Below, in pieces: positions 1 through 64,000 of a DNA stretch of 64,000 bases (position 1 is its first letter; each line of letters opens with the position of its first letter). The notes beneath the pieces were generated by a model that worked only from the letters and a program-made list of their open reading frames with translations, was not told the origin of the DNA and searched no databases. The DNA is taken from positions 1 through 64,000 of the forward strand of contig DZAL01000003.1 in assembly GCA_022729575.1 (NCBI GenBank). The letters are read 5' to 3'. The DNA is from Thiomargarita sp. GTDB lineage: Bacteria > Pseudomonadota > Gammaproteobacteria > Beggiatoales > Beggiatoaceae. The position numbers were made by a program, and so were the translations under genes.

Positions 1-15
1 CGGTAATGGGGTAAA

Positions 16-49
16 CCGATGCTATCGCTGCCTTTAGCGATAGTATCGG
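16..49. repeat. 14-bp-arm hairpin before the first gene
   Basis: Arms 16-29 and 36-49 are complementary apart from one G/T position, around a 6-nt loop. There is no T-run after it, so it is not an obvious intrinsic terminator. It lies about 85 bp upstream of the VIT/vWA lipoprotein start and could be the end of an upstream transcription unit or a member of the many small palindromes of this genome. Confidence 0.5.
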
Positions 50-134
50 TTAGAATCGGTTAGGCACCAAACGATTGAATATGACTATAGTTTCTAATCC
101 CCCGTTATTTCTATTACTCACTAGGACCACTCTT

Positions 135-2780
135 ATGCTTAAATTCTTCATTGCAGTTTTTACCACTCTCATAGTCTTATCAGCCTGCGCCAATACTCGT
201 GCAGATAGTTTTTCTCCACAAGACCAACGCCCAGGAAAATTGGCCATGGAGATGAATCCTGGTTCGCTGCTGGTGACACAATTGGGAGGTAAAGCACCTG
301 ACCAAAAACTAGAAATGCCGTTACAACATACCGCGGTGCAAATCGACGTGTCAGGATTTGTCGCACGGGCCACGGTGACCCAGAAGTATCATAACCCGTT
401 TGACAAACCGATAGAAGCGGTGTATACCTTTCCGTTGCCAGAAGATGCCGCGGTGGACGACATGCAGATGACCATTGGCAACCGGGTCATCAAAGGTCTG
501 ATTAAACGTCGTGAGGAGGCGCGGAAAATGTATGAACAAGCCAAACGTCAAGGACAACGGGCCTCTTTGTTAGAACAAGAACGTCCCAATGTGTTCACGC
601 AATCGGTGGCCAATATTCTCCCTGGCGACGAGATTCTTGTTACCATTCGCTATGTGAACATCCTCAAATATGCGGAAGGTAATTATGAATTGGTCTTCCC
701 TATGGTAGTAGGCCCCCGTTACATTCCTGGCGAAACCGTCACCGGGCAAACTGGTACGGGATGGTCGAAAGATACCAATGTCGTGCCTGATGCCTCTAAA
801 ATCACTCCCCCCGTTCTCAAACCAGGAGAACGCACCGGTCACGATATTTCTCTGACCATCAACTTAGAGGCGGGCGTGCCTATTCAAAATCTGTTGTCGA
901 TCTCTCATAAGATTGACGTAACTGAGATTTCCAACCATGCGAAAACTCTTCAGTTACATCCTTCTGATACCTTACCCAATAAAGATTTCGTGTTACGTTA
1001 CGAAGTCGCCGGCAAGGCACCAGAAATGGCCACCATTGCCCACCATGATGAACGGGGTGGCTTCTTCACCTTGATTATCCAACCTCAACGAACCGTTACC
1101 GAGGCAGAAGTGATACCACGCGAACTGATTTTTATCGTGGACACCTCCGGTTCCATGAGTGGTTTTCCCATCGAGAAATCTAAAGAAGCGATGCGGAAAC
1201 TGATTAAGGGCATGCGTTCTAGTGATACGTTCAACGTGGTCCGTTTCGCGGGAGACACCGGGACTTTATGGAATCGTCCGAAATCGTATACCTCGGCCAA
1301 CGCGGAGGAGGCTATGCAATATGTGGACAACTTGCAAGGTGGCGGTGGCACCGAGATGCGACAAGGGATTTTGGAAGCGTTAGGGCAACCGGCGGTGGAC
1401 GGCTATTTGCGCCTGGCGTTTTTATTGACCGATGGCTATGTGGGAGATGAGGAACGCATTCTACAAACGATTGAACAGGAAAGACGGGGGGCACGAGTAT
1501 TTAGTTTAGGAGTCGGATCTGCCGTCAATCGTTACCTCTTAGAAGGGGCCGCGAAAGTGGGACGTGGTGAAGCGTTTTATGTGCGTCAAGATGAAGACAG
1601 TACCGCGGTGATAGACCGATTTTTTAGCCGCGTGGACCGTCCCGCGTTGGGATATATCACCATTGACTGGGGCAAATTAGATGTGGAACAACTGTATCCT
1701 GCTAATATTCCAGATTTATGGGCCGGTCAGCCGATTCGCATCCAAGGGCGTTATACCAAGGGCGGCAAAGAGAAGGTGGTCATCCGCGGTCAGTTAGGGA
1801 AGCAGCCTTATGAACAAACGTTGCCTATCCGTCTCCCGCCACAGGAATCAGCCCATGAAGCAATGGCCACCGTGTGGGCCCGGCAAAAAGTTCAGGAATT
1901 GATGGACTCCATGGTCAAACTAGGCCAAACGGCAGCCTTGGTAGAAGAAGTGACGCAAGTGGGTTTGACCTTCCGCTTGATGACCCAATGGACCAGTTTT
2001 GTCGCCGTGGAGGAGAATGTCGTCAATCCAGCAGGCCAACCGCAAACGGTGGTACAACCCGTGGAAATGCCTGAAGGCGTGTCATACGAAGGCGTGTTTG
2101 GAGAGTCGTCTGCGAAACCGATAGTTGCAAGAGTTGCAAGAGGTTTATCAGGATCTTCACGCGCCGCACCCGCACCCGCGGCACTCCCTCCAGCCTATTT
2201 TGAAGAACCGGTGGCAGCCGCCACTGAGGTGGTAGCCTCACCCGCATTATCGATCCAACCAGGCTACGACGAGAAGGCGGCGATGATTGAAGAGAACAAA
2301 GCCGAAAAACTCCAGCCGGCACCTGAAATCGCCTTCCAAGCACCACCTCCAGCCGGGGCTACAACATCCTCTGCAAAAGAGGCAGACCATCGTTCCACAG
2401 GACCAGAGGTGGCTAATAAGGGTAAAGCGTCGTTCGAACCGCAACGTGTTCAGGTGGAAATTTTCTTTGCCGACGGTCAAACTGCGTTGACCAAAGAAGC
2501 TAAGAATGACTTGGACCAATGGGTGAAGGCATTGCTTTCGAATTTGACCCGCGACCAACTGATAATCCAAATTATTGGATACGCTGATAGCACCGAAAAA
2601 CACGCCGCTAAACTCTCGCTGAAGCGTGCCGAAGTGGTGAGAGATTATCTCGTCAGTCAAGGTGCGAAACTGGAATGGATAACGATTGCAGGAAAAGGTG
2701 ACCAGTCCCCCCGCGGTGATAGTACGACTAAGGAAGGACGCGAACGGAATCGATGGGTAGAGGTGATTGCGTCTCCATAA
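135..2780 (+). CDS. VIT/von Willebrand A/OmpA-like domain lipoprotein
   Basis: The protein has about 881 residues from ATG 135, which is preceded by AGGA at 123-126; an in-frame start at 75 would put extra residues before the signal peptide. The N-terminus is a lipoprotein signal ending in the lipobox L-S-A-C. A VIT (vault/inter-alpha-trypsin) domain follows (about residues 40-160). Then comes a vWA domain with the MIDAS motif D-T-S-G-S near residue 336, a Pro/Ala-rich linker, and a C-terminal OmpA-like peptidoglycan-binding domain (roughly the last 110 residues, ending N-R-W-V-E-V). The OmpA-like end suggests tethering between outer membrane and cell wall, with the metal-binding vWA domain mediating protein contacts. 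It resembles marine proteobacterial VIT-vWA sortase-target proteins, but no sortase motif or sortase gene is seen, and the OmpA tail replaces that anchor. The biological role is unknown. Confidence 0.85.
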   Translation: MLKFFIAVFTTLIVLSACANTRADSFSPQDQRPGKLAMEMNPGSLLVTQLGGKAPDQKLEMPLQHTAVQIDVSGFVARATVTQKYHNPFDKPIEAVYTFPLPEDAAVDDMQMTIGNRVIKGLIKRREEARKMYEQAKRQGQRASLLEQERPNVFTQSVANILPGDEILVTIRYVNILKYAEGNYELVFPMVVGPRYIPGETVTGQTGTGWSKDTNVVPDASKITPPVLKPGERTGHDISLTINLEAGVPIQNLLSISHKIDVTEISNHAKTLQLHPSDTLPNKDFVLRYEVAGKAPEMATIAHHDERGGFFTLIIQPQRTVTEAEVIPRELIFIVDTSGSMSGFPIEKSKEAMRKLIKGMRSSDTFNVVRFAGDTGTLWNRPKSYTSANAEEAMQYVDNLQGGGGTEMRQGILEALGQPAVDGYLRLAFLLTDGYVGDEERILQTIEQERRGARVFSLGVGSAVNRYLLEGAAKVGRGEAFYVRQDEDSTAVIDRFFSRVDRPALGYITIDWGKLDVEQLYPANIPDLWAGQPIRIQGRYTKGGKEKVVIRGQLGKQPYEQTLPIRLPPQESAHEAMATVWARQKVQELMDSMVKLGQTAALVEEVTQVGLTFRLMTQWTSFVAVEENVVNPAGQPQTVVQPVEMPEGVSYEGVFGESSAKPIVARVARGLSGSSRAAPAPAALPPAYFEEPVAAATEVVASPALSIQPGYDEKAAMIEENKAEKLQPAPEIAFQAPPPAGATTSSAKEADHRSTGPEVANKGKASFEPQRVQVEIFFADGQTALTKEAKNDLDQWVKALLSNLTRDQLIIQIIGYADSTEKHAAKLSLKRAEVVRDYLVSQGAKLEWITIAGKGDQSPRGDSTTKEGRERNRWVEVIASP

Positions 2781-2831
2781 AGGTGGGTGGTCCCTATTAG
2801 CCGCACTGCCATTGCCGTTAAGCCCCAAGTG

Positions 2832-2888
2832 TAGGGTGCGTCCCACGCACCATTTCTAAAGTCAGAATGGTGCGTGGGACGCACCTTA
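2832..2888. repeat. Inverted repeat, GTAGGGTGCGTCCCACGCACC family
   Basis: Two arms of about 20 bp (GGGTGCGTCCCACGCACCAT and its complement) flank a short spacer. Related copies or pieces occur at 4969-5031, 15296-15361, 24200-24232, 27170-27290 and 62930-62960. It looks like a short non-coding palindromic mobile repeat. Confidence 0.75.
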
Positions 2889-2895
2889 CCTTTTT

Positions 2896-3004
2896 CTCGT
2901 TCCCACGCGCCAGCGTGGGAATGCCGTCGGGACGCGCCAGCGTCCCTTTCCCGCAACGCTGGCGCGTTGCTCACGGCATTCCCACGCTGGCGCGTGGGAA
3001 CGAG
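2896..3004. repeat. Nested palindrome with 32-bp perfect arms
   Basis: Arms 2896-2927 and 2973-3004 are perfectly complementary over 32 bp. The interior holds two smaller palindromes (GGGACGC..GCGTCCC and GCAACGC..GCGTTGC). Fragments of the same family are seen at about 21765-21795, 24420-24465 and 46900-46922. It would form a strong cruciform or RNA hairpin and probably ends transcription after the upstream lipoprotein gene. Confidence 0.75.
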
Positions 3005-3007
3005 ATA

Positions 3008-3188
3008 ATGGAGGTGTTAACATTCAATGAGTTATCAAAGCTCAAAGTTTCCTAAACCTTTGAGGTTTAGGAAACTTAGAATCGCCGAGGTTTCCTAAAC
3101 CAGTGAGGTTTAAGAAACCTAAAACTGCTAAGGTTTAGGAAAGTTAGCACCTAAATTTTAATACCTCCATTAGTTGGTAGGGATTACC
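3008..3188. mobile_element. MITE-like element, family 1, copy A
   Basis: The right end (TTTTAATACCTCCATTAGTTGGTAGGGATTACC) matches the right ends of the copies at 11398, 21411, 45349 and 63104. The left end keeps the inner TGGAGGTGTTAA but lacks the outermost GGTAGTCCCT. The interior contains several TTTCCTAAACC/GGTTTAGGAAA palindromes. No coding capacity is visible. Confidence 0.65.
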
Positions 3189-3194
3189 GAATAT

Positions 3195-4127
3195 TTACTT
3201 AGGTATGACCCGATTAACATCTAAATCAAAAGTAAACGTCAACGGTTGCTGCATCAAATAGACTTCATAGGTTTGCACTCCTCCAAACACGCCGGGGACA
3301 TCGACGAAGGGAATATAAAGTTCTCCAGTGCTTGGGTTAAAGTTAGCATGTGTCCCACCTGTACCACTGCTCGTCACGCTAATTCCACAAGAAACCGGGT
3401 CAGTCAGACATTGTTGAATGCCGGCTTGTTTGCCAGAGTCAAAATCACCGCCACCAGAGGGAGTCGTGCCGGTTCCGGTGCCACCTTTGAGAGTCACTTC
3501 AAATAAGCGGTCAGTTTCTTTAATTCCTGCAATAACTAACTTAACGAAAGGTTGGCTCGTGTCTAAAGCAACGGTATCACCTCTGCCAAATCTATCCTTA
3601 AAAGGGCTACCATTGATGTTGAGAAAAGCGGTACCATTTTTTGCAGACAATTCAACGTCGTTGATAGAATTATTCCATTGCCAGCCGAGACTACCGTTTG
3701 AGTTATCGTGACCGGCAGTAAACGCTATGTCACTCCCCCCATTATAATAAAAGGTAACGTAAAGCGAACTGGTATTATCGCCAACCGCTTTAAACAAAGT
3801 AATTGTCTTTTGTTGCGCAAAATCTTTCCAATCCACATTCACATCCAACTCAAAATTATCCGTGAGATTGACCGCAAACTCAATTTTGCCAGTTCTCCCA
3901 GTGACCGCACTGATATACTTCATTTTCTCGGTGGCTTGGCAATCTGTTCTAGCAGGATCGGGACAACTTTCCTTCACGACCAGATACTCTCCCAAAGTCG
4001 TACCCACTGCCAAAGTCGCAGGGTCTAATAAAACGGTATCTGCCGCCTGCACAGTATAACTCATCAACCACATCACGCTGCCGACCATTCCTAAGCAGCG
4101 AAAAACACCACGTTTGAATTGCATCAT
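3195..4127 (-). CDS. Secreted protein of unknown function
   Basis: The start is ATG 4127 with GGAGG seven bases upstream, giving about 310 residues. A Sec signal peptide is visible, with cleavage probably after V-Q-A near residue 29. The mature part is rich in Gly, Thr, Asn and Asp with alternating hydrophobic residues, consistent with a beta-sandwich. There is one Cys pair near the N-terminus (C-P-D-P and C-Q-A) and another in a C-L-T-D-P-V-S-C-G segment after a Gly/Thr linker. I do not recognise a named family. The likely location is the periplasm or outside the cell. It has no operon partner and sits alone between repeat-filled gaps. Confidence 0.7.
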   Translation of the reverse strand: MMQFKRGVFRCLGMVGSVMWLMSYTVQAADTVLLDPATLAVGTTLGEYLVVKESCPDPARTDCQATEKMKYISAVTGRTGKIEFAVNLTDNFELDVNVDWKDFAQQKTITLFKAVGDNTSSLYVTFYYNGGSDIAFTAGHDNSNGSLGWQWNNSINDVELSAKNGTAFLNINGSPFKDRFGRGDTVALDTSQPFVKLVIAGIKETDRLFEVTLKGGTGTGTTPSGGGDFDSGKQAGIQQCLTDPVSCGISVTSSGTGGTHANFNPSTGELYIPFVDVPGVFGGVQTYEVYLMQQPLTFTFDLDVNRVIPK

Positions 4128-4317
4128 AATTATCCTCCAAAAAATGCAGTAATTTAAAAACATTGAATCAGTGAATAAAGCAGTTTACAATCTAATAAAT
4201 CAGTTATCCATTTGACAAACGCTTTTATCGTTATTTCACCGACAAAACCGCTATCATTATGCAACTCAATGAAAAATAAGATTTATTCGTCACATTAAAA
4301 AATGGTCACAGGAAGAA

Positions 4318-4656
4318 GTGGCACATCGATTAGATATATCACCGAGTGCTTACGGCAGTATTGAACGCGGCGAAACCAAACTATCGATTCCCCGATTGGA
4401 AGAGATTGCTAAGATGTTTGAAATAGATTTGGCGGAGTTGATAGACCCTAATGAGAGAAATATCTTTAATTTTGGAGGAACTCATAGTAATCATTGTCAA
4501 AATTGGTATTGCCATTCTTCATCTGAACAACTCCTCCAATTACAACATGAACTCGAAAAAGCTCGTCTTCAAGTCGAATATTTAACACAACAAAATGCTG
4601 ATTTGCGAGAAATGGTGAATTTACTGAAATCTGAAGGAAAAGGAAAGAATTTGTAG
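4318..4656 (+). CDS. XRE-family helix-turn-helix regulator with a disrupted 5' end
   Basis: From the first usable codon, GTG 4318, the product is 112 residues: an XRE HTH (V-A-H-R-L-D-I-S ... G-S-I-E-R-G-E-T) followed by a coiled-coil tail rich in Gln, Leu and Glu. The first HTH helix lies upstream of 4318 in the same frame, without an ATG. An in-phase ATG exists at 4259, but an A5 run at 4272-4276 puts it out of frame. One more A would give a normal start, M-Q-L-N-E-K-I-R-F, and one fewer A would allow a start at 4269. The gene is therefore either frameshifted or a sequencing error. The TAG stop falls inside a GTAGGGTG repeat border. DNA binding and target are unknown. Confidence 0.65.
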   Translation: MAHRLDISPSAYGSIERGETKLSIPRLEEIAKMFEIDLAELIDPNERNIFNFGGTHSNHCQNWYCHSSSEQLLQLQHELEKARLQVEYLTQQNADLREMVNLLKSEGKGKNL

Positions 4657-5551
4657 GGTGTACAAGCGAAGCGTCATACACCAAGCCTAAAACGGTGCTT
4701 GGGTAGTCCCTCCAAACTAAGGTGAGAGGGTAGTATTTATAGAGGTAACATGGGTGGTGGTTCAAGAGTCTCTGTCTGTGACCTAGTAAGGCTTCGCTTT
4801 GGACTCCTGGCAGTGATAAAATTTTGGTGCTATAGGATTGATTAGTTGACCAATAAGCTAGAATTAAGATACCTGATTACAATAATACTTATTATAAGTA
4901 AATTATTTATCAGTATTAATTGGGGGAGTAAATATTGGAAACTTATTTTGATTTATCGTGTTATTGTAGGGTGGTATCCCACGCACCACTCGAAAAACTG
5001 CACGGTGCCTAAGTGGTTCGTGGGACGCTTAATGGCATTGTGAACGCCAAATGAGTCCAAAAATTGTAAAAAAATTATACATAAATTATTTTTATATAAA
5101 CAAAGAATAATTTAGCTTGGCATTCATTAGCTTTTTCTTTAATATTAAAATTAAAGAATACTAATGTATTATTCACTATAGTATAATTAGTATTATTAAT
5201 CACTAGACTGAAAAATTATTGGGGCAATATCTAAACTATTCAGCTTCATAACCTAATAATTAGCCGTAGGTGCTTCTCGGTACCTAAATTTTTCATGGTA
5301 AATATTAAGAAGTTCCGAATTTTCGAGCTAAAAGTTACGGAACCGGACTAAGGTAACAGGTAAAGACACGAAAGAGTGATAAGTTTGTATCACTATTCCG
5401 ATTCAACACTACCAAATAAGTAAAAACCTGCTTTCCATATTCTGAAATAGCTTGACTCTGATTCTATCGTCAATGTTGTCACCATAGTTACTGCGGTGGT
5501 GACAGCTTACTTTCTAAAGTGCAGTAATAATATCGAGGAGGAGACATTTCA
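4657..5551. other. Long AT-rich intergenic region upstream of aprB
   Basis: No convincing gene is seen. Residues of repeats occur at about 4657-4815, including a degenerate copy of the element at 44060-44136 (shared pieces ATAGAGGTAAC and GTGACCTAGTAA). A diverged GTAGGGTG..CCCACGCACC palindrome lies at 4969-5031. The 450 bp before aprB are very AT-rich and presumably hold its promoter; I could not fix a good -35/-10 pair. Confidence 0.5.
5477..5504 (+). promoter_or_regulatory. Inverted repeat in the aprBA leader
   Basis: TGTCACCA (5477-5484) and TGGTGACA (5497-5504) form an 8-bp dyad with a 12-nt loop, about 47 bp before the aprB start. It could be an operator or an mRNA hairpin. This rests on symmetry and position only. 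Confidence 0.3.
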
Positions 5552-6016
5552 ATGCCTACTTATGTACGTACTGAAAAATGTGATGGTTGCAAAGGTCAAG
5601 ATAAAACTGCCTGCATGTATATTTGCCCCCATGACTTAATGAAATTAGATAAAGATGGCTCTGAAACTGGCAATGCCATGAAGGCGTTTAATCAAGAACC
5701 CGAGCAATGTTGGGAGTGTTATTCTTGCGTCAAGATTTGCCCACAAGCCGCTATCGAAGTTCGTCACTATGCTGACATCGTGCCTTTGGGCGCGTCGGTG
5801 CAACCGATGCGTGGTAGTGACTCCATTGTGTGGACCATTAAGTTCCGCAACGGTAATATGAAACGGTTCAAGTTCCCTATCCGTACCACCCCCGAAGGTT
5901 CTATCGATCCTTATACAGGCAAGCCTAAACCTGATATGGCCAATCTGGATAAACCAGGCTTTTTCACCACCGGTACCAATTTGAAAGGTGATCGTAGCCA
6001 ACTGATTCGGCTATAA
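5552..6016 (+). CDS. aprB: Adenylylsulfate (APS) reductase, beta subunit AprB
   Basis: This is the iron-sulfur subunit of APS reductase, which in sulfur oxidisers is thought to run in reverse, joining sulfite and AMP to form APS. The 154-residue product has two [4Fe-4S] binding sets: Cys10, 13, 21, 25 with C-P-H, and Cys53, 56, 59, 63 in the hallmark C-W-E-C-Y-S-C-V-K-I-C-P. The C-terminal tail that wraps around AprA is present (K-P-D-M-A-N-L-D and following), so the length is normal. A strong GAGGAGGAG ribosome site lies at 5536-5544. aprA follows after 86 bp on the same strand, the usual aprBA order. The complex acts in the cytoplasm with electrons exchanged through a membrane partner not encoded nearby. 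Confidence 0.97.
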   Translation: MPTYVRTEKCDGCKGQDKTACMYICPHDLMKLDKDGSETGNAMKAFNQEPEQCWECYSCVKICPQAAIEVRHYADIVPLGASVQPMRGSDSIVWTIKFRNGNMKRFKFPIRTTPEGSIDPYTGKPKPDMANLDKPGFFTTGTNLKGDRSQLIRL

Positions 6017-6102
6017 CATAAGCGAGTATCACTGGCGCACTAGCAAGTGTAGGTTTAACTTTTTAATTAAACACAATTCAATTAACAGTTTAGGTGACAA
6101 TT

Positions 6103-8022
6103 ATGGCAGACGTAGGAACTTTTGGTAATCCTCAAGTGGTTGAGGAAGAAGTTGATATTTTACTTATCGGTGGTGGCATGGCCGCTTGTGGTGCCGCGTA
6201 TGAGCTTATGCGTTGGATCGAAGGTACTAACCTCAAAGTCAAGTTAGTTGACAAAGCCGCGGTGTCTCGCTCTGGTGCGGTGGCTCAAGGTCTTTCGGCC
6301 ATTAACACCTATTTAGGTGAACAGGATCCAGCGGATTATGCGCGTATGGTGGCTAATGACTTAATGGGTATTACCCGTGATGATTTAGCGTATGATGTGG
6401 GTCGTCACGTTGATGATTCCGTGTATTTGTTTGAAGAATGGGGTTTACCCATTTGGAAGCAACCTGGTGATGAAGGCAAATCACTGAAAGACGGTGGCAA
6501 GCCAGTGCGCTCTGGGAAGTGGCAGATTATGATTAACGGCGAATCCTACAAGTGGATTGTCGCCGAAGCTGCGAAAAAAGTGCTAGGCGCGGACAATATT
6601 GAAGAACGTATTTTCATTGTCAAGTTGGTTAATGACAAAAATGATCCCAAACGAGTGTCTGGGGCCGTCGGTTTCTCCGTGCGTGAACACAAAGTCTGTG
6701 TTTATAAATTCAAAGCCTGCTTATTAGTGGCAGGAGGATGCGTTAATATATTCCGTCCACGTTCAGTTGGTGAAGGCACTGGTCGTGCTTGGTATCCTGT
6801 GTGGAATGCCGGTTCTACCTATGCGATGGCGGCCGAAGCTGGAGCTGAATTAACCATGATGGAAAATCGTTTCGTGCCCGCACGGTTTAAAGATGGTTAT
6901 GGACCAGTTGGTGCTTGGTTCCTGCTCTTCAAAGCTAAGGCCACGAATGCGTTAGGTGAAGATTACATCACCAAAAATAAGGCCCTCCTAGAGCAATATC
7001 CTCCTTATGGTCAAGCCGCAGTACCTGCTTCCTGCTTACGTAACCATGTCATGATGCACGAAATGAAAGCCGGTCGTGGCCCTATTTACATGGATACCCC
7101 CACCGCTTTAGCTAAGTTGGCTGAGACCATGACTCCGAAAGAGATTAAACATCTCGAAGCGGAAGCCTGGGAAGATTTCTTAGATATGTGTATTGGTCAA
7201 GCTGGTGTCTGGGCTGGTGAGAACATTGAGCCAGAAAAGAAACCGTCGGAGTTGATGCCCACTGAACCTTACTTACTCGGCTCTCACTCTGGTTGTTGCG
7301 GAATTTGGGTCTCTGGTCCCACCGATGTCGGGGCACCACCCGAATGGTCTTGGGGCTATCGTTCCATGACTACTATCAAAGGTCTCTTTACCGCGGGTGA
7401 TGGCGTGGGTGCTTCTGGTCATAAATTCTCCTCTGGTTCTCATGCCGAAGGTCGTATTGCGGCCAAAGCGATGATCAAATATGCCTTAGATAACAAGGAT
7501 TGGAAACCCGAACTGGATACTCCAGTACAAGAATTGGTGGAAGAGATTTATCGCCCAGTCCGTAACTTCTTAGAAAACAAAGATTACACCACGGCGATTG
7601 ATATTAACCCCCATTACATCACCCCCAAGATGTTGCAATTCCGCTTGCAAAAAATGATGGATGAATATTGCGCGGGTGTGGCTACTTGGTATCAAACCAA
7701 TGCGCACATGTTACAAGTATGCGAAAATAAACTGGAGATGCTCAAGGAAGACTCTTTGAAGATGCGTGCGAAAGACCTGCATGAACTGCTTCGGGCTTGG
7801 GAAAATTATCACCGTATCATCACGGCTGAGGCTCACATGAAGCATATTCAATTCCGTGAAGAATCCCGTTATCCGGGCTTTTACTATCGGATGGATTTCA
7901 ACCTGGTGGACGAGAAAAATTGGAAGTGCTTTGTTAACTCCACGTATGACAAGCAGTCCAAGAAGTGGTCGTTGAAGAAAGTACCCCATGTGGATTTGGT
8001 GAGTAAACCAACCGCGAAGTAA
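6103..8022 (+). CDS. aprA: Adenylylsulfate (APS) reductase, alpha subunit AprA
   Basis: This is the FAD-containing catalytic subunit of dissimilatory APS reductase, about 639 residues, full length. The dinucleotide-binding start I-G-G-G-M-A-A-C-G lies near residue 25, and the protein belongs to the fumarate reductase/succinate dehydrogenase flavoprotein superfamily. The conserved R-S-G-A-V-A-Q-G-L-S-A-I-N and the late F-T-A-G-D-G-V-G-A-S-G-H-K-F FAD segment are visible. ATG 6103 is chosen because AGGTG at 6092-6096 sits correctly before it; an in-frame GTG at 6094 overlaps that site. It is cotranscribed with aprB and ends at an intrinsic terminator at 8059-8097. Neither aprM nor qmoABC is adjacent. 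Confidence 0.97.
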   Translation: MADVGTFGNPQVVEEEVDILLIGGGMAACGAAYELMRWIEGTNLKVKLVDKAAVSRSGAVAQGLSAINTYLGEQDPADYARMVANDLMGITRDDLAYDVGRHVDDSVYLFEEWGLPIWKQPGDEGKSLKDGGKPVRSGKWQIMINGESYKWIVAEAAKKVLGADNIEERIFIVKLVNDKNDPKRVSGAVGFSVREHKVCVYKFKACLLVAGGCVNIFRPRSVGEGTGRAWYPVWNAGSTYAMAAEAGAELTMMENRFVPARFKDGYGPVGAWFLLFKAKATNALGEDYITKNKALLEQYPPYGQAAVPASCLRNHVMMHEMKAGRGPIYMDTPTALAKLAETMTPKEIKHLEAEAWEDFLDMCIGQAGVWAGENIEPEKKPSELMPTEPYLLGSHSGCCGIWVSGPTDVGAPPEWSWGYRSMTTIKGLFTAGDGVGASGHKFSSGSHAEGRIAAKAMIKYALDNKDWKPELDTPVQELVEEIYRPVRNFLENKDYTTAIDINPHYITPKMLQFRLQKMMDEYCAGVATWYQTNAHMLQVCENKLEMLKEDSLKMRAKDLHELLRAWENYHRIITAEAHMKHIQFREESRYPGFYYRMDFNLVDEKNWKCFVNSTYDKQSKKWSLKKVPHVDLVSKPTAK

Positions 8023-8058
8023 CAGACCACACTACTATGGTTGTTAGGGTATAATGAG

Positions 8059-8097
8059 TAGAGACGTAGGCACTATTGCTTGCGTCTCTATTTTTTT
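8059..8097 (+). terminator. Rho-independent terminator of aprBA
   Basis: TAGAGACG (8059-8066) pairs with CGTCTCTA (8083-8090) and is followed directly by seven T residues (8091-8097), 36 bp after the aprA stop. Confidence 0.8.
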
Positions 8098-8132
8098 GGT
8101 TAATTCTTAATCAAGGAGTTTGTTTTATCATT

Positions 8133-8357
8133 ATGGTGATTACTCAAACCGAAATTGCCGAAATTCTAGCAATTATCAAACAGAATGAGGAATGTCAAAA
8201 TTCTGATGACATCATTAGAGAATACAAGGATTGGAGTTCAGATGATGATGGCAGTTCGTTTACTTACTTCGAAAATGGGGTGCTGTATGACATCAATTTT
8301 GATGACAGCAACGGCGAAGGTACCTTGTTTATTGGCCCAGAGGATGCTACAGATTAG
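8133..8357 (+). CDS. Small acidic protein of unknown function
   Basis: This is a 74-residue reading frame from ATG 8133 with AAGGAG at 8114-8119 (a rather long 13-nt gap). It is very acidic (many Asp/Glu, including D-D-D-G and a D-D-S-N-G-E-G stretch). It has no Cys and no membrane segment, and it ends G-P-E-D-A-T-D. The codon use looks genuine and the frame has hydrophobic helix positions at the start (I-A-E-I-L-A-I-I). I do not recognise the family. It lies just after the apr terminator, so it probably has its own promoter. Confidence 0.5.
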   Translation: MVITQTEIAEILAIIKQNEECQNSDDIIREYKDWSSDDDGSSFTYFENGVLYDINFDDSNGEGTLFIGPEDATD

Positions 8358-8423
8358 GGACCACCAATAAATAGATGGTCCATTTAAACTTTTACGTAAG
8401 GGCAACCACCAGGGATTGCTTCT

Positions 8424-8527
8424 AAGTACTGAAGCAGAAATTTTGCGGTATTTTCCCTCACCCCCGACCCCTCTCCCAGAGGGAGAGGGGCGAAAGAAAA
8501 TACGAGAAAATTTATACTTCAGTACTT
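8424..8527. mobile_element. Palindromic MITE-like element, AAGTACTGAAG family, copy 1
   Basis: The terminal inverted repeat AAGTACTGAAGCAGAAATTTT at the left has a diverged partner ending CTTCAGTACTT at the right. The centre is the CCCCTCTCCC..GGGAGAGGGG hairpin. Copies with the same layout lie at 29941-30034 and 57636-57739. No protein is encoded. Confidence 0.7.
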
Positions 8528-8582
8528 ACCAACAGGGACTATCTATTTATTGCTGGTCCCTTACTTACTCTCCAATCCTGTC

Positions 8583-8660
8583 AATGCCGAACATTTAAGA
8601 CGTTCGATTGAAGAAGCCAGGGCCGGTCGAGTGTTTGAACGGGAACTCATAGAACCATGA
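8583..8660 (+). pseudogene. Remnant of a YefM/Phd-type antitoxin (C-terminus only)
   Basis: The frame reads N-A-E-H-L-R-R-S-I-E-E-A-R-A-G-R-V-F-E-R-E-L and then I-E-P-stop. That is the typical C-terminal toxin-neutralising segment of YefM-like antitoxins. The N-terminal DNA-binding part is missing; the sequence upstream is a MITE (8424-8527). The stop overlaps the next start as ATGA (8657-8660), the normal coupling for this pair. Confidence 0.6.
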
Positions 8661-8743
8661 AATTAACCTTTACTGAAGATGGATGGTCAGATTATCTCTG
8701 GTTTCAAGAAAATGATAGTAAACTTTTAAAGCAAATTAATTAG
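8657..8743 (+). pseudogene. Truncated YoeB-type toxin
   Basis: The frame encodes only 28 residues: M-K-L-T-F-T-E-D-G-W-S-D-Y-L-W-F-Q, then L-L-K-Q-I-N-stop. This matches the start of YoeB-like mRNA interferases (normally about 84 residues), and the catalytic C-terminal half is gone. The adjacent antitoxin is also broken, so the locus is a decayed type II toxin-antitoxin pair. Confidence 0.6.
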
Positions 8744-8787
8744 TCAGGAACAAAAACAACGGTCTTAACCACAAATAGGACTCACTC

Positions 8788-9999
8788 ATGAGTATGCCTA
8801 GTAAATTGAATACTTCCAATAATGACAACTGGTTTGACGACGGTGACGATGACAGTGATAATTTTCAAATTGATGAATATGATTTAACCGCTACCCCTAA
8901 CGATTTCAATGTTCAAACTATTTTCAACTGTATTGAAAATGGTGTCTTCAAAATACCGTCATTTCAGCGCAATTATGTTTGGGATATTGGCCAAGCTTCC
9001 AAACTGATCGAATCACTGATATTGGGTTTGCCGGTCCCGCAAATTTTTCTCTATGAAGCAGGTCGTAACCAGTTTTTGGTCATTGATGGACAACAGCGGC
9101 TTCTGTCAATTTACTATTTCATCAAGGAACGGTTTCCCAAAACTGACAAACGTGCGGAATTAAGACGTTTTTTTGATCAACATGGATCAGACGCTGACAA
9201 GATGCTTCCTAACTTGTTAGAAGATGACAATTACTTTACTGATTTCAGGTTGACTCTCCCAACAGATGTGCCTAAGCAGTCAAATAAATTTAATGGTCTT
9301 CAATATACGACTCTGGCCGATTACAAATTTCAATTTGACATGAGACTCTTGCGCAATGTCATTGTGAAACAGAACGCGCCGAAAGACGATGATTCAGCCG
9401 TCTATGAGATTTTCAAGCGTCTCAACACCGGTGGGATGAATCTATTGTCGCAAGAAATTCGTATCACATTGTATCCGTCCGGCTTTCAAGACATGTTAAG
9501 GAAAATCAATACATTGCCAGAATGGAGACGTGTTTTATGTCAACCTGAACCCAGTTCGCATTTGGAAGACGTGGAAGTTTTGCTTCGCAGTTTTGCCATG
9601 CTGATCGATGAGGACAATTACATCTCTCCCTTAAAAAAGTTTCTCAATCAGTTTGCCAAACAGTGTAAAGAACATGATGATGCGCAAAAAAATCAGTATC
9701 TTGAGAAATTGTTTCAAGCCTTTTTGAAAAAGTGTCAAAAATTGCCCGATTCGCTGTTCTTCAAAAATAATCGTTTCAATGTAGCGCTGTTTGAAGCGGT
9801 ATTTGTTGCGGTGTGCCGAGAACCTTTTCAAAAACGCAAGCCGCTTGATAAGAAGATTCGCCCCGTTCTCAAGGACCAGATTGAACAACTCAAGACCGAT
9901 AAAGAGTTTCTGGCCGCTTCTCAAGCGGGTGGCACCATGAGTAAGGCTAACGTCAAAACCCGTTTGGAGCGTGCCAGCCAAATTATAGATATGCTTTAA
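8788..9999 (+). CDS. DUF262 (GmrSD/ParB-like) family protein
   Basis: The product has 403 residues from ATG 8788 with AGGA at 8777-8780. After an acidic N-terminal stretch comes a DUF262 domain: I-P-S-F-Q-R-N-Y-V-W, then L-P-V-P-Q-I-F-L-Y-E, then the signature V-I-D-G-Q-Q-R-L near residue 110. The C-terminal half is helical with a conserved I-F-K-R-L-N-T-G-G motif. DUF262 is the N-terminal nucleotide-dependent domain of GmrS/GmrD restriction enzymes and of several defence genes. Here the HNH (DUF1524) half is absent. It lies 14 bp before a HEPN protein on the same strand, so the pair is probably one operon. The likely role is phage defence or a toxin-like switch; the substrate is unknown. Confidence 0.8.
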   Translation: MSMPSKLNTSNNDNWFDDGDDDSDNFQIDEYDLTATPNDFNVQTIFNCIENGVFKIPSFQRNYVWDIGQASKLIESLILGLPVPQIFLYEAGRNQFLVIDGQQRLLSIYYFIKERFPKTDKRAELRRFFDQHGSDADKMLPNLLEDDNYFTDFRLTLPTDVPKQSNKFNGLQYTTLADYKFQFDMRLLRNVIVKQNAPKDDDSAVYEIFKRLNTGGMNLLSQEIRITLYPSGFQDMLRKINTLPEWRRVLCQPEPSSHLEDVEVLLRSFAMLIDEDNYISPLKKFLNQFAKQCKEHDDAQKNQYLEKLFQAFLKKCQKLPDSLFFKNNRFNVALFEAVFVAVCREPFQKRKPLDKKIRPVLKDQIEQLKTDKEFLAASQAGGTMSKANVKTRLERASQIIDML

Positions 10000-10013
10000 G
10001 CTAGGACGTGGCT

Positions 10014-10550
10014 GTGAAGAATGATACCATTGTGGACCGTCTTTACCATGAATTTCAAGATTTAGTTTCATATCTTGACCAAAATGGCCAGATTTCCTTT
10101 TGTAATACGGCGAATGAAAATTTTTCCAAGACTTTGCTATTGGCTACAGCAAGCTATTTTGAATCACGTATAACCGAGCATCTTCTCGCCTTCGTTCGTG
10201 AAGTTGCAAAAGAGAACCAGCGAGTAGTAAAATTGGTAGAGAATAAAGCTATTCGTAGGCAATATCATACGCTTTTTAATTGGGAAGCCACCAATGCTAA
10301 TCAATTTTATGGACTGTTTGGCGAAACTTTTAAGACTTTTATGACCAATGAGATCAAACATGATATAAAACTGGAGGAGTCAGTTAAAGCCTTTCTTGAA
10401 ATTGGTCGTAACAGAAACAGTCTAGTACATCAAGACTTTGGTACGTTTTCTTTAGGAAAGACGACTGATGAAATCTATCAACTTTACCAAAAAGCACTCT
10501 ACTTTGTAGAAAGTCTGCCGGATAAACTGCGAAGTGTCTCTATTTCTTAA
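10014..10550 (+). CDS. HEPN-domain protein (RiboL-PSP/MAE_28990-like) paired with DUF262
   Basis: The start is GTG 10014, eight bases after AGGA (10003-10006); the in-frame GTG at 10008 leaves no room for that site. The product is about 178 helical residues. Near residue 134 it has the HEPN ribonuclease signature R-N-S-L-V-H (R-N-x3-H) within G-R-N-R-N-S-L-V-H-Q-D-F. The N-terminal A-T-A-S-Y-F-E-S-R-I helix also fits RiboL-PSP-type HEPN families, which are known to occur beside DUF262 genes. If active it would cut RNA in the cytoplasm, with the DUF262 partner as sensor or regulator. The family call is by motif and neighbour only. Confidence 0.7.
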   Translation: MKNDTIVDRLYHEFQDLVSYLDQNGQISFCNTANENFSKTLLLATASYFESRITEHLLAFVREVAKENQRVVKLVENKAIRRQYHTLFNWEATNANQFYGLFGETFKTFMTNEIKHDIKLEESVKAFLEIGRNRNSLVHQDFGTFSLGKTTDEIYQLYQKALYFVESLPDKLRSVSIS

Positions 10551-10625
10551 TTTCACAGTCCTACCCATTCTACTATACCTTACATGAACTCTGGAGAATG
10601 GTAAACCGCAGTTTGCCGACAAACT

Positions 10626-11261
10626 ATGAATCGAAGCATTTTCAAAACTGGGAAAAAATATACCTTCAGTGATTACTTTTATCTCAGTTATCCCACTGAA
10701 GAAATTATCAACGCTTTGGGTTACTCATTTTGCGTCACCGACATTCAATTCCCTATCAGTCAGGAGTTAAACCAAGTAGTGATTGACCGCTTAACCAATT
10801 CCTATTATGAATTACTCCCCAAAATTACTCTTCACAGTGAAGTCGCAAAACGAGAATTTATCATTGCACCCGTGTTACAGGAAGTCATTCGCCCGCTGGT
10901 AGCTAAATTATACCTAGAATACCCCATCGAAATAGACGACCATTTGAGTGGGACGATTGACTATTTAATTCGTTCCACCCAACAGTTAATCATCATTGAA
11001 GCCAAAAGAGGAGAATTGGACCGTGGTTTCAATCAATTAGCCGCGGAATTGATTGCCTTAGACCAATATGAAGACCAGACCTCGGCAACGGTGTTATATG
11101 GTGCCATAACGATAGGTGAACTTTGGCGATTCGCCGTATTAAAGAGAAAAGAAAAGCAGATCAGCAAAGCGTGTCATACCTTTAGATTTCCAGAAGATTT
11201 GGCGGAGATATGGGGGATACTTAAAGGAATTTTATGTCATCAGGACTTACCCGCGGGTTGA
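10626..11261 (+). CDS. PD-(D/E)xK nuclease-like protein
   Basis: The product has 211 residues. The core shows a likely nuclease active site: D112 in G-T-I-D-Y-L-I and E125-A-K127 in L-I-I-I-E-A-K-R-G, followed by a helix with F-N-Q-L-A-A-E-L. This D...E-x-K layout is typical of the restriction-endonuclease-like fold. It lies 75 bp after the HEPN gene on the same strand, so it may be part of the same island. A 112-bp mobile repeat has inserted 5 bp after its stop. The specific function (restriction, repair or other) cannot be told. Confidence 0.65.
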   Translation: MNRSIFKTGKKYTFSDYFYLSYPTEEIINALGYSFCVTDIQFPISQELNQVVIDRLTNSYYELLPKITLHSEVAKREFIIAPVLQEVIRPLVAKLYLEYPIEIDDHLSGTIDYLIRSTQQLIIIEAKRGELDRGFNQLAAELIALDQYEDQTSATVLYGAITIGELWRFAVLKRKEKQISKACHTFRFPEDLAEIWGILKGILCHQDLPAG

Positions 11262-11266
11262 TATTA

Positions 11267-11378
11267 TAGTAATACTCACCTACTGTTGTACTTTTCGAGG
11301 GATAACACCCCTTCGAGGGGTGTTATCCCTGCTGGCTGGCCAAACTCATTATGGGACAACTGGATAAGGATATTACTA
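11267..11378. mobile_element. TA-flanked 112-bp MITE, family 2, copy 1
   Basis: The terminal inverted repeats are TAGTAATACTC at the left and GGATATTACTA at the right, bounded by TA on both sides (11265-11266 and 11379-11380). The centre is a GGGATAACACCCC hairpin. The sequence is identical, as far as I can read, to the copy at 23932-24043. This layout fits a non-autonomous Tc1/mariner (IS630-type) element. Confidence 0.8.
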
Positions 11379-11397
11379 TATATGGTTCCAAAAAGTT

Positions 11398-11678
11398 GGT
11401 AGTCCCTACCAACCAATGGAGGTATTAAAAGACCGGGATAACACCTTCGCGGGGGGTATCCCTGCTTGACGAATTTAGAACACTTTAACCATGTTGGTAG
11501 TGAGAAAATTTGGCTGAGGACTTAGGACTGGCAGTCCTCAAAGGACTGCCAGTCCTGACCACATCATCACTATCAGCATTTTTCGCTTTCCTAAACCGCA
11601 AAGGTTTAGGAAATCTTAACCTTTGGTTTTTGATAACCCATTGAATGTTAACACCTCCATTGGTTTGGAGGAACTACC
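11398..11678. mobile_element. MITE-like element, family 1, copy B (both ends present)
   Basis: The left end is GGTAGTCCCTACCAACCAATGGAGGTATTAAAA and the right end is its imperfect inverse (TTAACACCTCCATTGGTTTGGAGGAACTACC). The interior carries a GGATAACACC hairpin, a GGACTGGCAGTCC palindrome and a CCTAAACC palindrome. The inner sequence is closely related, in reverse orientation, to that of copy D (21411-21703). Confidence 0.7.
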
Positions 11679-11751
11679 GACTAGCGTTTTAAACGATAGT
11701 ATCTATTTGATAATTTTAAATTTACCTATTTGGCTATAACCTGTTTAATTC

Positions 11752-13038
11752 ATGAACATCTTAATCATTGGCAATGGCGGACGTGAACATGCGTTAGCCT
11801 GGAAAGTTGCACAATCCGAAACAGTACAAAAAGTTTTCGTGGCCCCAGGTAATGCTGGCACCGCTCAAGAAATCAAAGTTGAAAACGTCTCGATCAGCGC
11901 CACGGATATTCCGGCGTTACTCCAATTTGCGCAACAACACGCGATTGAGTTAACTCTAGTTGGGCCTGAGGCGCCCTTAGTTGCTGGTATTGTGGACCAG
12001 TTTCAACAAGCTGGTCTGCGCTGTTTTGGCCCCACCCAAGCGGCTGCTCAATTAGAGGGTTCTAAAGTCTTCGCCAAAAATTTCTTAGCTCGTCATTATA
12101 TTCCATCGGCCAGTTATGCGATTTTTACCGAGGTGGATAAAGCCCTGGCTTACTTGCAACAAGTCGGGGTCCCCATTGTGATCAAGGCCGATGGTTTAGC
12201 GGCCGGCAAAGGCGTGACCGTCGCGCACACCCAAACTGAAGCCGCGGTCGCAGTGCGTGCCATGTTAGTTGATAATACTTTCGGGCCCGCGGGTCAACAA
12301 ATCGTCATTGAAAAATTTTTAGAAGGAGAAGAAGTTAGTTTTATTTGCCTCACCGACGGTGAACATATTTTACCCTTAGTCACTTCCCAAGATCATAAAA
12401 CTCGTGATGACCATGATCAAGGTCCTAATACCGGTGGCATGGGCGCCTATTCTCCCGCCGGCATGGTGACACCAGACATTCATGCGCGGATTATGGCTAA
12501 AATTATTGAACCGACGATACGAGGGTTGGCTACCGCAGGACATCCTTATACTGGTTTTTTATATGCCGGCTTAATGATCGATGCCAAAGGTAATTCGAAA
12601 GTATTGGAATATAATTGTCGACTCGGCGACCCCGAAACTCAACCGCTGATGATGCGATTACGGTCTGATTTAGTCGAACTATGTTTAGCCGCTCTGGAAG
12701 GTCGTTTACACGAAGTGAAAGCCGAATGGGATTCACGGACTGCGATGGGAGTGGTCATGGTAGCCGGTGGCTATCCAGGAGAATACACTAAAGGCGCAGT
12801 CATTCAGGGTCTAACGTCAGCCAGTCAGTTGGAAGGTAAAATTTTTCATGCCGGGACCCAATTGCAAAATGGACAAGTGATCACTACGGGAGGACGAGTT
12901 TTATGTGCTTGTGCCTTGGGTAAAACCGCCAGTGAAGCGCAAACCAAGGCTTATGCCTTAGTCAACCAAGTGAGTTGGGAGGGCATGTATTATCGCCGAG
13001 ATATTGGTTATCGGGCGATAGCAAGAGAGAGGAAATAG
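11752..13038 (+). CDS. purD: Phosphoribosylamine--glycine ligase PurD
   Basis: GARS joins glycine to 5-phosphoribosylamine with ATP, step two of purine synthesis, in the cytoplasm. The product is 428 residues, the normal family length. It has the N-terminal G-N-G-G-R-E-H-A-L-A-W motif, the ATP-grasp stretch V-I-K-A-D-G-L-A-A-G-K-G near residue 145, and P-N-T-G-G-M-G-A-Y-S-P. No purH is adjacent. No strong ribosome site is visible before ATG 11752, but the conserved N-terminus fixes the start. Confidence 0.97.
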   Translation: MNILIIGNGGREHALAWKVAQSETVQKVFVAPGNAGTAQEIKVENVSISATDIPALLQFAQQHAIELTLVGPEAPLVAGIVDQFQQAGLRCFGPTQAAAQLEGSKVFAKNFLARHYIPSASYAIFTEVDKALAYLQQVGVPIVIKADGLAAGKGVTVAHTQTEAAVAVRAMLVDNTFGPAGQQIVIEKFLEGEEVSFICLTDGEHILPLVTSQDHKTRDDHDQGPNTGGMGAYSPAGMVTPDIHARIMAKIIEPTIRGLATAGHPYTGFLYAGLMIDAKGNSKVLEYNCRLGDPETQPLMMRLRSDLVELCLAALEGRLHEVKAEWDSRTAMGVVMVAGGYPGEYTKGAVIQGLTSASQLEGKIFHAGTQLQNGQVITTGGRVLCACALGKTASEAQTKAYALVNQVSWEGMYYRRDIGYRAIARERK

Positions 13039-13040
13039 GG

Positions 13041-13144
13041 TGCTCTCCCCTCACCCCCGGCCCCTCTCCCAAAGGGAGATGGGAGAAAACCAATATTTTA
13101 GCTACACTCCCCTCTCCCTCTGGGAGAGGGGCCGGGGGTGAGGG
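13041..13144. repeat. Inverted pair of CCCTCACCCCCGGCCCCTCTCCC repeats
   Basis: Two GC-rich copies face each other: CCCTCACCCCCGGCCCCTCT with GGGAGA inside on the left, and the GGGAGAGGGGCCGGGGGTGAGGG form on the right. The pair lies between purD and the monooxygenase-like gene. The same family occurs at 8458-8490, 29964-30003, 32593-32690 and 57675-57709. Confidence 0.7.
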
Positions 13145-13179
13145 CAAAATCGAAAACAATTCTCAACGGAGAAATATTC

Positions 13180-13473
13180 ATGCACGTTACCCTAGTTCAC
13201 GTTTACGTAAAACCAGAATACCTTAACGACTTTATAGAAGCCACTCACGCTAATCATGCGGCCTCGATTCAAGAGCCAGGCAATTGTCGGTTTGATGTTT
13301 TACAAGATGCACAGGAAGCTAATAAATTTATTCTCTACGAAGCCTACGTTTCGGCTGAAGCTGCCGCGGCCCATAAGCAAACTGCACATTATCTTACTTG
13401 GCGCGATAAGGTGGCACCGCTAATGGCGAAACCGCGTGAAGGTGTTTCTTATATTGGCCTGTTTCCTAAATAA
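13180..13473 (+). CDS. Antibiotic biosynthesis monooxygenase (ABM)-family protein
   Basis: This is a 97-residue protein from ATG 13180 with CGGAGA upstream. It shows the ABM ferredoxin-like fold pattern: a beta strand H-V-T-L-V-H-V-Y-V-K-P, then a helix with H-A-N-H-A-A-S, then G-N-C-R-F-D-V-L-Q-D and the Y-E-A-Y strand, and H-K-Q-T-A-H-Y. Members include YgiN quinol monooxygenases and LsrG. It lies 11 bp before an iron-type alcohol dehydrogenase gene, so the two are probably cotranscribed and may act on the same small carbonyl or quinone compound. The substrate is not predictable. Confidence 0.85.
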   Translation: MHVTLVHVYVKPEYLNDFIEATHANHAASIQEPGNCRFDVLQDAQEANKFILYEAYVSAEAAAAHKQTAHYLTWRDKVAPLMAKPREGVSYIGLFPK

Positions 13474-13484
13474 AGTTATCCCTT

Positions 13485-14690
13485 ATGATGCCTATTTCTC
13501 CTTTTACATGCAGTCGGTTACCAACCATACAATTTGGTGAAGGACAAATTAATCACCTGCCCAGTTATCTAGCGAATTATGGAACACGGTTACTCATAGT
13601 CACCGGTGCTAATTCCTTTCGTGCTACTCCCCACTGGGAACATTTACAACGTGGACTGCGTGACCACATGCGGTCATGGGAAACCGTTACGGTTACTACC
13701 GAACCTTCTCCGGAGTTAGTGGATGACATGGTTAACACTTATTACTCATCCTCACCAGCCATTGAAGTGGTAGTTGGCATTGGTGGTGGTAGCGTCTTAG
13801 ATGCGGCTAAAGCGATTGCTGGTTTGTTACCTCATGGCAATTCGGTCATGGACCATTTAGAAGGGGTAGGTAAAGGTATTCCATATCAAGGACCGGCTTT
13901 ACCTTTTATTGCAGTACCCACCACTGCGGGCACTGGCAGTGAGGCTTCGAAAAACGCGGTCATCAGTCGTCGAGGAGAGAATGGTTTTAAGAAATCTTTC
14001 CGCCATGACACCTTAGTGGCACAATTGGCCGTGATTGATCCTACCTTATTGGCTTCTTGTCCACCGGAATTAATCGCCGCCAATGGCATGGATGCGTTCA
14101 CCCAATTATTGGAATCGTATGTGTCCTGCAATGCTAACCCATTCACTGACGCTTTAGCTTGGTCTGGCATGACCGCATTTCGCGACGGCTTTTGGGCCGC
14201 GTGGGAAAATAAACAGCCAGAGGCCACCCGGTGCGGCCGTTCTCAATTGGCCTATGCGGCTTTACTGTCAGGGATTACTTTGGCCCAGGCCGGTCTGGGT
14301 GTCGTCCATGGTTTAGCTTCACCATTAGGAGCGTTTTTTCCCGCTCCGCACGGAGTCGTTTGTGGCACCTTAGTGGCCGAAGCTACTGAGATTAATCTCC
14401 GTGCGCTAACACAACGTGCTCCTCACAGTCCGTTTTTAACCAAATATGCGGCGGTCGGTAATCTCCTCAGTGCGGGTCACTCTTTGTCACAGGAAGAAGC
14501 CTTAACCACGCTGGTAAACATTTTGAGACAATGGACCGAACGATTAGACTTACCTAGATTAAGTCACTACGGAATGCAAGTTTCAGACTTCACCAAAGTC
14601 GTGGCTAACTGTCGCGGTGGTAGTATGAAAACTAATCCGATTGAGTTGACTGCTGAGGAACTTCAGGTTTTATTGCAACGAAGACTCTAA
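13485..14690 (+). CDS. Iron-containing alcohol dehydrogenase family protein
   Basis: This 401-residue group III (Fe-ADH) dehydrogenase has V-V-G-I-G-G-G-S-V-L-D-A-A-K for NAD(P) binding near residue 100. P-T-T-A-G-T-G-S-E and the metal-binding region with D-A-F-T-Q-L-L-E-S-Y and H-G-L-A-S-P-L-G plus P-H-G follow. It is full length. It follows the ABM-family gene by 11 bp, suggesting a two-gene operon for oxidising or reducing an aldehyde/alcohol. Two in-frame ATGs start it (13485 and 13488). The exact substrate is unknown. Confidence 0.9.
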   Translation: MMPISPFTCSRLPTIQFGEGQINHLPSYLANYGTRLLIVTGANSFRATPHWEHLQRGLRDHMRSWETVTVTTEPSPELVDDMVNTYYSSSPAIEVVVGIGGGSVLDAAKAIAGLLPHGNSVMDHLEGVGKGIPYQGPALPFIAVPTTAGTGSEASKNAVISRRGENGFKKSFRHDTLVAQLAVIDPTLLASCPPELIAANGMDAFTQLLESYVSCNANPFTDALAWSGMTAFRDGFWAAWENKQPEATRCGRSQLAYAALLSGITLAQAGLGVVHGLASPLGAFFPAPHGVVCGTLVAEATEINLRALTQRAPHSPFLTKYAAVGNLLSAGHSLSQEEALTTLVNILRQWTERLDLPRLSHYGMQVSDFTKVVANCRGGSMKTNPIELTAEELQVLLQRRL

Positions 14691-14746
14691 ACCGCTCTCC
14701 TTCGTCACGGCCTTCACCCCCAACCCCACGATCATTAAGTTAAGCC

Positions 14747-14868
14747 GCGTTGGAGTCCAAAGCTTCAGCTTTGGACAACGCGGCGTTGGAGTCCAAAGCT
14801 TCAGCTTTGGACGAGACTGCTCAAAGTGAGATGGCGTTGCCAAATCTGAAGATTTGGACTCCAACGCC
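14747..14868. repeat. TTGGAGTCCAAAGC palindrome cluster
   Basis: Two direct copies of GTTGGAGTCCAAAGCTTCAG plus TTTGGAC are followed by an inverted one ending TTTGGACTCCAAC. Related GGAGTCCAAAAC..GTTTTGGACTCC palindromes occur at 40007-40025, 48921-48951 and 49016-49046. It fills the gap before acpS. Confidence 0.65.
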
Positions 14869-14919
14869 GTTAGAGAGTGGTCGGCGGTGAGTGGGTGAGG
14901 ACAAAATAAGTGGACTATT

Positions 14920-15297
14920 ATGATTATTGGTATTGGCATTGACATCACCGACCAGAGTCGAATTGAAAACAGTTTAACTAAACATGGCGACCATTTCAGT
15001 CACCGTCTATTTACTCTTCAAGAAATTGCGATCTGTCAACGTTACCGGTCCCCGGTCGAACGCTATGCAGGCAAATTTGCGGCCAAAGAAGCCTTGATGA
15101 AAGCCCTCGGTACTGGTTTCGCGCAACAAGTGACGTTTAAAGATATTGAAGTGCTAAATCGAGACAGCGGCGCCCCTTATATTACTCCTCATGGTCAAAC
15201 CGCCGAGATTATCAAGCAACTCGAAGTGACTCAAATTCATCTAAGTATTTCTCACAGCGCCGGGGTAGCGGTAGCGGTGGTAATCTTAGAAAAGTAG
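14920..15297 (+). CDS. acpS: Holo-[acyl-carrier-protein] synthase AcpS
   Basis: AcpS transfers 4'-phosphopantetheine from CoA to apo-ACP, needed for fatty-acid synthesis. The product is 125 residues, the normal length. It shows I-G-I-G-I-D-I at the N-terminus (metal-binding Asp) and R-Y-A-G-K-F-A-A-K-E-A-L-M-K-A-L-G-T-G in the middle. The usual gammaproteobacterial neighbours (pdxJ, recO) are absent. The TAG stop is the start of a GTAGGGTGCG repeat (15296-15361). Confidence 0.96.
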   Translation: MIIGIGIDITDQSRIENSLTKHGDHFSHRLFTLQEIAICQRYRSPVERYAGKFAAKEALMKALGTGFAQQVTFKDIEVLNRDSGAPYITPHGQTAEIIKQLEVTQIHLSISHSAGVAVAVVILEK

Positions 15298-15361
15298 GGT
15301 GCGTCCTACGCACCATTCTGGCACCGTGCGCTGACCGAATGGTGCGTAGGACGCACCCTAC
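15296..15361. repeat. GTAGGGTGCGTCC inverted repeat between acpS and the methylase gene
   Basis: The arms GTAGGGTGCGTCCTACGCAC and its complement flank about 20 bp. It begins on the acpS stop codon and ends about 20 bp before the next start, so it is well placed as a terminator between the two genes. Confidence 0.75.
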
Positions 15362-15380
15362 CCACTTAGGAACTATTTTT

Positions 15381-18300
15381 ATGGCTCATCCATTTGACCC
15401 AGTGCCAGTATTATTTCGACCGCCATCTACCTCTTTTCCAATTACTTGTCTTGGCCTCACTTTCGACGATGATCAAGCTCGCTGCCACTATTTTTTAGGC
15501 CAATTACGTGAAAGTGTGGAGGAGCTTCAACAAAAATTAACTGGCATTCCGTTTACCACCACCATCGCCACCATGACTCTTCTGCAAACCATGAAATCTT
15601 GGCCCTGGGGAGAAGAAGCGCAATTATGGAAATTGGCTGAACAAATGCAATTATTTGATAAAGCTAAAGATTTGTGGCAACGTTGGCAAGCAGTCGTTGG
15701 TTTTCCAGCAGGTAATCTCGCCGAGATTTTGAAATTATCAGACCCTCCTTATTATACCGCTTGCCCTAATCCGTTTTTCCAGGCAATTATCAAACATTAT
15801 GGCACACCTTATCAGCCGGCGATTGATACTTATCAAAGGGTGTCATTTGCCTCCGCCGTGAGTGAAGGGCGAGACGATCCTTGGTATAAGGTCCACTCCT
15901 ATCATACCAAGGTTCCTCCCCAAGCTATTATGCGCTATATTTTACACTACACTCAGCCTGGTGATCTGGTCTTCGATGGCTTCGCGGGAAGTGGTATGAC
16001 GGGCGTGGCGGCCCAACTTTGTGGCGAGCGAGCAGCCGTTGCGGCTTTATGGTATCAAGTGGATCCAGCAGGAAATATTTTGCAATTGGAAGAGGATGCT
16101 TATGGTAAAAACCGCTGGTATCCATTTTCTAAATTAGGTACTCGCCAGGCTATTCTCAATGAATTATCCCCGGCGGCTACGTTTATTGCCTATCATTATA
16201 ATACCCCGGTCGCAGTCACTCAGTTGGAAGCCTGCGCCACTAAAATTTTGCACACTGCTGAGAAGCGTTGGGGATGGATGTATCAAACGGTACATGCGGT
16301 GTCGGAAACTCCTTCCTCTTCAGAAATGACGACAGAGGAAATTCTAAAGGTATTACAGGGTCAATTACCTAAGCCGACCGGGTTAGTGTTAGGACAGGTT
16401 AACTACACCGTTTGGTCCGATGTCTTCGTTTGTCCGCATTGCACTACCGAGATTATTTTTTGGGAAGTGGCAATGGATCAGGCCGCAGGTAAACTCAAAG
16501 ATAAATTTACCTGTCCGCACTGTCAAACTGGGTTGACTAAACGCGAATTAGATCGTGCTTGGAGCACACGACTTGATTCGAATCTCTCCCCAATGAGACC
16601 ACAAGCGAAAAAAATCCCGGTCCTCATCAATTATTCCATCTATCAACAACGTTATGAAAAATTACCCGATGCCATCGATTTAGCTTTATTGACGAGAATT
16701 GAACATATCGAACCGGTGCATCGTCCCTCGGCGGTGCCCACTGACACGATACCGGCGGGGGATAATACCAGTGCCTTAGAGCAATTAGGTATTACTCAAG
16801 CTCATCATTTTTATACTCCACGTAATTTACTAACGCTAGGGACCCTGTTTAGTTTAAGTGCCGGCACCGAGTGTCAATGGTTAGTCACCGGCATTTTACC
16901 GCGAGCTTCGAAACAACATCAATTCGCGGTGTCCAAATTGAAGGAAGATAACCGCGGCGGGATAGCGGCAGGACCGCGACCTGGAATATTATATTTACCT
17001 TCTCTACACCTTGAAACTAACCCGTTGAAATTATTTGAGGAGCGATTGAAATTGGTCATGCAGGCCGTGCAGACACAGCCGTTGCGGTCATTACCGTTAC
17101 CCTCACCGTCATTCACTTTGTCTACCTCTTCCAGTGTCATTTTATCATTACCTAGCAACAGTATTGACTATATTTTTACCGATCCCCCATTAGGAGGCAA
17201 TTTGCTCTATTCCGAATTGAATTTTTTATGGGAATCTTGGCTCCGAGTGTTCACTCAACGCACTACGGAAGCCGTTATCAGTAAAACTCAAGGCAAAAGT
17301 TTAACCGAGTATCAACAACTGCTGGGGCAATGTTTTCAGGAATGTTATCGCGTGTTGAAACCGGGTCGTTGGATGAGTGTAGTATTTCATCATTCTCAAC
17401 ATGCTATCTGGTCGGCGGTGCAAACGACGTTGCAACAAGCTGGTTTGGTCATTGCTACAGTACAAACGTTGGATAAACAGACGAAAACACCGACGCAACG
17501 CAAGGCACCCGGTGCCGTCAGTCAAGACCTGGTGATCAGTGCTTACAAAATGCCGGTGCGCCTAGAAGAATCTTTTAAACTAATCGCCAATACCGTCAGT
17601 GGCTGCTGGGAGTTTATTAAATTTCATTTAACACGATTACCGGTGGCAGTCTTGCGACAGGGCATAATAGAAGTGCAGGAAGAACGTTTGAATTATTCGC
17701 TATTTGACCGTCTAGTGGCTTTCTATCTGCACCGAGGAGCTACTGTGCCATTAACGGCACCGGAGTTTTATCATGCGCTTACCCAACAGTTAGTTGAAAG
17801 GGAGCAGATGTATTTTTTACCAGAGCAGATTGCCGAATATGATCGTAAACGATTGCTGGCCAAGGCTGTGGTAATGCCCGCTATCAGGGTCACTGACGAG
17901 GTAACAGCGATTCGTTGGTTACGACAACAATTAACGTTAACGCCACAAACTTTTCAAGACCTGCATCCACAATTTGTTAAACAACTGAGCGGTTGGCAAG
18001 CTCATGAAAAGTTATTAGAATTGACCGAATTACTCGCGCAAAATTTTCTTTGTTACGAAGGTCAAGGGCCGGTGCCGGCTCCAATTTATCACTATTTATC
18101 CTCCAAGGTAACTACTTTGCGGTATAGTCAGGACCGGGATGCCGATTTAATTGCGCCAGCCAAAGGCCGTTGGTATGTCCCAGACCCACAATCTGCCAGC
18201 GAATTAGAGCAGTTGCGCGAAAAAATTTTGCTCAAAGAATTTTGGCAATATTTATCGCCAATACCCTCACCTTCAGCGACTAATGCTGCTGTAAAGTGTA

Positions 18301-18500
18301 CGACGACTTCACCTCAACCAAAAATTTTGCGTCTATTTCGTTTAGAGGCCATTCGGGCTGGTTTTAAATATTGTTGGCAACATCAGGAGGTTAAGACGAT
18401 TATAGCCATTGCTCAACGGTTGCCAGAAACGATTTTGCAAGAGGATGTGAGGTTGCTGATTTGGTATAATAATGCGTTGAGAAAAACGAATATTAATTAG
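15381..18500 (+). CDS. Large DNA methylase-like protein with zinc ribbon; motif IV altered
   Basis: The product has about 1039 residues from ATG 15381 with AGGA at 15367-15370. The SAM-binding motif I is clear: F-D-G-F-A-G-S-G-M-T-G around residue 201. Two C-P-H-C knuckles at 351 and 378 form a zinc ribbon. A catalytic motif IV candidate lies at 601-604, T-D-P-P-L followed by G-G-N-L-L-Y-S-E-L-N-F-L-W-E. In amino-methyltransferases the fourth position is aromatic (Y/F/W); here it is Leu (TTA), one base from a Phe codon. Another S-D-P-P-Y-Y sits at 120-125. It resembles stand-alone site-specific DNA methylases (COG1743-like). No restriction partner is adjacent. Activity is uncertain. Confidence 0.75.
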   Translation: MAHPFDPVPVLFRPPSTSFPITCLGLTFDDDQARCHYFLGQLRESVEELQQKLTGIPFTTTIATMTLLQTMKSWPWGEEAQLWKLAEQMQLFDKAKDLWQRWQAVVGFPAGNLAEILKLSDPPYYTACPNPFFQAIIKHYGTPYQPAIDTYQRVSFASAVSEGRDDPWYKVHSYHTKVPPQAIMRYILHYTQPGDLVFDGFAGSGMTGVAAQLCGERAAVAALWYQVDPAGNILQLEEDAYGKNRWYPFSKLGTRQAILNELSPAATFIAYHYNTPVAVTQLEACATKILHTAEKRWGWMYQTVHAVSETPSSSEMTTEEILKVLQGQLPKPTGLVLGQVNYTVWSDVFVCPHCTTEIIFWEVAMDQAAGKLKDKFTCPHCQTGLTKRELDRAWSTRLDSNLSPMRPQAKKIPVLINYSIYQQRYEKLPDAIDLALLTRIEHIEPVHRPSAVPTDTIPAGDNTSALEQLGITQAHHFYTPRNLLTLGTLFSLSAGTECQWLVTGILPRASKQHQFAVSKLKEDNRGGIAAGPRPGILYLPSLHLETNPLKLFEERLKLVMQAVQTQPLRSLPLPSPSFTLSTSSSVILSLPSNSIDYIFTDPPLGGNLLYSELNFLWESWLRVFTQRTTEAVISKTQGKSLTEYQQLLGQCFQECYRVLKPGRWMSVVFHHSQHAIWSAVQTTLQQAGLVIATVQTLDKQTKTPTQRKAPGAVSQDLVISAYKMPVRLEESFKLIANTVSGCWEFIKFHLTRLPVAVLRQGIIEVQEERLNYSLFDRLVAFYLHRGATVPLTAPEFYHALTQQLVEREQMYFLPEQIAEYDRKRLLAKAVVMPAIRVTDEVTAIRWLRQQLTLTPQTFQDLHPQFVKQLSGWQAHEKLLELTELLAQNFLCYEGQGPVPAPIYHYLSSKVTTLRYSQDRDADLIAPAKGRWYVPDPQSASELEQLREKILLKEFWQYLSPIPSPSATNAAVKCTTTSPQPKILRLFRLEAIRAGFKYCWQHQEVKTIIAIAQRLPETILQEDVRLLIWYNNALRKTNIN

Positions 18501-18510
18501 CTTACGCACT

Positions 18511-18604
18511 ACCACCCCCAACCCCTCCTTGGTAAGGAGGGGAGTAGCATCACTAAAATCGTAGGGGATATTCCCCGCCTTAGCAAGGAGGGGCTAGGGG
18601 TGGT
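18511..18604. repeat. Inverted pair of CCCCTCCTTGGTAAGGAGGGG repeats
   Basis: CCACCCCCAACCCCTCCTTGGTAAGGAGGGG on the left faces a diverged CCGCCTTAGCAAGGAGGGGCTAGGGGTGGTT on the right. The family also occurs at 19447-19482, 29690-29766, 35847-36100, 41152-41370, 42586-42685, 51670-51770 and 55945-56105. Confidence 0.75.
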
Positions 18605-18637
18605 TGAGTTAACCAGGCGTAAGGTGAGTTAAATAAT

Positions 18638-18708
18638 TTAGCTTAATTCACTTAATTAGCCTAATTGAAATAATTAAATAATTAGGCTAATTAAGTGAAT
18701 TAAGCTAA
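18638..18708. repeat. Perfect 29-bp-arm palindrome
   Basis: Arms 18638-18666 and 18680-18708 are perfectly complementary, separated by a 13-nt AT-rich loop. The arms are AT-rich (TTAGCTTAATTCAC start). It lies 129 bp upstream of the EF-hand gene. I saw no second copy in this window. Confidence 0.8.
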
Positions 18709-18836
18709 TTAAGATTTAAAAGCGACAGATATTCATTTTCGTAACGTTTAAGTGAGTACAACAGGTCAAAACTTTCTGAATTGACCTGAATTGACTTTGA
18801 AATTATGTTTAATTCACCTTGTTATAGAGAGTTATT

Positions 18837-19412
18837 ATGAAAACCCTTACGATGTTATCAATAGCGATTGCCACTACTCTGGCGACTCATTTAGCGTTAG
18901 CAGATACCGCTAACCAGGCTACTTCTGGAATGTTTATGAAAGGTGGACCAGGAGGGGGAGGTAATTCTGCTAGAATGGACGAGAAGTTCGCTACTTTCGA
19001 TCTTAATCAAGATGGACAACTGACGGTTAATGAAGTACAAGCAGTCCATTTGGATCGCTTCAAAAAAATGGATACTGATGGGAATGGTTTCCTTACTTTA
19101 GAGGAATTTAAAAATGGCGCTCCGCGTCCGCCAATGTTCGGTGCGACTATGAGTGGTAATTCCCCTCCTGGTATGCAGGGACGGTCTATGGGCAAGGATG
19201 CGTTTGCTCAGAGATTAGAGCAAAATATTCAAGCTCGTTTCACCAGTTTAGATGGTAATGGAGATGGACAAATTTCGCAAACCGAGTTTATGACGATTTT
19301 GCCCATCTTTGACCGCTTCGATTGTGATGAGAATGGGGTGGTGACTAAGAATGATTTCCTGCAAGGCCCTTGCAAAATAGGCCCTGCGATGGCACCTGCT
19401 GCGGCACAATAG
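18837..19412 (+). CDS. Secreted EF-hand (calcium-binding) protein
   Basis: The product is 191 residues with a signal peptide, cleaved probably after L-A near residue 22. Four EF-hand loops are visible: D55-E66, D79-E90, D139-E150 and D162-D173. The first three are canonical D-x-D/N-x-D/N-G loops; the last has Asp instead of Glu at position 12. Between the pairs is a Met/Gly/Pro-rich linker. It is probably a periplasmic calcium sensor or buffer. It lies 260 bp upstream of an ECF sigma/anti-sigma/metal-sensor operon on the same strand, a recurring association in proteobacteria, so it may be that system's target or input. Confidence 0.85.
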   Translation: MKTLTMLSIAIATTLATHLALADTANQATSGMFMKGGPGGGGNSARMDEKFATFDLNQDGQLTVNEVQAVHLDRFKKMDTDGNGFLTLEEFKNGAPRPPMFGATMSGNSPPGMQGRSMGKDAFAQRLEQNIQARFTSLDGNGDGQISQTEFMTILPIFDRFDCDENGVVTKNDFLQGPCKIGPAMAPAAAQ

Positions 19413-19446
19413 TCAATTAGTAACTCATTTTACGCATGGTTACTCA

Positions 19447-19482
19447 CCTCCCCAACCCCTTTTTAGCAAGGAGGGGCTGGGG
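19447..19482. repeat. Single CCCCTTTTTAGCAAGGAGGGG repeat copy
   Basis: This is a short CTCCCCAACCCC...AAGGAGGGGCTGGGGAG palindrome, 34 bp after the EF-hand gene stop. It could end that transcript. Confidence 0.6.
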
Positions 19483-19571
19483 AGTTGCATAACCGTACCC
19501 TATCTTGAGTACGTAACCCGTACCTCACTTTGAAATTTCATTCCAATCTAAATAACTTAAAACTAATGGTC

Positions 19572-19601
19572 TTGACTTAACACTACCAATACAACTAAAA
19601 T
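19572..19601 (+). promoter_or_regulatory. Possible sigma-70-type promoter for the ECF operon
   Basis: TTGACT (19572-19577) and TAAAAT (19596-19601) are 18 bp apart, about 70 bp before the sigma gene start. This is a pattern match only; an ECF-type autoregulated promoter could lie elsewhere. Confidence 0.35.
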
Positions 19602-19671
19602 AATAAACTATGTCATGAAGTTTATGAAACTATCTCAAATAAAATAATGGTCTATGGTTGAGGATACCCAG

Positions 19672-20250
19672 ATGAGCGAGTTATCAGATGACACACTCAT
19701 GTCACTGATTCAACAACAAGATGAGCGAGCGTTTGCTAAGTTGATAGACCGACACCTGACGATTTTACACGCCTTTGCCAGACGAATGTTAGGTAATACT
19801 AATGATGCCGAAGATGTGGTCCAGGAAACTTTTTTGCGAGTTTGGAATCACGCTAATCGTTGGAAACCTGGAGCGGCAAAATTATCTACTTGGTTACACC
19901 AGATTGTTCATAATTTATGTATCGATTTGCGCCGACGGCATCGAGGAAAAACCGTGGATATTGATTTAGAAGAAATACAAGAGTTAGTTTCCACGACAGT
20001 CACCCCAGAAGACTGTTTACAACAGGAACATATTTCACGAGAAGTAGAAAAGGCTTTGCAGGAATTGCCAGAGCGGCAACGTAGTGCGATTATTTTATGT
20101 TACTATCAAGGTTTAAGTAATTTACAAGCGGCCGCAGTACTTAACGTCAGCGTGGCCGCCTTAGAATCTTTAATGGCTAGGGGTCGAAGGACTTTAAAGC
20201 AAAAACTGCAAACTATTCATACTGGAGCAACTTATGAACCAGCAACCTAA
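19672..20250 (+). CDS. ECF-family RNA polymerase sigma factor
   Basis: The product is about 192 residues from ATG 19672, which has AGGA at 19661-19664; an in-frame ATG at 19654 has no ribosome site. The sigma2 region holds D-A-E-D-V-V-Q-E-T-F-L-R-V-W, the core-binding and -10 recognition helix. The sigma4 region holds L-P-E-R-Q-R-S-A-I-I-L-C-Y-Y-Q-G-L-S-N-L-Q-A-A with an HTH. The stop overlaps the next gene by 17 bp, so it is translationally coupled to its anti-sigma partner. It would direct a stress regulon, perhaps metal or calcium linked. Confidence 0.92.
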   Translation: MSELSDDTLMSLIQQQDERAFAKLIDRHLTILHAFARRMLGNTNDAEDVVQETFLRVWNHANRWKPGAAKLSTWLHQIVHNLCIDLRRRHRGKTVDIDLEEIQELVSTTVTPEDCLQQEHISREVEKALQELPERQRSAIILCYYQGLSNLQAAAVLNVSVAALESLMARGRRTLKQKLQTIHTGATYEPAT

Positions 20251-20740
20251 AAAATCTAAAATCATAGAAAATTTCCCCCTAGAGGACAAACACTTTGCTC
20301 ATTTATTGGAAAGTTATGGCGCTGAAGTAAAACGCTGGCCGCAGGAGTATCAGATAGCGGCTCGTCAATTACTTGACTCTTCAGAAACTGCTCGTCAACT
20401 CCAACAGGCGGCTTTGGCATTAGATAACCTATTAGATACGGTGCAAATTCCGCCGCCTTCACCATGGTTACGGCAACGTATTTTGGCCTCGGTGCAGCGG
20501 ACGACGACGGCTACTCAAGATATTTGGCAACGTTTTCTACAATGGATTATAGGAACCACGCCGCTCGAACATCTATGGCGACCCGCCGTCACTTTTTTAT
20601 TGCCGTTAGTATTGGGTATTATGATTGGTTTTTATTCTACACAAAGTATTTACGGTGAGACTCAAATTTCTTCTGTAACGGTCGAGCTTGCGCAAGAAGT
20701 TAGCCTACTTGGTTTAACCTCTAGCGATTTTTTAGAATGA
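20234..20740 (+). CDS. Putative membrane-anchored anti-sigma factor
   Basis: This 168-residue protein overlaps the sigma gene end. The N-terminal cytoplasmic half is soluble and helical with a conserved-looking Y-G-A-E-V-K-R-W-P motif. One hydrophobic segment follows at about residues 120-138 (T-F-L-L-P-L-V-L-G-I-M-I-G-F), and a short periplasmic tail ends it. Position and topology match ECF anti-sigma factors, though I see no zinc ZAS motif (H-x3-C-x2-C). The next gene starts immediately after the stop, giving a three-gene operon. Confidence 0.75.
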   Translation: MNQQPKKSKIIENFPLEDKHFAHLLESYGAEVKRWPQEYQIAARQLLDSSETARQLQQAALALDNLLDTVQIPPPSPWLRQRILASVQRTTTATQDIWQRFLQWIIGTTPLEHLWRPAVTFLLPLVLGIMIGFYSTQSIYGETQISSVTVELAQEVSLLGLTSSDFLE

Positions 20741-21304
20741 ATGATTATGAATAACCGTAAACAAACTTTTTTTATTGTTGTGTTGTTGTGTTCATTGGCT
20801 TTTAATATCTTTTTAGGTGGTTTTATGGTCGGTAATTATTTGGGACAAGGGCGATTGATGCCTCCCAATCCTCCTCCAGACCGTGGTGCCATGAAATTAG
20901 GATTGAAGCAGATGCTACGAGGCTTATCTGAAGACAGTCAGGCCAAAATTGCGCCTTTAATGCAGAAACATAAAGCGGCTATGCGTGCTCAACATCAGCA
21001 AATGCAACAGGCACAACAAACTGTGTTTGACACTTTAACCGTCAAGGAGTTTAATTCGTCAGCTTTTTCTAATGCGTTGAATAAGCTACAGCAACAACAA
21101 GATGAGATTCAAAAATTAATGGGGCAATTTTTAGCCGCAGTGGCAGACCAATTGAATCAACAAGATCGACAACGATTGGCCGAAGATATGCGTCGTCATC
21201 GTCCCCCCCCTCCTCCTCCTCCGCATTTTGGTGGGCCACCACCGCCACCATTTGCCGAAGGAGAAGGAATGCCGCCGCCACCACCGCCTGAAGAAATGGA
21301 ATAA
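20741..21304 (+). CDS. Periplasmic heavy-metal-sensor/CpxP-like protein
   Basis: The product is 187 residues starting right at the anti-sigma stop. The N-terminal anchor (F-F-I-V-V-L-L-C-S-L-A-F-N-I-F-L-G) is uncleaved or a signal. A helical hairpin rich in Gln, Met and Lys follows (M-Q-K-H-K-A-A-M-R-A-Q-H-Q-Q-M), typical of the CnrX/Spy-like metal-resistance fold. The C-terminus is a striking poly-proline tail with H-R-P-P-P-P and repeated P-P-P-P-P-P runs. By analogy with the CnrYXH system it would sense a metal or misfolding signal in the periplasm and free the sigma factor. The signal is unknown. Confidence 0.75.
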   Translation: MIMNNRKQTFFIVVLLCSLAFNIFLGGFMVGNYLGQGRLMPPNPPPDRGAMKLGLKQMLRGLSEDSQAKIAPLMQKHKAAMRAQHQQMQQAQQTVFDTLTVKEFNSSAFSNALNKLQQQQDEIQKLMGQFLAAVADQLNQQDRQRLAEDMRRHRPPPPPPPHFGGPPPPPFAEGEGMPPPPPPEEME

Positions 21305-21410
21305 TAGGGTAATCATAACATTGGACCAAATTTTGCATATTTGGGAGATGTATCTTAGCGTGACAATCTTGTTCACGTTAAGAGAACAATTCCTTACCTC
21401 GTTACCAGGT

Positions 21411-21703
21411 AAAGGTTAAGATTTCTTAAACCTTTGCGGTTTAGGACAGCAAAAATTAGTGGTAGTGATGACAGGTGGATGATGATGCGGTCAGGACTGG
21501 CAGTCCTTTGATGACTGCCAGTCCTAAGTCCTCAGCGGCGGTCCGGACTGGCAGTCCTTTGAGGACTGCCAGTCCTAAGTCCTCCGCCAAATTTTCTCAC
21601 TACCAACATGGTTAAAGTGTTCTAAATTCGTCAAGCAGGGCTACCCCCACGAAGGGGTGTTATTCCGGTCTTTTAATACCTCCATTGGTTGGTAGGGACT
21701 ACC
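21411..21703. mobile_element. MITE-like element, family 1, copy D (left end lost)
   Basis: The right end TTTTAATACCTCCATTGGTTGGTAGGGACTACC is intact. The left end starts inside the element (AAAGGTTAAGATTTC), so the left terminal repeat is missing. The interior repeats GGACTGGCAGTCCTTTGA...GGACTGCCAGTCC twice in tandem, compared with once in copy B. The rest of the gap to 21838 holds a fragment of the CCCACGCGCGGCC palindrome. Confidence 0.65.
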
Positions 21704-21838
21704 CAAATTCGACCGTGAAGTAGTGGATAGACCGAATCACTACTGGACGCAGAGCGTCCCGGCGGCATTCCCACGCGCGGCCTGGTAACGAGGTAAGCAC
21801 TATAAACTATTGCTTAGTATGAAAATTTTTTTATTAGT

Positions 21839-23026
21839 ATGAAAACTTTTTTAATTGCTTTACTTATTTCCCTCCTGGTAGCCGTGTTCTCGCTCCTGCT
21901 GGTAAATTGCTATTATTTTCTGCCAACTCAGACGACCCAAACGGTATCCCACTCAACTCCGCCGGTGACCTCAACCATAACCTCCCTAAAAACTACTCCC
22001 TCAATCTCCTCGGTCGTTGGAACTCAAATGAGTTCAACACCGCAGTCAGGTAACCAGCCATCTTTTGGTGGCCAAGCGATCCTAACTAAGTGCTGGTCAA
22101 CCAAAGAATTAGAAGGCACCTTAGCCGATAAAAAAATCATTCACTATAAGCATTGCCCACAGTCACAGCCAAATTGCCGTAAACCCTCCGCCGGGGTGAT
22201 GGCGTTATCAGATAACCTTGGAATGGTCATACCAGCCGGCTCTCAGAAAATCTTAGGGAAGTCAATTCGTTCGGTCCAGACCGTTTCAAACGATAAGCAC
22301 ATCGCACTCACTTTCGATCTGTGTGAAAGTGCCGTGGAACAATCCGGTTATGACACTGAGATTGTGAATTACTTGAGAAGTCAAGGCATTAAGGCTACCT
22401 TCTATGCCGGTGGCAAATGGATGCAATCACATCCCACCGCAACCAAACAACTCATGGCGGATTCATTATTTGAAATCGGCAACCATGCCTGGACCCACGG
22501 TAATTTTCGTAAGTTAACACTTGAAGAAATGCAGCAACAAATTTTATGGACTCAAGCACAATATAAATTTTTGTGGGAAGAGTTACATCATGACCATTGT
22601 GTCGCCGGCCTCGACCCTAAACTCAACCAGATTCCTGCTACACCGTTGACTTTTCGGTTCCCTTACGGCACTTGTAACCAAGAGGCGTTAACGCTACTGG
22701 CTAAATTTAATTTACCCGCTATTCAGTGGAATGTGGTGACCGCCGACCCTTCCCCTAAACAAAGTGCGAAGGCCATTGCGAATATAGTTTTACATCAAGT
22801 GCAGCCGGGCTCGATTATCGTGGCCCATGCCAATGGACACGGCTATCACACCGCCGCCGCTTTACCGCTGTTTATCCCAAAGTTAATCGAACAAGGCTAC
22901 CAGTTTGTTACCGTCAGTGAATTACTTAACTCGGCCCAAAGTATCGAAGCCGTTGAGACCTGCTATGAGCTGCGTCCAGGTGATAATGCGAGATACAATA
23001 AGCAGTTTGGTAAAGGCACGAATTGA
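21839..23026 (+). CDS. NodB-type polysaccharide deacetylase family protein
   Basis: This 395-residue protein has an N-terminal membrane anchor (residues 4-27) and a Ser/Thr/Pro-rich linker. The NodB catalytic domain (about 155-380) contains T-F-D-L-C-E as motif 1, N-H-A-W-T-H-G-N as motif 2 and F-R-F-P-Y-G-T-C as motif 3. Motif 1 is normally T-F-D-D; here Leu replaces the second Asp, which usually binds the metal, so metal coordination or activity may differ. It would deacetylate a cell-wall or extracellular polysaccharide in the periplasm. Its stop codon lies inside an 8-bp tandem repeat. Confidence 0.85.
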   Translation: MKTFLIALLISLLVAVFSLLLVNCYYFLPTQTTQTVSHSTPPVTSTITSLKTTPSISSVVGTQMSSTPQSGNQPSFGGQAILTKCWSTKELEGTLADKKIIHYKHCPQSQPNCRKPSAGVMALSDNLGMVIPAGSQKILGKSIRSVQTVSNDKHIALTFDLCESAVEQSGYDTEIVNYLRSQGIKATFYAGGKWMQSHPTATKQLMADSLFEIGNHAWTHGNFRKLTLEEMQQQILWTQAQYKFLWEELHHDHCVAGLDPKLNQIPATPLTFRFPYGTCNQEALTLLAKFNLPAIQWNVVTADPSPKQSAKAIANIVLHQVQPGSIIVAHANGHGYHTAAALPLFIPKLIEQGYQFVTVSELLNSAQSIEAVETCYELRPGDNARYNKQFGKGTN

Positions 23027-23053
23027 ACTATTGAACTATTGAACTATTGAACT
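23023..23053 (+). repeat. TTGAACTA tandem repeat, about four units
   Basis: Consecutive 8-bp units TTGAACTA start at 23023 and run to 23053, overlapping the deacetylase stop codon and ending 15 bp before the GNAT start. The unit number could vary by slippage and so alter the spacing before the GNAT gene. Confidence 0.8.
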
Positions 23054-23068
23054 CAGGAACCGCACAAT

Positions 23069-23572
23069 ATGACTAAAATCCAAGCATTTGCTCACGCTCA
23101 CTATACCTTGAAGTCTGGTGAGTTATGCCGCTTATCTCCTTCGGAAGTGACTCTCCTCAGCCAAAATTTATCCCAAATGTCGCCGTGGAACGTGTTAAGC
23201 TACACCGCCGACCAGTTATCAACTTATCTGCTAAGTACCGAGCCCGGTCTTTATAAATATCAAATTATGGTGGAGAAACAAGTAATAGGAATAGTCTGTA
23301 TCCGCTACCCTTGGTTACGAGGGGCGTATTTGGAGTTGATGGCGATTTATCCGCAGTGGCAACAACAAGGAATCGGCCCGCAAATTATCTACTGGTTTGA
23401 GCAGGAATTAAGTTATACTACGCAAAAGAATCTCTGGGTGTTAGTATCCTCGTTCAATGAAAAAGCCAAACTGTTCTATCAACGCGCGGGTTTTAAAGAA
23501 ATTGGACCAGTGGAGGATTTGGTTAAGGTCGGCTATACTGAAATTCTGTTGCGCAAAATTTCCAATCGTTAA
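23069..23572 (+). CDS. GNAT-family N-acetyltransferase
   Basis: The product is 167 residues. The acetyl-CoA-binding region reads Y-L-E-L-M-A-I-Y-P-Q-W-Q-Q-Q-G-I-G-P-Q-I and fits GNAT motif A (Q/R-x2-G-x-G/A). F-N-E-K-A-K-L-F-Y-Q-R-A-G-F motif B follows. The substrate is unknown. It follows the deacetylase gene by 42 bp on the same strand, so the two may be cotranscribed. The 3' end abuts a transplanted gene fragment. Confidence 0.85.
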   Translation: MTKIQAFAHAHYTLKSGELCRLSPSEVTLLSQNLSQMSPWNVLSYTADQLSTYLLSTEPGLYKYQIMVEKQVIGIVCIRYPWLRGAYLELMAIYPQWQQQGIGPQIIYWFEQELSYTTQKNLWVLVSSFNEKAKLFYQRAGFKEIGPVEDLVKVGYTEILLRKISNR

Positions 23573-23603
23573 AGCCATTGAATCTCGCAATATTCGGAGT
23601 AAA

Positions 23604-23772
23604 ATTGAAGGTTGTCAATTGCTGCTAGACCAACTCAGTCAGAATAGCAACGCTGTTCACTTTCATCATTACTTTCAAAAAGGTCGTCAAACTGCTGAGA
23701 ATTTACGAGATGATTTGCGCAACTATCTGGAAACTTTAAAAACGTTTCTCCCTCTCCGCGAGCCTGAATCTT
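23604..23772 (+). pseudogene. Fragment duplicated from the receiver-HEPN gene at 61512-62954
   Basis: The segment matches 62100-62268 over 169 bp without gaps and with about six mismatches by eye. It encodes the stretch starting I-E-G-C-Q-L-L-L-D-Q-L-S-Q-N (residues about 197-252 of that protein). It has neither the receiver part before it nor the HEPN motif after it, and no start of its own. It joins the end of a GNAT gene on one side and a reverse-strand GNAT-like pseudogene on the other. Confidence 0.85.
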
Positions 23773-24148
23773 GGACACAAAACCTACCGACTTCTGGTGG
23801 CGTTTTACTGAGAATCAAGCGGGAATAGGCGACTATCTCTGGTTGCCGATTTCTCACTATAAAATGAACGCTGTTGGCATCGGAAGCATCTGGAAGATGC
23901 GGCGATTCTATTTCTGTTGAACCTTCAGCTATAGTAATACTCACCTACTGTTGTACTTTTCGAGGGATAACACCCCTTCGAGGGGTGTTATCCCTGCTGG
24001 CTGGCCAAACTCATTATGGGACAACTGGATAAGGATATTACTATAATCGGCCTTCGGCTAAATAAATTCGATTTCGAAATTGGCAGACTTCTCCCAATTC
24101 GTCTGGAGTGAATTCGGAATACCGTTTGATTTCGGTTAAGAATGACAT
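23773..24148 (-). pseudogene. GNAT-like acyltransferase gene split by a family 2 MITE
   Basis: The 5' part starts at ATG 24148 (M-S-F-L-T-E-I-K-R-Y-S-E-F-T-P-D-E) and is stopped by a TAG created at the edge of the element at 23932-24043. Removing the element and one TA copy rejoins the frame as ...A-E-G-R-L-A-E-G-S-T-E-I-E-S... The rest continues with H-F-I-V-R-N-R-Q-P-E-I-V-A-Y-S-R-L-I-L, resembling the strands of GNAT-type acyltransferases. The gene is also truncated at its 3' side at 23773, where the duplicated HEPN-gene fragment begins. It is certainly non-functional; the family call is tentative. Confidence 0.7.
23932..24043. mobile_element. TA-flanked 112-bp MITE, family 2, copy 2
   Basis: It has the same length as copy 1 at 11267-11378 and, by eye, the same sequence. 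The ends are TAGTAATACTC and GGATATTACTA with TA on both sides (23930-23931, 24044-24045). It interrupts a reverse-strand reading frame that is restored when the element and one TA are removed. This supports real insertion with a TA duplication. Confidence 0.85.
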
Positions 24149-24324
24149 GATGATACCCTTTATAAACAGTCTGAAAAAGCGGTTTGGTCCAGTCGACTAG
24201 TGGAGAATGGTGCGTGGGACGCACCGCACCCTACCTATTATTCTGGATGAGGGGAAAAATTAGACCTGTCAGGTCTGGAAGACCTGACAGGTCTGGTCCA
24301 CTCCGAAACTTAGAATGTTAAAAT

Positions 24325-24412
24325 GGTAGGGTGGGCAACAGGTTTATCGTTGCCCACCAATTCCGGGTATGAATGGTGGGCAAGCCAAAGGACGTTTGCC
24401 CACCCTACACGG
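24325..24412. repeat. GGTAGGGTGGGCAAC palindromic repeat, copy 1
   Basis: GGTAGGGTGGGCAACAGG and its distal inverse TTTGCCCACCCTAC enclose a CCACCAATTCC..GAATGGTGG dyad. Other copies lie at 25376-25460, 25541-25625, 26326-26412, 27342-27440 and about 27457-27533. It overlaps the 3' end of the putative immunity gene. Confidence 0.8.
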
Positions 24413-24701
24413 CTACACGGTTCACGGCATTATTACCACGCGGCACCTGGTAACGAGGTGACAAGGTGACCGCGAGGTATGCCGGTTCTCCTTCAAGCGT
24501 TCGTAGTTCAATCTGCACTATGGTGCCAGGCTTAAATTCCCAGTCCTCATCATCGGGATCGTAGTCGCTGGGTGCCAGTAACTTTACCGTACTGGGTCCA
24601 AGTGGCGTCGCTGGGGTCGGTCGAAACACGACCGTTCCTTCGCCCAGCAGGCGAACATAGACACAGGTCGCTTCAGTATTTGAAATCATTGCCACCGACA
24701 T
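24405..24701 (-). CDS. Putative immunity protein for the Rhs toxin tip
   Basis: The product is 98 residues, starting inside the 3' end of the toxin gene (29-bp overlap), exactly where immunity genes of polymorphic toxins sit. It is acidic in the middle (D-Y-D-P-D-D-E-D-W-E-F) with beta-rich flanks, which would suit binding a basic RNase. I do not recognise the family. The last residues (about R-Y-Q-V-P-R-G-N-N-A-V-N-R-V-A-V) come from inserted palindromic repeats, so the natural C-terminus is probably lost. The role is inferred from position only. Confidence 0.5.
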   Translation of the reverse strand: MSVAMISNTEATCVYVRLLGEGTVVFRPTPATPLGPSTVKLLAPSDYDPDDEDWEFKPGTIVQIELRTLEGEPAYLAVTLSPRYQVPRGNNAVNRVAV

Positions 24702-25434
24702 GAATTACCTCCTTAGTTACGTCATCAATTACGACCGAGCGTCCGCTATCCGGATGCACGTATCTGGTTGCTGTGTTGCTTTTGTTCACGAGGTTTTCGG
24801 CCGTGAATTGTTCACCATTCATTGCTTCAGTGATTTGTTGATCGGTCCATCCTCGCTTTGCCATTTGGCGGTTCCACTTTGTGAGCGTTTTAAACTCGCC
24901 GAATTTCCAACTGTTCACAATATTATTCATCGCCTTAATTTTTCCAATCGTGCCCACACCTCCAATTGATATTACGGCATCTGTTAAATTAGCAATGTTT
25001 TTTGGGACCTCAACGTTCTGCATGACAGTGGAAGTTAGAGTGTCTGTATCCTGCCCCGTTATCAGTTTACGAAGTCCTGCCTGAAGTTGATCGACACCAG
25101 GTGTACCTACAGAGGCGCCGAACATAACTCCGACACCTGTCTCCGCTGTAAGAAAAGCGAACCCATACCCGGCAACCGCCTCACCAAATCCACCAATAGC
25201 CTGAAATACTCCGGCAACTCGTGTCAAATTGAGAGGGTCACACCCAGTAGCAGTAATATTGCTACCCGGTATTTCAAGTTTTCCTATGCTGTAGGAGACT
25301 GGAGAGTGACCATTCGGTTCCACAAACTTCACCGGATTCAAATGCCCGTAACTATACTCCATCGTGGAGCCGAATGGTAGGGTGGGCAACAGGTTTATCG
25401 TTGCCCACCAATTCCGGGTACGAATGGTGGGCAA
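24673..25434 (-). CDS. Rhs-family C-terminal tip with colicin-E5-like RNase domain (5'-truncated)
   Basis: The open frame has 253 residues, but the first about 20 are translated repeat DNA. The genuine part begins Y-S-Y-G-H-L-N-P-V-K-F-V-E-P-N-G-H, the end of an Rhs core. A hydrophobic Gly-rich linker follows. The tip carries K-R-G-W-T-D-Q-Q-I-T-E-A, then A-T-R-Y-V-H-P-D-S-G-R-S-V-V-I-D-D-V and a C-terminal V-G-G-N-D-F-K-Y. This pattern fits colicin-E5-type RNases, which cut certain tRNA anticodons. There is no signal or Rhs body, so it is an orphan or displaced cassette and may not be expressed. A putative immunity gene overlaps its end. Confidence 0.65.
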   Translation of the reverse strand: MPTIRTRNWWATINLLPTLPFGSTMEYSYGHLNPVKFVEPNGHSPVSYSIGKLEIPGSNITATGCDPLNLTRVAGVFQAIGGFGEAVAGYGFAFLTAETGVGVMFGASVGTPGVDQLQAGLRKLITGQDTDTLTSTVMQNVEVPKNIANLTDAVISIGGVGTIGKIKAMNNIVNSWKFGEFKTLTKWNRQMAKRGWTDQQITEAMNGEQFTAENLVNKSNTATRYVHPDSGRSVVIDDVTKEVIHVGGNDFKY

Positions 25435-25628
25435 ACCAAAGGACGTTTGCCCACCCTACACGGCTGGAGAGTGACCATCCGGTTCCACAAACTTCACCGG
25501 ATTCAAATGCCCGTAACTATACTTCATCGTGGAGCCGAATGGTAGGGTGGGCAACAGGTTTATCGTTGCCCACCAATTCCGGGTACGAATGGTGGGCAAA
25601 CAAAAGGACGTTTGCCCACCCTACACGG
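25299..25628. repeat. 165-bp tandem duplication (Rhs core end plus repeat)
   Basis: The units 25299-25463 and 25464-25628 are direct copies with a few mismatches. Each holds a piece coding the Rhs core end (Y-G-H-L-N-P-V-K-F-V-E-P) and one complete GGTAGGGTGGGCAAC repeat. The second Rhs piece is stopped by a TAG in the repeat. A shorter related flank (ATCGAGGGGCCGAATGGTAG) precedes the repeat at 26326, suggesting another decayed copy. Confidence 0.85.
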
Positions 25629-25830
25629 CTTCATAAGTGTAAGCTAATAAGGTCAGTTGATTGACCATTCGGAATTTATAGACGCGCAACCAGGCCAAAT
25701 CCCCCCGTTTCGGTTCGCCAAGAACAGGGTTGGCCAACAGGATACGCACGGCTTCGTCTAAGTCATGCTTTTGGTTCGGTTTGAGTTTTTTGACGGCCTG
25801 TTGAAAGCGTCGTGTTTGAATGACTTGCAT
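25621..25830 (-). CDS. RelE/ParE-family toxin, C-terminally truncated
   Basis: The product is 69 residues: M-Q-V-I-Q-T-R-R-F-Q-Q-A-V-K-K-L-K-P-N-Q-K, then V-Y-K-F-R-M-V-N-Q-L-T-L-L-A-Y-T-Y-E. It fits a type II mRNA-interferase or gyrase-inhibitor fold. Family members have about 85-95 residues; here the last strand and helix are replaced by A-V-stop coming from a GGTAGGGTGGGC repeat. It is therefore probably inactive. The antitoxin gene lies 23 bp upstream on the same strand. Confidence 0.7.
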   Translation of the reverse strand: MQVIQTRRFQQAVKKLKPNQKHDLDEAVRILLANPVLGEPKRGDLAWLRVYKFRMVNQLTLLAYTYEAV

Positions 25831-25853
25831 AGCGTTTCCTTGAGAAACTGGTA

Positions 25854-26072
25854 TTAACCAAACTCGTAAGGTTCGACCTCACCAGCCTTAGCCTCCTCAT
25901 GAGCTAATAATACTTCTTGAAGAAACGCAAACGGTAACTCTGGATTGTCTTCAGCTAGTTTACCAAAGTTGGTCCAATAGACAATTTGTTGACTCAGGGT
26001 GCGCTGACTAACGGTCGCTTGTTGTTGTGCTATTGTAGCCAGTGTGTCAGGAATCGTAATAGCGAGGTCCAT
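25854..26072 (-). CDS. Antitoxin of the truncated RelE/ParE pair
   Basis: The product is about 72 residues from ATG 26072, with AGAGGGA shortly upstream; a longer frame to 26159 reads through non-conserved sequence. The N-terminus M-D-L-A-I-T-I-P-D-T-L fits a ribbon-helix-helix DNA-binding strand. The C-terminal part is helical and acidic (H-E-E-A-K-A-G-E-V-E-P-Y-E-F-G), suited for toxin binding. It would repress its own operon. It precedes the damaged toxin gene. Confidence 0.65.
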   Translation of the reverse strand: MDLAITIPDTLATIAQQQATVSQRTLSQQIVYWTNFGKLAEDNPELPFAFLQEVLLAHEEAKAGEVEPYEFG

Positions 26073-26159
26073 AGTAATCCCTCTTCTTAATTGGGTGGTT
26101 CGACGTTCGTTCCGCGTGGTAACGTGGTGAGAGTTAAGATACCATAAGACCATGGCCAA

Positions 26160-26325
26160 GTCTAGTACAGCGGATTGAGGGGATACACGGATAAACCTAC
26201 CCCATACCGAGAACAGGCAGTATACACAGATTGATGGCCAGTGGTGCCTTATCCGTATATCCCCTCAAGCCGAGGTACTAGAGAAATACGGATACCCCCC
26301 AACCCACTCCATCGAGGGGCCGAAT
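26160..26325. repeat. Imperfect inverted repeat between two toxin-antitoxin loci
   Basis: AGGGGATACACGGATAA (about 26176-26192) is mirrored by TTATCCGTATATCCCCT (about 26249-26265). Related GCGGATTAAGTGGATAAACGG pieces occur near 27312. No gene is seen here. Confidence 0.55.
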
Positions 26326-26412
26326 GGTAGGGTGGGCAACAAATTTATCGTTGCCCACCAAATTCCCAGTCTGAAGGGTGGGCCAACCAAAGGACGTTTG
26401 CCCACCCTACAA
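26326..26412. repeat. GGTAGGGTGGGCAAC palindromic repeat, copy 4
   Basis: It has the same structure as the copies at 24325 and 25376. It ends a few bases from the PIN toxin stop codon and could terminate that operon. Confidence 0.75.
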
Positions 26413-26419
26413 GGCTACT

Positions 26420-26830
26420 TCACCAAATCACCGGCAACACCTTCGCCTTGGTAATCTGAATGTCTCGGGTTAACATAGTTACGGTCGCCCCTAACCCTTG
26501 TAGATACAAACCGGTGCTGACAATTAATCTATCGTGTAACTCGGAGATAGTTAGCCCGTCAGGAGTTAAACTACGTTTTAACACCTCTAAAGTAACCGCG
26601 TGAATTTCAATCCGTTCATCCGCCGCTACCAAATTCAATAACTCAGTCATATTGGGAATAGCGGTGCGACCTTTGTCAATGATGATAGCCGCTTCGGCTA
26701 AACTGATAACCGATAACACCATCTCAGTATGAGGATTATCCATAATCGCTTTAGCTTGTAGGCCCAGGCGTCGATTGGCTTCCAAGTACCAGAGTAAAGC
26801 ATGAGTATCAATCAGGTATTTATTCGCCAT
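26420..26830 (-). CDS. PIN-domain (VapC-like) toxin
   Basis: This 136-residue PIN-fold ribonuclease has the acidic residues expected for Mg2+-dependent RNA cleavage: D8 in Y-L-I-D-T-H-A-L-L-W, E45 in S-L-A-E-A, D100 in E-L-H-D-R-L-I, and a late D in L-T-R-D. It is full length and apparently intact. Its start overlaps the antitoxin gene by 11 bp, so they are translationally coupled. It acts in the cytoplasm and is normally held inactive by the antitoxin. Confidence 0.88.
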   Translation of the reverse strand: MANKYLIDTHALLWYLEANRRLGLQAKAIMDNPHTEMVLSVISLAEAAIIIDKGRTAIPNMTELLNLVAADERIEIHAVTLEVLKRSLTPDGLTISELHDRLIVSTGLYLQGLGATVTMLTRDIQITKAKVLPVIW

Positions 26831-27071
26831 TCAGCTCTTTCTCCGTGGGATGCCATTCGGCTAACACAAAATCTTCTAACGTGGACTGTTGGCCACCACT
26901 AAATTTACCGTAAGGCAACGGTTGGGAAGTGTTTTTCGGGTTAGGCACCATCAAAGTTTGTGCGGTGAACTGAATGAGACGTAACCGCTGGTCCAGTGAC
27001 AGTTGTTTAACTTGAGTCATTATCTGTTCAAAAGTTATCATTTGTTCAAACCGTTGGGTTACTACTGACAT
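26820..27071 (-). CDS. Antitoxin partner of the PIN toxin
   Basis: The 83-residue product starts at ATG 27071 with AAGGAG a few bases upstream. A helical N-terminal segment (F-E-Q-I-M-T-Q-V-K-Q-L-S-L-D-Q-R-L-R-L-I) is followed by a Pro/Gly region and an acidic tail (W-H-P-T-E-K-E-L-N-G-E). It resembles short cyanobacterial/Beggiatoa-type antitoxins found before PIN genes. The antitoxin role is inferred mainly from position and overlap. Confidence 0.7.
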   Translation of the reverse strand: MSVVTQRFEQMITFEQIMTQVKQLSLDQRLRLIQFTAQTLMVPNPKNTSQPLPYGKFSGGQQSTLEDFVLAEWHPTEKELNGE

Positions 27072-27169
27072 AATGTGTCTCCTTAAGTTGACATTAATAA
27101 AAGTTCAATCTGCTTGATTAAAAGTTGAGTATAGCACCACGACTTGGCAAATGCAACTTAGGAGAATGG

Positions 27170-27535
27170 TGCATGGGACTCGTGGCAATAAGGTGTGTCC
27201 CACGCACCTTTCCCAAGTCAGACCAAAGTGCCAATTTTAGCGAAGGATGCAGGAGTGGCGAATGGTGCGTGGGACGACGCACCCTACCCACGCAGGCTAC
27301 GCTCGCTAGGACCGCGGATTAAGTGGATAAACGGATAGAATGGTAGGGTGGGGTGGGCCACAGGTTTCTCGTTGCCCACCAAATTCCAACGATAGGGGCG
27401 TGAATGGTGGGCAAACAAACAGACGTTTGTCCCACCCTACACGGCTACGCTTGAATGGTAGTTTATCGTTGCCCACCAATTCCGGGGCCGAATGGTGGGC
27501 CAAACCAAAAGACGTTTGGTCCACCCTATCTGGCC
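27170..27535. repeat. Cluster of degenerate palindromic repeats
   Basis: Two GGTGCGTGGGAC-type pieces (27170-27290) are followed by two GGTAGGGTGGGC-type repeats (27342-27440 and about 27457-27533). The reading frames inside are translated repeats. No gene is supported between the antitoxin and the carbonic anhydrase. Confidence 0.7.
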
Positions 27536-27584
27536 CACCGGCAAAGCTACGCTTTGAACTCCTGTAGCTCCTGTAACGACACCA

Positions 27585-28379
27585 TTAATCAGACGATTGC
27601 ACTACCCGTTCCCCTAAGGGCTGTACCGGACGGGCATTGTGATGATATAATTTATGGAATACTGCCAATTCTTTTTTCGTAATGGACACTGGGTCCTTGA
27701 GTACAATCCACTTTACCCCTTCAGTACAAGGTGGCGTGGTTAGGGAACCTTCATAAGTATAGTAATGGAGATTTTTGGGTAACAGTTGAAGCACCTCTAC
27801 CTGGACTTCTTGATGAGCTTGTGGCTCACCGGACTTAGCTGGAAGTTCCTTCCACATAGTCTCAATGAGCGGATTAGCATCTTTGGCATCAGCATTTAAG
27901 AAGATAGCGACTACGGTCAATTGATTTTGCGCATTGGCATGAACTAAATGAACGACCATATCCGCATGTTTGCCATTAATCGCTTCTTCGGCAGGCACAT
28001 GAAAATGGAATTGTTGCAATTGGTAAGAATCGCTCCCTATCGTTAAATTACCTGCCTCCTGGGTATCGATTTTGATGGTATGACCATTGTTTTGAATCAC
28101 CAAGGGGATAGCATGGTAATCGAATTGTAGCGGCGGTAAATCGGCCTTGGTACTCTTGGTAATGTTAATTGGTGATTGAGTTTTACCCAATTTGCAGGTC
28201 GTATGGTCTGGTGCTAACTCTCCCCAATGGTTAGGGCCGCCGGCACCTGTATAGCCCCAATGAACTTCTGGTGATTTTGCTTCAGGCTTACTCGCCTCTT
28301 CTTTAGCGGCAAGGGCCACACCACTCTGCCAACCCAATATCGTCAAAGTAACCACTGCCAATTTTTTATTGTACAACAT
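27585..28379 (-). CDS. Alpha-type carbonic anhydrase, periplasmic
   Basis: The product is 264 residues with a signal peptide cleaved after A-L-A near residue 24. The alpha-CA hallmarks are present: H-W-G-Y-x6-P-x-H-W near residue 40, T-Q-S-P-I-N-I, the zinc ligands in Q-F-H-F-H and the third His in M-V-V-H-L-V-H, and the T-T-P-P-C-T-E loop. It hydrates CO2 to bicarbonate in the periplasm, useful for an autotrophic sulfur oxidiser. The single-gene unit faces a repeat cluster at its 3' side. Confidence 0.95.
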
Positions 28380-28415
28380 GCGCTGATTCTCCTTTAATTA
28401 AACTCAGTTGATTGA

Positions 28416-29663
28416 TTATAATATGTTTTCCAACTCCAATAAATTTGCTATCGTCTCTCGTTTTCTGACGATGGCAACTCGTTTGCCATCTACCATTAAT
28501 TCAGCCGCTCGCGGTCGACTATTATAGTTGGAACTCATGGCAAACCCATAAGCACCGCTAGTCCGTACCGCTAATAAATCTCCTTCGCGTAAAGCTAACG
28601 GCCGCGCTTTACCTAAAAAATCTCCAGTTTCACAAATGGGACCGACAATATCATAGTGATAAACCTCAACTGGTGGTGGTGGTTGTACCACTGGTAAAAT
28701 CTCCTGCCAGGCCTGGTACAAAGCAGGACGAATTAAATCATTCATTGCGGCATCGACGATGGCAAAATGTTTACTCGACGTGTGTTTGAGGTATTCGACT
28801 TTGGTTAATAAAATTCCTGCATTTGCCACCATCGCCCGCCCTGGCTCTAACAGAATTTGATAGGGTTGTTGCGCTAACACCTGCATCAAAGTTTGGCCAT
28901 ATTCAAACGGCTGCGGTGGTGTTTCATCACGATAACAAACTCCTAATCCTCCCCCTAAATCCAAATGTTGCAACTCGATACCTTGTTGCGATAACTGCTT
29001 TACCAAAATTAATACTCGTTGCAAGGCATCGACAAAAGGTGCGAGTTCAGTCAACTGGGAACCAATATGACAGGCCACTCCAATGATATTTAAATTCGGC
29101 AATCGGGCCGCCTCGGCGTATACTTGCGGCGCGCGAGTGAGGTCAATCCCAAATTTATTTTCTTTTAAACCGGTAGAAATATAAGGATGGGTTTTGGCAT
29201 CCACATCTGGATTCACCCGCAAAGCTATAGGTGCACGTTTTCCTAATTCACCTGCCACCTGGTTTAAGCGATACAATTCTGCTTCAGATTCCACGTTAAA
29301 ACAGAAAATGCCGACTTCCAAGGCTCGTCGCAGTTCTACCACCGTTTTACCCACGCCGGAAAACACGACTTTGCTAGGGTCGCCACCGGCTCGTAATACT
29401 CGCTCTAACTCGCCGACTGAAACAATATCAAAGCCAGCACCTAATCGCGCTAATACATTCAATACCGCCAGATTCGAATTGGCTTTAACGGCATAACAAA
29501 TCAAGTGCGGATGGGTGGATAAGGCTTGGTCAAAAGCGTGCCAATGACGTTCCAAGGTGGCCCGTGAATACACATAGCAGGGCGTACCATAACGCTCGGC
29601 GAGTTCAATTAAACTGACCTCTTCCGCGTATAAGGTGTCACCACGATAGTTAAAATAATCCAT
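28416..29663 (-). CDS. lysA: Diaminopimelate decarboxylase LysA
   Basis: LysA decarboxylates meso-diaminopimelate to L-lysine with pyridoxal phosphate. The product is 415 residues, full length. It has the PLP-lysine segment Y-A-V-K-A-N-S-N near residue 58, H-I-G-S-Q and the glycine-rich D-L-G-G-G-L-G, E-P-G-R-A-M-V-A-N-A-G, and the late C-E-T-G-D motif. A small LptM lipoprotein gene lies just upstream on the same strand, the standard gammaproteobacterial arrangement. Confidence 0.97.
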   Translation of the reverse strand: MDYFNYRGDTLYAEEVSLIELAERYGTPCYVYSRATLERHWHAFDQALSTHPHLICYAVKANSNLAVLNVLARLGAGFDIVSVGELERVLRAGGDPSKVVFSGVGKTVVELRRALEVGIFCFNVESEAELYRLNQVAGELGKRAPIALRVNPDVDAKTHPYISTGLKENKFGIDLTRAPQVYAEAARLPNLNIIGVACHIGSQLTELAPFVDALQRVLILVKQLSQQGIELQHLDLGGGLGVCYRDETPPQPFEYGQTLMQVLAQQPYQILLEPGRAMVANAGILLTKVEYLKHTSSKHFAIVDAAMNDLIRPALYQAWQEILPVVQPPPPVEVYHYDIVGPICETGDFLGKARPLALREGDLLAVRTSGAYGFAMSSNYNSRPRAAELMVDGKRVAIVRKRETIANLLELENIL

Positions 29664-29742
29664 AATTGTTCAATCTCTCATAAGGGGTGGTTCACTCCCC
29701 TCCTTACTAAGGAGTGGGTGGTTCACTCTTCTCCTTACTAAA

Positions 29743-29916
29743 CTAAGGAGGGGTAGAGGATGGTTGAGCCTTGGATTCTGATGATGAAGAATCGGTAGCA
29801 GGTAATGCGGTTGCTGGCGAAGTCACTGGAGCCGGTCGCATTAAGTCTCCTTTCTGACCACAACCAGTTATTATCAAAAAACTAACTATGATTGCTAATG
29901 AATAGAATATTTTCAC
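29743..29916 (-). CDS. lptM: LptM (YifL-like) small lipoprotein
   Basis: This 57-residue frame starts with GTG 29916, eight bases after GAGGAAACGC. A short hydrophobic signal ends in the lipobox I-I-T-G-C, followed by the family hallmark G-C-G-Q-K-G-D-L and a Pro/Ser-rich tail. LptM assists maturation of the LptD outer-membrane LPS translocon. It lies upstream of lysA, as in many gammaproteobacteria. The last codons and TAG stop (P-S-S-T-P-P) come from a CCCCTCCTTAG repeat, so the tail is repeat-derived. Confidence 0.88.
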   Translation of the reverse strand: MKIFYSLAIIVSFLIITGCGQKGDLMRPAPVTSPATALPATDSSSSESKAQPSSTPP

Positions 29917-29940
29917 GAGCGCGTTTCCTCAAGGTTTGAT

Positions 29941-30034
29941 AAGTACTGAAGCAGAAATTTTCTTTCGCCCCTCTCCCTCTGGGAGAGGGGCCGGGGGTGA
30001 GGGAAAATACCGCCGAATTTCTGCTTCAGTACTT
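29941..30034. mobile_element. Palindromic MITE-like element, AAGTACTGAAG family, copy 2
   Basis: The terminal inverted repeats AAGTACTGAAGCAGAAATTT and AAATTTCTGCTTCAGTACTT are near perfect, with a GGGAGAGGGGCCGGGGGTGAGGG centre. The right end overlaps the last codons of the TPR gene and supplies its K-Y-stop. Confidence 0.85.
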
Positions 30035-31123
30035 AACTGGTTGAACGTGGTCAACTGCTGACTCCAGTTTTTGCTTAAGTGCCTCTATTTTCAGTTTAAC
30101 TTCTTCATTGCCAGGAGAATAAACCAAGGCTTGTTGATAATAATTAATCGCTTCCTCAAGATTTGACAACTTTTTGAAAGTTGTCAAATCTGAACTTACC
30201 TCAAGATTTGACAACTTTTTGAAAGTTGTCAAATCTGAACTTACCTCCAACTCAAGATTTGACAACTTTTTGAAAGTTGTCAAATCTGAATTTACCTCCA
30301 ACTGATGAAGCGATTCACACAGCCGCCCTAAATTGAAATAAGCTCTTGCTTCCGTGGGCGCTGACTTTAAGACCTGATGTAATTTATCTTTAGCCGTTTC
30401 GAATTTATTTTGCGCTATCCAAACTTCCGCCAAGGTTAATTGTGCATTGACCAACGATGGTTCCAATTGCACTGCTTGTTGACAGGCGGTTTCCGCGGCG
30501 GTCAATTGCTGACGGGCCAATAATGCTTTCCCCAATCCAGCATAAGCTCCTGCGAAATTCGGACTACGTTCAATAGCCTGACGATAATGTACAATCGCTT
30601 CGTCAAACTGTCCTAACTCACTGAGTACATTAGCCAAATTATGATAAGTTTCTGGCTGATTTGGATTAAGCTGTTGGGCCTGGCGGAAGTAGGCCAAGGC
30701 TTCGGGCAATTTATTTTGTTCAAACCAACAAATGGCTAAACTATTATAAATGTTGTGCAGACTAGCATCCGTTGGCCCGGCCAAGCTCAACGCTAGTTCA
30801 AAATTGGCAATGGCTTCTTGTAATCGTCCACTCAACTGTAAGACATTGCCCAAATTTGCATAAAACGACGCTTGAGTAGAATTGACCGCAATCGCGGCTT
30901 GAATATGTTCGATGGCTTCTGGATAACGCCCGGTTTGCGCGGCCAGCACTCCTAATAAATGCCAGGCCTCGGCCTGCTGGCTCGAATCGTGTTGTAAGAT
31001 TTGCCGATATAATTGCTCGGCTTCGGCCAATCTCCCCACTTGATGATATTGCATGGCCGTGACCAGTGCTTGTTGAGTATTAAAAGGAGAAGCGGTAGGC
31101 ATGGTTTTCGCTGTTGATTTCAT
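30026..31123 (-). CDS. TPR-repeat protein carrying in-frame palindromic repeats
   Basis: The product is 365 residues with about eight tetratricopeptide repeats of the form A-x-x-x-Y-x-x-A-L/I-x-x-x-P, for instance E-A-W-H-L-L-G-V-L-A-A-Q and A-Y-F-N-L-G-R-L. Near residues 278-325 three copies of an S-D-L-T-T-F-K-K-L-S-N-L-E segment interrupt the TPR array. Each is a 33-bp palindrome at the DNA level. The TPR pattern resumes afterwards (A-I-N-Y-Y-Q-Q-A-L). The end K-Y-stop derives from a MITE. It probably serves protein-protein contacts. A related TPR gene lies 34 bp upstream on the same strand. Confidence 0.85.
   Translation of the reverse strand: MKSTAKTMPTASPFNTQQALVTAMQYHQVGRLAEAEQLYRQILQHDSSQQAEAWHLLGVLAAQTGRYPEAIEHIQAAIAVNSTQASFYANLGNVLQLSGRLQEAIANFELALSLAGPTDASLHNIYNSLAICWFEQNKLPEALAYFRQAQQLNPNQPETYHNLANVLSELGQFDEAIVHYRQAIERSPNFAGAYAGLGKALLARQQLTAAETACQQAVQLEPSLVNAQLTLAEVWIAQNKFETAKDKLHQVLKSAPTEARAYFNLGRLCESLHQLEVNSDLTTFKKLSNLELEVSSDLTTFKKLSNLEVSSDLTTFKKLSNLEEAINYYQQALVYSPGNEEVKLKIEALKQKLESAVDHVQPVKY
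30159..30287. repeat. Three palindromic repeats inside the TPR coding sequence
   Basis: Copies at 30159-30191, 30204-30236 and 30255-30287 are near-identical palindromes (AGATTTGACAACTTTTTGAA then GTTGTCAAATCT). The spacings of 45 and 51 bp are multiples of three, so the reading frame stays open. The same palindrome is intergenic at 36132, 36224, 45571, 45811 and 54224-54348. Confidence 0.9.
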
Positions 31124-31157
31124 TGAGTTATTGAATTATTTAGCAAACTGACAGTTG

Positions 31158-32339
31158 CTATTCCGGGTCCTGAAACGATAAGGTTTTCGCTAAATTCGTG
31201 AGTGCGGGTGACAAGTGCGGATTTAAACTGACCGCTTGTTGGAAATATTGCGCCGCCAATTCACGTTGCCCCAGGACATTAAAAATCGTGCCCAAACTGT
31301 TATAAGGCTCGGCCCACTCTGGGCGCAAGTGAATAGCTTCCTCATAATGCTCTTGAGCCGCTGTCAGCTCCTTTTGCTCTTGTAATACCGTGCCCAAATA
31401 ATAATGCGCTTCGGCAAACAGCGGTTTAAAATTTAGAGCGTGTTCAAAATGTTGCCGCGCCAAGGCTAACTGATTGTTGGCACGTAACGCCAAGCCCAAA
31501 TTATGATGCGCTTCCGCATAGTTAAACTGCAACACTAAGGCTTGTTGATAAGAGTGCGTCGCCTCGACCAAATTGCCCATACTGTAAAATACATTTCCTA
31601 ACGCTAAATACAGTGGGGCTGACTGTGGTTGCCGTGCCAAAGTTTGACGTAACATATCAATAGCTTGCGCCGATTTTGCTTGCGTCACTAACAATCCCGC
31701 TAATTCCAGGCTAATATTGATGTCGTCAGGATGAGTTTGTAACGCTATTTCTAAAGTTCTTACCGCCTCCTCTGGCTTTTGCTGACGTTGCCAGACTTTA
31801 GCCATGCCCAAATAGGCTTTGACATACTTGGGATTAAAAATGATAGCCGAGCGAAATTTAGCGATAGCCTCTTCCAATTGCCCTTGCTCTAATAAGATAT
31901 TGGCTAAATTAGCATAAGCCTCGGCACTGGTTGGATTTAATTCTAAGGCTTGTTGAAAACACTGAGACGCTTCTGAGTGTTGATTCAATTCATACCAACA
32001 AACTCCTAAGTTATTATAAATAATGGAGTTATTGGGGTCAAGGGCCGCGGCTTGCTGATGACAACTTAAGGCTTCTTGCAATTGGCCAACGGCTCTTAGC
32101 GCATTGCCTAAATTGGTATAAAAAGTGGCGACTTGGGGTTTAATTTGAATCGCTTTACGAAAACAATCAATAGCCTCACCAAAAATTCCACGTTGCGCCA
32201 AGACGACACCTAAAACATGTAACACGTCAGGATGGTTGAGAGAGGTTTGCAAAATTTGCCGGTAGCTGGCTTCAGCCTCTAATAACCTGCCAGATTGATG
32301 AAGTTGTACCGCTGTGCGTATAGTTTGTTCCAGAATCAT
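31158..32339 (-). CDS. TPR-repeat protein
   Basis: The start is ATG 32339 with GGCGG upstream; a TTG at 32354 in the same frame would sit on that site. The product of about 393 residues is nearly all tetratricopeptide repeats, about eleven units such as A-E-A-Y-A-N-L-A-N-I-L-L-E and A-E-A-H-H-N-L-G-L-A-L. There is no signal peptide or extra domain. Its sequence resembles the next TPR gene, probably an old tandem duplication. The function is unknown; such arrays often act as scaffolds or with O-GlcNAc-type transferases, of which none is adjacent. Confidence 0.85.
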   Translation of the reverse strand: MILEQTIRTAVQLHQSGRLLEAEASYRQILQTSLNHPDVLHVLGVVLAQRGIFGEAIDCFRKAIQIKPQVATFYTNLGNALRAVGQLQEALSCHQQAAALDPNNSIIYNNLGVCWYELNQHSEASQCFQQALELNPTSAEAYANLANILLEQGQLEEAIAKFRSAIIFNPKYVKAYLGMAKVWQRQQKPEEAVRTLEIALQTHPDDINISLELAGLLVTQAKSAQAIDMLRQTLARQPQSAPLYLALGNVFYSMGNLVEATHSYQQALVLQFNYAEAHHNLGLALRANNQLALARQHFEHALNFKPLFAEAHYYLGTVLQEQKELTAAQEHYEEAIHLRPEWAEPYNSLGTIFNVLGQRELAAQYFQQAVSLNPHLSPALTNLAKTLSFQDPE

Positions 32340-32592
32340 GAGATGGACCGCCAATAGTTTTACGATAATTTATAGATTATACTGGTCATGGTTGCAAAGT
32401 AAAGAATAATTGATTACAATTTATTTAGCAAGTTATTTAGCAAGAAAATATTTAAGTCTTTAAAGTCGTTGGAGTACGGAATTTATTCTAGCCATTGGAG
32501 TACGGAATTTATTCCGTTAGAGTTTGGTCTGAATTAGACGGATTAGAATAATTTTTGGTATTACCATACGTTACCTAATTACTTGAATGGTG

Positions 32593-32690
32593 CCCTCACC
32601 CCCGGCCCCTCTCCCAGCGGGAGAGGGGAGACAACCAGTGCATCCCGCATTACTCCCCTCTGGGAGAGGGGGCGGGGGGTGAGGGTAGCG
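32593..32690. repeat. Inverted pair of CCCTCACCCCCGGCCCCTCTCCC repeats
   Basis: It has the same layout as 13041-13144: a forward copy and a reverse GGGAGAGGGGGCGGGGGGTGAGGG copy face each other about 30 bp upstream of nadA. The other 240 bp of this gap are AT-rich with a GGAGTACGGAATTTATTCC direct repeat (32470-32520). Confidence 0.7.
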
Positions 32691-32718
32691 AAGGATACAT
32701 CTTTGAAACGAGGTCACT

Positions 32719-33813
32719 ATGGCATTAGCGATTGAAGAATTTTTATCTCTGAGTGAAACTGAATGCGAACGACGAATTATTGCGGCTAAAGCTACTTTGG
32801 GTAAACCAGTGGTCATTTTGGGACATCATTATCAGCGGGATGAGGTGTTTAAACATGCTGATTATACCGGTGATTCTTTAAAATTATCACGTCAAGCTGC
32901 CAATTCCGGGGCCAACTATATCGTCTTCTGTGGAGTCCATTTTATGGCGGAAGTGGCCGATATTTTATCTGGACCTGCGCAAACGGCGATTTTACCGGAT
33001 TTAGCCGCGGGTTGTTCGATGGCGGACATGGCTAATTTGGAGAAAGTGGAACAGGCTTGGCAAGAGTTAACCGAGGTATTAGGGGAGGCGGATCAATGTA
33101 TTATCCCAGTGACTTATATTAATTCGGCGGCTAATTTAAAAGCGTTTTGTGGTCGACATGGTGGAATCGTTTGCACCTCCAGTAATGCCCGTCAGGTCCT
33201 AGAATGGGCTTTTGCGCAACGTCAAACCGTGTTATTTTTTCCCGACCAACATTTAGGTCGCAACACCGGTTATCGGATGAAGATTCCTTTGGAACAAATG
33301 TTAATTTGGAATTTTGATTATCCTTATGGAGGACTCAGCGCGTCTCAAATTGGCTCGGCGAAGCTGTTATTATGGGATGGTTATTGTTCGGTACATCAAT
33401 TATTTAGACCAGAAAACATTACTCAATTTCGTAATCAATATCCGGCGGGCAAAGTGATTGCGCATCCTGAAGCCGCGTTTGAAGTGTGTACCTTGTGTGA
33501 CGAGGTAGGCTCTACCGAATTTATTATCAAAACGGTGAAATCGTCGCCGCCGGGCACGCGCTGGTTGATAGGGACCGAATTAAATTTAGTCAATCGGTTG
33601 GCCAAAGAAAGTGAAGCGGATGGCAAGATGATTCATTTTATGTCGCCCATTGCTTGTATGTGCTCTACTATGTATCGAATTGACCCCGCACATCTGGCTT
33701 GGGTCTTGGAAAATTTGGTACAAGGACATATAGTCAATCCGATTAAAGTGCCGGCTCCAGATTTAACCGAGGCACGAGTGGCGTTGGAACGAATGTTAGC
33801 GATAAAGATTTGA
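32719..33813 (+). CDS. nadA: Quinolinate synthase NadA
   Basis: NadA condenses iminoaspartate with dihydroxyacetone phosphate to quinolinate for NAD synthesis, using a [4Fe-4S] cluster. The product is 364 residues, matching the long proteobacterial form. Visible landmarks are L-G-H-H-Y-Q-R-D-E-V, D-S-L-K-L-S, Y-I-N-S-A-A-N-L-K-A, F-P-D-Q-H-L-G-R-N-T and the late P-I-A-C-M-C-S-T-M-Y cluster region. GAGG precedes ATG 32719. No nadB or nadC is nearby. Confidence 0.97.
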   Translation: MALAIEEFLSLSETECERRIIAAKATLGKPVVILGHHYQRDEVFKHADYTGDSLKLSRQAANSGANYIVFCGVHFMAEVADILSGPAQTAILPDLAAGCSMADMANLEKVEQAWQELTEVLGEADQCIIPVTYINSAANLKAFCGRHGGIVCTSSNARQVLEWAFAQRQTVLFFPDQHLGRNTGYRMKIPLEQMLIWNFDYPYGGLSASQIGSAKLLLWDGYCSVHQLFRPENITQFRNQYPAGKVIAHPEAAFEVCTLCDEVGSTEFIIKTVKSSPPGTRWLIGTELNLVNRLAKESEADGKMIHFMSPIACMCSTMYRIDPAHLAWVLENLVQGHIVNPIKVPAPDLTEARVALERMLAIKI

Positions 33814-33849
33814 TCATTTTCGAAGAATTGTCAAATCTGGGTTCTAATT

Positions 33850-35859
33850 ATGAAACTATTGATGGTAACACGAGAAAGTCAGGCGGATAAACGTTATGGG
33901 CTGGGTAAAAGTTTAGCACCATTATTGGCTGAATGGCAGCAACGCGGGATCGAGGTCAGTTACTTATGTTGCGCCGATGCGAGCGCCAAAAGCGTGGCGA
34001 CCATGCGTTTAATTCATCGCTGGCTGATAAAATTAGGAGGATGTTGTTTTACCGAGACCGAAATCGTACCCTTACTGTGGGGGTTGTTAGAACGTTTAAA
34101 CATGGGACGATTAGCGGCTAAAGTGATGGCGCGAGAACGTTATACGCATGTGCATTGTCACGACCCAATTATCGCGGCCGGTTATCGCTGGTTTGCGCGA
34201 TTACGCTTTTTGGCTCAGTTACGCCGCGGTCATACGGCTCGCTGGGGAGTGACTGAGCATGGTTTTGGTTGTTATGCCGAGGCATTTCATGTTGACGGTG
34301 CTCGGTTGGGAACGAAAATGATGCGGTGGTTACGAAATTGGGAGGCTAAAATTTTGACCAAAGCACATTGGGTAATGACTCCAACGCAAAGCGGTTTGTT
34401 ACAATTGGCGCGAGATTTATCGTTGTATCCGATACCTTCTACTTGGCGTAGCATTTATCATCCACGGCCGGTGTTGACTCATTATCCTAAAACTGAGGCT
34501 CGACAACAATTAGGTTGGCCGCCAGCAACTATTTATATTATTGCGGTAGGTCGTTTTGCTCCCCTCAAACAGTTTCCGGCTTTAATCCAAGCCTGTGCCA
34601 GTTTGTCCAAGGCGGGAAAGCCCTGGCAATTAGTCCTCATCGGCGAAGGAGACCGCTCCCCGTTACAAACGTTGGCGGTGGAGTTAAGCGTGGCGGACCG
34701 CTTGTCATTTGCGGTCAGTGATGATATGGGTTTATATTATTCGGCGGCTGATATTTATGTCAGTACCTCGTTAACCGAATCTTTTGGTTTGGCGAATTTA
34801 GAGGCGTTAACCATGGGACTAGCGGCTTTATGCACCGCGGTCGGTGGAGTCCCGGAAGTGGTAGGAAGTGGGGCGTATTTAATTCCGGCCCAAAATCCTC
34901 GGGCTTTAGTCACCGCGTTACAGTCTTTGGTCGAAAGTCGTCCACTTCGTCACTATTGGCAACAACGGGCGCAATTGTGGTGCCAACAATGGCCTGAGTT
35001 GGCCCAGGTGGCAGAGGCTTATTTGGCAATGTATAATGACGGTCAATCACTAAAGGTATCATCACCGCTTGGGGTCGCGGCGGGTTTATCTACTGCCTTT
35101 TCAGAATGGCAACAAGAAGTTAGCCAGTGGTCTTTATGTCCGTTACCACCCGCTTTAGAATTACCACATCACGCTAAAATATTGCTGATAGCGCCTCATC
35201 CAGATGATGAAACTTTGGGTTGTGGGGGGACCCTGGCCCTGTTGCGGCAACGCGGTTGTCAAGTCAAGGTGGTGATTGTGACTGATGGTGGTAGGGGGGA
35301 TCCGTTGGGATATATTACTGAGGAGGTGGTGAGTAAGCGACAACGGGAGTCGTTAGCAGCGATGACTGTATTGGGGATTGAGGAGGTGATTTTTCTCGGT
35401 CAACCTGATGGTGAGTATCAACATACGCCTTTGGTGGCGGCCCAATTGCAGACTTTGATGACTGATTATGCGGCGGATTGGTTGTTTTCCCCGTCGATAT
35501 TAGATTATCACCGTGACCACGTTGCCATTAGTTTATCCGTCATGGAAACTTGGGTGCATCTGGGGTGTCGAGAACGCTTCTTTTGGTATGAAACTTGGGC
35601 CCCAATTCCAGCGACTTGGGTGGTGGATATTAGTCGCGTTTTGGCACTGAAACAACAGGCGACTCAATGCTACGAGTTGCCGTTAAAATATTGTGATTAT
35701 CTGAAGGCTTGCCTCGGCATGGCGAATTATCGGGGATTATATTTGGTGGAAGCTGGGCAGGGAGAATATGCCGAGGCTTTTTTGGAGTGGTCCGCAGGAT
35801 CTTGGCAGGAGGTTCTGGAGGAGTTAATGAAAATAAGAAGTTTTCATGACCACCCCTAA
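33850..35859 (+). CDS. Fusion of GT4-type glycosyltransferase and PIG-L/LmbE deacetylase
   Basis: This is a 669-residue two-domain protein. Residues 1-400 form a GT-B glycosyltransferase with T-E-H-G-F-G in the N half and the donor site V-G-R-F-A-P-L-K-Q, then S-L-T-E-S-F-G-L-A-N-L-E-A-L. Residues about 435-650 form a PIG-L deacetylase with the zinc motif P-H-P-D-D-E-T-L-G-C-G-G and the later Y-H-R-D-H. One enzyme could add an N-acetyl sugar and then deacetylate it, as separate MshA/MshB or BshA/BshB do in thiol synthesis. A cell-surface glycan is equally possible. No signal or membrane segment is seen, so it is cytoplasmic. It follows nadA by 36 bp. Confidence 0.85.
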   Translation: MKLLMVTRESQADKRYGLGKSLAPLLAEWQQRGIEVSYLCCADASAKSVATMRLIHRWLIKLGGCCFTETEIVPLLWGLLERLNMGRLAAKVMARERYTHVHCHDPIIAAGYRWFARLRFLAQLRRGHTARWGVTEHGFGCYAEAFHVDGARLGTKMMRWLRNWEAKILTKAHWVMTPTQSGLLQLARDLSLYPIPSTWRSIYHPRPVLTHYPKTEARQQLGWPPATIYIIAVGRFAPLKQFPALIQACASLSKAGKPWQLVLIGEGDRSPLQTLAVELSVADRLSFAVSDDMGLYYSAADIYVSTSLTESFGLANLEALTMGLAALCTAVGGVPEVVGSGAYLIPAQNPRALVTALQSLVESRPLRHYWQQRAQLWCQQWPELAQVAEAYLAMYNDGQSLKVSSPLGVAAGLSTAFSEWQQEVSQWSLCPLPPALELPHHAKILLIAPHPDDETLGCGGTLALLRQRGCQVKVVIVTDGGRGDPLGYITEEVVSKRQRESLAAMTVLGIEEVIFLGQPDGEYQHTPLVAAQLQTLMTDYAADWLFSPSILDYHRDHVAISLSVMETWVHLGCRERFFWYETWAPIPATWVVDISRVLALKQQATQCYELPLKYCDYLKACLGMANYRGLYLVEAGQGEYAEAFLEWSAGSWQEVLEELMKIRSFHDHP

Positions 35860-36100
35860 CCCCTCCTTGGTAAGGAGGGGAACTGACCACCTCCCTTTAC
35901 TCCCCTCCTTGGTAAGGAGGGGAACTGACCACCTCCCTTTACTCCCCTCCTTGGTAAGGAGGGGAACTGACCACCTCCCTTTACTCCCTTCCTTGGTAAG
36001 GAGGGGAACTGACCACCTCCCTTTACTCCCTTCCTTGGTAAGGAGGGGAACTGACCACCTCCCTTTACTCCCCTCCTTACTAAGGAGGGGTGGGGGGTGG
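35847..36100. repeat. Tandem array of a 42-bp CCCCTCCTTGGTAAGGAGGGG unit
   Basis: About five and a half units of CCCCTCCTTGGTAAGGAGGG plus GAACTGACCACCTCCCTTTACT follow each other with few changes. The array begins within the last codons of the fusion gene. As 42 is divisible by three, a long open frame results, but it is a translated repeat, not a gene. Confidence 0.9.
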
Positions 36101-36131
36101 TTGGGTTAACCGTACGTAATTGGGTTTACCA

Positions 36132-36307
36132 AGATTTGACAACTTGTCGAAAGTTGTCAAATCTAAGTTCAGTTTTTCCGCCACACTTTCGTCACATTAG
36201 GTAAACGGTCAATTTAGGTCCCCAGATTTGACAACTTGTCGAAAGTTGTCAAATCTAAGTTCAGTTTTTCCGCCACACTTTCGTCACATTGGGTAAACGG
36301 TCAATTT
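36132..36307. repeat. 84-bp tandem duplication: palindrome plus relA 3' end
   Basis: The units 36132-36215 and 36224-36307 differ at one position. Each has an AGATTTGACAACTTGTCGAA palindrome followed by the last codons of relA (K-I-D-R-L-P-N-V-T-K-V-W-R-K-N). Only the inner unit is part of the gene; the outer copy lies beyond the stop. Confidence 0.9.
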
Positions 36308-38459
36308 TTGCTAACGCCCGACTGAGTTGGTCAAGATTGTTCACTTCTAGGGTGAAGGTCAAATTAGCCGAATTGTCAGATTTATTGGTGAGCGTATTAG
36401 TGGCAATAATATTGATTTTTTCTCCTGCCACCATTGAGCAAATATCCTGTAATAAACCGGTACGGTCATACGCTTGCACTTGGATGTCGACGGGATAGAG
36501 AATTGGTTCCTGAGTGACTTTACTCCATTCGACTTCAATCAATCGTTCATTGCCCTCATCTTGCCAGCGCGAAGCGTTGGCGCAGTCACGGCGGTGTACT
36601 ACGACTCCACGACCTTTGCTGATGTAGCCGATAATGGGATTAGATAGCGTCGGTTTACAACAACCGGCCATTTGAGTTAATAAATTGCCTACTCCTTTGA
36701 TATAAATGCCGCCTTGAGCATGTGGTGAGGGGTGGGCGGCAATCGATAATTTAGGGGTGGCAAATACCTGGTCATGGAAGGCGTTAGCGATTTGACTTAA
36801 TGCGGTATCACCACGACCCAGGGAGATAAGGAGGTCTTCTACCGTATTGAAATTTAACTTGGCGGCCAGTTTTTCCAGATTATATTCTTTGATATTTAAA
36901 CGATGTAATTCACGTTCTAATAACACTCGTCCATCAGTGAGTTGTTGTTGCGAATTTTGCTTTTTAAACCAGAGACGAACTTTGGTGCGGGCGCGTGAAG
37001 TTTTTAAATAACCGGTATGCGGCACTAGCCAATCGCGGCTAGGTTTTTCTTCTTTGGCGGTGAGAATCTCTATTTGGTCACCACTTTTCAAAGCGTAGGT
37101 TAAAGGCACCAGTCGCTGATTGACTTTCGCGCCTCGACAACAGTGGCCAAGTTGAGTATGAATGTAATAAGCAAAATCCAAAGGAGTAGCCCCCTGGGGC
37201 AATTCTATGACTTTTCCTTGAGGTGACAGGACATAGACGAGGTCCTCAAAAATTTCTGATTTAAAGCGGTCAATCAATTCACCTGGATTATTTTCTTCAT
37301 CTTTCACCTGCAAAATTTTTCGCAACCAGGCAATCTTTTGTTCAAAACCACTATCATGTTGCCTGCCGCCTTCTTTATAACGCCAATGAGAAGCTACGCC
37401 TAATTCGGCATGATGGTGCATCTCCTGAGTACGAATTTGCACTTCAAAAATTTTTTGTTCTGGGCCTAAAACGGCAGTATGTAATGATTGGTAATTATTA
37501 TTTTTGGGTTTAGCAATGTAGTCGTCAAATTCACCATGAATGGGTTGCCATTTGTTATGAATGATTCCCAAAGCCATGTAACATTCGGATTCGGTCTTGA
37601 CCAATACACGTACCGCTCGTACATCAAAAATTTTGTCAAAGTCCAGTCCTTTACGTTGCATTTTCCGCCAGATGCTATAAAGATGTTTGGGTCGTCCTGA
37701 CACTTCGGCTTTGATTCCCGCTAGAGTGAGCGCGTCTTTAAGACGTTGAATTACTTGCTCAATATAGTCTTCGCGACTAATACGTCTTTCCGCTAGTAAT
37801 TTGGCCAATTGTTGATAACTTTCTGGTTCCAAATAACGTAATGACAGGTCTTCCAATTCCCATTTTATTTGCCAGATACCTAGCCGATTAGCCAATGGCG
37901 CAAATAAATCTAGGGTTTCCTGAGCCATGCGCTTTTGAGTGGCGATATTGCGGTAGCGCAAAGTACGCATATTATCCAAGCGGTCGGCTAGTTTAATCAG
38001 TACCACGCGCACATCTTCGGCCATGGCTAACAACATTTTGCGTAAATTTTCAATCTGACTTTCTTGCTCCTCACCCTTATCAGTGTAATCGTTAATGGCC
38101 TCAATGTATTTCATTTTATTGACACCGTCGACTAAATTGGCGACAGTGGGTCCAAACTGTTTTCTGATTTCATCCAGGGTGATTTGCTTCTGCTCAGTGA
38201 TTTCATGCAAAATAGCCGCTACTAATACATCGGTATCCATCCCCAGATCAGCTAATAAATCAGCGACCGTAACTAGATGTACGAGGTAAGGTTGCTCTGA
38301 GGAAAGCGTTTGACCGTCATGAATGGTTTGGGCCAATTGACAAGCTACGGTTATGGTTTGCGCTTCGGTAGTTGTGCGGTCTTTGTTGATATGATTTAAC
38401 CAAGCCGTGAGACTAAAAGCGTTATCAGGATTTAAAATGGGATTTCTGGTGTTTACCAT
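36261..38459 (-). CDS. relA: GTP pyrophosphokinase RelA
   Basis: The product is 732 residues: a degenerate HD hydrolase domain (residues about 40-190), the (p)ppGpp synthetase domain, TGS, and a C-terminal ACT. In the hydrolase the usual H-D pair reads H85-E86 (A-A-I-L-H-E). The synthetase loop has E-F-D-D-Y-I-A-K-P-K-N, the acidic E-x-D-D motif of monofunctional RelA rather than the R-x-K-D of bifunctional SpoT/Rel. It should therefore make ppGpp on stalled ribosomes during amino-acid starvation. The order and length match gammaproteobacterial RelA. The 3' end is duplicated in tandem. Confidence 0.9.
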   Translation of the reverse strand: MVNTRNPILNPDNAFSLTAWLNHINKDRTTTEAQTITVACQLAQTIHDGQTLSSEQPYLVHLVTVADLLADLGMDTDVLVAAILHEITEQKQITLDEIRKQFGPTVANLVDGVNKMKYIEAINDYTDKGEEQESQIENLRKMLLAMAEDVRVVLIKLADRLDNMRTLRYRNIATQKRMAQETLDLFAPLANRLGIWQIKWELEDLSLRYLEPESYQQLAKLLAERRISREDYIEQVIQRLKDALTLAGIKAEVSGRPKHLYSIWRKMQRKGLDFDKIFDVRAVRVLVKTESECYMALGIIHNKWQPIHGEFDDYIAKPKNNNYQSLHTAVLGPEQKIFEVQIRTQEMHHHAELGVASHWRYKEGGRQHDSGFEQKIAWLRKILQVKDEENNPGELIDRFKSEIFEDLVYVLSPQGKVIELPQGATPLDFAYYIHTQLGHCCRGAKVNQRLVPLTYALKSGDQIEILTAKEEKPSRDWLVPHTGYLKTSRARTKVRLWFKKQNSQQQLTDGRVLLERELHRLNIKEYNLEKLAAKLNFNTVEDLLISLGRGDTALSQIANAFHDQVFATPKLSIAAHPSPHAQGGIYIKGVGNLLTQMAGCCKPTLSNPIIGYISKGRGVVVHRRDCANASRWQDEGNERLIEVEWSKVTQEPILYPVDIQVQAYDRTGLLQDICSMVAGEKINIIATNTLTNKSDNSANLTFTLEVNNLDQLSRALAKIDRLPNVTKVWRKN

Positions 38460-38863
38460 AATGAGCCGACTTTACAAGTGGAAAGTTGGAAAAGTAAGTT
38501 GAAAAATTAAATATATAAAAATAGTGTACGGTTATCAGAAAAATCTAACCATTCATCAATGCCATTATGCACAGCATTATGTAAAACATTAAGTTAAAGA
38601 ATTTAAATCTAGTGTTGGGTCAAGCATCGATTAAATGCTTAAACCAGATGGTGATAACATCAGTACTAATTTTTGGGAATTTTTCTAGTTATGAAGTTAA
38701 TTACTTCTGAATGCAGTATTGTTTAAAAATTCGCCAAAATCTTGATTTGGAGTCCTATTTTAGCTATTTAGTATATTATAGGCTAAAGAATAAATTTGCA
38801 AGTGAAATAACCATCTGAACAATTTTACAATTATTTCGGCACGATTTATGCCATGGTAAACGT
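38460..38863. other. AT-rich intergenic gap
   Basis: This is the divergent region between relA and an unknown gene. No reading frame, repeat or RNA gene is recognisable. It should hold both promoters. Confidence 0.4.
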
Positions 38864-39991
38864 ATGCGTCAAAAACCTATAAAACAGCCAAAAGCACGTA
38901 ATAATGCGGCTCATGCTTCATTGCAGAATTATTTTGATAGAATTTCTCATAGCCTGGAGGATAGGGTGAGTGAGTATGTCCAAATGAATAAGTATGTGAG
39001 AGTTTATGAAGAATCACAAAAGTTGTTGGATATTGAAAAAACTATCAATATAGCCGCCGGTAGCATTTTTGAAGTGAGTTTTGAGAAAAAATTAGATGTT
39101 GATGCCACTAATCAGTTAGTTCAACTTCTGAATAAGAAGAATAAGGCTTTAAGATCGTTTATTCAAGGCAAACCATTAACTTCGCAAATTAAATTATTGG
39201 ACCAAATTAGCAAAAGCATCAATACTATTATCGTCAATTTGATGCAAGTTTATAAAAATATTGCACGAATTAACGATGTGGTGCCGATCATCACCGCTTT
39301 GCTTAAATTGAAGGACAAAGAAGGTGGTAATCATCAACATGACCCATTGTTAATCGAAGTTTCTAATGCGCTGGCCAATAATATTGTTGACCCCAATCTC
39401 ACACCACTGAAAGCTCTCTTACAAAACGACCGAGTTAACCTCCTCGATTATGATGCCCGGCTTTATTTTGAACATTTCAACGATGTAAGTGATAAATTAA
39501 TTGGTCTGTTAAATGATAAATTATTGCTAATCATTGGCATTTCAGAATTTTTAATCGCTGGGGTGGAAGATGATGGCGCGAATGATGTTTCCGCCAGTGA
39601 GAGATTACCGGATGAGTTGCGTGTATTATTTTTATCCTCCAATATTTTAGACGTGCTGAATAAAATTAAAGAAATACGGACTGGCCTGAAAGCTATTTTT
39701 GCTAATGTGAAATTTTGCATGGAAGTGATTGATAGTGATAAAATGGAGACCAAATTTAAGAGTTTATTGAAAGATAATGGCAATGGGAATATTTATGAAG
39801 CGGTGGTCAACACCACCCCTAAATTGTTGCAACGAGTGAAAAAAACGATTATTGAAGTTTCTCCAGAGTTAGATGCGTTTGATTTAAAATTGAAGCTAGA
39901 GACGCTGGAATTGAATAAAGTGATGAATATGACCTACGGCTTGATTTATGAGAAGTCAAATCGAACTTGGGAAAATCCTTATTATATATGA
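38864..39991 (+). CDS. Helical protein of unknown function
   Basis: The product has 375 residues and is predicted almost wholly alpha-helical from its Leu/Lys/Asp/Asn-rich heptad-like patterns. There is no signal peptide, no membrane segment, no Cys-rich motif and no catalytic signature I can name. The N-terminus is basic (M-R-Q-K-P-I-K-Q-P-K-A-R-N), and the C-terminus ends W-E-N-P-Y-Y-I. A+T is higher than in neighbouring genes, hinting at a different origin. It is transcribed alone, divergent from relA. I cannot place it in a family. Confidence 0.6.
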   Translation: MRQKPIKQPKARNNAAHASLQNYFDRISHSLEDRVSEYVQMNKYVRVYEESQKLLDIEKTINIAAGSIFEVSFEKKLDVDATNQLVQLLNKKNKALRSFIQGKPLTSQIKLLDQISKSINTIIVNLMQVYKNIARINDVVPIITALLKLKDKEGGNHQHDPLLIEVSNALANNIVDPNLTPLKALLQNDRVNLLDYDARLYFEHFNDVSDKLIGLLNDKLLLIIGISEFLIAGVEDDGANDVSASERLPDELRVLFLSSNILDVLNKIKEIRTGLKAIFANVKFCMEVIDSDKMETKFKSLLKDNGNGNIYEAVVNTTPKLLQRVKKTIIEVSPELDAFDLKLKLETLELNKVMNMTYGLIYEKSNRTWENPYYI

Positions 39992-40006
39992 AAATTAGGA
40001 GTCCAA

Positions 40007-40290
40007 AACCAGTTTTAGACTCCAGCGAGTTAACTCTCTTTTCCACAATATCAAGTTTATCCCCAAACACCTTCAAATAAACCAATCAGCGTCTCTTCTT
40101 CAAGATTCTAGTGCAGGCTACCCAGAAGTATAAAGCGAAGCTTTGCCAGGTCATAGGCAAAGCTTCGTTTGGTATTCCGAGGGATAACATCCCTCGAAGG
40201 GGTGTTATCCCTACTTCGTCACTGCCTCCATGGTATAAAATTAGGTGAATTTTACTATATTTTAATCATACAGGTATAAGCGGGTATTAC
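40007..40290. repeat. Mosaic of palindromes incl. partial family 2 MITE
   Basis: It contains GGAGTCCAAAACC..TTAGACTCC (40007-40023), an AAGCGAAGCTTTGCC..GGCAAAGCTTCG palindrome (40133-40170), a GGGATAACATCCC hairpin (40181-40212) and a terminal GTATTACTATA (about 40281-40291). The last two are features of the 112-bp TA-flanked element, here diverged. Confidence 0.55.
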
Positions 40291-40399
40291 TATAAATTAA
40301 ACGTCGGGGAATAGCACCGGCTGAAGCCTCTACTCCAACCGGCCAAAGCCTCTACGCCAATTCGTGCATTAAAATAGGTGTTGCACACCAGGTATTAAT

Positions 40400-41116
40400 C
40401 TATTTTGACTTTAACACCGCCGATCGATAAAACTCTCTCTGCGGTTTTTCCAATTTTTCAATCGCATACCGTAACATAGTGCGAGGCATCTCCTTACTGT
40501 ATTGATTCAAGAATCCTTCTAATATCGTTTGCTGGCGTTTTCCCACTTCTCGTAACATCCAGCCCACCGCTTTGTGGATTAAATCATGGTCGTCATGTAG
40601 TAAAATTTCGGCTAACTTCAAAGTATCGTCAAATTGGTCATGTTTAATCAATTTCAAAGTCGCAATGATGGCAATGCGTTTTTGCCAAAGATGATCCGAT
40701 TTTGCCAATTTATAGAGAATCTGCCTGGATCTGCTTAGTACATAATCGCCAACCATCGGTGGGGCCGATAAATCTACCAAATCCCAACTATTAATATAAT
40801 CCGTATTGGCCAAATAGCAGTTAAAGACCGTGGTTTTATCCTCTTCAGTGGCTTTAGTATAGCGGTGGATAAGTAGCAATAAAGCAACTAAACGATATTC
40901 ATGAAATGTGCTGTGGAGTAAAGTTTGAATTTCTGATAATGATAGCCCATAATATTTTTTGGCCACTTGCCGTTGCACCGGTACTTTAATTCCTAAAAAT
41001 TTATCTCCTTCACCATATTCACCTTTTCCAGTTTTAAAAAATCGTTGGAGAATTTCCGCTTGTTGCGGATTGGCCAGTTGTCGTAATTCTTGTTTAAGTT
41101 GACTTAGAGTTGGCAT
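40400..41116 (-). CDS. AlkD-like DNA alkylation repair protein
   Basis: This 238-residue all-helical ALK/HEAT-repeat glycosylase-like protein shows G-K-G-E-Y-G-E-G-D-K-F-L-G-I-K-V-P, a hallmark of the AlkD family. N-S-W-D-L-V-D and H-K-A-V-G-W-M-L-R-E-V-G-K, which include the conserved Trp/Asp/Arg pocket, are also present. AlkD proteins excise N3- and N7-alkylpurines. The length is normal. It is a single gene between repeats. Confidence 0.93.
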   Translation of the reverse strand: MPTLSQLKQELRQLANPQQAEILQRFFKTGKGEYGEGDKFLGIKVPVQRQVAKKYYGLSLSEIQTLLHSTFHEYRLVALLLLIHRYTKATEEDKTTVFNCYLANTDYINSWDLVDLSAPPMVGDYVLSRSRQILYKLAKSDHLWQKRIAIIATLKLIKHDQFDDTLKLAEILLHDDHDLIHKAVGWMLREVGKRQQTILEGFLNQYSKEMPRTMLRYAIEKLEKPQREFYRSAVLKSK

Positions 41117-41151
41117 AGTTTAAGAATTAAAAATTTACCTTACGCTCAACC

Positions 41152-41370
41152 ACCCCCGGCCCCTCCTTATTAAGGGAGGGGAGAAAGAGGCGGTGGTTAC
41201 TCCTCTCCTTATTAAGGAGGGGAGAAAGAGGCGGTGGTTACTCCTCTCCTTATTAAGGAGGGGAGAAAGAAGCGGTGGTTACTCCCCTCCTTGATAAGGA
41301 GGGGCCGGGGGTAGTTACTTGATAAGGGGGGGGGTTACTCCCCTCCTTGATAAGGAGGGGCCGGGGGTGG
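41152..41370. repeat. Tandem array of about 41-bp CTCCTTATTAAGGAGGGG units
   Basis: Around four units of CTCCTTATTAAGGAGGGGAG plus AAAGAGGCGGTGGTTACTCCT are followed by CTTGATAAGGAGGGGCCGGG variants. It belongs to the same palindrome family as 35847-36100, with a different spacer. It lies between the AlkD-like gene and pilU. Confidence 0.85.
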
Positions 41371-41386
41371 TAACAGTTGTCCGACA

Positions 41387-42454
41387 TTATCCGCCAAAAT
41401 TAATTTTGGCCTGCAAATTAGTCTTAGATTCGGCATTCACTAAAGCCTCTTCCAAAGTAATACGACCCGCGTGATACAAATTTTCTAAAGCCTGATCAAA
41501 AGTTTGCATTCCTTCAGCACCACTGCCGGTCATCGCTTCTCTAATTTCATCAATCTTGCCTTTTAAAATCAAATCGGCAATATGAGGAGTGTTAATCATG
41601 ATTTCTACTGCTGCTACTCGTTTGCTATCTACACCAATCGCCAAACGTTGCGAAATGACCCCGACGAGATTTAAAGATAAATCCATAAATAACTGTTTGT
41701 GCAATTCTTGGGGAAATAGGTTAATAACCCGTTGCATCGCTTGAAAGGCACTATTGGCATGGAGAGTGGAAATGGCTAAATGACCCGTATTAGACAATTC
41801 CAAAGCTGCCGCCATCGTTTCTTGATCGCGAATTTCACCAATCAAAACCACATCGGGCGATTCTCGCATCGCACTACGTAAGGCTTTTAAGTAAGATTTA
41901 GTATCTACCCCCAATTCACGTTGATTCACCAACGCTTTTCGATGTGGATGAACAAATTCTATGGGGTCTTCAATCGTGACAATATGACAAGCACTATTTT
42001 CGTTGCGATAGTTAATCATGGCGGCTAGAGTGGTTGATTTGCCAGAATTGGTAGCTCCCACCATGAGTAATAAACCTCGTTTTCGCATGATTAAGTCTTT
42101 AAGAATAGGAGGTAATTTTAGTTCCTCTAAGGTCGGTACTTTCGACTTGACATAGCGCATAACAATCGAAATTTGTCCTTGTTGTCTAAACGTATTCACC
42201 CGAAATCGCGCTTGTTTAGTCTCTGGCAGAGAAATGGCAAAATCCAGTTCTAGCTCTTTTTCAAAAATTTCCCATTGCTCTTGGTTCATAATATGATGCG
42301 CAATTTCTTCAGTCATTTGCGCCGTGAGCACTGTTTTACCCACGCTCACCACTTTACCGGCCGTCTTAATTCTTACTGCGGAGTCCACGGTAAAAAAAAT
42401 ATCCGAAGCCTCTTTTTCAATCGCTAATTTTAAATAAGGGGAGATGTCGGTCAT
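41387..42454 (-). CDS. pilU: Type IV pilus retraction ATPase, PilT/PilU family
   Basis: This 355-residue cytoplasmic hexameric ATPase drives pilus retraction and twitching or gliding. Walker A is V-G-A-T-N-S-G-K-S-T-T near residue 135. The Asp box I-E-D-P-I-E-F, Walker B D-V-V-L-I-G-E-I-R-D and the His box S-T-L-H-A-N follow. P-Q-E-L-H-K-Q-L-F-M-D-L-S-L-N-L-V-G-V-I-S-Q-R-L agrees better with PilU than with PilT. No pilT is adjacent, so the PilU choice rests on sequence feel. Full length. Confidence 0.85.
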   Translation of the reverse strand: MTDISPYLKLAIEKEASDIFFTVDSAVRIKTAGKVVSVGKTVLTAQMTEEIAHHIMNQEQWEIFEKELELDFAISLPETKQARFRVNTFRQQGQISIVMRYVKSKVPTLEELKLPPILKDLIMRKRGLLLMVGATNSGKSTTLAAMINYRNENSACHIVTIEDPIEFVHPHRKALVNQRELGVDTKSYLKALRSAMRESPDVVLIGEIRDQETMAAALELSNTGHLAISTLHANSAFQAMQRVINLFPQELHKQLFMDLSLNLVGVISQRLAIGVDSKRVAAVEIMINTPHIADLILKGKIDEIREAMTGSGAEGMQTFDQALENLYHAGRITLEEALVNAESKTNLQAKINFGG

Positions 42455-42585
42455 AGTTCAAATCTTCATTCGCCAATAAAACCAGTTAAGTTGGTTGCCT
42501 CCGGTTAAAATAATGGAGTGACCAACTTTAATCCAAAATAAAGTTCTTGATTTCAATCAGTTACTCACCTTACGCACGGTTAACA

Positions 42586-42685
42586 CCACCACCCCCAACC
42601 CCTCCTTGGTAAGGAGGGGAGTATCCTGGCGGTGCCAGTAGTGCGTACTCCCCTCCTTACCAAGGAGGGGTTGGGGGTGGTGGTG
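42586..42685. repeat. Inverted pair of CCCCTCCTTGGTAAGGAGGGG repeats
   Basis: CACCACCCCCAACCCCTCCT at the left is the inverse of AGGAGGGGTTGGGGGTGGTG at the right, with a 20-30 bp unique centre. The outer flanks (ACTCACCTTACGCAC and GTGCGTAAGGTGAGT) are also inverted, making the element about 130 bp with long arms. Confidence 0.8.
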
Positions 42686-42696
42686 CGTAAGGTGAG

Positions 42697-43986
42697 TCAG
42701 TTAATCGGTAATCGTACCACCACAGTACTACCTTTCCCCAATTCACTTTCTACCCGAATAGTCCCGCCCAGGGCTTCGCAAAACGCTTTGCTAATTACTA
42801 AACCCAAACCGCTACCATCATAGCGACGAGTCGAAGAATTATCTACCTGGGTAAACGGTTGAAATAATTTGCGCAATTGCTCTTGACTCATCCCAATTCC
42901 ATAATCACGGACTCCAAAAATTAGCCAGGCTTGAGTGTCCACGGTCTCCTTTTTGGCAAACAGCAAAATTTCGTGGTGTTGGGAAAATTTGTTAGCATTA
43001 CTCAATAAATTCAGTAGACACTGGCGAATTTTTAACCAATCCGTATGAACTCCTCCCGCCACCTGACATTCCACTTTCACCGTATTACCCTGGTCGCTCA
43101 ATAACGGTTGTACGATGTGCATGACTTCCTTAATTATGGCGCCAAACTCAAAAATTTCCAAATGCAATTCCATTTTGCCGGCTTCAATTTTGGCTAAATC
43201 CAAAATGTTGCTGACTAAACTCAACAAGTGTTGACCCGCTTTATTGACCTTTTCTAAATCACTCACACAGTCCGGATAGTCTGATTCAGTCGCGGTTTCT
43301 AACAACATTTCGGTATAGCCCAAAATGGCATTTAACGGGGTGCGCAATTCGTGGCTCATGTTGGCCAAAAATTGACTTTTCGCCTGATTCGCCGCCTTCG
43401 CTTGCTCACTCGCCGCTCGCGCCTTCACGGTGGCCATTACCAATTCTGCCGTGCGTTGCTCTAATTGACGAACTTTTTGCTCCAACTCATGGTTATATTT
43501 TTGAATTTGCAGATCGGTAATTTTTTTCAATAAATCCAGTACCGTACCCATTCCTTCATAGTTACCGTGTTTGGTAATAATAAACTCTCGTACGAGAGGT
43601 GCTGGAGTTTGTTGAGTCAATTGTGTCAAATATTGACTAACGACTTCTACCGGTAAATAGTGCTCTACTACCACTGGGTGAGTATCCATAAAATGCGTAA
43701 TTGACTTCCGTCCATGAAGGTCACGTCCATAAGGACTTAAAAAAATGTCCGTCAATTGGTAGCGATGTACCATACCCACAGGTTTACCTTGATGTACGAC
43801 CGGTAGGGATTGTAGTGGATGATTCATGAGGAAAAGTTTACCTACGGTTTCCACTTTATCTTCTGGTTTCACAAAGATTCGTGGCATCAGTAGATTATAA
43901 ACGATTTCTACCGAATGTTTATCCGAGCAACGTTTGCTCTTAAAATGGAACTCGTTGTCAACAAAAGAAAAATTATCATTTAACAT
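42697..43986 (-). CDS. Sensor histidine kinase with N-terminal CBS-like region
   Basis: This 429-residue cytoplasmic kinase has no membrane segment. Residues about 30-165 resemble a CBS pair ([14 protein letters not shown] and T-H-P-V-V-V). A coiled coil and HisKA follow, with the phospho-accepting His in M-S-H-E-L-R-T-P-L. The HATPase has the N box [11 protein letters not shown]1 D-Y-G-I-G-M and G2 G-S-G-L-G-L. It would sense an adenine nucleotide or similar ligand. No response regulator is adjacent, so it is an orphan. Confidence 0.92.
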
Positions 43987-44074
43987 CAGATGCTCCCGTT
44001 ATTAATTATGATATAACTATTAAATTCTAGGGGACAACTGTGACAAAATGATGTCATCTTATAGAGGTAACTGA

Positions 44075-44136
44075 TTCAGGAGTACCAAGCGAAACTTGGT
44101 CCGTGACCTAGTAAAACCGCGCTTGGTACTCCTGAA
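44075..44136. repeat. TTCAGGAGTACCAAGC palindrome
   Basis: TTCAGGAGTACCAAGCG at the left is the inverse of CGCTTGGTACTCCTGAA at the right, with GTGACCTAGTAA in the middle. A degenerate relative sits at about 4735-4815. Confidence 0.7.
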
Positions 44137-44151
44137 TTTCGTTCAATGAAT

Positions 44152-45318
44152 TTAATTGGCCAATAATTTGGCCTGATGTCGCATTTCCCACTCTTTAGCC
44201 AATCGCTCTCCCTCACTCAATTGCGCCGGCGTTATCTTCGTAGTAAAAAATTCCTTGGCTCTTCTCGCCTCTTGATTGCCCTGCGCGGCCGCCAAAGACA
44301 CCCACTGATAAGACAAAATAAAATCTTTAGTGATACCCTCGCCTTTAAAATACATCAAAGCCAAATTATTTTGAGCATCCGCTACACCCTGCTCGGCGGC
44401 TTGTTTAAACCACTGAAATGCCACCGATAATTGCCGTGGTACTCCTTGTCCTTTATAATACATCATTCCCAGCTTTTTTTTGGCGTTTGGATAACCTTGG
44501 GCGGCTGATTTGGAAAACCATTGTTTGGCTTGTAAAAATTCATCCACATCATAATAAATTTGTCCTAACCCATATTGGGCTACCATATTTCCTTGCTCTG
44601 CCGCTTTTCTATACCATTTTTCAGCCGTCTCTGAATCTTGTGGCACTCCTTCACCAAAATAAAACATTTCCGCTAATCGAAGTTGTGCTGCAACCAATCC
44701 TTGCTCGGCGGCTTCACGATACCAGGTAAATGCTTTCAGTAAATCATGATTTTTATCATACTCCACGGCTTTTTTAAACACTTTATCCGGATCCGGTAGT
44801 TGAGTCGTCACCGTCGGCGAATTCATTATCGTTTCCGATTTAATCACCGTAAAGGTAGGTCCGGGAATTAACGTGGCTTTCGCAGACACTGCGGAGTTCG
44901 GCAACGCCGTCGCGGTGGGTTTTGAGGTAACCACAGGTTTATCTCCTTTCATTTCGTCCTCACCTCCAACCTTGGTCACCATGGGTGTTGATGACGAAAC
45001 CACGGGGGGAGAATTGTTCACTACCGGAGTTTTATCAGTATTGATTTTTGCTACGGTTTCTGACAATTTAGAGGGTGCCGCGATTTTAGATTTTTCTGCC
45101 TGAGCTACTGCAAGAGGAGGCTTCTTCTGTACTGCTGGTTTAACTGGTTCTTTCGGAGTCTTGGCATTCTCCTTCAGTGGTAATTCACTGGATTTTTCAG
45201 TAGAGACCGCAGATTCATCTACCGCTTTAGTCTCTTCTTCTTTAACATTCTCTGACATCTGGCTACAACCGGCTAACCAGAGCGTAACTATCAATCCTAA
45301 CCATATTGGTCTTGACAT
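44152..45318 (-). CDS. Sel1-repeat lipoprotein
   Basis: The product is 388 residues. The signal peptide ends in lipobox L-A-G-C. A low-complexity Lys/Pro/Thr/Val-rich linker covers residues 25-180. Five Sel1-like repeats follow, such as A-E-M-F-Y-F-G-E-G-V-P-Q-D and A-Q-W-F-S-K-S-A-A-Q-G. These repeats mediate protein binding. It is probably anchored in an envelope membrane, with the linker spanning the periplasm. It is a single gene; the partner is unknown. Confidence 0.85.
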   Translation of the reverse strand: MSRPIWLGLIVTLWLAGCSQMSENVKEEETKAVDESAVSTEKSSELPLKENAKTPKEPVKPAVQKKPPLAVAQAEKSKIAAPSKLSETVAKINTDKTPVVNNSPPVVSSSTPMVTKVGGEDEMKGDKPVVTSKPTATALPNSAVSAKATLIPGPTFTVIKSETIMNSPTVTTQLPDPDKVFKKAVEYDKNHDLLKAFTWYREAAEQGLVAAQLRLAEMFYFGEGVPQDSETAEKWYRKAAEQGNMVAQYGLGQIYYDVDEFLQAKQWFSKSAAQGYPNAKKKLGMMYYKGQGVPRQLSVAFQWFKQAAEQGVADAQNNLALMYFKGEGITKDFILSYQWVSLAAAQGNQEARRAKEFFTTKITPAQLSEGERLAKEWEMRHQAKLLAN

Positions 45319-45348
45319 GGTAAACCTCGTTCAATAAATAAAAATGTC

Positions 45349-45547
45349 GGTAGTCCCTACCAACTAATGGAGGTATTAAAATCCAGGTGCTAAGTTTCCT
45401 AAACCTTACCAGTTTGAGGTTTCCTAAACCTCACCGGTTTAAGAACTCTCGGCGATTCTAAGTTTCCTAAACCTCAAAGGTTTAGGAAACTTTGACCGTT
45501 GATAACTCCTTGAATTTTAACACCTCCATTGGTTTGGAGGGACTACC
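45349..45547. mobile_element. MITE-like element, family 1, copy C (both ends present)
   Basis: The left end is GGTAGTCCCTACCAACTAATGGAGGTATTAAAA and the right end TTTTAACACCTCCATTGGTTTGGAGGGACTACC; they are imperfect inverse copies of about 30 bp. Inside are TTTCCTAAACC/GGTTTAGGAAA palindromes. It starts 31 bp upstream of the Sel1 lipoprotein start. Confidence 0.8.
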
Positions 45548-45570
45548 CTTATCCTCAATCCTTCTCGATT

Positions 45571-45866
45571 TAGATTTGACAACTTTCGAAAAGTTGTCAA
45601 ATCTTCTAACAAATAAATGTCAACTAATGCTATATTCATACCAAAAAAAAATTTTGATAAAAATTACACAACGTCTCCAGATTATCATTATACGCCGTTT
45701 TATTAAATCATCCGTCCCCATCTTCGTCGAAATGTCATTGAGTTAAACAATATTCATACTCGATGGTGTTATCCCTTACCTTCAGCCTTAACTTAATGGC
45801 ATTATTCGATTTAGATTTGACAACTTTCGAAAAGTTGTCAAATCTCGAAAAGTTGTCAAATCTTTA
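45571..45866. repeat. Intergenic AGATTTGACAACTTTCGAAA palindromes
   Basis: Copies at about 45571-45603 and 45811-45843, with a half-copy to 45866, have the same palindrome as the TPR gene insertions but with a TTCGAA-type centre. No gene is seen in 45548-45920. Confidence 0.8.
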
Positions 45867-45920
45867 ACCAGGAAGGATTGGGGGATGGGCATAAGCTGTA
45901 AGGTGAGTTATAAAATTAAA

Positions 45921-46682
45921 TTAACCGCGTAATTTATACCCTTGGTGCAACAACCACCAGCCCCAGCCACTGACAATGACTAAGAAGAAAGTCGTTATAC
46001 CTAAACTCAGTCCGACTTGAACTTCGGAAACGCCAATAAAACCGTAACGAAATCCATCAATTAGGTAAAAAAATGGATTGTAATAAGACAATTTTTCCCA
46101 AAATGGTGGTAAGACTTCTACTTGATAAAAGACTCCGCTGAGAAAAGATAAGGGCAAAATGATAAAGTTTTGAAAAGCCGAAATATGATCCCATTTATCG
46201 GCCCATAATGCGGCTATTAATCCTAATGCACCTAAGACGGCACTACCTAAAATGGCAAAAATCAATAGTGTTAACAGGTTATGAATGGGTAACACGACAA
46301 ACCATAAAGCAGCAATCCAAATACAGAGACCTACTAGCAAGCCTCGTACCACGGCGGCGGCAACAAATGCGAGAAAAATTTCCCCACTGGAAAGAGGTGC
46401 AACGAGCATGAAAAAAATACTGCCTGCGATCTTCGACTGAAATAAACTGGATGAGCTATTGGCAAACGCATTTTGAATAATGGTCATCATCATTAGACCC
46501 GGGACGAGAAATTCCACATAAGTGATATTTTCAAAAACTTTGATATGTTGAGCCAGTGCGGAAGAGAATATCAGTAGATATAATAACACGGTCACCATGG
46601 GGGTCAGAATAGTTTGAATAGTTACTTTAAGAAAACGTTTAACTTCTTTTTTAAATAGAGTGTATAGGCCATACCAATTCAT
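45921..46682 (-). CDS. ABC-2 type transporter permease
   Basis: The start chosen is ATG 46682; an in-frame GTG at 46718 adds 12 polar residues and has no better ribosome site. The product has about 253 residues with six hydrophobic segments, the ABC-2 membrane fold. L-S-F-L-S-G-V-F-Y and Y-Y-N-P-F-F-Y-L-I-D-G-F-R-Y-G-F are typical near the C-terminus, as in YadH-like permeases. It should export a lipid, polysaccharide or drug together with an ATP-binding subunit. That subunit is not in this window. Confidence 0.88.
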   Translation of the reverse strand: MNWYGLYTLFKKEVKRFLKVTIQTILTPMVTVLLYLLIFSSALAQHIKVFENITYVEFLVPGLMMMTIIQNAFANSSSSLFQSKIAGSIFFMLVAPLSSGEIFLAFVAAAVVRGLLVGLCIWIAALWFVVLPIHNLLTLLIFAILGSAVLGALGLIAALWADKWDHISAFQNFIILPLSFLSGVFYQVEVLPPFWEKLSYYNPFFYLIDGFRYGFIGVSEVQVGLSLGITTFFLVIVSGWGWWLLHQGYKLRG

Positions 46683-46812
46683 AGAAGAGTGCTCTTTTGG
46701 TGGGGTATGTGTTGACACATATCAACGTCATTAAATTAAGGAATCGAAAGTTAACGTAGTTAACGTAAGGTGCATAAGCCATAGCATCATGCACCATTTT
46801 AGGTTTCGGTGT

Positions 46813-46895
46813 ATAGTAATATCCTTATCTAGTTATCCCATAATAAGTTTGGCCAACCAGCAGGGATAACACCCCTCGAAGGGGTGTTATCCCTC
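46813..46895. mobile_element. Truncated family 2 MITE, copy 3
   Basis: It begins TATAGTAATATCC and continues through the GGGATAACACCCC hairpin, the reverse orientation of copies 1 and 2, with several differences. The far end is missing and it runs into a CACGCGCCAGCGTGG palindrome piece. Confidence 0.7.
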
Positions 46896-46987
46896 AGATT
46901 TCACGCGCCAGCGTGGAAACGAGAAGAAGGGGGTGGTTGGGTATAAGGTGAGTGCGTAAAACACACCCTCTGCTGAAAAAATAACGA

Positions 46988-48817
46988 TCAACCTTGAGTT
47001 AACACACTGACTTTGACATAACTACCAGGGGCCTCTTCTAACGCGGGAAAAGGACCTGTGCCAGGAATCCGCGCCGGCACTTTTTCGCCGGCATAGCCAA
47101 TCAGCCATTTCGCCCAATCATTCCACCAAGAGCCGTCATTCTTTTTGGCGCCACTGAACCAAAGATCCGGATCCTTGACATTTCTAGTCTTGCTGTTGGT
47201 GTGATAGAAATATTTGTTTTTGGCTGGCGGATTGATAATGCCCGCAATGTGACCGGAGCCACCTAAAACGAATTTAACCGGTCCAGAAAACAGATGAATG
47301 CCCGAATAAGTCGATTTCCACGGCGCAATGTGGTCATCCTGAGTAGAGACAAAATATCCTGGTGTCATCACTTGAGTTAAATCAATACCTTGGCCATTAA
47401 CGGTAATGCCATTCGGTTTGATTAACAAATTATGCAGATACATCTGGCGCAGATAGAAACTGTGCATTTTGGCCGGCATTCTGGTGGAATCTGAATTCCA
47501 ATACAACAAATCAAACGCGGTGGCTTCCTTTCCAAGGAGATAATTATTGACATAAAATGACCAAATCAAATCATTGGCCCGTAGTAAATTAAAAGTCGTG
47601 GCCATACTACTGCCTTCCAGATAACCTTGGTCTTTCATACGATTTTCCAAGGCACTGATTTGCTCTTCGTCAATAAAGAGGCCCAATTCACCAGGCTCAC
47701 CATAGTCTAACATGGTGGTAAAGTAGGTGCCACTGAGAATACGATTCTCTTTCTTGGCCGCCAGGTAAGCGAGGGTGATAGCTAACAAAGTCCCTCCCAG
47801 ACAGTAACCCAGTCCATTGACCTCTTTTTGTCCAGTAACTTTTTCAATCACGTCTAGCGCGGCTAATGGGCCTTCCAACAAGTAATCATCAAAAATTTTA
47901 CCGCTCAAACGTTCATCTGGATTGGCCCAGGACATCACAAATACCGTAAATCCTTGGTCCACTGCCCACTTGATAAAGGAGTTGCCGGTGCTTAAATCGA
48001 GGATGTAATATTTGTTAATCCACGGTGGCACAATCATCAACGGTTTCGCATACACTTGCTCAGTCGTTGGTTGATACTGAATTAACTGCATTAAATCATT
48101 TTGGAAGATGACTTTACCTGGGGTCGCGGCAATGTTTTCACCCAATTTAAATGCCTTGAGGTCGGTCATTTTGATGCTGAGTTGGCCTTTACCACGCTCC
48201 AAATCGGCCACAAAATTGTCCAAACCATTAAGCAAATTCTCGCCGCAAGTTTTGAGAGTAGCATAAAGCACTTCAGGATTAGTCGCCACGAAGTTACTCG
48301 GTGCCAGAGCATCAATCATCTGACGAGTATAAAACGCGACTTTTTGCGCTTGCGGTGAATTGGGGTCGGTTGCCAATTCGCCGACGGCATTATTTAACCA
48401 TTGGGCCGTCAACAAATAAGATTGCTTGATGAAATCAAACCAAGGAATGCTATTCCAGGCTTCATGTTTAAAGCGACGGTCCGTTTTCGCGGCGGTCACT
48501 AGCGATTCCACTGGATAACCGAAGCTCCGTAACATCAAGTTTTGTAACAACTTAGTATGCTGTTGCCACAACGTCAATTGAGCAGTCAACACGGTGGCAG
48601 GATTCATCAGCATTTGGGTCATCACTTCTTGAAATGCCTTGCCCACACCCAAGGGATCTGAATCTAATTTCGGGATAGTGGTGCTGGAAGTTTTCTCCTT
48701 CATCAGATACCAGGTAAATTTTTGGCTTTTTTCTAAAATATTCTGCATGGTGGCTAACATTTCAGCAGGGTCTGGAATGTTAATTACCGCGTTGTCAGTA
48801 GTTGCTGGTTGAGCCAT
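46988..48817 (-). CDS. phaC: Class I poly(3-hydroxyalkanoate) synthase PhaC
   Basis: The start is ATG 48817 with AGGAAA upstream, giving about 609 residues, full length. The lipase-like box reads G-Y-C-L-G-G-T with the catalytic Cys. An Asp (S-T-Q-D-D-H-I-A-P-W) and the catalytic His (G-G-S-G-H-I-A-G) complete the triad, and P-P-W-I-N-K-Y-Y-I-L-D-L is a class I signature. It polymerises hydroxyacyl-CoA into storage granules. No phaA, phaB, phaE or phasin gene is adjacent. Confidence 0.96.
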   Translation of the reverse strand: MAQPATTDNAVINIPDPAEMLATMQNILEKSQKFTWYLMKEKTSSTTIPKLDSDPLGVGKAFQEVMTQMLMNPATVLTAQLTLWQQHTKLLQNLMLRSFGYPVESLVTAAKTDRRFKHEAWNSIPWFDFIKQSYLLTAQWLNNAVGELATDPNSPQAQKVAFYTRQMIDALAPSNFVATNPEVLYATLKTCGENLLNGLDNFVADLERGKGQLSIKMTDLKAFKLGENIAATPGKVIFQNDLMQLIQYQPTTEQVYAKPLMIVPPWINKYYILDLSTGNSFIKWAVDQGFTVFVMSWANPDERLSGKIFDDYLLEGPLAALDVIEKVTGQKEVNGLGYCLGGTLLAITLAYLAAKKENRILSGTYFTTMLDYGEPGELGLFIDEEQISALENRMKDQGYLEGSSMATTFNLLRANDLIWSFYVNNYLLGKEATAFDLLYWNSDSTRMPAKMHSFYLRQMYLHNLLIKPNGITVNGQGIDLTQVMTPGYFVSTQDDHIAPWKSTYSGIHLFSGPVKFVLGGSGHIAGIINPPAKNKYFYHTNSKTRNVKDPDLWFSGAKKNDGSWWNDWAKWLIGYAGEKVPARIPGTGPFPALEEAPGSYVKVSVLTQG

Positions 48818-48882
48818 GATAATTTTCCTATTGTGGTTATGGATAATAATTTTTGTGCAATGCACAATATACTTTACTTATG

Positions 48883-49068
48883 GCGAGTAAGCAAGTTTAT
48901 TTTGGAAAAAATTTATAAGTATTGGAGTCCAAAACAAGTTTTGGACTCCGGAGTCTTTAATTCTCCAATTGCGTATAGCGAGTAAGCAAGTTTATTTTGG
49001 AAAAAATTTATAAGTATTGGAGTCCAAAACAAGTTTTGGACTCCGGAGTCTTTAATTTTCCAATTGCG
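48883..49068. repeat. 91-bp tandem duplication: palindrome plus 3' end of Sel1 gene
   Basis: The units 48883-48973 and 48978-49068 differ at one base. Each contains a GGAGTCCAAAACAAGTTTTG palindrome with flanks and the last codons of the large Sel1 gene (Q-L-E-N-stop). Only the second unit belongs to the gene. Confidence 0.9.
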
Positions 49069-51619
49069 CCGGCGACAACAGAGCTTTCACTCTTTCCAAA
49101 TCTGCCGCAGCCTCGTCAAAACCTTTATCCAGAGCGGATTTATAGTATTGATACGCCTTGACTAAATCTAGTGAAACCCCTTCACCTTTCTCATACATCA
49201 GACCTAAATTATATTGCGCCGCAAAGTCTCCTAAATCCGCCGCTTGTTGATACCATTTGGCTGCTTGGACTAAATCTTTAGTCACTCCTTGACCTTGGTA
49301 ATACATTAGACCTAACAAATTGAGTGCCATTACTTCATCTTTTTCAGCGCTCTCCTGTAACCATTTCAGCAGTAGCGTAAAATTTTTACTGCCCCGACCA
49401 TCACGATACATCAACCATAAATTATACTGAGCATTGCTTAATCCCTGCGCCGCGGCTTTACTGAGCCAGGATTCAGCGATTTTCTCATCTCTCGTCACCC
49501 CACGACCATAATTATACACCATGCCTAACTCAAATTGAGCTTCAGCGAATCCTTGAGCCGCCGCTTTGGCCCACCAGAAGGCCGCTGTTTTATCATTTTG
49601 ATTGACTCCGCGATTTTCTTGATATAAACGACCTAAACGATATTGTGCCAATACCTCACCTAAATCGGCCGCGGCTTGATACCATTTACTCGCCGCATAA
49701 TTATCACGTTTGATCCCTTGACCGTTTTCATACATTTCCCCTAAACGAGTTTGCGATAAGATATGTCCTTTCGCCATGGCTTGTCGGTAAGTGGCCATGG
49801 CCTGCACCCATTGATTTTTATTATAATACGCCTCGGCTTGTTTAAATAATTGGGCGGCCAGTTGTTTCTGCACTTGGTCACGCTCAATAATCGCATCCTC
49901 AAACCCTTGGGTCGCCGCTTTATTATACCAGTCATAAGCCAATTCCAAATTAAGCGGCACTCCTTCTCCAGTGCTATACATCGTCCCTAAATTATATTGT
50001 GCCATCATATCGCCCTGAGTCGCCGCTTGCCGAAACCACTTAGCGGCCTGCGCTAAATCTTTAGTCACACCTTCTCCCAGAGAATACATTAACGCTAACA
50101 CACTTTGCGCCGTGACCTCGCCTTTGGTCGCCGCTTGATTTAGCCATTCCAGCAATTGCGGAAAATTTTTACTGCCCCGACCATCATGGTACATCAACCA
50201 TAAATCAGATTGTGCGGCGACGACACCTTGGGCGGCGGCTTTCTGTAACCATTGCTCGGCGGTCTTTTCTTGGCGAGTTACTCCTTGTCCATAATTATAC
50301 ATTCTCCCCAGACTCATTTGCGCTTCGGCTAAACCCTGTTTAGCCGCTTGTTCAAATAATGCGGCGGCTTTTTTATAATTTTGATTGACTCCTCGATTGT
50401 CACGATACATCACGCCTAGATGATTTTGCGCCAACGCATTGCCACCAGCCGCCGCCCGTTGATACCATTGCACGGCTAGGGTCAACGATTGGTCCACCCC
50501 GTGTCCATTTTCATACAATTCACCTAATTTATTTTGTGCTCGTACATGACCTTTTTCCGCGGCTCTACGATAAACTCGCGCCGCCTGGGCAAAACTGCTT
50601 TGTTGCGAAAAATCGTTACCTTGTTGATAGGCGATTTCGGCTATTCTGGTGTTGACTCGATCACGGTGTATTTTCGCCGCTTCATATCCTTGGGCCAAGG
50701 CTTGAGAATACCAGTATAGGGCCAATTCCAGATTGAGAGGCACCCCTTCTCCCATTTCGTACAGTTTCGCTAACTGAAACCGGGCGGCAAAATGACCCTG
50801 CACGGCAGCTTTTTGATACCATTGACTGGCGGCCGTCAAATCTTTAGCAACGCCTTGCCCCTGATAATACAAAGTGGCCAACGCATGTTGTGCCACGGGA
50901 TTACCTAAATTGGCGGCGGTTTGTAACCAGTTGGCTAGACTGGAAAAATCGCGACGACCTTGGCCATCTTGGTACATAATCAATAATTGAGTCATCGCTT
51001 TCACGATTCCTTGCTCGGCGGCTTTGCGGAACCAATCTTCGGCTTTAGCTAGAGTCTCGTCAAGTTGAGCCGTTTGTTCAAAATAATACATCAGGCCCAA
51101 ATTAAATTGGGCTTCGGCGAAACCCTGATTCGCGGCTTGTTGAAACCAGTTTTCGGCGGTGGCCAACTCTAGCGGGACCCCTTTCTGATCACGATAGATT
51201 TCCCCTAACTGATTTTGTGCCGTAGGATCTCCAGCGGCGGCGGCTTTACCGTACCATTGGAGAGCCAGCCCCCAATCTTGAGCTACGTCTTGACCGTTTC
51301 CATATAATTGGCCTAAATGAAGTTGGGCCGGCACTAAATTTTTTAGGGCCGCTTGTTGATACCATTGCACGGCTTGAGTCATATCCAGAATAACCCCATG
51401 ACCGCTTTCATACATTTCACCCAGGCGCATTTGCGCTTGGGCATGACCCTGAGTGGCCGCTTTTTGATAAAATTCAACGGCCTGTCCAAAATTGCCTTTG
51501 ACGTATAATTCTTCACCTTTTTTAAAAGTAGTCTCCGCGTTTTGGCAACAAGCAGTGAGCCAAACGGTAATAATACTGGTGAGTATTAGGAGAAAAAATT
51601 TATTCATTGTCGATTTCAT
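49052..51619 (-). CDS. Large Sel1-repeat lipoprotein
   Basis: The product is 855 residues. A signal peptide ends in the lipobox L-T-A-C; a nearer in-frame ATG at 51607 would also give this signal. The rest is about twenty Sel1-like repeats of 36 residues (A-x-x-W-Y-Q-K-A-A-x-x-G and L-G-x-M-Y-x-x-G-x-G-V). A thrice-repeated larger block starts with A-x-x-Y-R-R/Q-A-x-x-K-G-H and includes D-G-R-G-S-K-N-F, so the gene grew by internal duplication. It probably acts as an envelope scaffold. Its 3' end is duplicated just outside the gene. Confidence 0.88.
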   Translation of the reverse strand: MKSTMNKFFLLILTSIITVWLTACCQNAETTFKKGEELYVKGNFGQAVEFYQKAATQGHAQAQMRLGEMYESGHGVILDMTQAVQWYQQAALKNLVPAQLHLGQLYGNGQDVAQDWGLALQWYGKAAAAGDPTAQNQLGEIYRDQKGVPLELATAENWFQQAANQGFAEAQFNLGLMYYFEQTAQLDETLAKAEDWFRKAAEQGIVKAMTQLLIMYQDGQGRRDFSSLANWLQTAANLGNPVAQHALATLYYQGQGVAKDLTAASQWYQKAAVQGHFAARFQLAKLYEMGEGVPLNLELALYWYSQALAQGYEAAKIHRDRVNTRIAEIAYQQGNDFSQQSSFAQAARVYRRAAEKGHVRAQNKLGELYENGHGVDQSLTLAVQWYQRAAAGGNALAQNHLGVMYRDNRGVNQNYKKAAALFEQAAKQGLAEAQMSLGRMYNYGQGVTRQEKTAEQWLQKAAAQGVVAAQSDLWLMYHDGRGSKNFPQLLEWLNQAATKGEVTAQSVLALMYSLGEGVTKDLAQAAKWFRQAATQGDMMAQYNLGTMYSTGEGVPLNLELAYDWYNKAATQGFEDAIIERDQVQKQLAAQLFKQAEAYYNKNQWVQAMATYRQAMAKGHILSQTRLGEMYENGQGIKRDNYAASKWYQAAADLGEVLAQYRLGRLYQENRGVNQNDKTAAFWWAKAAAQGFAEAQFELGMVYNYGRGVTRDEKIAESWLSKAAAQGLSNAQYNLWLMYRDGRGSKNFTLLLKWLQESAEKDEVMALNLLGLMYYQGQGVTKDLVQAAKWYQQAADLGDFAAQYNLGLMYEKGEGVSLDLVKAYQYYKSALDKGFDEAAADLERVKALLSPAQLEN

Positions 51620-51669
51620 TGTGATATACTGCTCCTGTTGTGGAATTAAGAATTAAGAATTTTCCTTAT

Positions 51670-51770
51670 GTATAACCACCCCCGGCCCCTCCTTGTTAAG
51701 GAGGGGAGAATGCGCCAACTGAGTTGGCATGGTGTACTCCCCTCCTTGTTAAGGAGGGGCAGGGGGTGGT
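51670..51770. repeat. Inverted pair of CCCCTCCTTGTTAAGGAGGGG repeats
   Basis: AACCACCCCCGGCCCCTCCT at the left faces AGGAGGGGCAGGGGGTGGTT at the right around a unique centre. It lies between two divergently transcribed genes. AAGAATTAGACTAAT is directly repeated just after it (51778-51807). Confidence 0.75.
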
Positions 51771-51874
51771 TGAATTAAGAATTAGACTAATAAGAATTAG
51801 ACTAATCCCTACGAGTTATGACCAAATCCTACCATATCAAACTAAGAATTTTCCTTAACCGAAAACAATCTATT

Positions 51875-52993
51875 ATGTCAGGAAATACATTTGGAAAAAT
51901 ATTCACCGTGACTTCTTTCGGTGAAAGTCATGGGCCAGCCTTGGGCGGTATTGTCGATGGTTGTCCTCCTGGAATGGTGTTGACTGAAGAAGATATACAA
52001 GGCGATTTAAACCGGCGGAAACCGGGGACTTCTCGCCATACCACACAACGTCGAGAAGATGATAAAATCATTATTCTCTCTGGTGTTTTTGCAGGTAAAA
52101 CCACCGGTTGCCCGATTGGTCTCATTATTCATAACACCGATCAACGATCTAAGGATTATACCAAAATTCAAGACCAGTTTCGACCTGGTCATGCTGATTA
52201 CACTTATCAACAAAAATATGGTATTCGTGATTATCGTGGCGGCGGTAGAGCTTCGGCGCGTGAAACTGCCATTCGGGTAGCGGCTGGGGCCATTGCGAAA
52301 AAATATTTAAACTTAACTTATGGTATTAAAATTCGTGGGTATTTGGCTCAGTTGGGTCCATTACGGACCGATTTGAACCATTTTGACTGGGAAGAGGTGA
52401 ATCGCAATTCCTTTTTTTGTCCAGATGCGACTAAAGTTTCAGCATTGGAAGATTACATGGATGCTTTACGTAAAGAAGGTAATTCCATTGGGGCCAAAGT
52501 CACCGTGATTGCCAGTGGGGTCCCGGTGGGTTTCGGGGAACCTATCTTCGATCGATTAGATGCGGAGTTAGCTCACGCTTTGATGAGCATTAATGCGGTC
52601 AAAGGGGTAGAAATTGGCGATGGGTTTGCTTGTGTGGAACAAAAAGGGACTCAACATCGTGATGAGATGGCACCGGACGGCTTTTTAAGTAATCATGCGG
52701 GAGGTATTTTGGGTGGAATTTCGACGGGACAAGACATTATTGCCAAGATTGCGCTCAAACCAACATCGAGTATTCGCTTACCAGGTCGCAGTGTGGACCT
52801 GAATGGTCAACCGACCGAGGTAATAACCACGGGTCGCCATGATCCTTGCGTAGGCATTCGTGCCACCCCGATTGCAGAAGCTATGGTCGCGTTAGTATTG
52901 ATGGACCATGCACTGCGCCATCGTGGACAAAATTTTGCAGTAACTTCGGTGACACCTATTATTCCAGGTGTACCACAGCATTATGGAGGATGA
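51875..52993 (+). CDS. aroC: Chorismate synthase AroC
   Basis: AroC converts EPSP to chorismate with reduced FMN, the last step of the shikimate route. The product is 372 residues from ATG 51875; the upstream frame to 51818 is not conserved. Signatures seen are [11 protein letters not shown]-x2-[10 protein letters not shown] and R-H-D-P-C-V-G-I-R. It is full length and a single-gene unit. Confidence 0.97.
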
Positions 52994-53032
52994 GTTTGAC
53001 GGTTTTAGTTAAGAGTTAAGAGGAGTATCCGT

Positions 53033-54172
53033 TTATGATGTCATGGGTAACGTAAAATAAAAGGTGCTACCTTGATTAAGTTGGCTATCGATGCCAACTT
53101 GACCACCTAATTTTTCAGCGATTTGTTGTACAATCGAGAGTCCTAACCCATGTCCTTCCACTTTGGCATGGAGTCGGGTAAACGGTGTAAATAACAAAGT
53201 TTGTGCTTCTGGACTCAAACCTTTACCGTTATCACGGACCCAAAACCGTACTAAATTATTGGTAGTGAGAGTGGCCCCTAACTCTAAAATTGGCGGTTGT
53301 CCTCCATATTTCAAACCGTTACTAATGTAATTAACCCATATCTCTTCCACCCAGGGGGCGTAACCTAACGCAGATGGCCATTCTGGCGACAGATGAATAA
53401 TGGCTTGGTATTCTTTAATCATAAAATTCAGGCGTTGCTGCATGACTTGATGAATAATGTCAACCATGTTTAAAGGTTCAAGGTTAACCTGCGTTTGTCT
53501 GGATACTCCTGCTAAGGTGAGTAGAGCCTGGATGATACTAAACATCTGTTTGCTGGCGCGATGTATCATATCGATTCGTTTGCCAGCTTTGGGCACGATA
53601 GTACATTCAGAAAGGAGTAATCCACTGAGTCCCAAAATACCTGCCAAAGGATTTTTAAGATCATGAGCCACCGTATGAGCAAATGAGTCAAGCTCTAGGT
53701 TACGCTTTTCTAATTCCGCAGTACGCTCCATTAACAATCGCATAGCTTCTTGGAGTTGTTGATTTTGTGCTTGCAATTGGTGCCGTTGTTGAAAAAGAGT
53801 AAGTTGATTGGTTACTCGTACCAATACTTCTTCATGCTGAAACGGTTTGGTAATATAATCAGCCGCCCCAACTTGAAATCCTTTGAGTTTATCAGCAGTA
53901 TCGGAGAGAGCCGTCATAAAAATGATAGGAATATGACTGGTCCTTGGGTTATCTTTGATGTGTCGACAGGTTTCAAAGCCATCTAATCCTGGTGGCATCA
54001 TCACATCCAGCAAAATTAGATCAGGCAGTTGACGTTCCAATACTTGCAATGCGTATTCACCACTGCGAGCCACTAATACTTTAAACTGATGGTCAGTTAA
54101 AAATTTAAACAACATACTTATGTTATCTGGAATATCATCTACTATCAAAATTTGAGGAGGGGGTAGTGGCAT
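53033..54172 (-). CDS. Response regulator receiver/histidine kinase hybrid
   Basis: The start is taken at ATG 54172; the frame is open to 54298, but that stretch is translated palindromic repeat (L-K-K-L-S-N-L). The product is about 380 residues. A receiver domain has I-L-I-V-D-D, the phospho-Asp in L-I-L-L-D-V-M-M-P and Lys in Y-I-T-K-P-F. A coiled coil and HisKA follow with the His in V-A-H-D-L-K-N-P-L. The HATPase has V-N-Y-I-S-N-G-L-K-Y, D-N-G-K-G-L and G-L-G-L-S. It is a cytoplasmic relay kinase without membrane sensor. The partner is unknown. Confidence 0.9.
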   Translation of the reverse strand: MPLPPPQILIVDDIPDNISMLFKFLTDHQFKVLVARSGEYALQVLERQLPDLILLDVMMPPGLDGFETCRHIKDNPRTSHIPIIFMTALSDTADKLKGFQVGAADYITKPFQHEEVLVRVTNQLTLFQQRHQLQAQNQQLQEAMRLLMERTAELEKRNLELDSFAHTVAHDLKNPLAGILGLSGLLLSECTIVPKAGKRIDMIHRASKQMFSIIQALLTLAGVSRQTQVNLEPLNMVDIIHQVMQQRLNFMIKEYQAIIHLSPEWPSALGYAPWVEEIWVNYISNGLKYGGQPPILELGATLTTNNLVRFWVRDNGKGLSPEAQTLLFTPFTRLHAKVEGHGLGLSIVQQIAEKLGGQVGIDSQLNQGSTFYFTLPMTS

Positions 54173-54223
54173 ATAGATTTTAAGATTAACAACATGATAG
54201 TTACGGTTCGAGATTTGAAATCG

Positions 54224-54348
54224 AGATTTGACAACTTTTTTAAAGTTGTCAAATCTTAAATTCGATTCGAGATTTGACAACTTTTTTAAAGTTGTCAAAT
54301 CTTAAATTCGATTCGAGATTTGACAACTTTTTTAAAGTTGTCAAATCT
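54224..54348. repeat. Three tandem AGATTTGACAACTTTTTTAA palindromes
   Basis: Three 33-bp palindromes follow each other with about 41-bp spacing, joined by TTAAATTCGATTCG. They lie upstream of the hybrid kinase gene, and in one frame they would extend its N-terminus. Confidence 0.9.
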
Positions 54349-54426
54349 TAAAACCAACAGATTTTATTATCAAAAAATGGGGGAAGAAGGAAAAGGGTAT
54401 GAAATTCGGGCAGTTTGCTTAAAACC

Positions 54427-54502
54427 TGGTGCCGGCGAGACGACTCGAACGTCCGACCTGTTAATTACGAATCAACTGCTCTACCAACTGAGCTACGCCG
54501 GC
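54427..54502 (-). tRNA. tRNA-Thr (anticodon CGT)
   Basis: On the reverse strand the sequence folds as a 76-nt cloverleaf. The acceptor is GCCGGCG/CGCCGGC, the D arm GCTC..GAGC, the anticodon arm GTTGA-TTCGTAA-TTAAC, and the T arm GGACG-TTCGAGT-CGTCT. The discriminator is A, followed by an encoded CCA (54427-54429). Anticodon CGT reads ACG (threonine). The T-loop TTCGAGT is standard. Confidence 0.95.
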
Positions 54503-54719
54503 CTGATAGTAAACAAGTGTACAATAGAGTTTGGCAAGATGCAAGAGATTTTTGATAAAATTGTCTAAAACCATTATTTTCAATAAGATAGGATTTTCAA
54601 TTGACTTCAATGGCTAGGACTTACACACAACCCACGATCATTTTAAAAATATTATAACTTTCTGATAGTTACCATAACCAGTGCGTAAATTCTGCTCTCA
54701 TTGAAAATCCTCTCAAATT

Positions 54720-55745
54720 CTATTTTTTAGGTAAAGTCCGGGTGAGCCAGTTAAATAACCATTGTAATAAAGTATCGTTACGAGTAGCTAAATTGCTAAC
54801 TAATATAGTTGTTTTAACACTACGTCGTGAAATTTTGACTTGTGGACCTCGAGTAAAATGTCGTTGTTGGTTGATGCGTCGCAATGTTAAAATAGCCATA
54901 CCCAAGGCCCATAAGCAAAAACGACGGATACCTAATTCATTAGGAGGAATTAATAAAACATAGTGTAACGCATTCTGCAAATGAGTACATGCCACCGCAA
55001 TTAATGTCGCCAACCCTTCGCCAAAAGCAGGATCGTAGGTATTTGGTGATAATTTAGTCAAATCGAAACCTACTTGCTCAAAGACTTCTCGCGGGAGCCA
55101 ACAGGCTCCTCGTTGCCGGTCTTCCCAAAGATCTTTAAGAATATTAGTCATCTGTAAACCCTGACCGAAAGACAAAGCTAAAGTTTGCATGGGCACTTGA
55201 TGAAGAGCAATTTGAGGAGAATAATCACAAAATAATTCGGTCAACATTTCGCCGACCACCCCAGCCACATAATAGCAGTAACGATTCATTTCTGACAAAT
55301 CATGGAGTCCCTGCAAACTATTTTGTTGCTGAAATTCCGCCATCCCTTCTGCCATAATGCGAATACAACGGTGCAAAGCGGCTCGTTGCGTTGGGTTAAA
55401 ACTATGTGTAAGTTGGATTACCCGAGGAGTATTGGCAATCAAATCTTTTTCCGCCGCCAAGGTGGATCCAGACAATAAAGGACACAAAGCTTGACTAAAT
55501 ATTTGTGGATTAGCGACACCTGCTACCACTTGAATAAATTCCTGAGAAAATTGCCTTTTTTGAACGGGTGTTAAGGCCGGCTCATCTTCAATCGTATCGG
55601 CAATTCGACATAATAAATATCCATTGCTGACCACTTTACACAAAGGTGCGGGTAATTGTGGAATAGTCAAAGCAAAAGTTCTTGAAACCCCCTTTAAAAT
55701 ATGACATTGGTATTCTTCGTTGTTAGCGTAATTGTGGCTTAACAT
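54720..55745 (-). CDS. Squalene/phytoene synthase family protein (probable squalene synthase)
   Basis: The 341-residue trans-isoprenyl synthase has the first Asp motif D50-T-I-E-D54-E and the second in N-I-L-K-D-L-W-E-D, followed by R-G-A-C-W-L-P. S-R-T-F-A at residue 21 and Y-C-Y-Y-V-A-G-V-V-G are also typical. The layout resembles single-gene squalene synthases rather than HpnC/HpnD pairs. It condenses two farnesyl diphosphates head to head, for hopanoid or sterol precursors. A C-terminal hydrophobic helix is weak. No shc or carotenoid gene is nearby. Confidence 0.88.
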   Translation of the reverse strand: MLSHNYANNEEYQCHILKGVSRTFALTIPQLPAPLCKVVSNGYLLCRIADTIEDEPALTPVQKRQFSQEFIQVVAGVANPQIFSQALCPLLSGSTLAAEKDLIANTPRVIQLTHSFNPTQRAALHRCIRIMAEGMAEFQQQNSLQGLHDLSEMNRYCYYVAGVVGEMLTELFCDYSPQIALHQVPMQTLALSFGQGLQMTNILKDLWEDRQRGACWLPREVFEQVGFDLTKLSPNTYDPAFGEGLATLIAVACTHLQNALHYVLLIPPNELGIRRFCLWALGMAILTLRRINQQRHFTRGPQVKISRRSVKTTILVSNLATRNDTLLQWLFNWLTRTLPKK

Positions 55746-55944
55746 AAATTATGACTCCAACATAAAATTATAAAAACTTTAGCTTTCCTAAGCCTTCGAG
55801 GCTTGGGAAAGCTAGTATCAGATTATTCAACTCTTCGAAAATTGGAAAAATTTAAGTTATCTTTAAAGTTTTAAATCATAGCAAAATAAGATTGAATATT
55901 GAATTATGAATCAAACCGGGTTAAACTTAAAACTCACCTTACGC

Positions 55945-56105
55945 ACCACCACCCCTAGCCCCTCCTTGGTAAGGCGGGGAATAGCCTACGCCATTCAGGT
56001 AGTGCTTACTCCCCTCCTTACCAAGGAGAGGCAGGGTTGAGTTAATAGCCTCCGCCATTCAGGTAGTGCTTACTCCCCTCCTTACCAAGGAGGGGTTGGG
56101 GGTGG
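55945..56105. repeat. CCCCTCCTTGGTAAGG repeats, three units
   Basis: A forward copy (55950-55980) is followed by two inverted ones (about 56010-56040 and 56075-56105). The segment GCCATTCAGGTAGTGCTTAC and following bases is directly duplicated. The outer CTCACCTTACGCAC and GTGCGTAAGGTAAGT flanks are inverted, as at 42586-42685. A smaller CTTTCCTAAGCC palindrome is at 55783-55811. Confidence 0.75.
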
Positions 56106-56257
56106 TTGAGTTAACCGTGCGTAAGGTAAGTTAAAACACTCACTCGGTGAATTTGGCACGGCCATATCCGTTACCCTCATCGTTTAACACATTCATAGTA
56201 CACAGAGTGTACCACTTTCAATCAATACTACACTCTCAAACGACATCCCAAAATTTT

Positions 56258-57559
56258 ATGAAATCATCATTAACGACTTATTTTATCACCGTACTGTTAT
56301 TACTAAACTACGGTATTAACTCTATAGCATTAGCAGAAACTGAAACCATCGATTACATTGTCGCCATTGTCAATGACGAAGTGATTGTCAATAGTGTCCT
56401 ACAACAGGAAACGCGCCTCATTGTTGAAGATTTACGTCGCCAAAATATCGAATTGCCACCACGGCCCGAATTAGAAAAACAAGTGCTAGACCAGCTTATC
56501 ACGACCACTATACAATTACAACTAGCACAACGATTAGGTCTGACCGTAGAAGATAATATTTTAAACGAAGCCATTCGAAATGTAGCGGCTCAAAATAAGA
56601 TGGATTTAGCCGAATTTCGACGGTTTATCGAAACCGAAGGTTATACTTATGAACGTTATCGTGATAATGTCCGGAATCAACTGATGATTAGCCGCTTGCA
56701 ACAACGACAAGTCACTAATCGGATCAATGTGACCGCGCCAGAAATTGACAATTTTTTAATCAATCAAGCTCAAGCCGGCAAATCCAAGACCGACTATCAC
56801 CTACTGCATATTTTAATCGAAGTGCCAGAAGCCGCTTCCCCAGAAATCATTGCGCAGAAACAACAACAAGCCGAGGCTATCTTCAAACAGCTACAAGAAG
56901 GGGCTGATTTTAAAGCCACCGCGGTAGCAGTCTCTAATTCACCGAAAGCGTTGGAAGGAGGCGATTTAGGCTGGCTCCAAGACCACGAAGTACCCTCCTT
57001 ATTTCAAGACCTGGTCCCCCAAATGAAGACCGGAGAAATCAGTAAACCACTGCGTAATGCCAGCGGTTTTCATCTAATCAAATTAGTCGACCAACGTCAA
57101 ACGGGGAAAACGGTGGTGACTCAAACTAAAGTACGACATATTTTGATCAAAACCAATGAACTGGTCTCTGATTTTGAAGCCCAAAGTCGACTAGAACGAC
57201 TCCAAGCCCGGCTGGAACAAGGTGAGGATTTTGGTGAATTAGCCAAAGCTAACTCTGAAGATGCCGGCAGCGCGGCCAATGGTGGTTTATTAGAATGGGT
57301 TAATCCTGGCGATTTAACCCCAGAATTTGAAGAAGTGATGAATAAATTAGCCGAATCTAAAATCAGTGACCCCTTTAAATCACGTTATGGTTGGCACTTG
57401 CTAACCGTCTTAGCCCATCGCCAACATGATAACACTGACCAAGCCTTACGTACCAATGCCGCGAAACAAATTCAAAAACGCAAAGTAGAAGAAGAATTAC
57501 AATCCTGGTTGCGACAACTACGAGATGAATCATATATAGAAATCAAATCCAGTCAATAA
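56258..57559 (+). CDS. surA: Periplasmic peptidyl-prolyl isomerase/chaperone SurA
   Basis: ATG 56258 is chosen because a Sec signal peptide follows directly (cleavage after A-L-A near residue 25); the frame upstream is not conserved. The product is about 433 residues. A SurA N-terminal chaperone domain (D-Y-I-V-A-I-V-N-D-E-V-I) is followed by two parvulin domains, each with H-I-L-I and F-G/K-A-type motifs and G-G-D-L-G-W or N-G-G-L-L-E-W. It escorts outer-membrane proteins. The usual partners lptD and pdxA are absent. Confidence 0.95.
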   Translation: MKSSLTTYFITVLLLLNYGINSIALAETETIDYIVAIVNDEVIVNSVLQQETRLIVEDLRRQNIELPPRPELEKQVLDQLITTTIQLQLAQRLGLTVEDNILNEAIRNVAAQNKMDLAEFRRFIETEGYTYERYRDNVRNQLMISRLQQRQVTNRINVTAPEIDNFLINQAQAGKSKTDYHLLHILIEVPEAASPEIIAQKQQQAEAIFKQLQEGADFKATAVAVSNSPKALEGGDLGWLQDHEVPSLFQDLVPQMKTGEISKPLRNASGFHLIKLVDQRQTGKTVVTQTKVRHILIKTNELVSDFEAQSRLERLQARLEQGEDFGELAKANSEDAGSAANGGLLEWVNPGDLTPEFEEVMNKLAESKISDPFKSRYGWHLLTVLAHRQHDNTDQALRTNAAKQIQKRKVEEELQSWLRQLRDESYIEIKSSQ

Positions 57560-57635
57560 TGTCATCTAACCATAAACCAAGTATATAACTCTTGATGTTG
57601 GAGTCCGGAATTTATTCCGTTGGACTCCAACAGCT

Positions 57636-57739
57636 AAGTACTGAAGCAACAATTTTCTCGTATTTTCTTTCGCCCCTCGCCCTTTGGGAGAGGGGCCGGG
57701 GGTGAGGGAAAATACCGCCGAATTTATGCTTCAGAACTT
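57636..57739. mobile_element. Palindromic MITE-like element, AAGTACTGAAG family, copy 3
   Basis: AAGTACTGAAGCAACAATTT at the left is paired with AATTTATGCTTCAGAACTT at the right (diverged). The centre GGGAGAGGGGCCGGGGGTGA matches copy 2. It lies between surA and the TonB receptor. Confidence 0.75.
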
Positions 57740-57778
57740 ATAACCTTCGCCTCTTAGTTAAATTCAAAGAACATTCAA

Positions 57779-59914
57779 ATGAACAGATTCATTTACTCCT
57801 TTCTACTGTTTTACCCCCTGCTTGGCATGGCACAAACCGCAGGACCAGAAAGCACGGAAGATTTACTCAATATGTCCATGGAAGAATTGATGGAAGTTCA
57901 GATTGAAACTGCCAGCAAGGTGGCGGAAAAACTTGGCGCAGTCCCTGCTAGTGTGGTATTACTGACGCGGCAAGATATTCAACGCTATGGTTATACCTCG
58001 GTAACCGAAATTTTGCAGCATGTCTCTGGCGTCTATGAAATTGATTCCTTCAACCCAGGCGGGCCCACTCATGGAATCCGCGGCTATGTGAGTACCTCCG
58101 CTTCGAATCGAAATATCATTATTTTGGTAAATGGCGTGAACCAACTCTTTGATTATGACGCTTCTTATCTCTTCCCCGCAGTGCCCGTGCCCGTCGAAGC
58201 CATTGACCGCATTGAAATTGTGCGCGGGCCATTATCGGTGGTCTATGGCAGTGGCGCATTTTTTGGCGCCATCAATATCATCACCAATGAGGTACCACCA
58301 ACACAAAATTTTTCCTCTCGCGTGTCAGCTTTGGCAGGGAGTCGCGAATCCCGTCGTTTTGTGGGTCGCACCAGTTATACTCATCCCAAGGGACGATTCG
58401 TACTGAACGCTTCTACCTACCAAACCGCAGGGTTGGAGATTCCTTACCAGCAGTTAGAATCTAAACCTCTGGGACTGGAGGCCGGTATGACCACCGGTGG
58501 ACGATTAGAAAACCAGGAGACTTACCTGGAGTTTTCTGGCAACTATCAAGATTTTACCCTCGACCTGACTCACAGCGAATCCGATAGAGAAGGTTTTATC
58601 GCACAACCCACTATGCAGGGAGGCACCGTCAGAAGTGTAAACTCCACCCACTTGCGGTTAGGATACCAACAAAAATTCTCTCCGCAAATGACCCTTACCG
58701 GTAAATTGACCTACGCTAAAACGGGTGTTGACCTGACTTATGACGGTGTCATAATAGCGAATACTTGGGGAATGCAGAACATGAAAGATACTGCTTATGA
58801 AGGAGAGATGAATTTATGGTGGAAACCCCAGCCAACGTTTGACCTATCTAGTGGCCTGTACTACCGTTATATTCCCAAAGTCTCGACCTATATTAACATA
58901 CCTTCACTGCCAGTGCCATCTCTGCAAAAAGCGACTCAACATCTTCAAGCGGGTGAAAACGTAGCTACCTGGGCTGGGTTTTCCCAACTGAACTATTCTC
59001 CTAACCCCCGTTGGAAATGGGTCGCTGGGCTACGGTTAGAACAAACGTTAGGCTATGCCGCATTTGCCGAAGCGGGGAGAAATGCCGCTGAATACCAAAG
59101 TTTCACCCCCCATTACGAAGACCAAGACCTCGCCGTGATTCCCCGCTTGGCCGCCATTTACACGCCCACGGAGAAGCATATTTTCAAATGGTTATATGGC
59201 AAAGCCATTAACTCCCCTTCCTTTGGTCAAAACACCTCGACGCGACTGACTGCCGACCTCCCCAAGTTGGAAGCGGAAGAAATTGAAACGCTGGAATTTG
59301 ACTACCTCACCTATTTATCTCCGAGTTATCTGTTAAGTGCTAACCTGTTTCATAACCGCCTGCAAAACTTGTTAACACGGGTGATGACTATATCTTCGTC
59401 GGGCCAATACACGAGTTTCTTAGGGAATGGTGGGAAAGCGACTACCAACGGTGTCGAACTCAGTTTACAGGCACAACCCACCAAAGAATTACAACTGGAG
59501 TTAAGTGCCACCTATCAACAGACCAAGGACCAGCAGAATCCAGACCGAGAGGTCTCTTATTCGCCACATTGGTTAGGTCAGTTCAAAGTTGGCTATCAAT
59601 GGCCGCCGAAAATGACTCTCGGACTCACGGGCTATTATGTGTCCAGCATGGAGAGTTATTTTGACCCGTCACGGACCAATCCTGATGGCAGTTTAGGACG
59701 GCGGATTGGAAATGCGGTGGAAGATTATCTGGTGGTGAATGCCAACCTTCGTTACGCCGATTGGTTAACCAAAGGCACGTTTGTCAATTTGCATTGGTAT
59801 AACCTCTTCGACGTTGAGATTCGTTACCCGACGTCGAGTACTAATAGTTGGGCCAATAAAGGCACGGTGGGGTGGGAACGTAGTGTGATGGTCACGGTGG
59901 GATATGAGTTTTAG
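57779..59914 (+). CDS. TonB-dependent outer-membrane receptor
   Basis: This 711-residue protein has a signal peptide cleaved near M-A-Q (residue 19). The plug domain (about 35-165) has V-L-T-type R-Q-D-I-Q-R-Y-G, the R-G-P-L-S-V-V-Y-G-S-G-A motif and N-G-V-N. A 22-strand barrel follows, ending in aromatic V-G-Y-E-F. The N-terminal S-M-E-E-L-M-E-V-Q-I-E-T-A-S-K segment probably serves as TonB box. The ligand (siderophore, cobalamin or other) cannot be told. No TonB/ExbBD or ABC genes are adjacent. A 60-bp fragment of a related receptor gene lies at 62965-63026. Confidence 0.92.
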   Translation: MNRFIYSFLLFYPLLGMAQTAGPESTEDLLNMSMEELMEVQIETASKVAEKLGAVPASVVLLTRQDIQRYGYTSVTEILQHVSGVYEIDSFNPGGPTHGIRGYVSTSASNRNIIILVNGVNQLFDYDASYLFPAVPVPVEAIDRIEIVRGPLSVVYGSGAFFGAINIITNEVPPTQNFSSRVSALAGSRESRRFVGRTSYTHPKGRFVLNASTYQTAGLEIPYQQLESKPLGLEAGMTTGGRLENQETYLEFSGNYQDFTLDLTHSESDREGFIAQPTMQGGTVRSVNSTHLRLGYQQKFSPQMTLTGKLTYAKTGVDLTYDGVIIANTWGMQNMKDTAYEGEMNLWWKPQPTFDLSSGLYYRYIPKVSTYINIPSLPVPSLQKATQHLQAGENVATWAGFSQLNYSPNPRWKWVAGLRLEQTLGYAAFAEAGRNAAEYQSFTPHYEDQDLAVIPRLAAIYTPTEKHIFKWLYGKAINSPSFGQNTSTRLTADLPKLEAEEIETLEFDYLTYLSPSYLLSANLFHNRLQNLLTRVMTISSSGQYTSFLGNGGKATTNGVELSLQAQPTKELQLELSATYQQTKDQQNPDREVSYSPHWLGQFKVGYQWPPKMTLGLTGYYVSSMESYFDPSRTNPDGSLGRRIGNAVEDYLVVNANLRYADWLTKGTFVNLHWYNLFDVEIRYPTSSTNSWANKGTVGWERSVMVTVGYEF

Positions 59915-60144
59915 TGGATGGTGGGTAGTGGATAGCGGGATAAAAAACGCTTTGACTTTTTTCGAAACTCGAGGATGATAAAGACCTATCTGATTAACTT
60001 CAAGGAAAACTACAATAGCCTCCGATGCCGGACCAGAGGCTTTAGCCGGTTTGACACTCCGATACCGAAACTTTTATAATAACCAAAACATTCAACCTTT
60101 AGTTTGAATTACCCTAAACTATATTTTTTAAAACTGTTCAAATT

Positions 60145-61515
60145 ATGAAAACAACCTCTGTAAAAGTACCAAAATCAACCACTAAACCCTTGGCAAAAGA
60201 GTTAAAACGTGCGTTATCTACTGTGCAAGAGACACCCATCCTTGCTTCTCAGAATTTCAATCAGGTGCCCTTGTTAAAAATCGAGGACGATTCGATGCCG
60301 GACCAGAGGACGATAGCACAATGGCATGAATGGGCAAAAAGGGGAGATGCTGAAGCACAATATAATTTAGGAGTAACTTATCTCGAGGGTAAAGATACTC
60401 CACAAAATTATGAAGAAGCAATCAAATGGTTTAATGAAGCCGCGAAACAAGGGTCAGAGCTTGCTAAATTTAATCTGGCAAATGCTTACCGCAAAGGTAC
60501 AGGGGTTCCACAAAATGACAAACTCGCTTTAGAATTATTTGAAGAGATTTTGACAAGCCAGAGTTCTATTGAAGAAACTAACCGGTTCAGCATTCCGTTT
60601 AACCCTGATGCCTCTTTGGTATGGATGACTCGTGAAGCCATCCAAGCCATTAAATTGAAAGCCGCTAACCGTACCCTAGAAGACATCCTCAGCATGGTGG
60701 CACATGAATTTGGTGGTCCTTTGGATAGTTTGGAGTATAATATTACTTCCCAAAACGACCCGCAACGGGCTTTAAGATTCATCAAAATCATGCACGGGCT
60801 CCGGCAAACTTTTGGCGTGGTTTCTATGGATGCGGCTGAACTTCGGCGGCAAATGCAACAAGATAAGCAAGGGGAAGGGACCTTATTGACGCTATTGGAA
60901 CAATCGCTAGAGTTTAGCTTTTCATCATTGCTGACTCCTCAAAGTTTTGGTAGAATCAGTCAGCATTACTTTGCCTACGCTAAAAAGCACCATCTATTTA
61001 CTTTGGAACGCAGAGACTGGGAAAAAAATCATCTGGATGGCCAACTGCTTGATCTCAAGAAAAGATTGCAGAACGAATGGCAAAAGAGTTTTCATGCGAT
61101 AGCGGACCAGGGTAAGATGGACCTCCTATTAAAGTGGATTGAGGAACATTTTTTCCACCTAGACTTACAAGGTTTCCAACCTGAACAGATTCGCTTCAAA
61201 AACTATGGCATCACAGAATCGGTACTCACAATTATTTTCACCGAAATTTTGTCCAATGCCATTAAATACTACGAAGTCTCTTGCCCCCAGCCGGTATTGC
61301 TACACTGGCAATGCGACCAAACTGGCGGGAGGTTGACTTGTCAAAATCCGACTTCTCGTTTAGAATGTTACGATAAGGGCAGTAAAAAGGGGCACGATTT
61401 TTTGAATTTGATTGCCACCAATATGAATGGAGAGTTTACAACCACTCTCAGCCAAGACCAGTATATTACTACTTTTATTATTCCCACTGAGTTATTAATG
61501 GAGGAAACATTATGA
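60145..61515 (+). CDS. Sel1-repeat histidine kinase-like protein of a two-gene system
   Basis: The 456-residue product has no membrane segment. Residues about 58-138 hold two Sel1 repeats (A-Q-Y-N-L-G-V-T-Y-L-E-G and A-K-F-N-L-A-N-A-Y-R-K-G-T-G). A HisKA-like helix carries His187 in V-A-H-E-F-G-G-P-L. A helical insert is followed by an HATPase-like end with the N box E-I-L-S-N371-A-I-K and G2-like K-K-G-H-D-F-L. A clear D-x-G-x-G (G1) box is not seen, so ATP binding may be atypical. Its stop overlaps the next start as ATGA, so the receiver-HEPN protein is its obvious partner. Signal sensing through the Sel1 repeats is inferred. Confidence 0.75.
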   Translation: MKTTSVKVPKSTTKPLAKELKRALSTVQETPILASQNFNQVPLLKIEDDSMPDQRTIAQWHEWAKRGDAEAQYNLGVTYLEGKDTPQNYEEAIKWFNEAAKQGSELAKFNLANAYRKGTGVPQNDKLALELFEEILTSQSSIEETNRFSIPFNPDASLVWMTREAIQAIKLKAANRTLEDILSMVAHEFGGPLDSLEYNITSQNDPQRALRFIKIMHGLRQTFGVVSMDAAELRRQMQQDKQGEGTLLTLLEQSLEFSFSSLLTPQSFGRISQHYFAYAKKHHLFTLERRDWEKNHLDGQLLDLKKRLQNEWQKSFHAIADQGKMDLLLKWIEEHFFHLDLQGFQPEQIRFKNYGITESVLTIIFTEILSNAIKYYEVSCPQPVLLHWQCDQTGGRLTCQNPTSRLECYDKGSKKGHDFLNLIATNMNGEFTTTLSQDQYITTFIIPTELLMEETL

Positions 61516-62954
61516 GTTATTTTCTCTGGGTTGAAGATTTTCAAACGACTTCTGGTCGTACAGAGGTTGCCAGTACGATTAAAAATGTTTTTGGTGAAGT
61601 CCTTGACCAGGATGCTTTGCCACCAACCATGGCGGAAGAAGTTGCCCATTTTTTTCAGCAACAACAGTGTGGTGTGTTTGTAGAGCGCACTTTTTTTGAC
61701 GCATTGCAATTTCTCTACACTCCTGAGAAATTGCTGAAAGCCGATTACATTGTCTTGGATATTGATTTACCATTGGCAAGCTATCCTAACACCAACCATC
61801 CCGTTTACACGAACTATTCGGAAATTCTGCAAAGATACCCAAGTGAGGCAGAATTTAAAAAAGTGGCCGGCTATCAACTGTATGTCGAATTGGTGATGAA
61901 CTTGGGTTTTCCCAAAGAACATATTTTGTTTTGTTCTAACCATGAACAGTATTTGGCAAGCATCAAGACGGCTTTTCAAGAGGCTAAAATCAGCTTGCCT
62001 AAGCCTGTGCCCTCTAAACATGAAAGCGACCGTGACATCATCCGGCAATGGATTCGGGAACATCGAAATAACCGTTATGTCACGTTGCGGCGCGGCATTA
62101 TTGAAGGTTGTCAATTGCTGCTAGACCAACTCAGTCAGAATAGCAACGCTATTCACTTTCATCATTACTTTCAAAAAGGTCGTCAAACTGCTGAGGAGTT
62201 ACGAGATGATTTACGCAACTATCTGGAAACTCTCAAAACGTTTCTCCCTCTCCGCGAGCCTGAATCTTCTGCTAATAAACCTATGCTGTTCAAGTTATTC
62301 GCTAGAACATTGGCACATGAGTGGGAAACTTCGGCCAATCCTAGTCAGTATCAGGGTCCCAATTCAACCTTTTATCAAGCACTCGGCTGGATTATGAAAT
62401 CTACCCGCAACTGGCTGAGTCACTCCCAAATTTTAGACGGCTTGCAAGAGGAAGAGGTGGCTTTTCTCTTTCTAGCAGCCATGCGGGCGATGTTCAACTT
62501 GGGGAATCAACCTGAAACGTATGAAAAAATTTTATTCCGACTCTTCCAAGCTACCGCTACTACCGAATTACAGCAACATATCAAAGATAATTTGGTAGAT
62601 AGTTATGTCATGGTCAAGGAACATTTACTGAATGCGGTGGTCAAAGTCGAAGATGCCATTCCTTTCAACAAAATGCTTGACAATATGCAAAGTAAAAACG
62701 TGTCTCTGCCGGGGAATTACAGTTATTTGACGGGTCTATTTCAAATGTTTTGGCATGGACTCTCACCGGCCAGTTTACACAAAATTACCCCCAAACCACC
62801 TGTTACCAAGACCGTCAAACATACCGTCACTTTTGAAATGAACTGTACTTTTGGCAACCAGGATTTTGGTGCTTCACAGCCAAACGATTTTCTATTCCAA
62901 TTCGCTCGTCACATTTATCAGAGAAGTTTTTCGTGTGTCCCATGCACCACTTAG
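61512..62954 (+). CDS. Receiver-like protein with C-terminal HEPN-type motif
   Basis: The product has 480 residues and is coupled by ATGA to the upstream kinase. Residues 1-150 resemble a receiver: acidic E8-D9 after Y-F-L-W-V, and a phospho-acceptor candidate D83 in I-V-L-D-I-D-L-P. An insert lies between strands, and H-I-L-F-C-S-N-H follows. The C-terminal half is helical and carries R299-N-W-L-S-H304 in M-K-S-T-R-N-W-L-S-H, the R-N-x3-H signature of HEPN ribonucleases. A kinase-controlled RNase is therefore plausible. The last about eight residues (S-C-V-P-C-T-T) come from a repeat, so the true end may be lost. A 169-bp piece of a paralogue lies at 23604-23772. Confidence 0.7.
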   Translation: MSYFLWVEDFQTTSGRTEVASTIKNVFGEVLDQDALPPTMAEEVAHFFQQQQCGVFVERTFFDALQFLYTPEKLLKADYIVLDIDLPLASYPNTNHPVYTNYSEILQRYPSEAEFKKVAGYQLYVELVMNLGFPKEHILFCSNHEQYLASIKTAFQEAKISLPKPVPSKHESDRDIIRQWIREHRNNRYVTLRRGIIEGCQLLLDQLSQNSNAIHFHHYFQKGRQTAEELRDDLRNYLETLKTFLPLREPESSANKPMLFKLFARTLAHEWETSANPSQYQGPNSTFYQALGWIMKSTRNWLSHSQILDGLQEEEVAFLFLAAMRAMFNLGNQPETYEKILFRLFQATATTELQQHIKDNLVDSYVMVKEHLLNAVVKVEDAIPFNKMLDNMQSKNVSLPGNYSYLTGLFQMFWHGLSPASLHKITPKPPVTKTVKHTVTFEMNCTFGNQDFGASQPNDFLFQFARHIYQRSFSCVPCTT

Positions 62955-62964
62955 GCACGGTGCG

Positions 62965-63026
62965 AGTTTCCTAGCTTTTTGGGGAATGGTGGCGAATGGA
63001 CTACCAACGGTGTCGAACGCAGTTTA
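62965..63026 (+). pseudogene. Fragment of a TonB-dependent receptor gene
   Basis: It resembles 59412-59466 of the receptor gene: GGGAATGGTGG and ACTACCAACGGTGTCGAAC are shared, and both code L-G-N-G-G-x-x-T-T-N-G-V-E-x-S-L. It is about 60 bp long and follows directly after the HEPN gene's repeat-derived end. Confidence 0.6.
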
Positions 63027-63103
63027 ATAGAATAACTTTTTTATCTCACTCACCTTTCAGGACTACTTAATAATTAAATTACCCTCACTACTCAATTATT
63101 ACT

Positions 63104-63260
63104 TGATACTCCCTACTAGCCAATGGAGATATTAACTGCCGGTGGCTAAGAGTTCTAAACCTGGCAGATGCTAAGTTTCCTAAGCCTTCCAGGCTTAGGA
63201 AACTTTGAACCTTGGTCACTCATTGAAGGTTAAGACTTCCATTAATTTGGCGGGACTACC
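63104..63260. mobile_element. MITE-like element, family 1, copy E (diverged)
   Basis: The ends TGATACTCCCTACTAGCCAATGGAGATATTAA and TTAAGACTTCCATTAATTTGGCGGGACTACC match copies B and C with many changes. The interior has a TTTCCTAAGCC..GGCTTAGGAAA palindrome. Confidence 0.65.
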
Positions 63261-63308
63261 CAATATTATTACTTAAACCATTTACTAAATTATTTCAACC
63301 ATTTAACC

Positions 63309-64000
63309 ATGCTTCTCAAAACACATAGCGTCATCCCAGGCTTCCATTTAGCCTTGGGCTTTACTTTGTTATATCTCTGTTTAATAGTACTGATTCCCCT
63401 CTCGACCGTCTTCTTAAAAACGACAACCCTCACCTGGGAACAATTTTGGCTCGCCGTCTCAGCACCGCGAGTCCTCGCCTCCTATCGCCTTACCTTCGGT
63501 ACCGCTTTATTAGCGGCCTTGATTAATGCCTTCTTTGGTCTCCTAGTCGCTTGGGTCCTCGTGCGCTACTCCTTTTTGGGCAAACGCTTCATTGATGCCA
63601 TGATTGATTTACCCTTTGCCTTACCCACCGCCGTCGCTGGGATCGCCTTAACCGCCATTTATGCCAACAACGGCTGGATCGGCCGATATTTAGAACCATG
63701 GGGAATCAAAGTCGCATTCACCCCGCTAGGCATTATCGTCGCCCTCACTTTTATTGGACTACCCTTTGTAGTACGCACCGTCCAACCAGTCCTCCAAGAC
63801 TTAGAAGTAGAAGTAGAAGAAGCTGCCGTCAGTTTAGGCGCAACTCGTTGGCAAACTTTTTATCTCATTATTTTACCCAATTTATGGCCCGCCCTCTTAA
63901 CCGGTTTTGCCCTGGCTTTTGCCCGTGGTTTAGGCGAATATGGCTCCATCGTTTTTATCGCAGGCAACATGCCCATGGTCTCAGAAATTGTACCTCTCAT
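63309..64000 (+). CDS. cysT: Sulfate/thiosulfate ABC transporter permease CysT (partial, runs off the window)
   Basis: The open frame from ATG 63309 continues to the window end (230 codons; the complete family has about 275 residues). It has membrane segments in L-A-L-G-F-T-L-L-Y-L and F-G-T-A-L-L-A-A-L-I-N-A. D-L-P-F-A-L-P-T-A-V-A-G and the EAA loop E-E-A-A-V-S-L-G-A-T-R-W are typical of CysT/CysU. It would import sulfate or thiosulfate for assimilation. cysW and cysA presumably follow outside the window. Confidence 0.9.
   Translation, partial: MLLKTHSVIPGFHLALGFTLLYLCLIVLIPLSTVFLKTTTLTWEQFWLAVSAPRVLASYRLTFGTALLAALINAFFGLLVAWVLVRYSFLGKRFIDAMIDLPFALPTAVAGIALTAIYANNGWIGRYLEPWGIKVAFTPLGIIVALTFIGLPFVVRTVQPVLQDLEVEVEEAAVSLGATRWQTFYLIILPNLWPALLTGFALAFARGLGEYGSIVFIAGNMPMVSEIVPL

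Follow-up and report, generated by a model that had tools for sequence, protein, structure and literature searches.

The locus at positions 60145-62954 of the window, by which we mean the whole 64,000-nucleotide stretch of Thiomargarita DNA that was analyzed, carries two intact, co-directional genes. The first (60145-61515, + strand) encodes a sensor histidine kinase of 456 aa, and the second (61512-62954, + strand) encodes a protein of 480 aa in which a receiver domain is followed by a probable HEPN domain; it is referred to below as the receiver-HEPN protein. The kinase gene comes first, and the two reading frames overlap by the sequence ATGA, exactly where the original prediction had placed them. 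All of the residues singled out in that prediction are also present: H187 (within VAHEFGGPL) and N371 in the kinase, and E8-D9, D83 and RNWLSH at 299-304 in the partner. The features of the locus, together with a partial copy of the second gene elsewhere in the window, are as follows.

60051..60080, + strand: promoter-like site with a perfect sigma-70 consensus (TTGACA-18-TATAAT), located 65 bp 5' of the kinase start codon; a consensus match only
60145..61515, + strand: sensor histidine kinase, 456 aa, with Sel1 repeats followed by a DHp domain and an ATP-binding domain
60349..60564, + strand: Sel1/TPR-like repeat region, putative sensor, about residues 69-140 (Pfam Sel1 E 7.5e-19; VIA-align Z 12-14 to Sel1 proteins)
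60703..60705, + strand: H187, predicted phospho-accepting histidine (H in 42/42 aligned upstream partners)
61255..61266, + strand: N371-x-x-K374, the N-box in the ATP-binding domain (both residues kept in 42/42)
61512..62954, + strand: receiver-HEPN protein, 480 aa
61512..62021, + strand: receiver domain, about residues 1-170, with E8, D9, D83, S142 and K169 (VIA-align Z 9-10.8 to CheY-like receivers)
61758..61760, + strand: D83, predicted phospho-accepting aspartate (D in 51/52)
62067..62546, + strand: probable HEPN domain, all helical, about residues 186-345 (AF2 helices 188-209, 227-242, 255-270, 285-304 and 313-327)
62406..62423, + strand: RNWLSH, residues 299-304, an Rx4H motif of HEPN type located where helix 285-304 ends
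62547..62951, + strand: less conserved C-terminal region, residues 346-480
23604..23772, + strand: 169-bp copy of 62100-62268 (receiver-HEPN residues 197-252) at 96% identity; a fragment rather than a gene

The repeats reported near the pair do exist, as dispersed short palindromes (about 63157-63261) and as the 169-bp gene piece, which has only two copies in the genome. The gene at 63 kb, by contrast with its earlier reading as a sign of a plastic locus, encodes an ABC-transporter permease (PF00528) and provides no evidence of plasticity. The 169-bp copy lies behind an acetyltransferase-like gene, in a part of the window where repeats are abundant.

Homologues were gathered by a scan of genome contigs combined with whole-genome searches, and 52 receiver-HEPN proteins and 42 upstream kinases were aligned. 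They were found in Beggiatoa-type sulphur bacteria, Methylococcales, Bathymodiolus symbionts and one Pseudanabaena assembly, with a concentration in large filamentous sulphur bacteria and methanotrophs, and the two-gene unit of the window recurs at most of the other loci. Their spread is patchy (8/40 relatives, 4/369 Gammaproteobacteria genomes and 35/151 genomes of one methanotroph family), some genomes carry several copies of the pair, and one copy resides on a Methylomonas plasmid. Phage records and viral contigs yielded no copy.

The description of the first gene product as a kinase-like protein with Sel1 repeats was borne out by the significant Pfam match of the repeats, and its predicted structure matches histidine kinases both in Foldseek (E ~1e-4) and in VIA-align, where YycG/WalK was aligned over 194 residues with a Z of 13.5. 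What is expected on the kinase side of a two-component system, namely a phospho-acceptor histidine and an ATP-binding domain with N-box and G-box, is present in the protein, and H187, E367, N371, K374, N401 and G416 are invariant in the alignment of 42 upstream partner kinases. The sensor parts vary widely across these kinases: they contain from 2 to ~17 Sel1 repeats, contain TPRs instead, or are free of repeats. In two of them, one from an uncultured Methylomonas (L035, 5578-8004) and one from Pseudanabaena (L050, 5648-7993), the N-terminus consists of an N6-methyltransferase and a type I specificity domain. The motif IV position of the methyltransferase-like part reads GEPPF and GSLPF in these two proteins instead of the usual NPPF, which suggests a DNA-recognizing sensor that lacks a working methyltransferase. 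Sel1 proteins are numerous in the source genome as a whole, and the window itself holds another, an 855-aa protein with 17 Sel1-repeat stretches at 49052-51619.

The receiver-HEPN protein has no Pfam match of its own, the receiver domain and the partner kinase both being too divergent for Pfam thresholds. Its AlphaFold model (mean pLDDT 86.8, pTM 0.89) shows a receiver fold followed by an all-helical middle, and the receiver domain was aligned with ComE over 129 residues at a VIA-align Z of 10.8. The acidic pair, phospho-acceptor aspartate, serine/threonine and lysine of a two-component receiver are all in place. They are near-invariant among the 52 homologues, with E8 kept in 52, D9 in 50, D83 in 51, S/T142 in 52 and K169 in 51; the last two are pocket residues that the original prediction had not listed. 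The earlier assignment of this part as receiver-like, made from E8-D9 and D83, is supported by both fold and pocket.

Identification of the helical middle is a subtler matter, and here conservation carries most of the weight. HEPN RNases are characterized by an Rx4-6H motif in which N, D or H follows the arginine, and the motif has been placed at the end of a helix (Anantharaman et al., PMC3710099). The motif of the window protein has this form, and in the AF2 model, read at the level of secondary structure, it occupies the described position: helix 285-304 ends at H304 and is followed by a loop and then by helix 313-327, in a block with pLDDT of ~87-97. At least one R[NDH]xxxH occurs in 8.6% of composition-shuffled copies of the protein, so the motif alone is weak, and it is its conservation rather than its occurrence that exceeds chance. 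Conservation of R299, N300 and H304, on which the HEPN proposal had been made to depend, proved to be high. Among the 52 homologues R299 is kept in 50 (K in two orphans), 49 have N and 2 have H at position 300, and H304 is present in all 52; wherever the arginine is kept, N or H always comes next and H304 is intact. The three positions remain near-invariant even though identity over the HEPN half drops to ~24%. W301, directly beside R-N, is conserved in 52/52 and was noted, like Y189 and R193, as a possible structural residue.

Direct searches with the HEPN half gave no significant match to Pfam, NCBIfam or solved structures, and a sequence search of solved structures returned nothing. Comparison by hhalign with alignments of the RiboL-PSP, DUF4145 and Swt1-like HEPN families likewise produced no significant score. 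As a control, true HEPN families were compared with each other: RiboL-PSP reached a probability of 0.2% with DUF4145 and 22.6% with Swt1. Since known HEPN families fail or nearly fail to find each other, the null profile comparison is uninformative. Though not significant, the top-scoring local alignments with the RiboL-PSP and Swt1 HEPN profiles superimpose motif on motif, and for a divergent member (L152) the second-best Pfam match is a weak one (E 0.36) to Swt1-like HEPN over the helix and motif. With the whole 480-aa model, VIA-align recovered almost only receivers, Foldseek found nothing significant (a Csm6 chain at E 0.18 was not taken as evidence), and Foldseek against viral structures found nothing significant either. 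A distant paralogous pair in the same genome (contig C160, L111 6648-9169) has the receiver-HEPN motif LRNWIAHG, which is the common HEPN form; its kinase lacks Sel1 repeats, overlaps the receiver-HEPN gene and lies among PDH and mnmA genes. On this evidence we consider it likely that the helical middle is a HEPN domain.

To relate the three parts of the system, pairwise identities were compared over 861 locus pairs. Kinase identity correlates closely with receiver identity (r = 0.91) and much less with HEPN identity (r = 0.44), correlations that are descriptive because the pairs are non-independent, sharing ancestry and in some cases coming as several copies from one genome. The extremes are telling. 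There are 31 pairs whose HEPN halves reach 60% identity or more with receiver identity of no more than 35%, and the kinases of these pairs are only 15-21% identical; between L160 and L164, for example, the HEPN half is 82% identical and the receiver 25%. The reverse case is seen between L156 and L158, whose receivers are 98% and kinases 89% identical, against 45% for the HEPN half. Single extreme pairs such as these require recombination near residue 170-186. Because kinase similarity tracks the receiver and not the HEPN half, kinase and receiver appear to travel as a matched input with the HEPN half as output, and such a pattern of exchange is what one would expect of a cognate phosphorelay whose output is separable. 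Two orphans from Thioploca (L025 and L055), which have no kinase neighbor, show D9 changed to S, R299 changed to K and a truncated C-terminus, indicating that input and output decay together.

Taken together, the gene pair probably represents a sensor kinase and a partner that unites a phosphate-receiving switch with an RNA-cutting domain. We favor, with reasonable but limited confidence, a two-gene phospho-signaling module in which the kinase acts through D83 and the receiver switches RNA cleavage by HEPN. This proposal draws on the pairing of the genes, the predicted kinase and receiver folds, the conservation of every catalytic position, and the joint inheritance of kinase and receiver, with the HEPN half exchanged independently of them. 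In the model, the solenoid-repeat histidine kinase would sense a signal and autophosphorylate on H187, and the phosphate would pass from H187 to D83 in the receiver domain of the partner. The phosphorylated receiver would then switch the probable HEPN domain of the same protein, presumably turning it on, and that domain would cleave RNA via R299/N300/H304, probably as a dimer. Growth arrest or a changed cell state may be the outcome.

The surroundings of the pair bear on what such a module might be for. Most homologues adjoin housekeeping genes, for example glmS, pyk, eno/kdsA, mnmA/PDH and ATP synthase genes, and the neighbors in the window are surA, a TonB-dependent receptor gene and the ABC permease gene. 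PADLOC profiles match neither window protein, and on 131 neighbor proteins they gave only isolated defense matches, a raw tally without a baseline that lists families, not proteins. Of the original reading, the coupling of a kinase/receiver pair to a probable HEPN RNase domain is supported; the mostly housekeeping neighbors count against its placement in defense. Two loci have neighbors of another kind. The divergent pair L054 (Ca. Parabeggiatoa) is directly preceded on the same strand by genes for a type III-D Cas7/Csm3-like protein, a Csx1 CARF-HEPN protein and then a YhgA-like transposase (L054 493-9347), and a type IIG restriction-modification gene lies directly 3' of the L032 pair.

In Methylococcales the pair has additional regular neighbors. 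A Nudix-domain protein of ~560 aa is encoded 3' of the pair in 27/31 loci (e.g. L040 10276-11979, L044 10441-12144 and L152 1947-3611), with its gene overlapping the receiver-HEPN gene in L152, and PIN-like genes (VapC-type, judged by eye) often lie between the pair and the Nudix gene. A protein of ~190 aa without a Pfam match is encoded 5' of the kinase in 17/31 loci (e.g. L040 5516-6097, L044 4880-5443 and L130 9608-10171). At 20 further loci, most of them in sulphur bacteria, neither protein was found, and the two may be accessory parts in Methylococcales. The Nudix protein was considered as a third component and rejected; it is absent from the genome of the window, and in sulphur bacteria that have both, it lies on other contigs. 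A known type of defense pair occurs in the window at 8788-10550, 50 kb from the locus; it consists of a GmrSD_N (DUF262) protein (PADLOC NsnA E 4e-58, PD-T4-2_A 4e-41) and, after it, a HEPN protein of the RiboL-PSP type (Pfam 74.8 bits).

Use of the module in defense against phages or other invaders is plausible, and we regard the case as evenly balanced. The methyltransferase/specificity sensors, the CRISPR III and type IIG neighbors, the plasmid copy and the patchy multi-copy spread plausibly support it. The system could, more tentatively, exemplify a class of immune module in which a swappable kinase sensor (Sel1, TPR, or an N6-methyltransferase/specificity pair without the normal catalytic motif) controls a HEPN RNase through direct phosphorylation of an aspartate, with the kinase-receiver cassette exchanged over a constant RNase. 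The same phosphorelay and RNase might instead form a stress or dormancy regulator, the kinase sensing metabolic or envelope stress and HEPN trimming cellular RNA. The housekeeping surroundings, the few defense matches among the 131 neighbors and the concentration in large filamentous sulphur bacteria and methanotrophs fit such a role, which we nevertheless judge somewhat unlikely given the scattered occurrence (4/369, 35/151) in multiple copies, the plasmid-borne copy, the CRISPR III and type IIG neighbors, and the swapped sensors that include methyltransferase/specificity domains.

Other alternatives concern the output itself. Were the helical half not an RNase, it could be a HEPN-like or unrelated output, for instance for protein binding or dimerization, with R-N-W-x-x-H serving structure. 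The lack of a significant HEPN match by profile or fold is consistent with this, as are the invariant W301 and Y189/R193; however, the persistence of R/N/H in 52 proteins that diverge so far, the restriction of position 300 to N or H whenever R is retained, the position of the motif at a helix end and its superposition on those of RiboL-PSP and Swt1 HEPN make this reading unlikely. A polarity like that of toxin-antitoxin systems, in which HEPN is active by default and kinase-driven phosphorylation of the receiver keeps it off, is less probable still. It would suit a kinase gene that comes first and overlaps its partner, and the two kinase-less loci, truncated and with R299 changed to K, look as if an unguarded toxin had been disarmed. 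The same decay is expected, however, of a protein that merely lost its use along with its kinase, and the catalytic residues and receiver pocket kept nearly everywhere else fit either sign. Finally, the pair might belong to Detocs proper and have an effector that has diverged. In Detocs, DtcA is the kinase, DtcB the receiver and DtcC a receiver-PNP ATP nucleosidase. The plan of a TPR-like-repeat kinase and a receiver-fused effector is shared, but Detocs is a three-gene family whose PNP effector degrades ATP (PMC11249213), whereas here there are two genes, no stand-alone receiver and no PADLOC match; the receiver-HEPN protein gave no PNP match, its middle domain being all helical. With two defining features missing, gene number with a separate receiver and the PNP effector, membership was rejected and is in our view highly improbable.

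If the phosphorelay-RNase module is correct, RNA cleavage joins the outputs driven directly by a His-Asp phosphorelay in one protein, and Detocs gains a counterpart with an RNase output. The natural swaps of kinase and receiver over a constant HEPN half make phospho-coupling testable with natural chimeras, and the kinases fused to methyltransferase/specificity domains suggest that a phosphorelay may receive its input from DNA recognition.

No description of an architecture combining HEPN with a receiver or response regulator was found in the open literature searched, a scope outside which lies the original Detocs publication, possibly mentioning a HEPN variant. The nearest systems each share part of the design. 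HEPN RNases such as RiboL-PSP, Swt1-like, DUF4145 and Csx1/Csm6 likewise have an all-helical domain and carry the R-[N/D/H]-x3-H motif where one of its helices ends (PMC3710099), but they are tied to nucleotide second messengers, MNT antitoxins or NTPases rather than to a His-Asp phosphorelay, and the domain described here differs in its conserved W after R-N and in lacking a significant profile match to them. Classical response regulators such as PorX (receiver-PglZ) resemble the pair in having a cognate kinase, an intact phospho-acceptor pocket and a receiver fused to an enzymatic output; here that output is a probable RNase, and kinase and receiver lie beyond Pfam thresholds. Cam2, a REC-domain effector encoded near type III CRISPR and a putative defense effector (PMC11229360), also fuses a receiver domain to such an effector, but it lacks a kinase and its presumed ligand is a cyclic nucleotide, whereas the present protein has a coupled kinase gene and intact phosphorylation residues. 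A figure legend in the DefensePredictor paper (PMC13092281) names predicted systems whose domains include TPR, HATPase and REC, one of which may overlap this family. The closest parallel is Detocs, in which a TPR-like-repeat histidine kinase likewise acts on a receiver fused to an effector within one operon. Despite the different gene number, the probable HEPN RNase in place of a nucleosidase and no detected profile similarity, the pair probably works like a two-gene analogue of Detocs with an RNase output.
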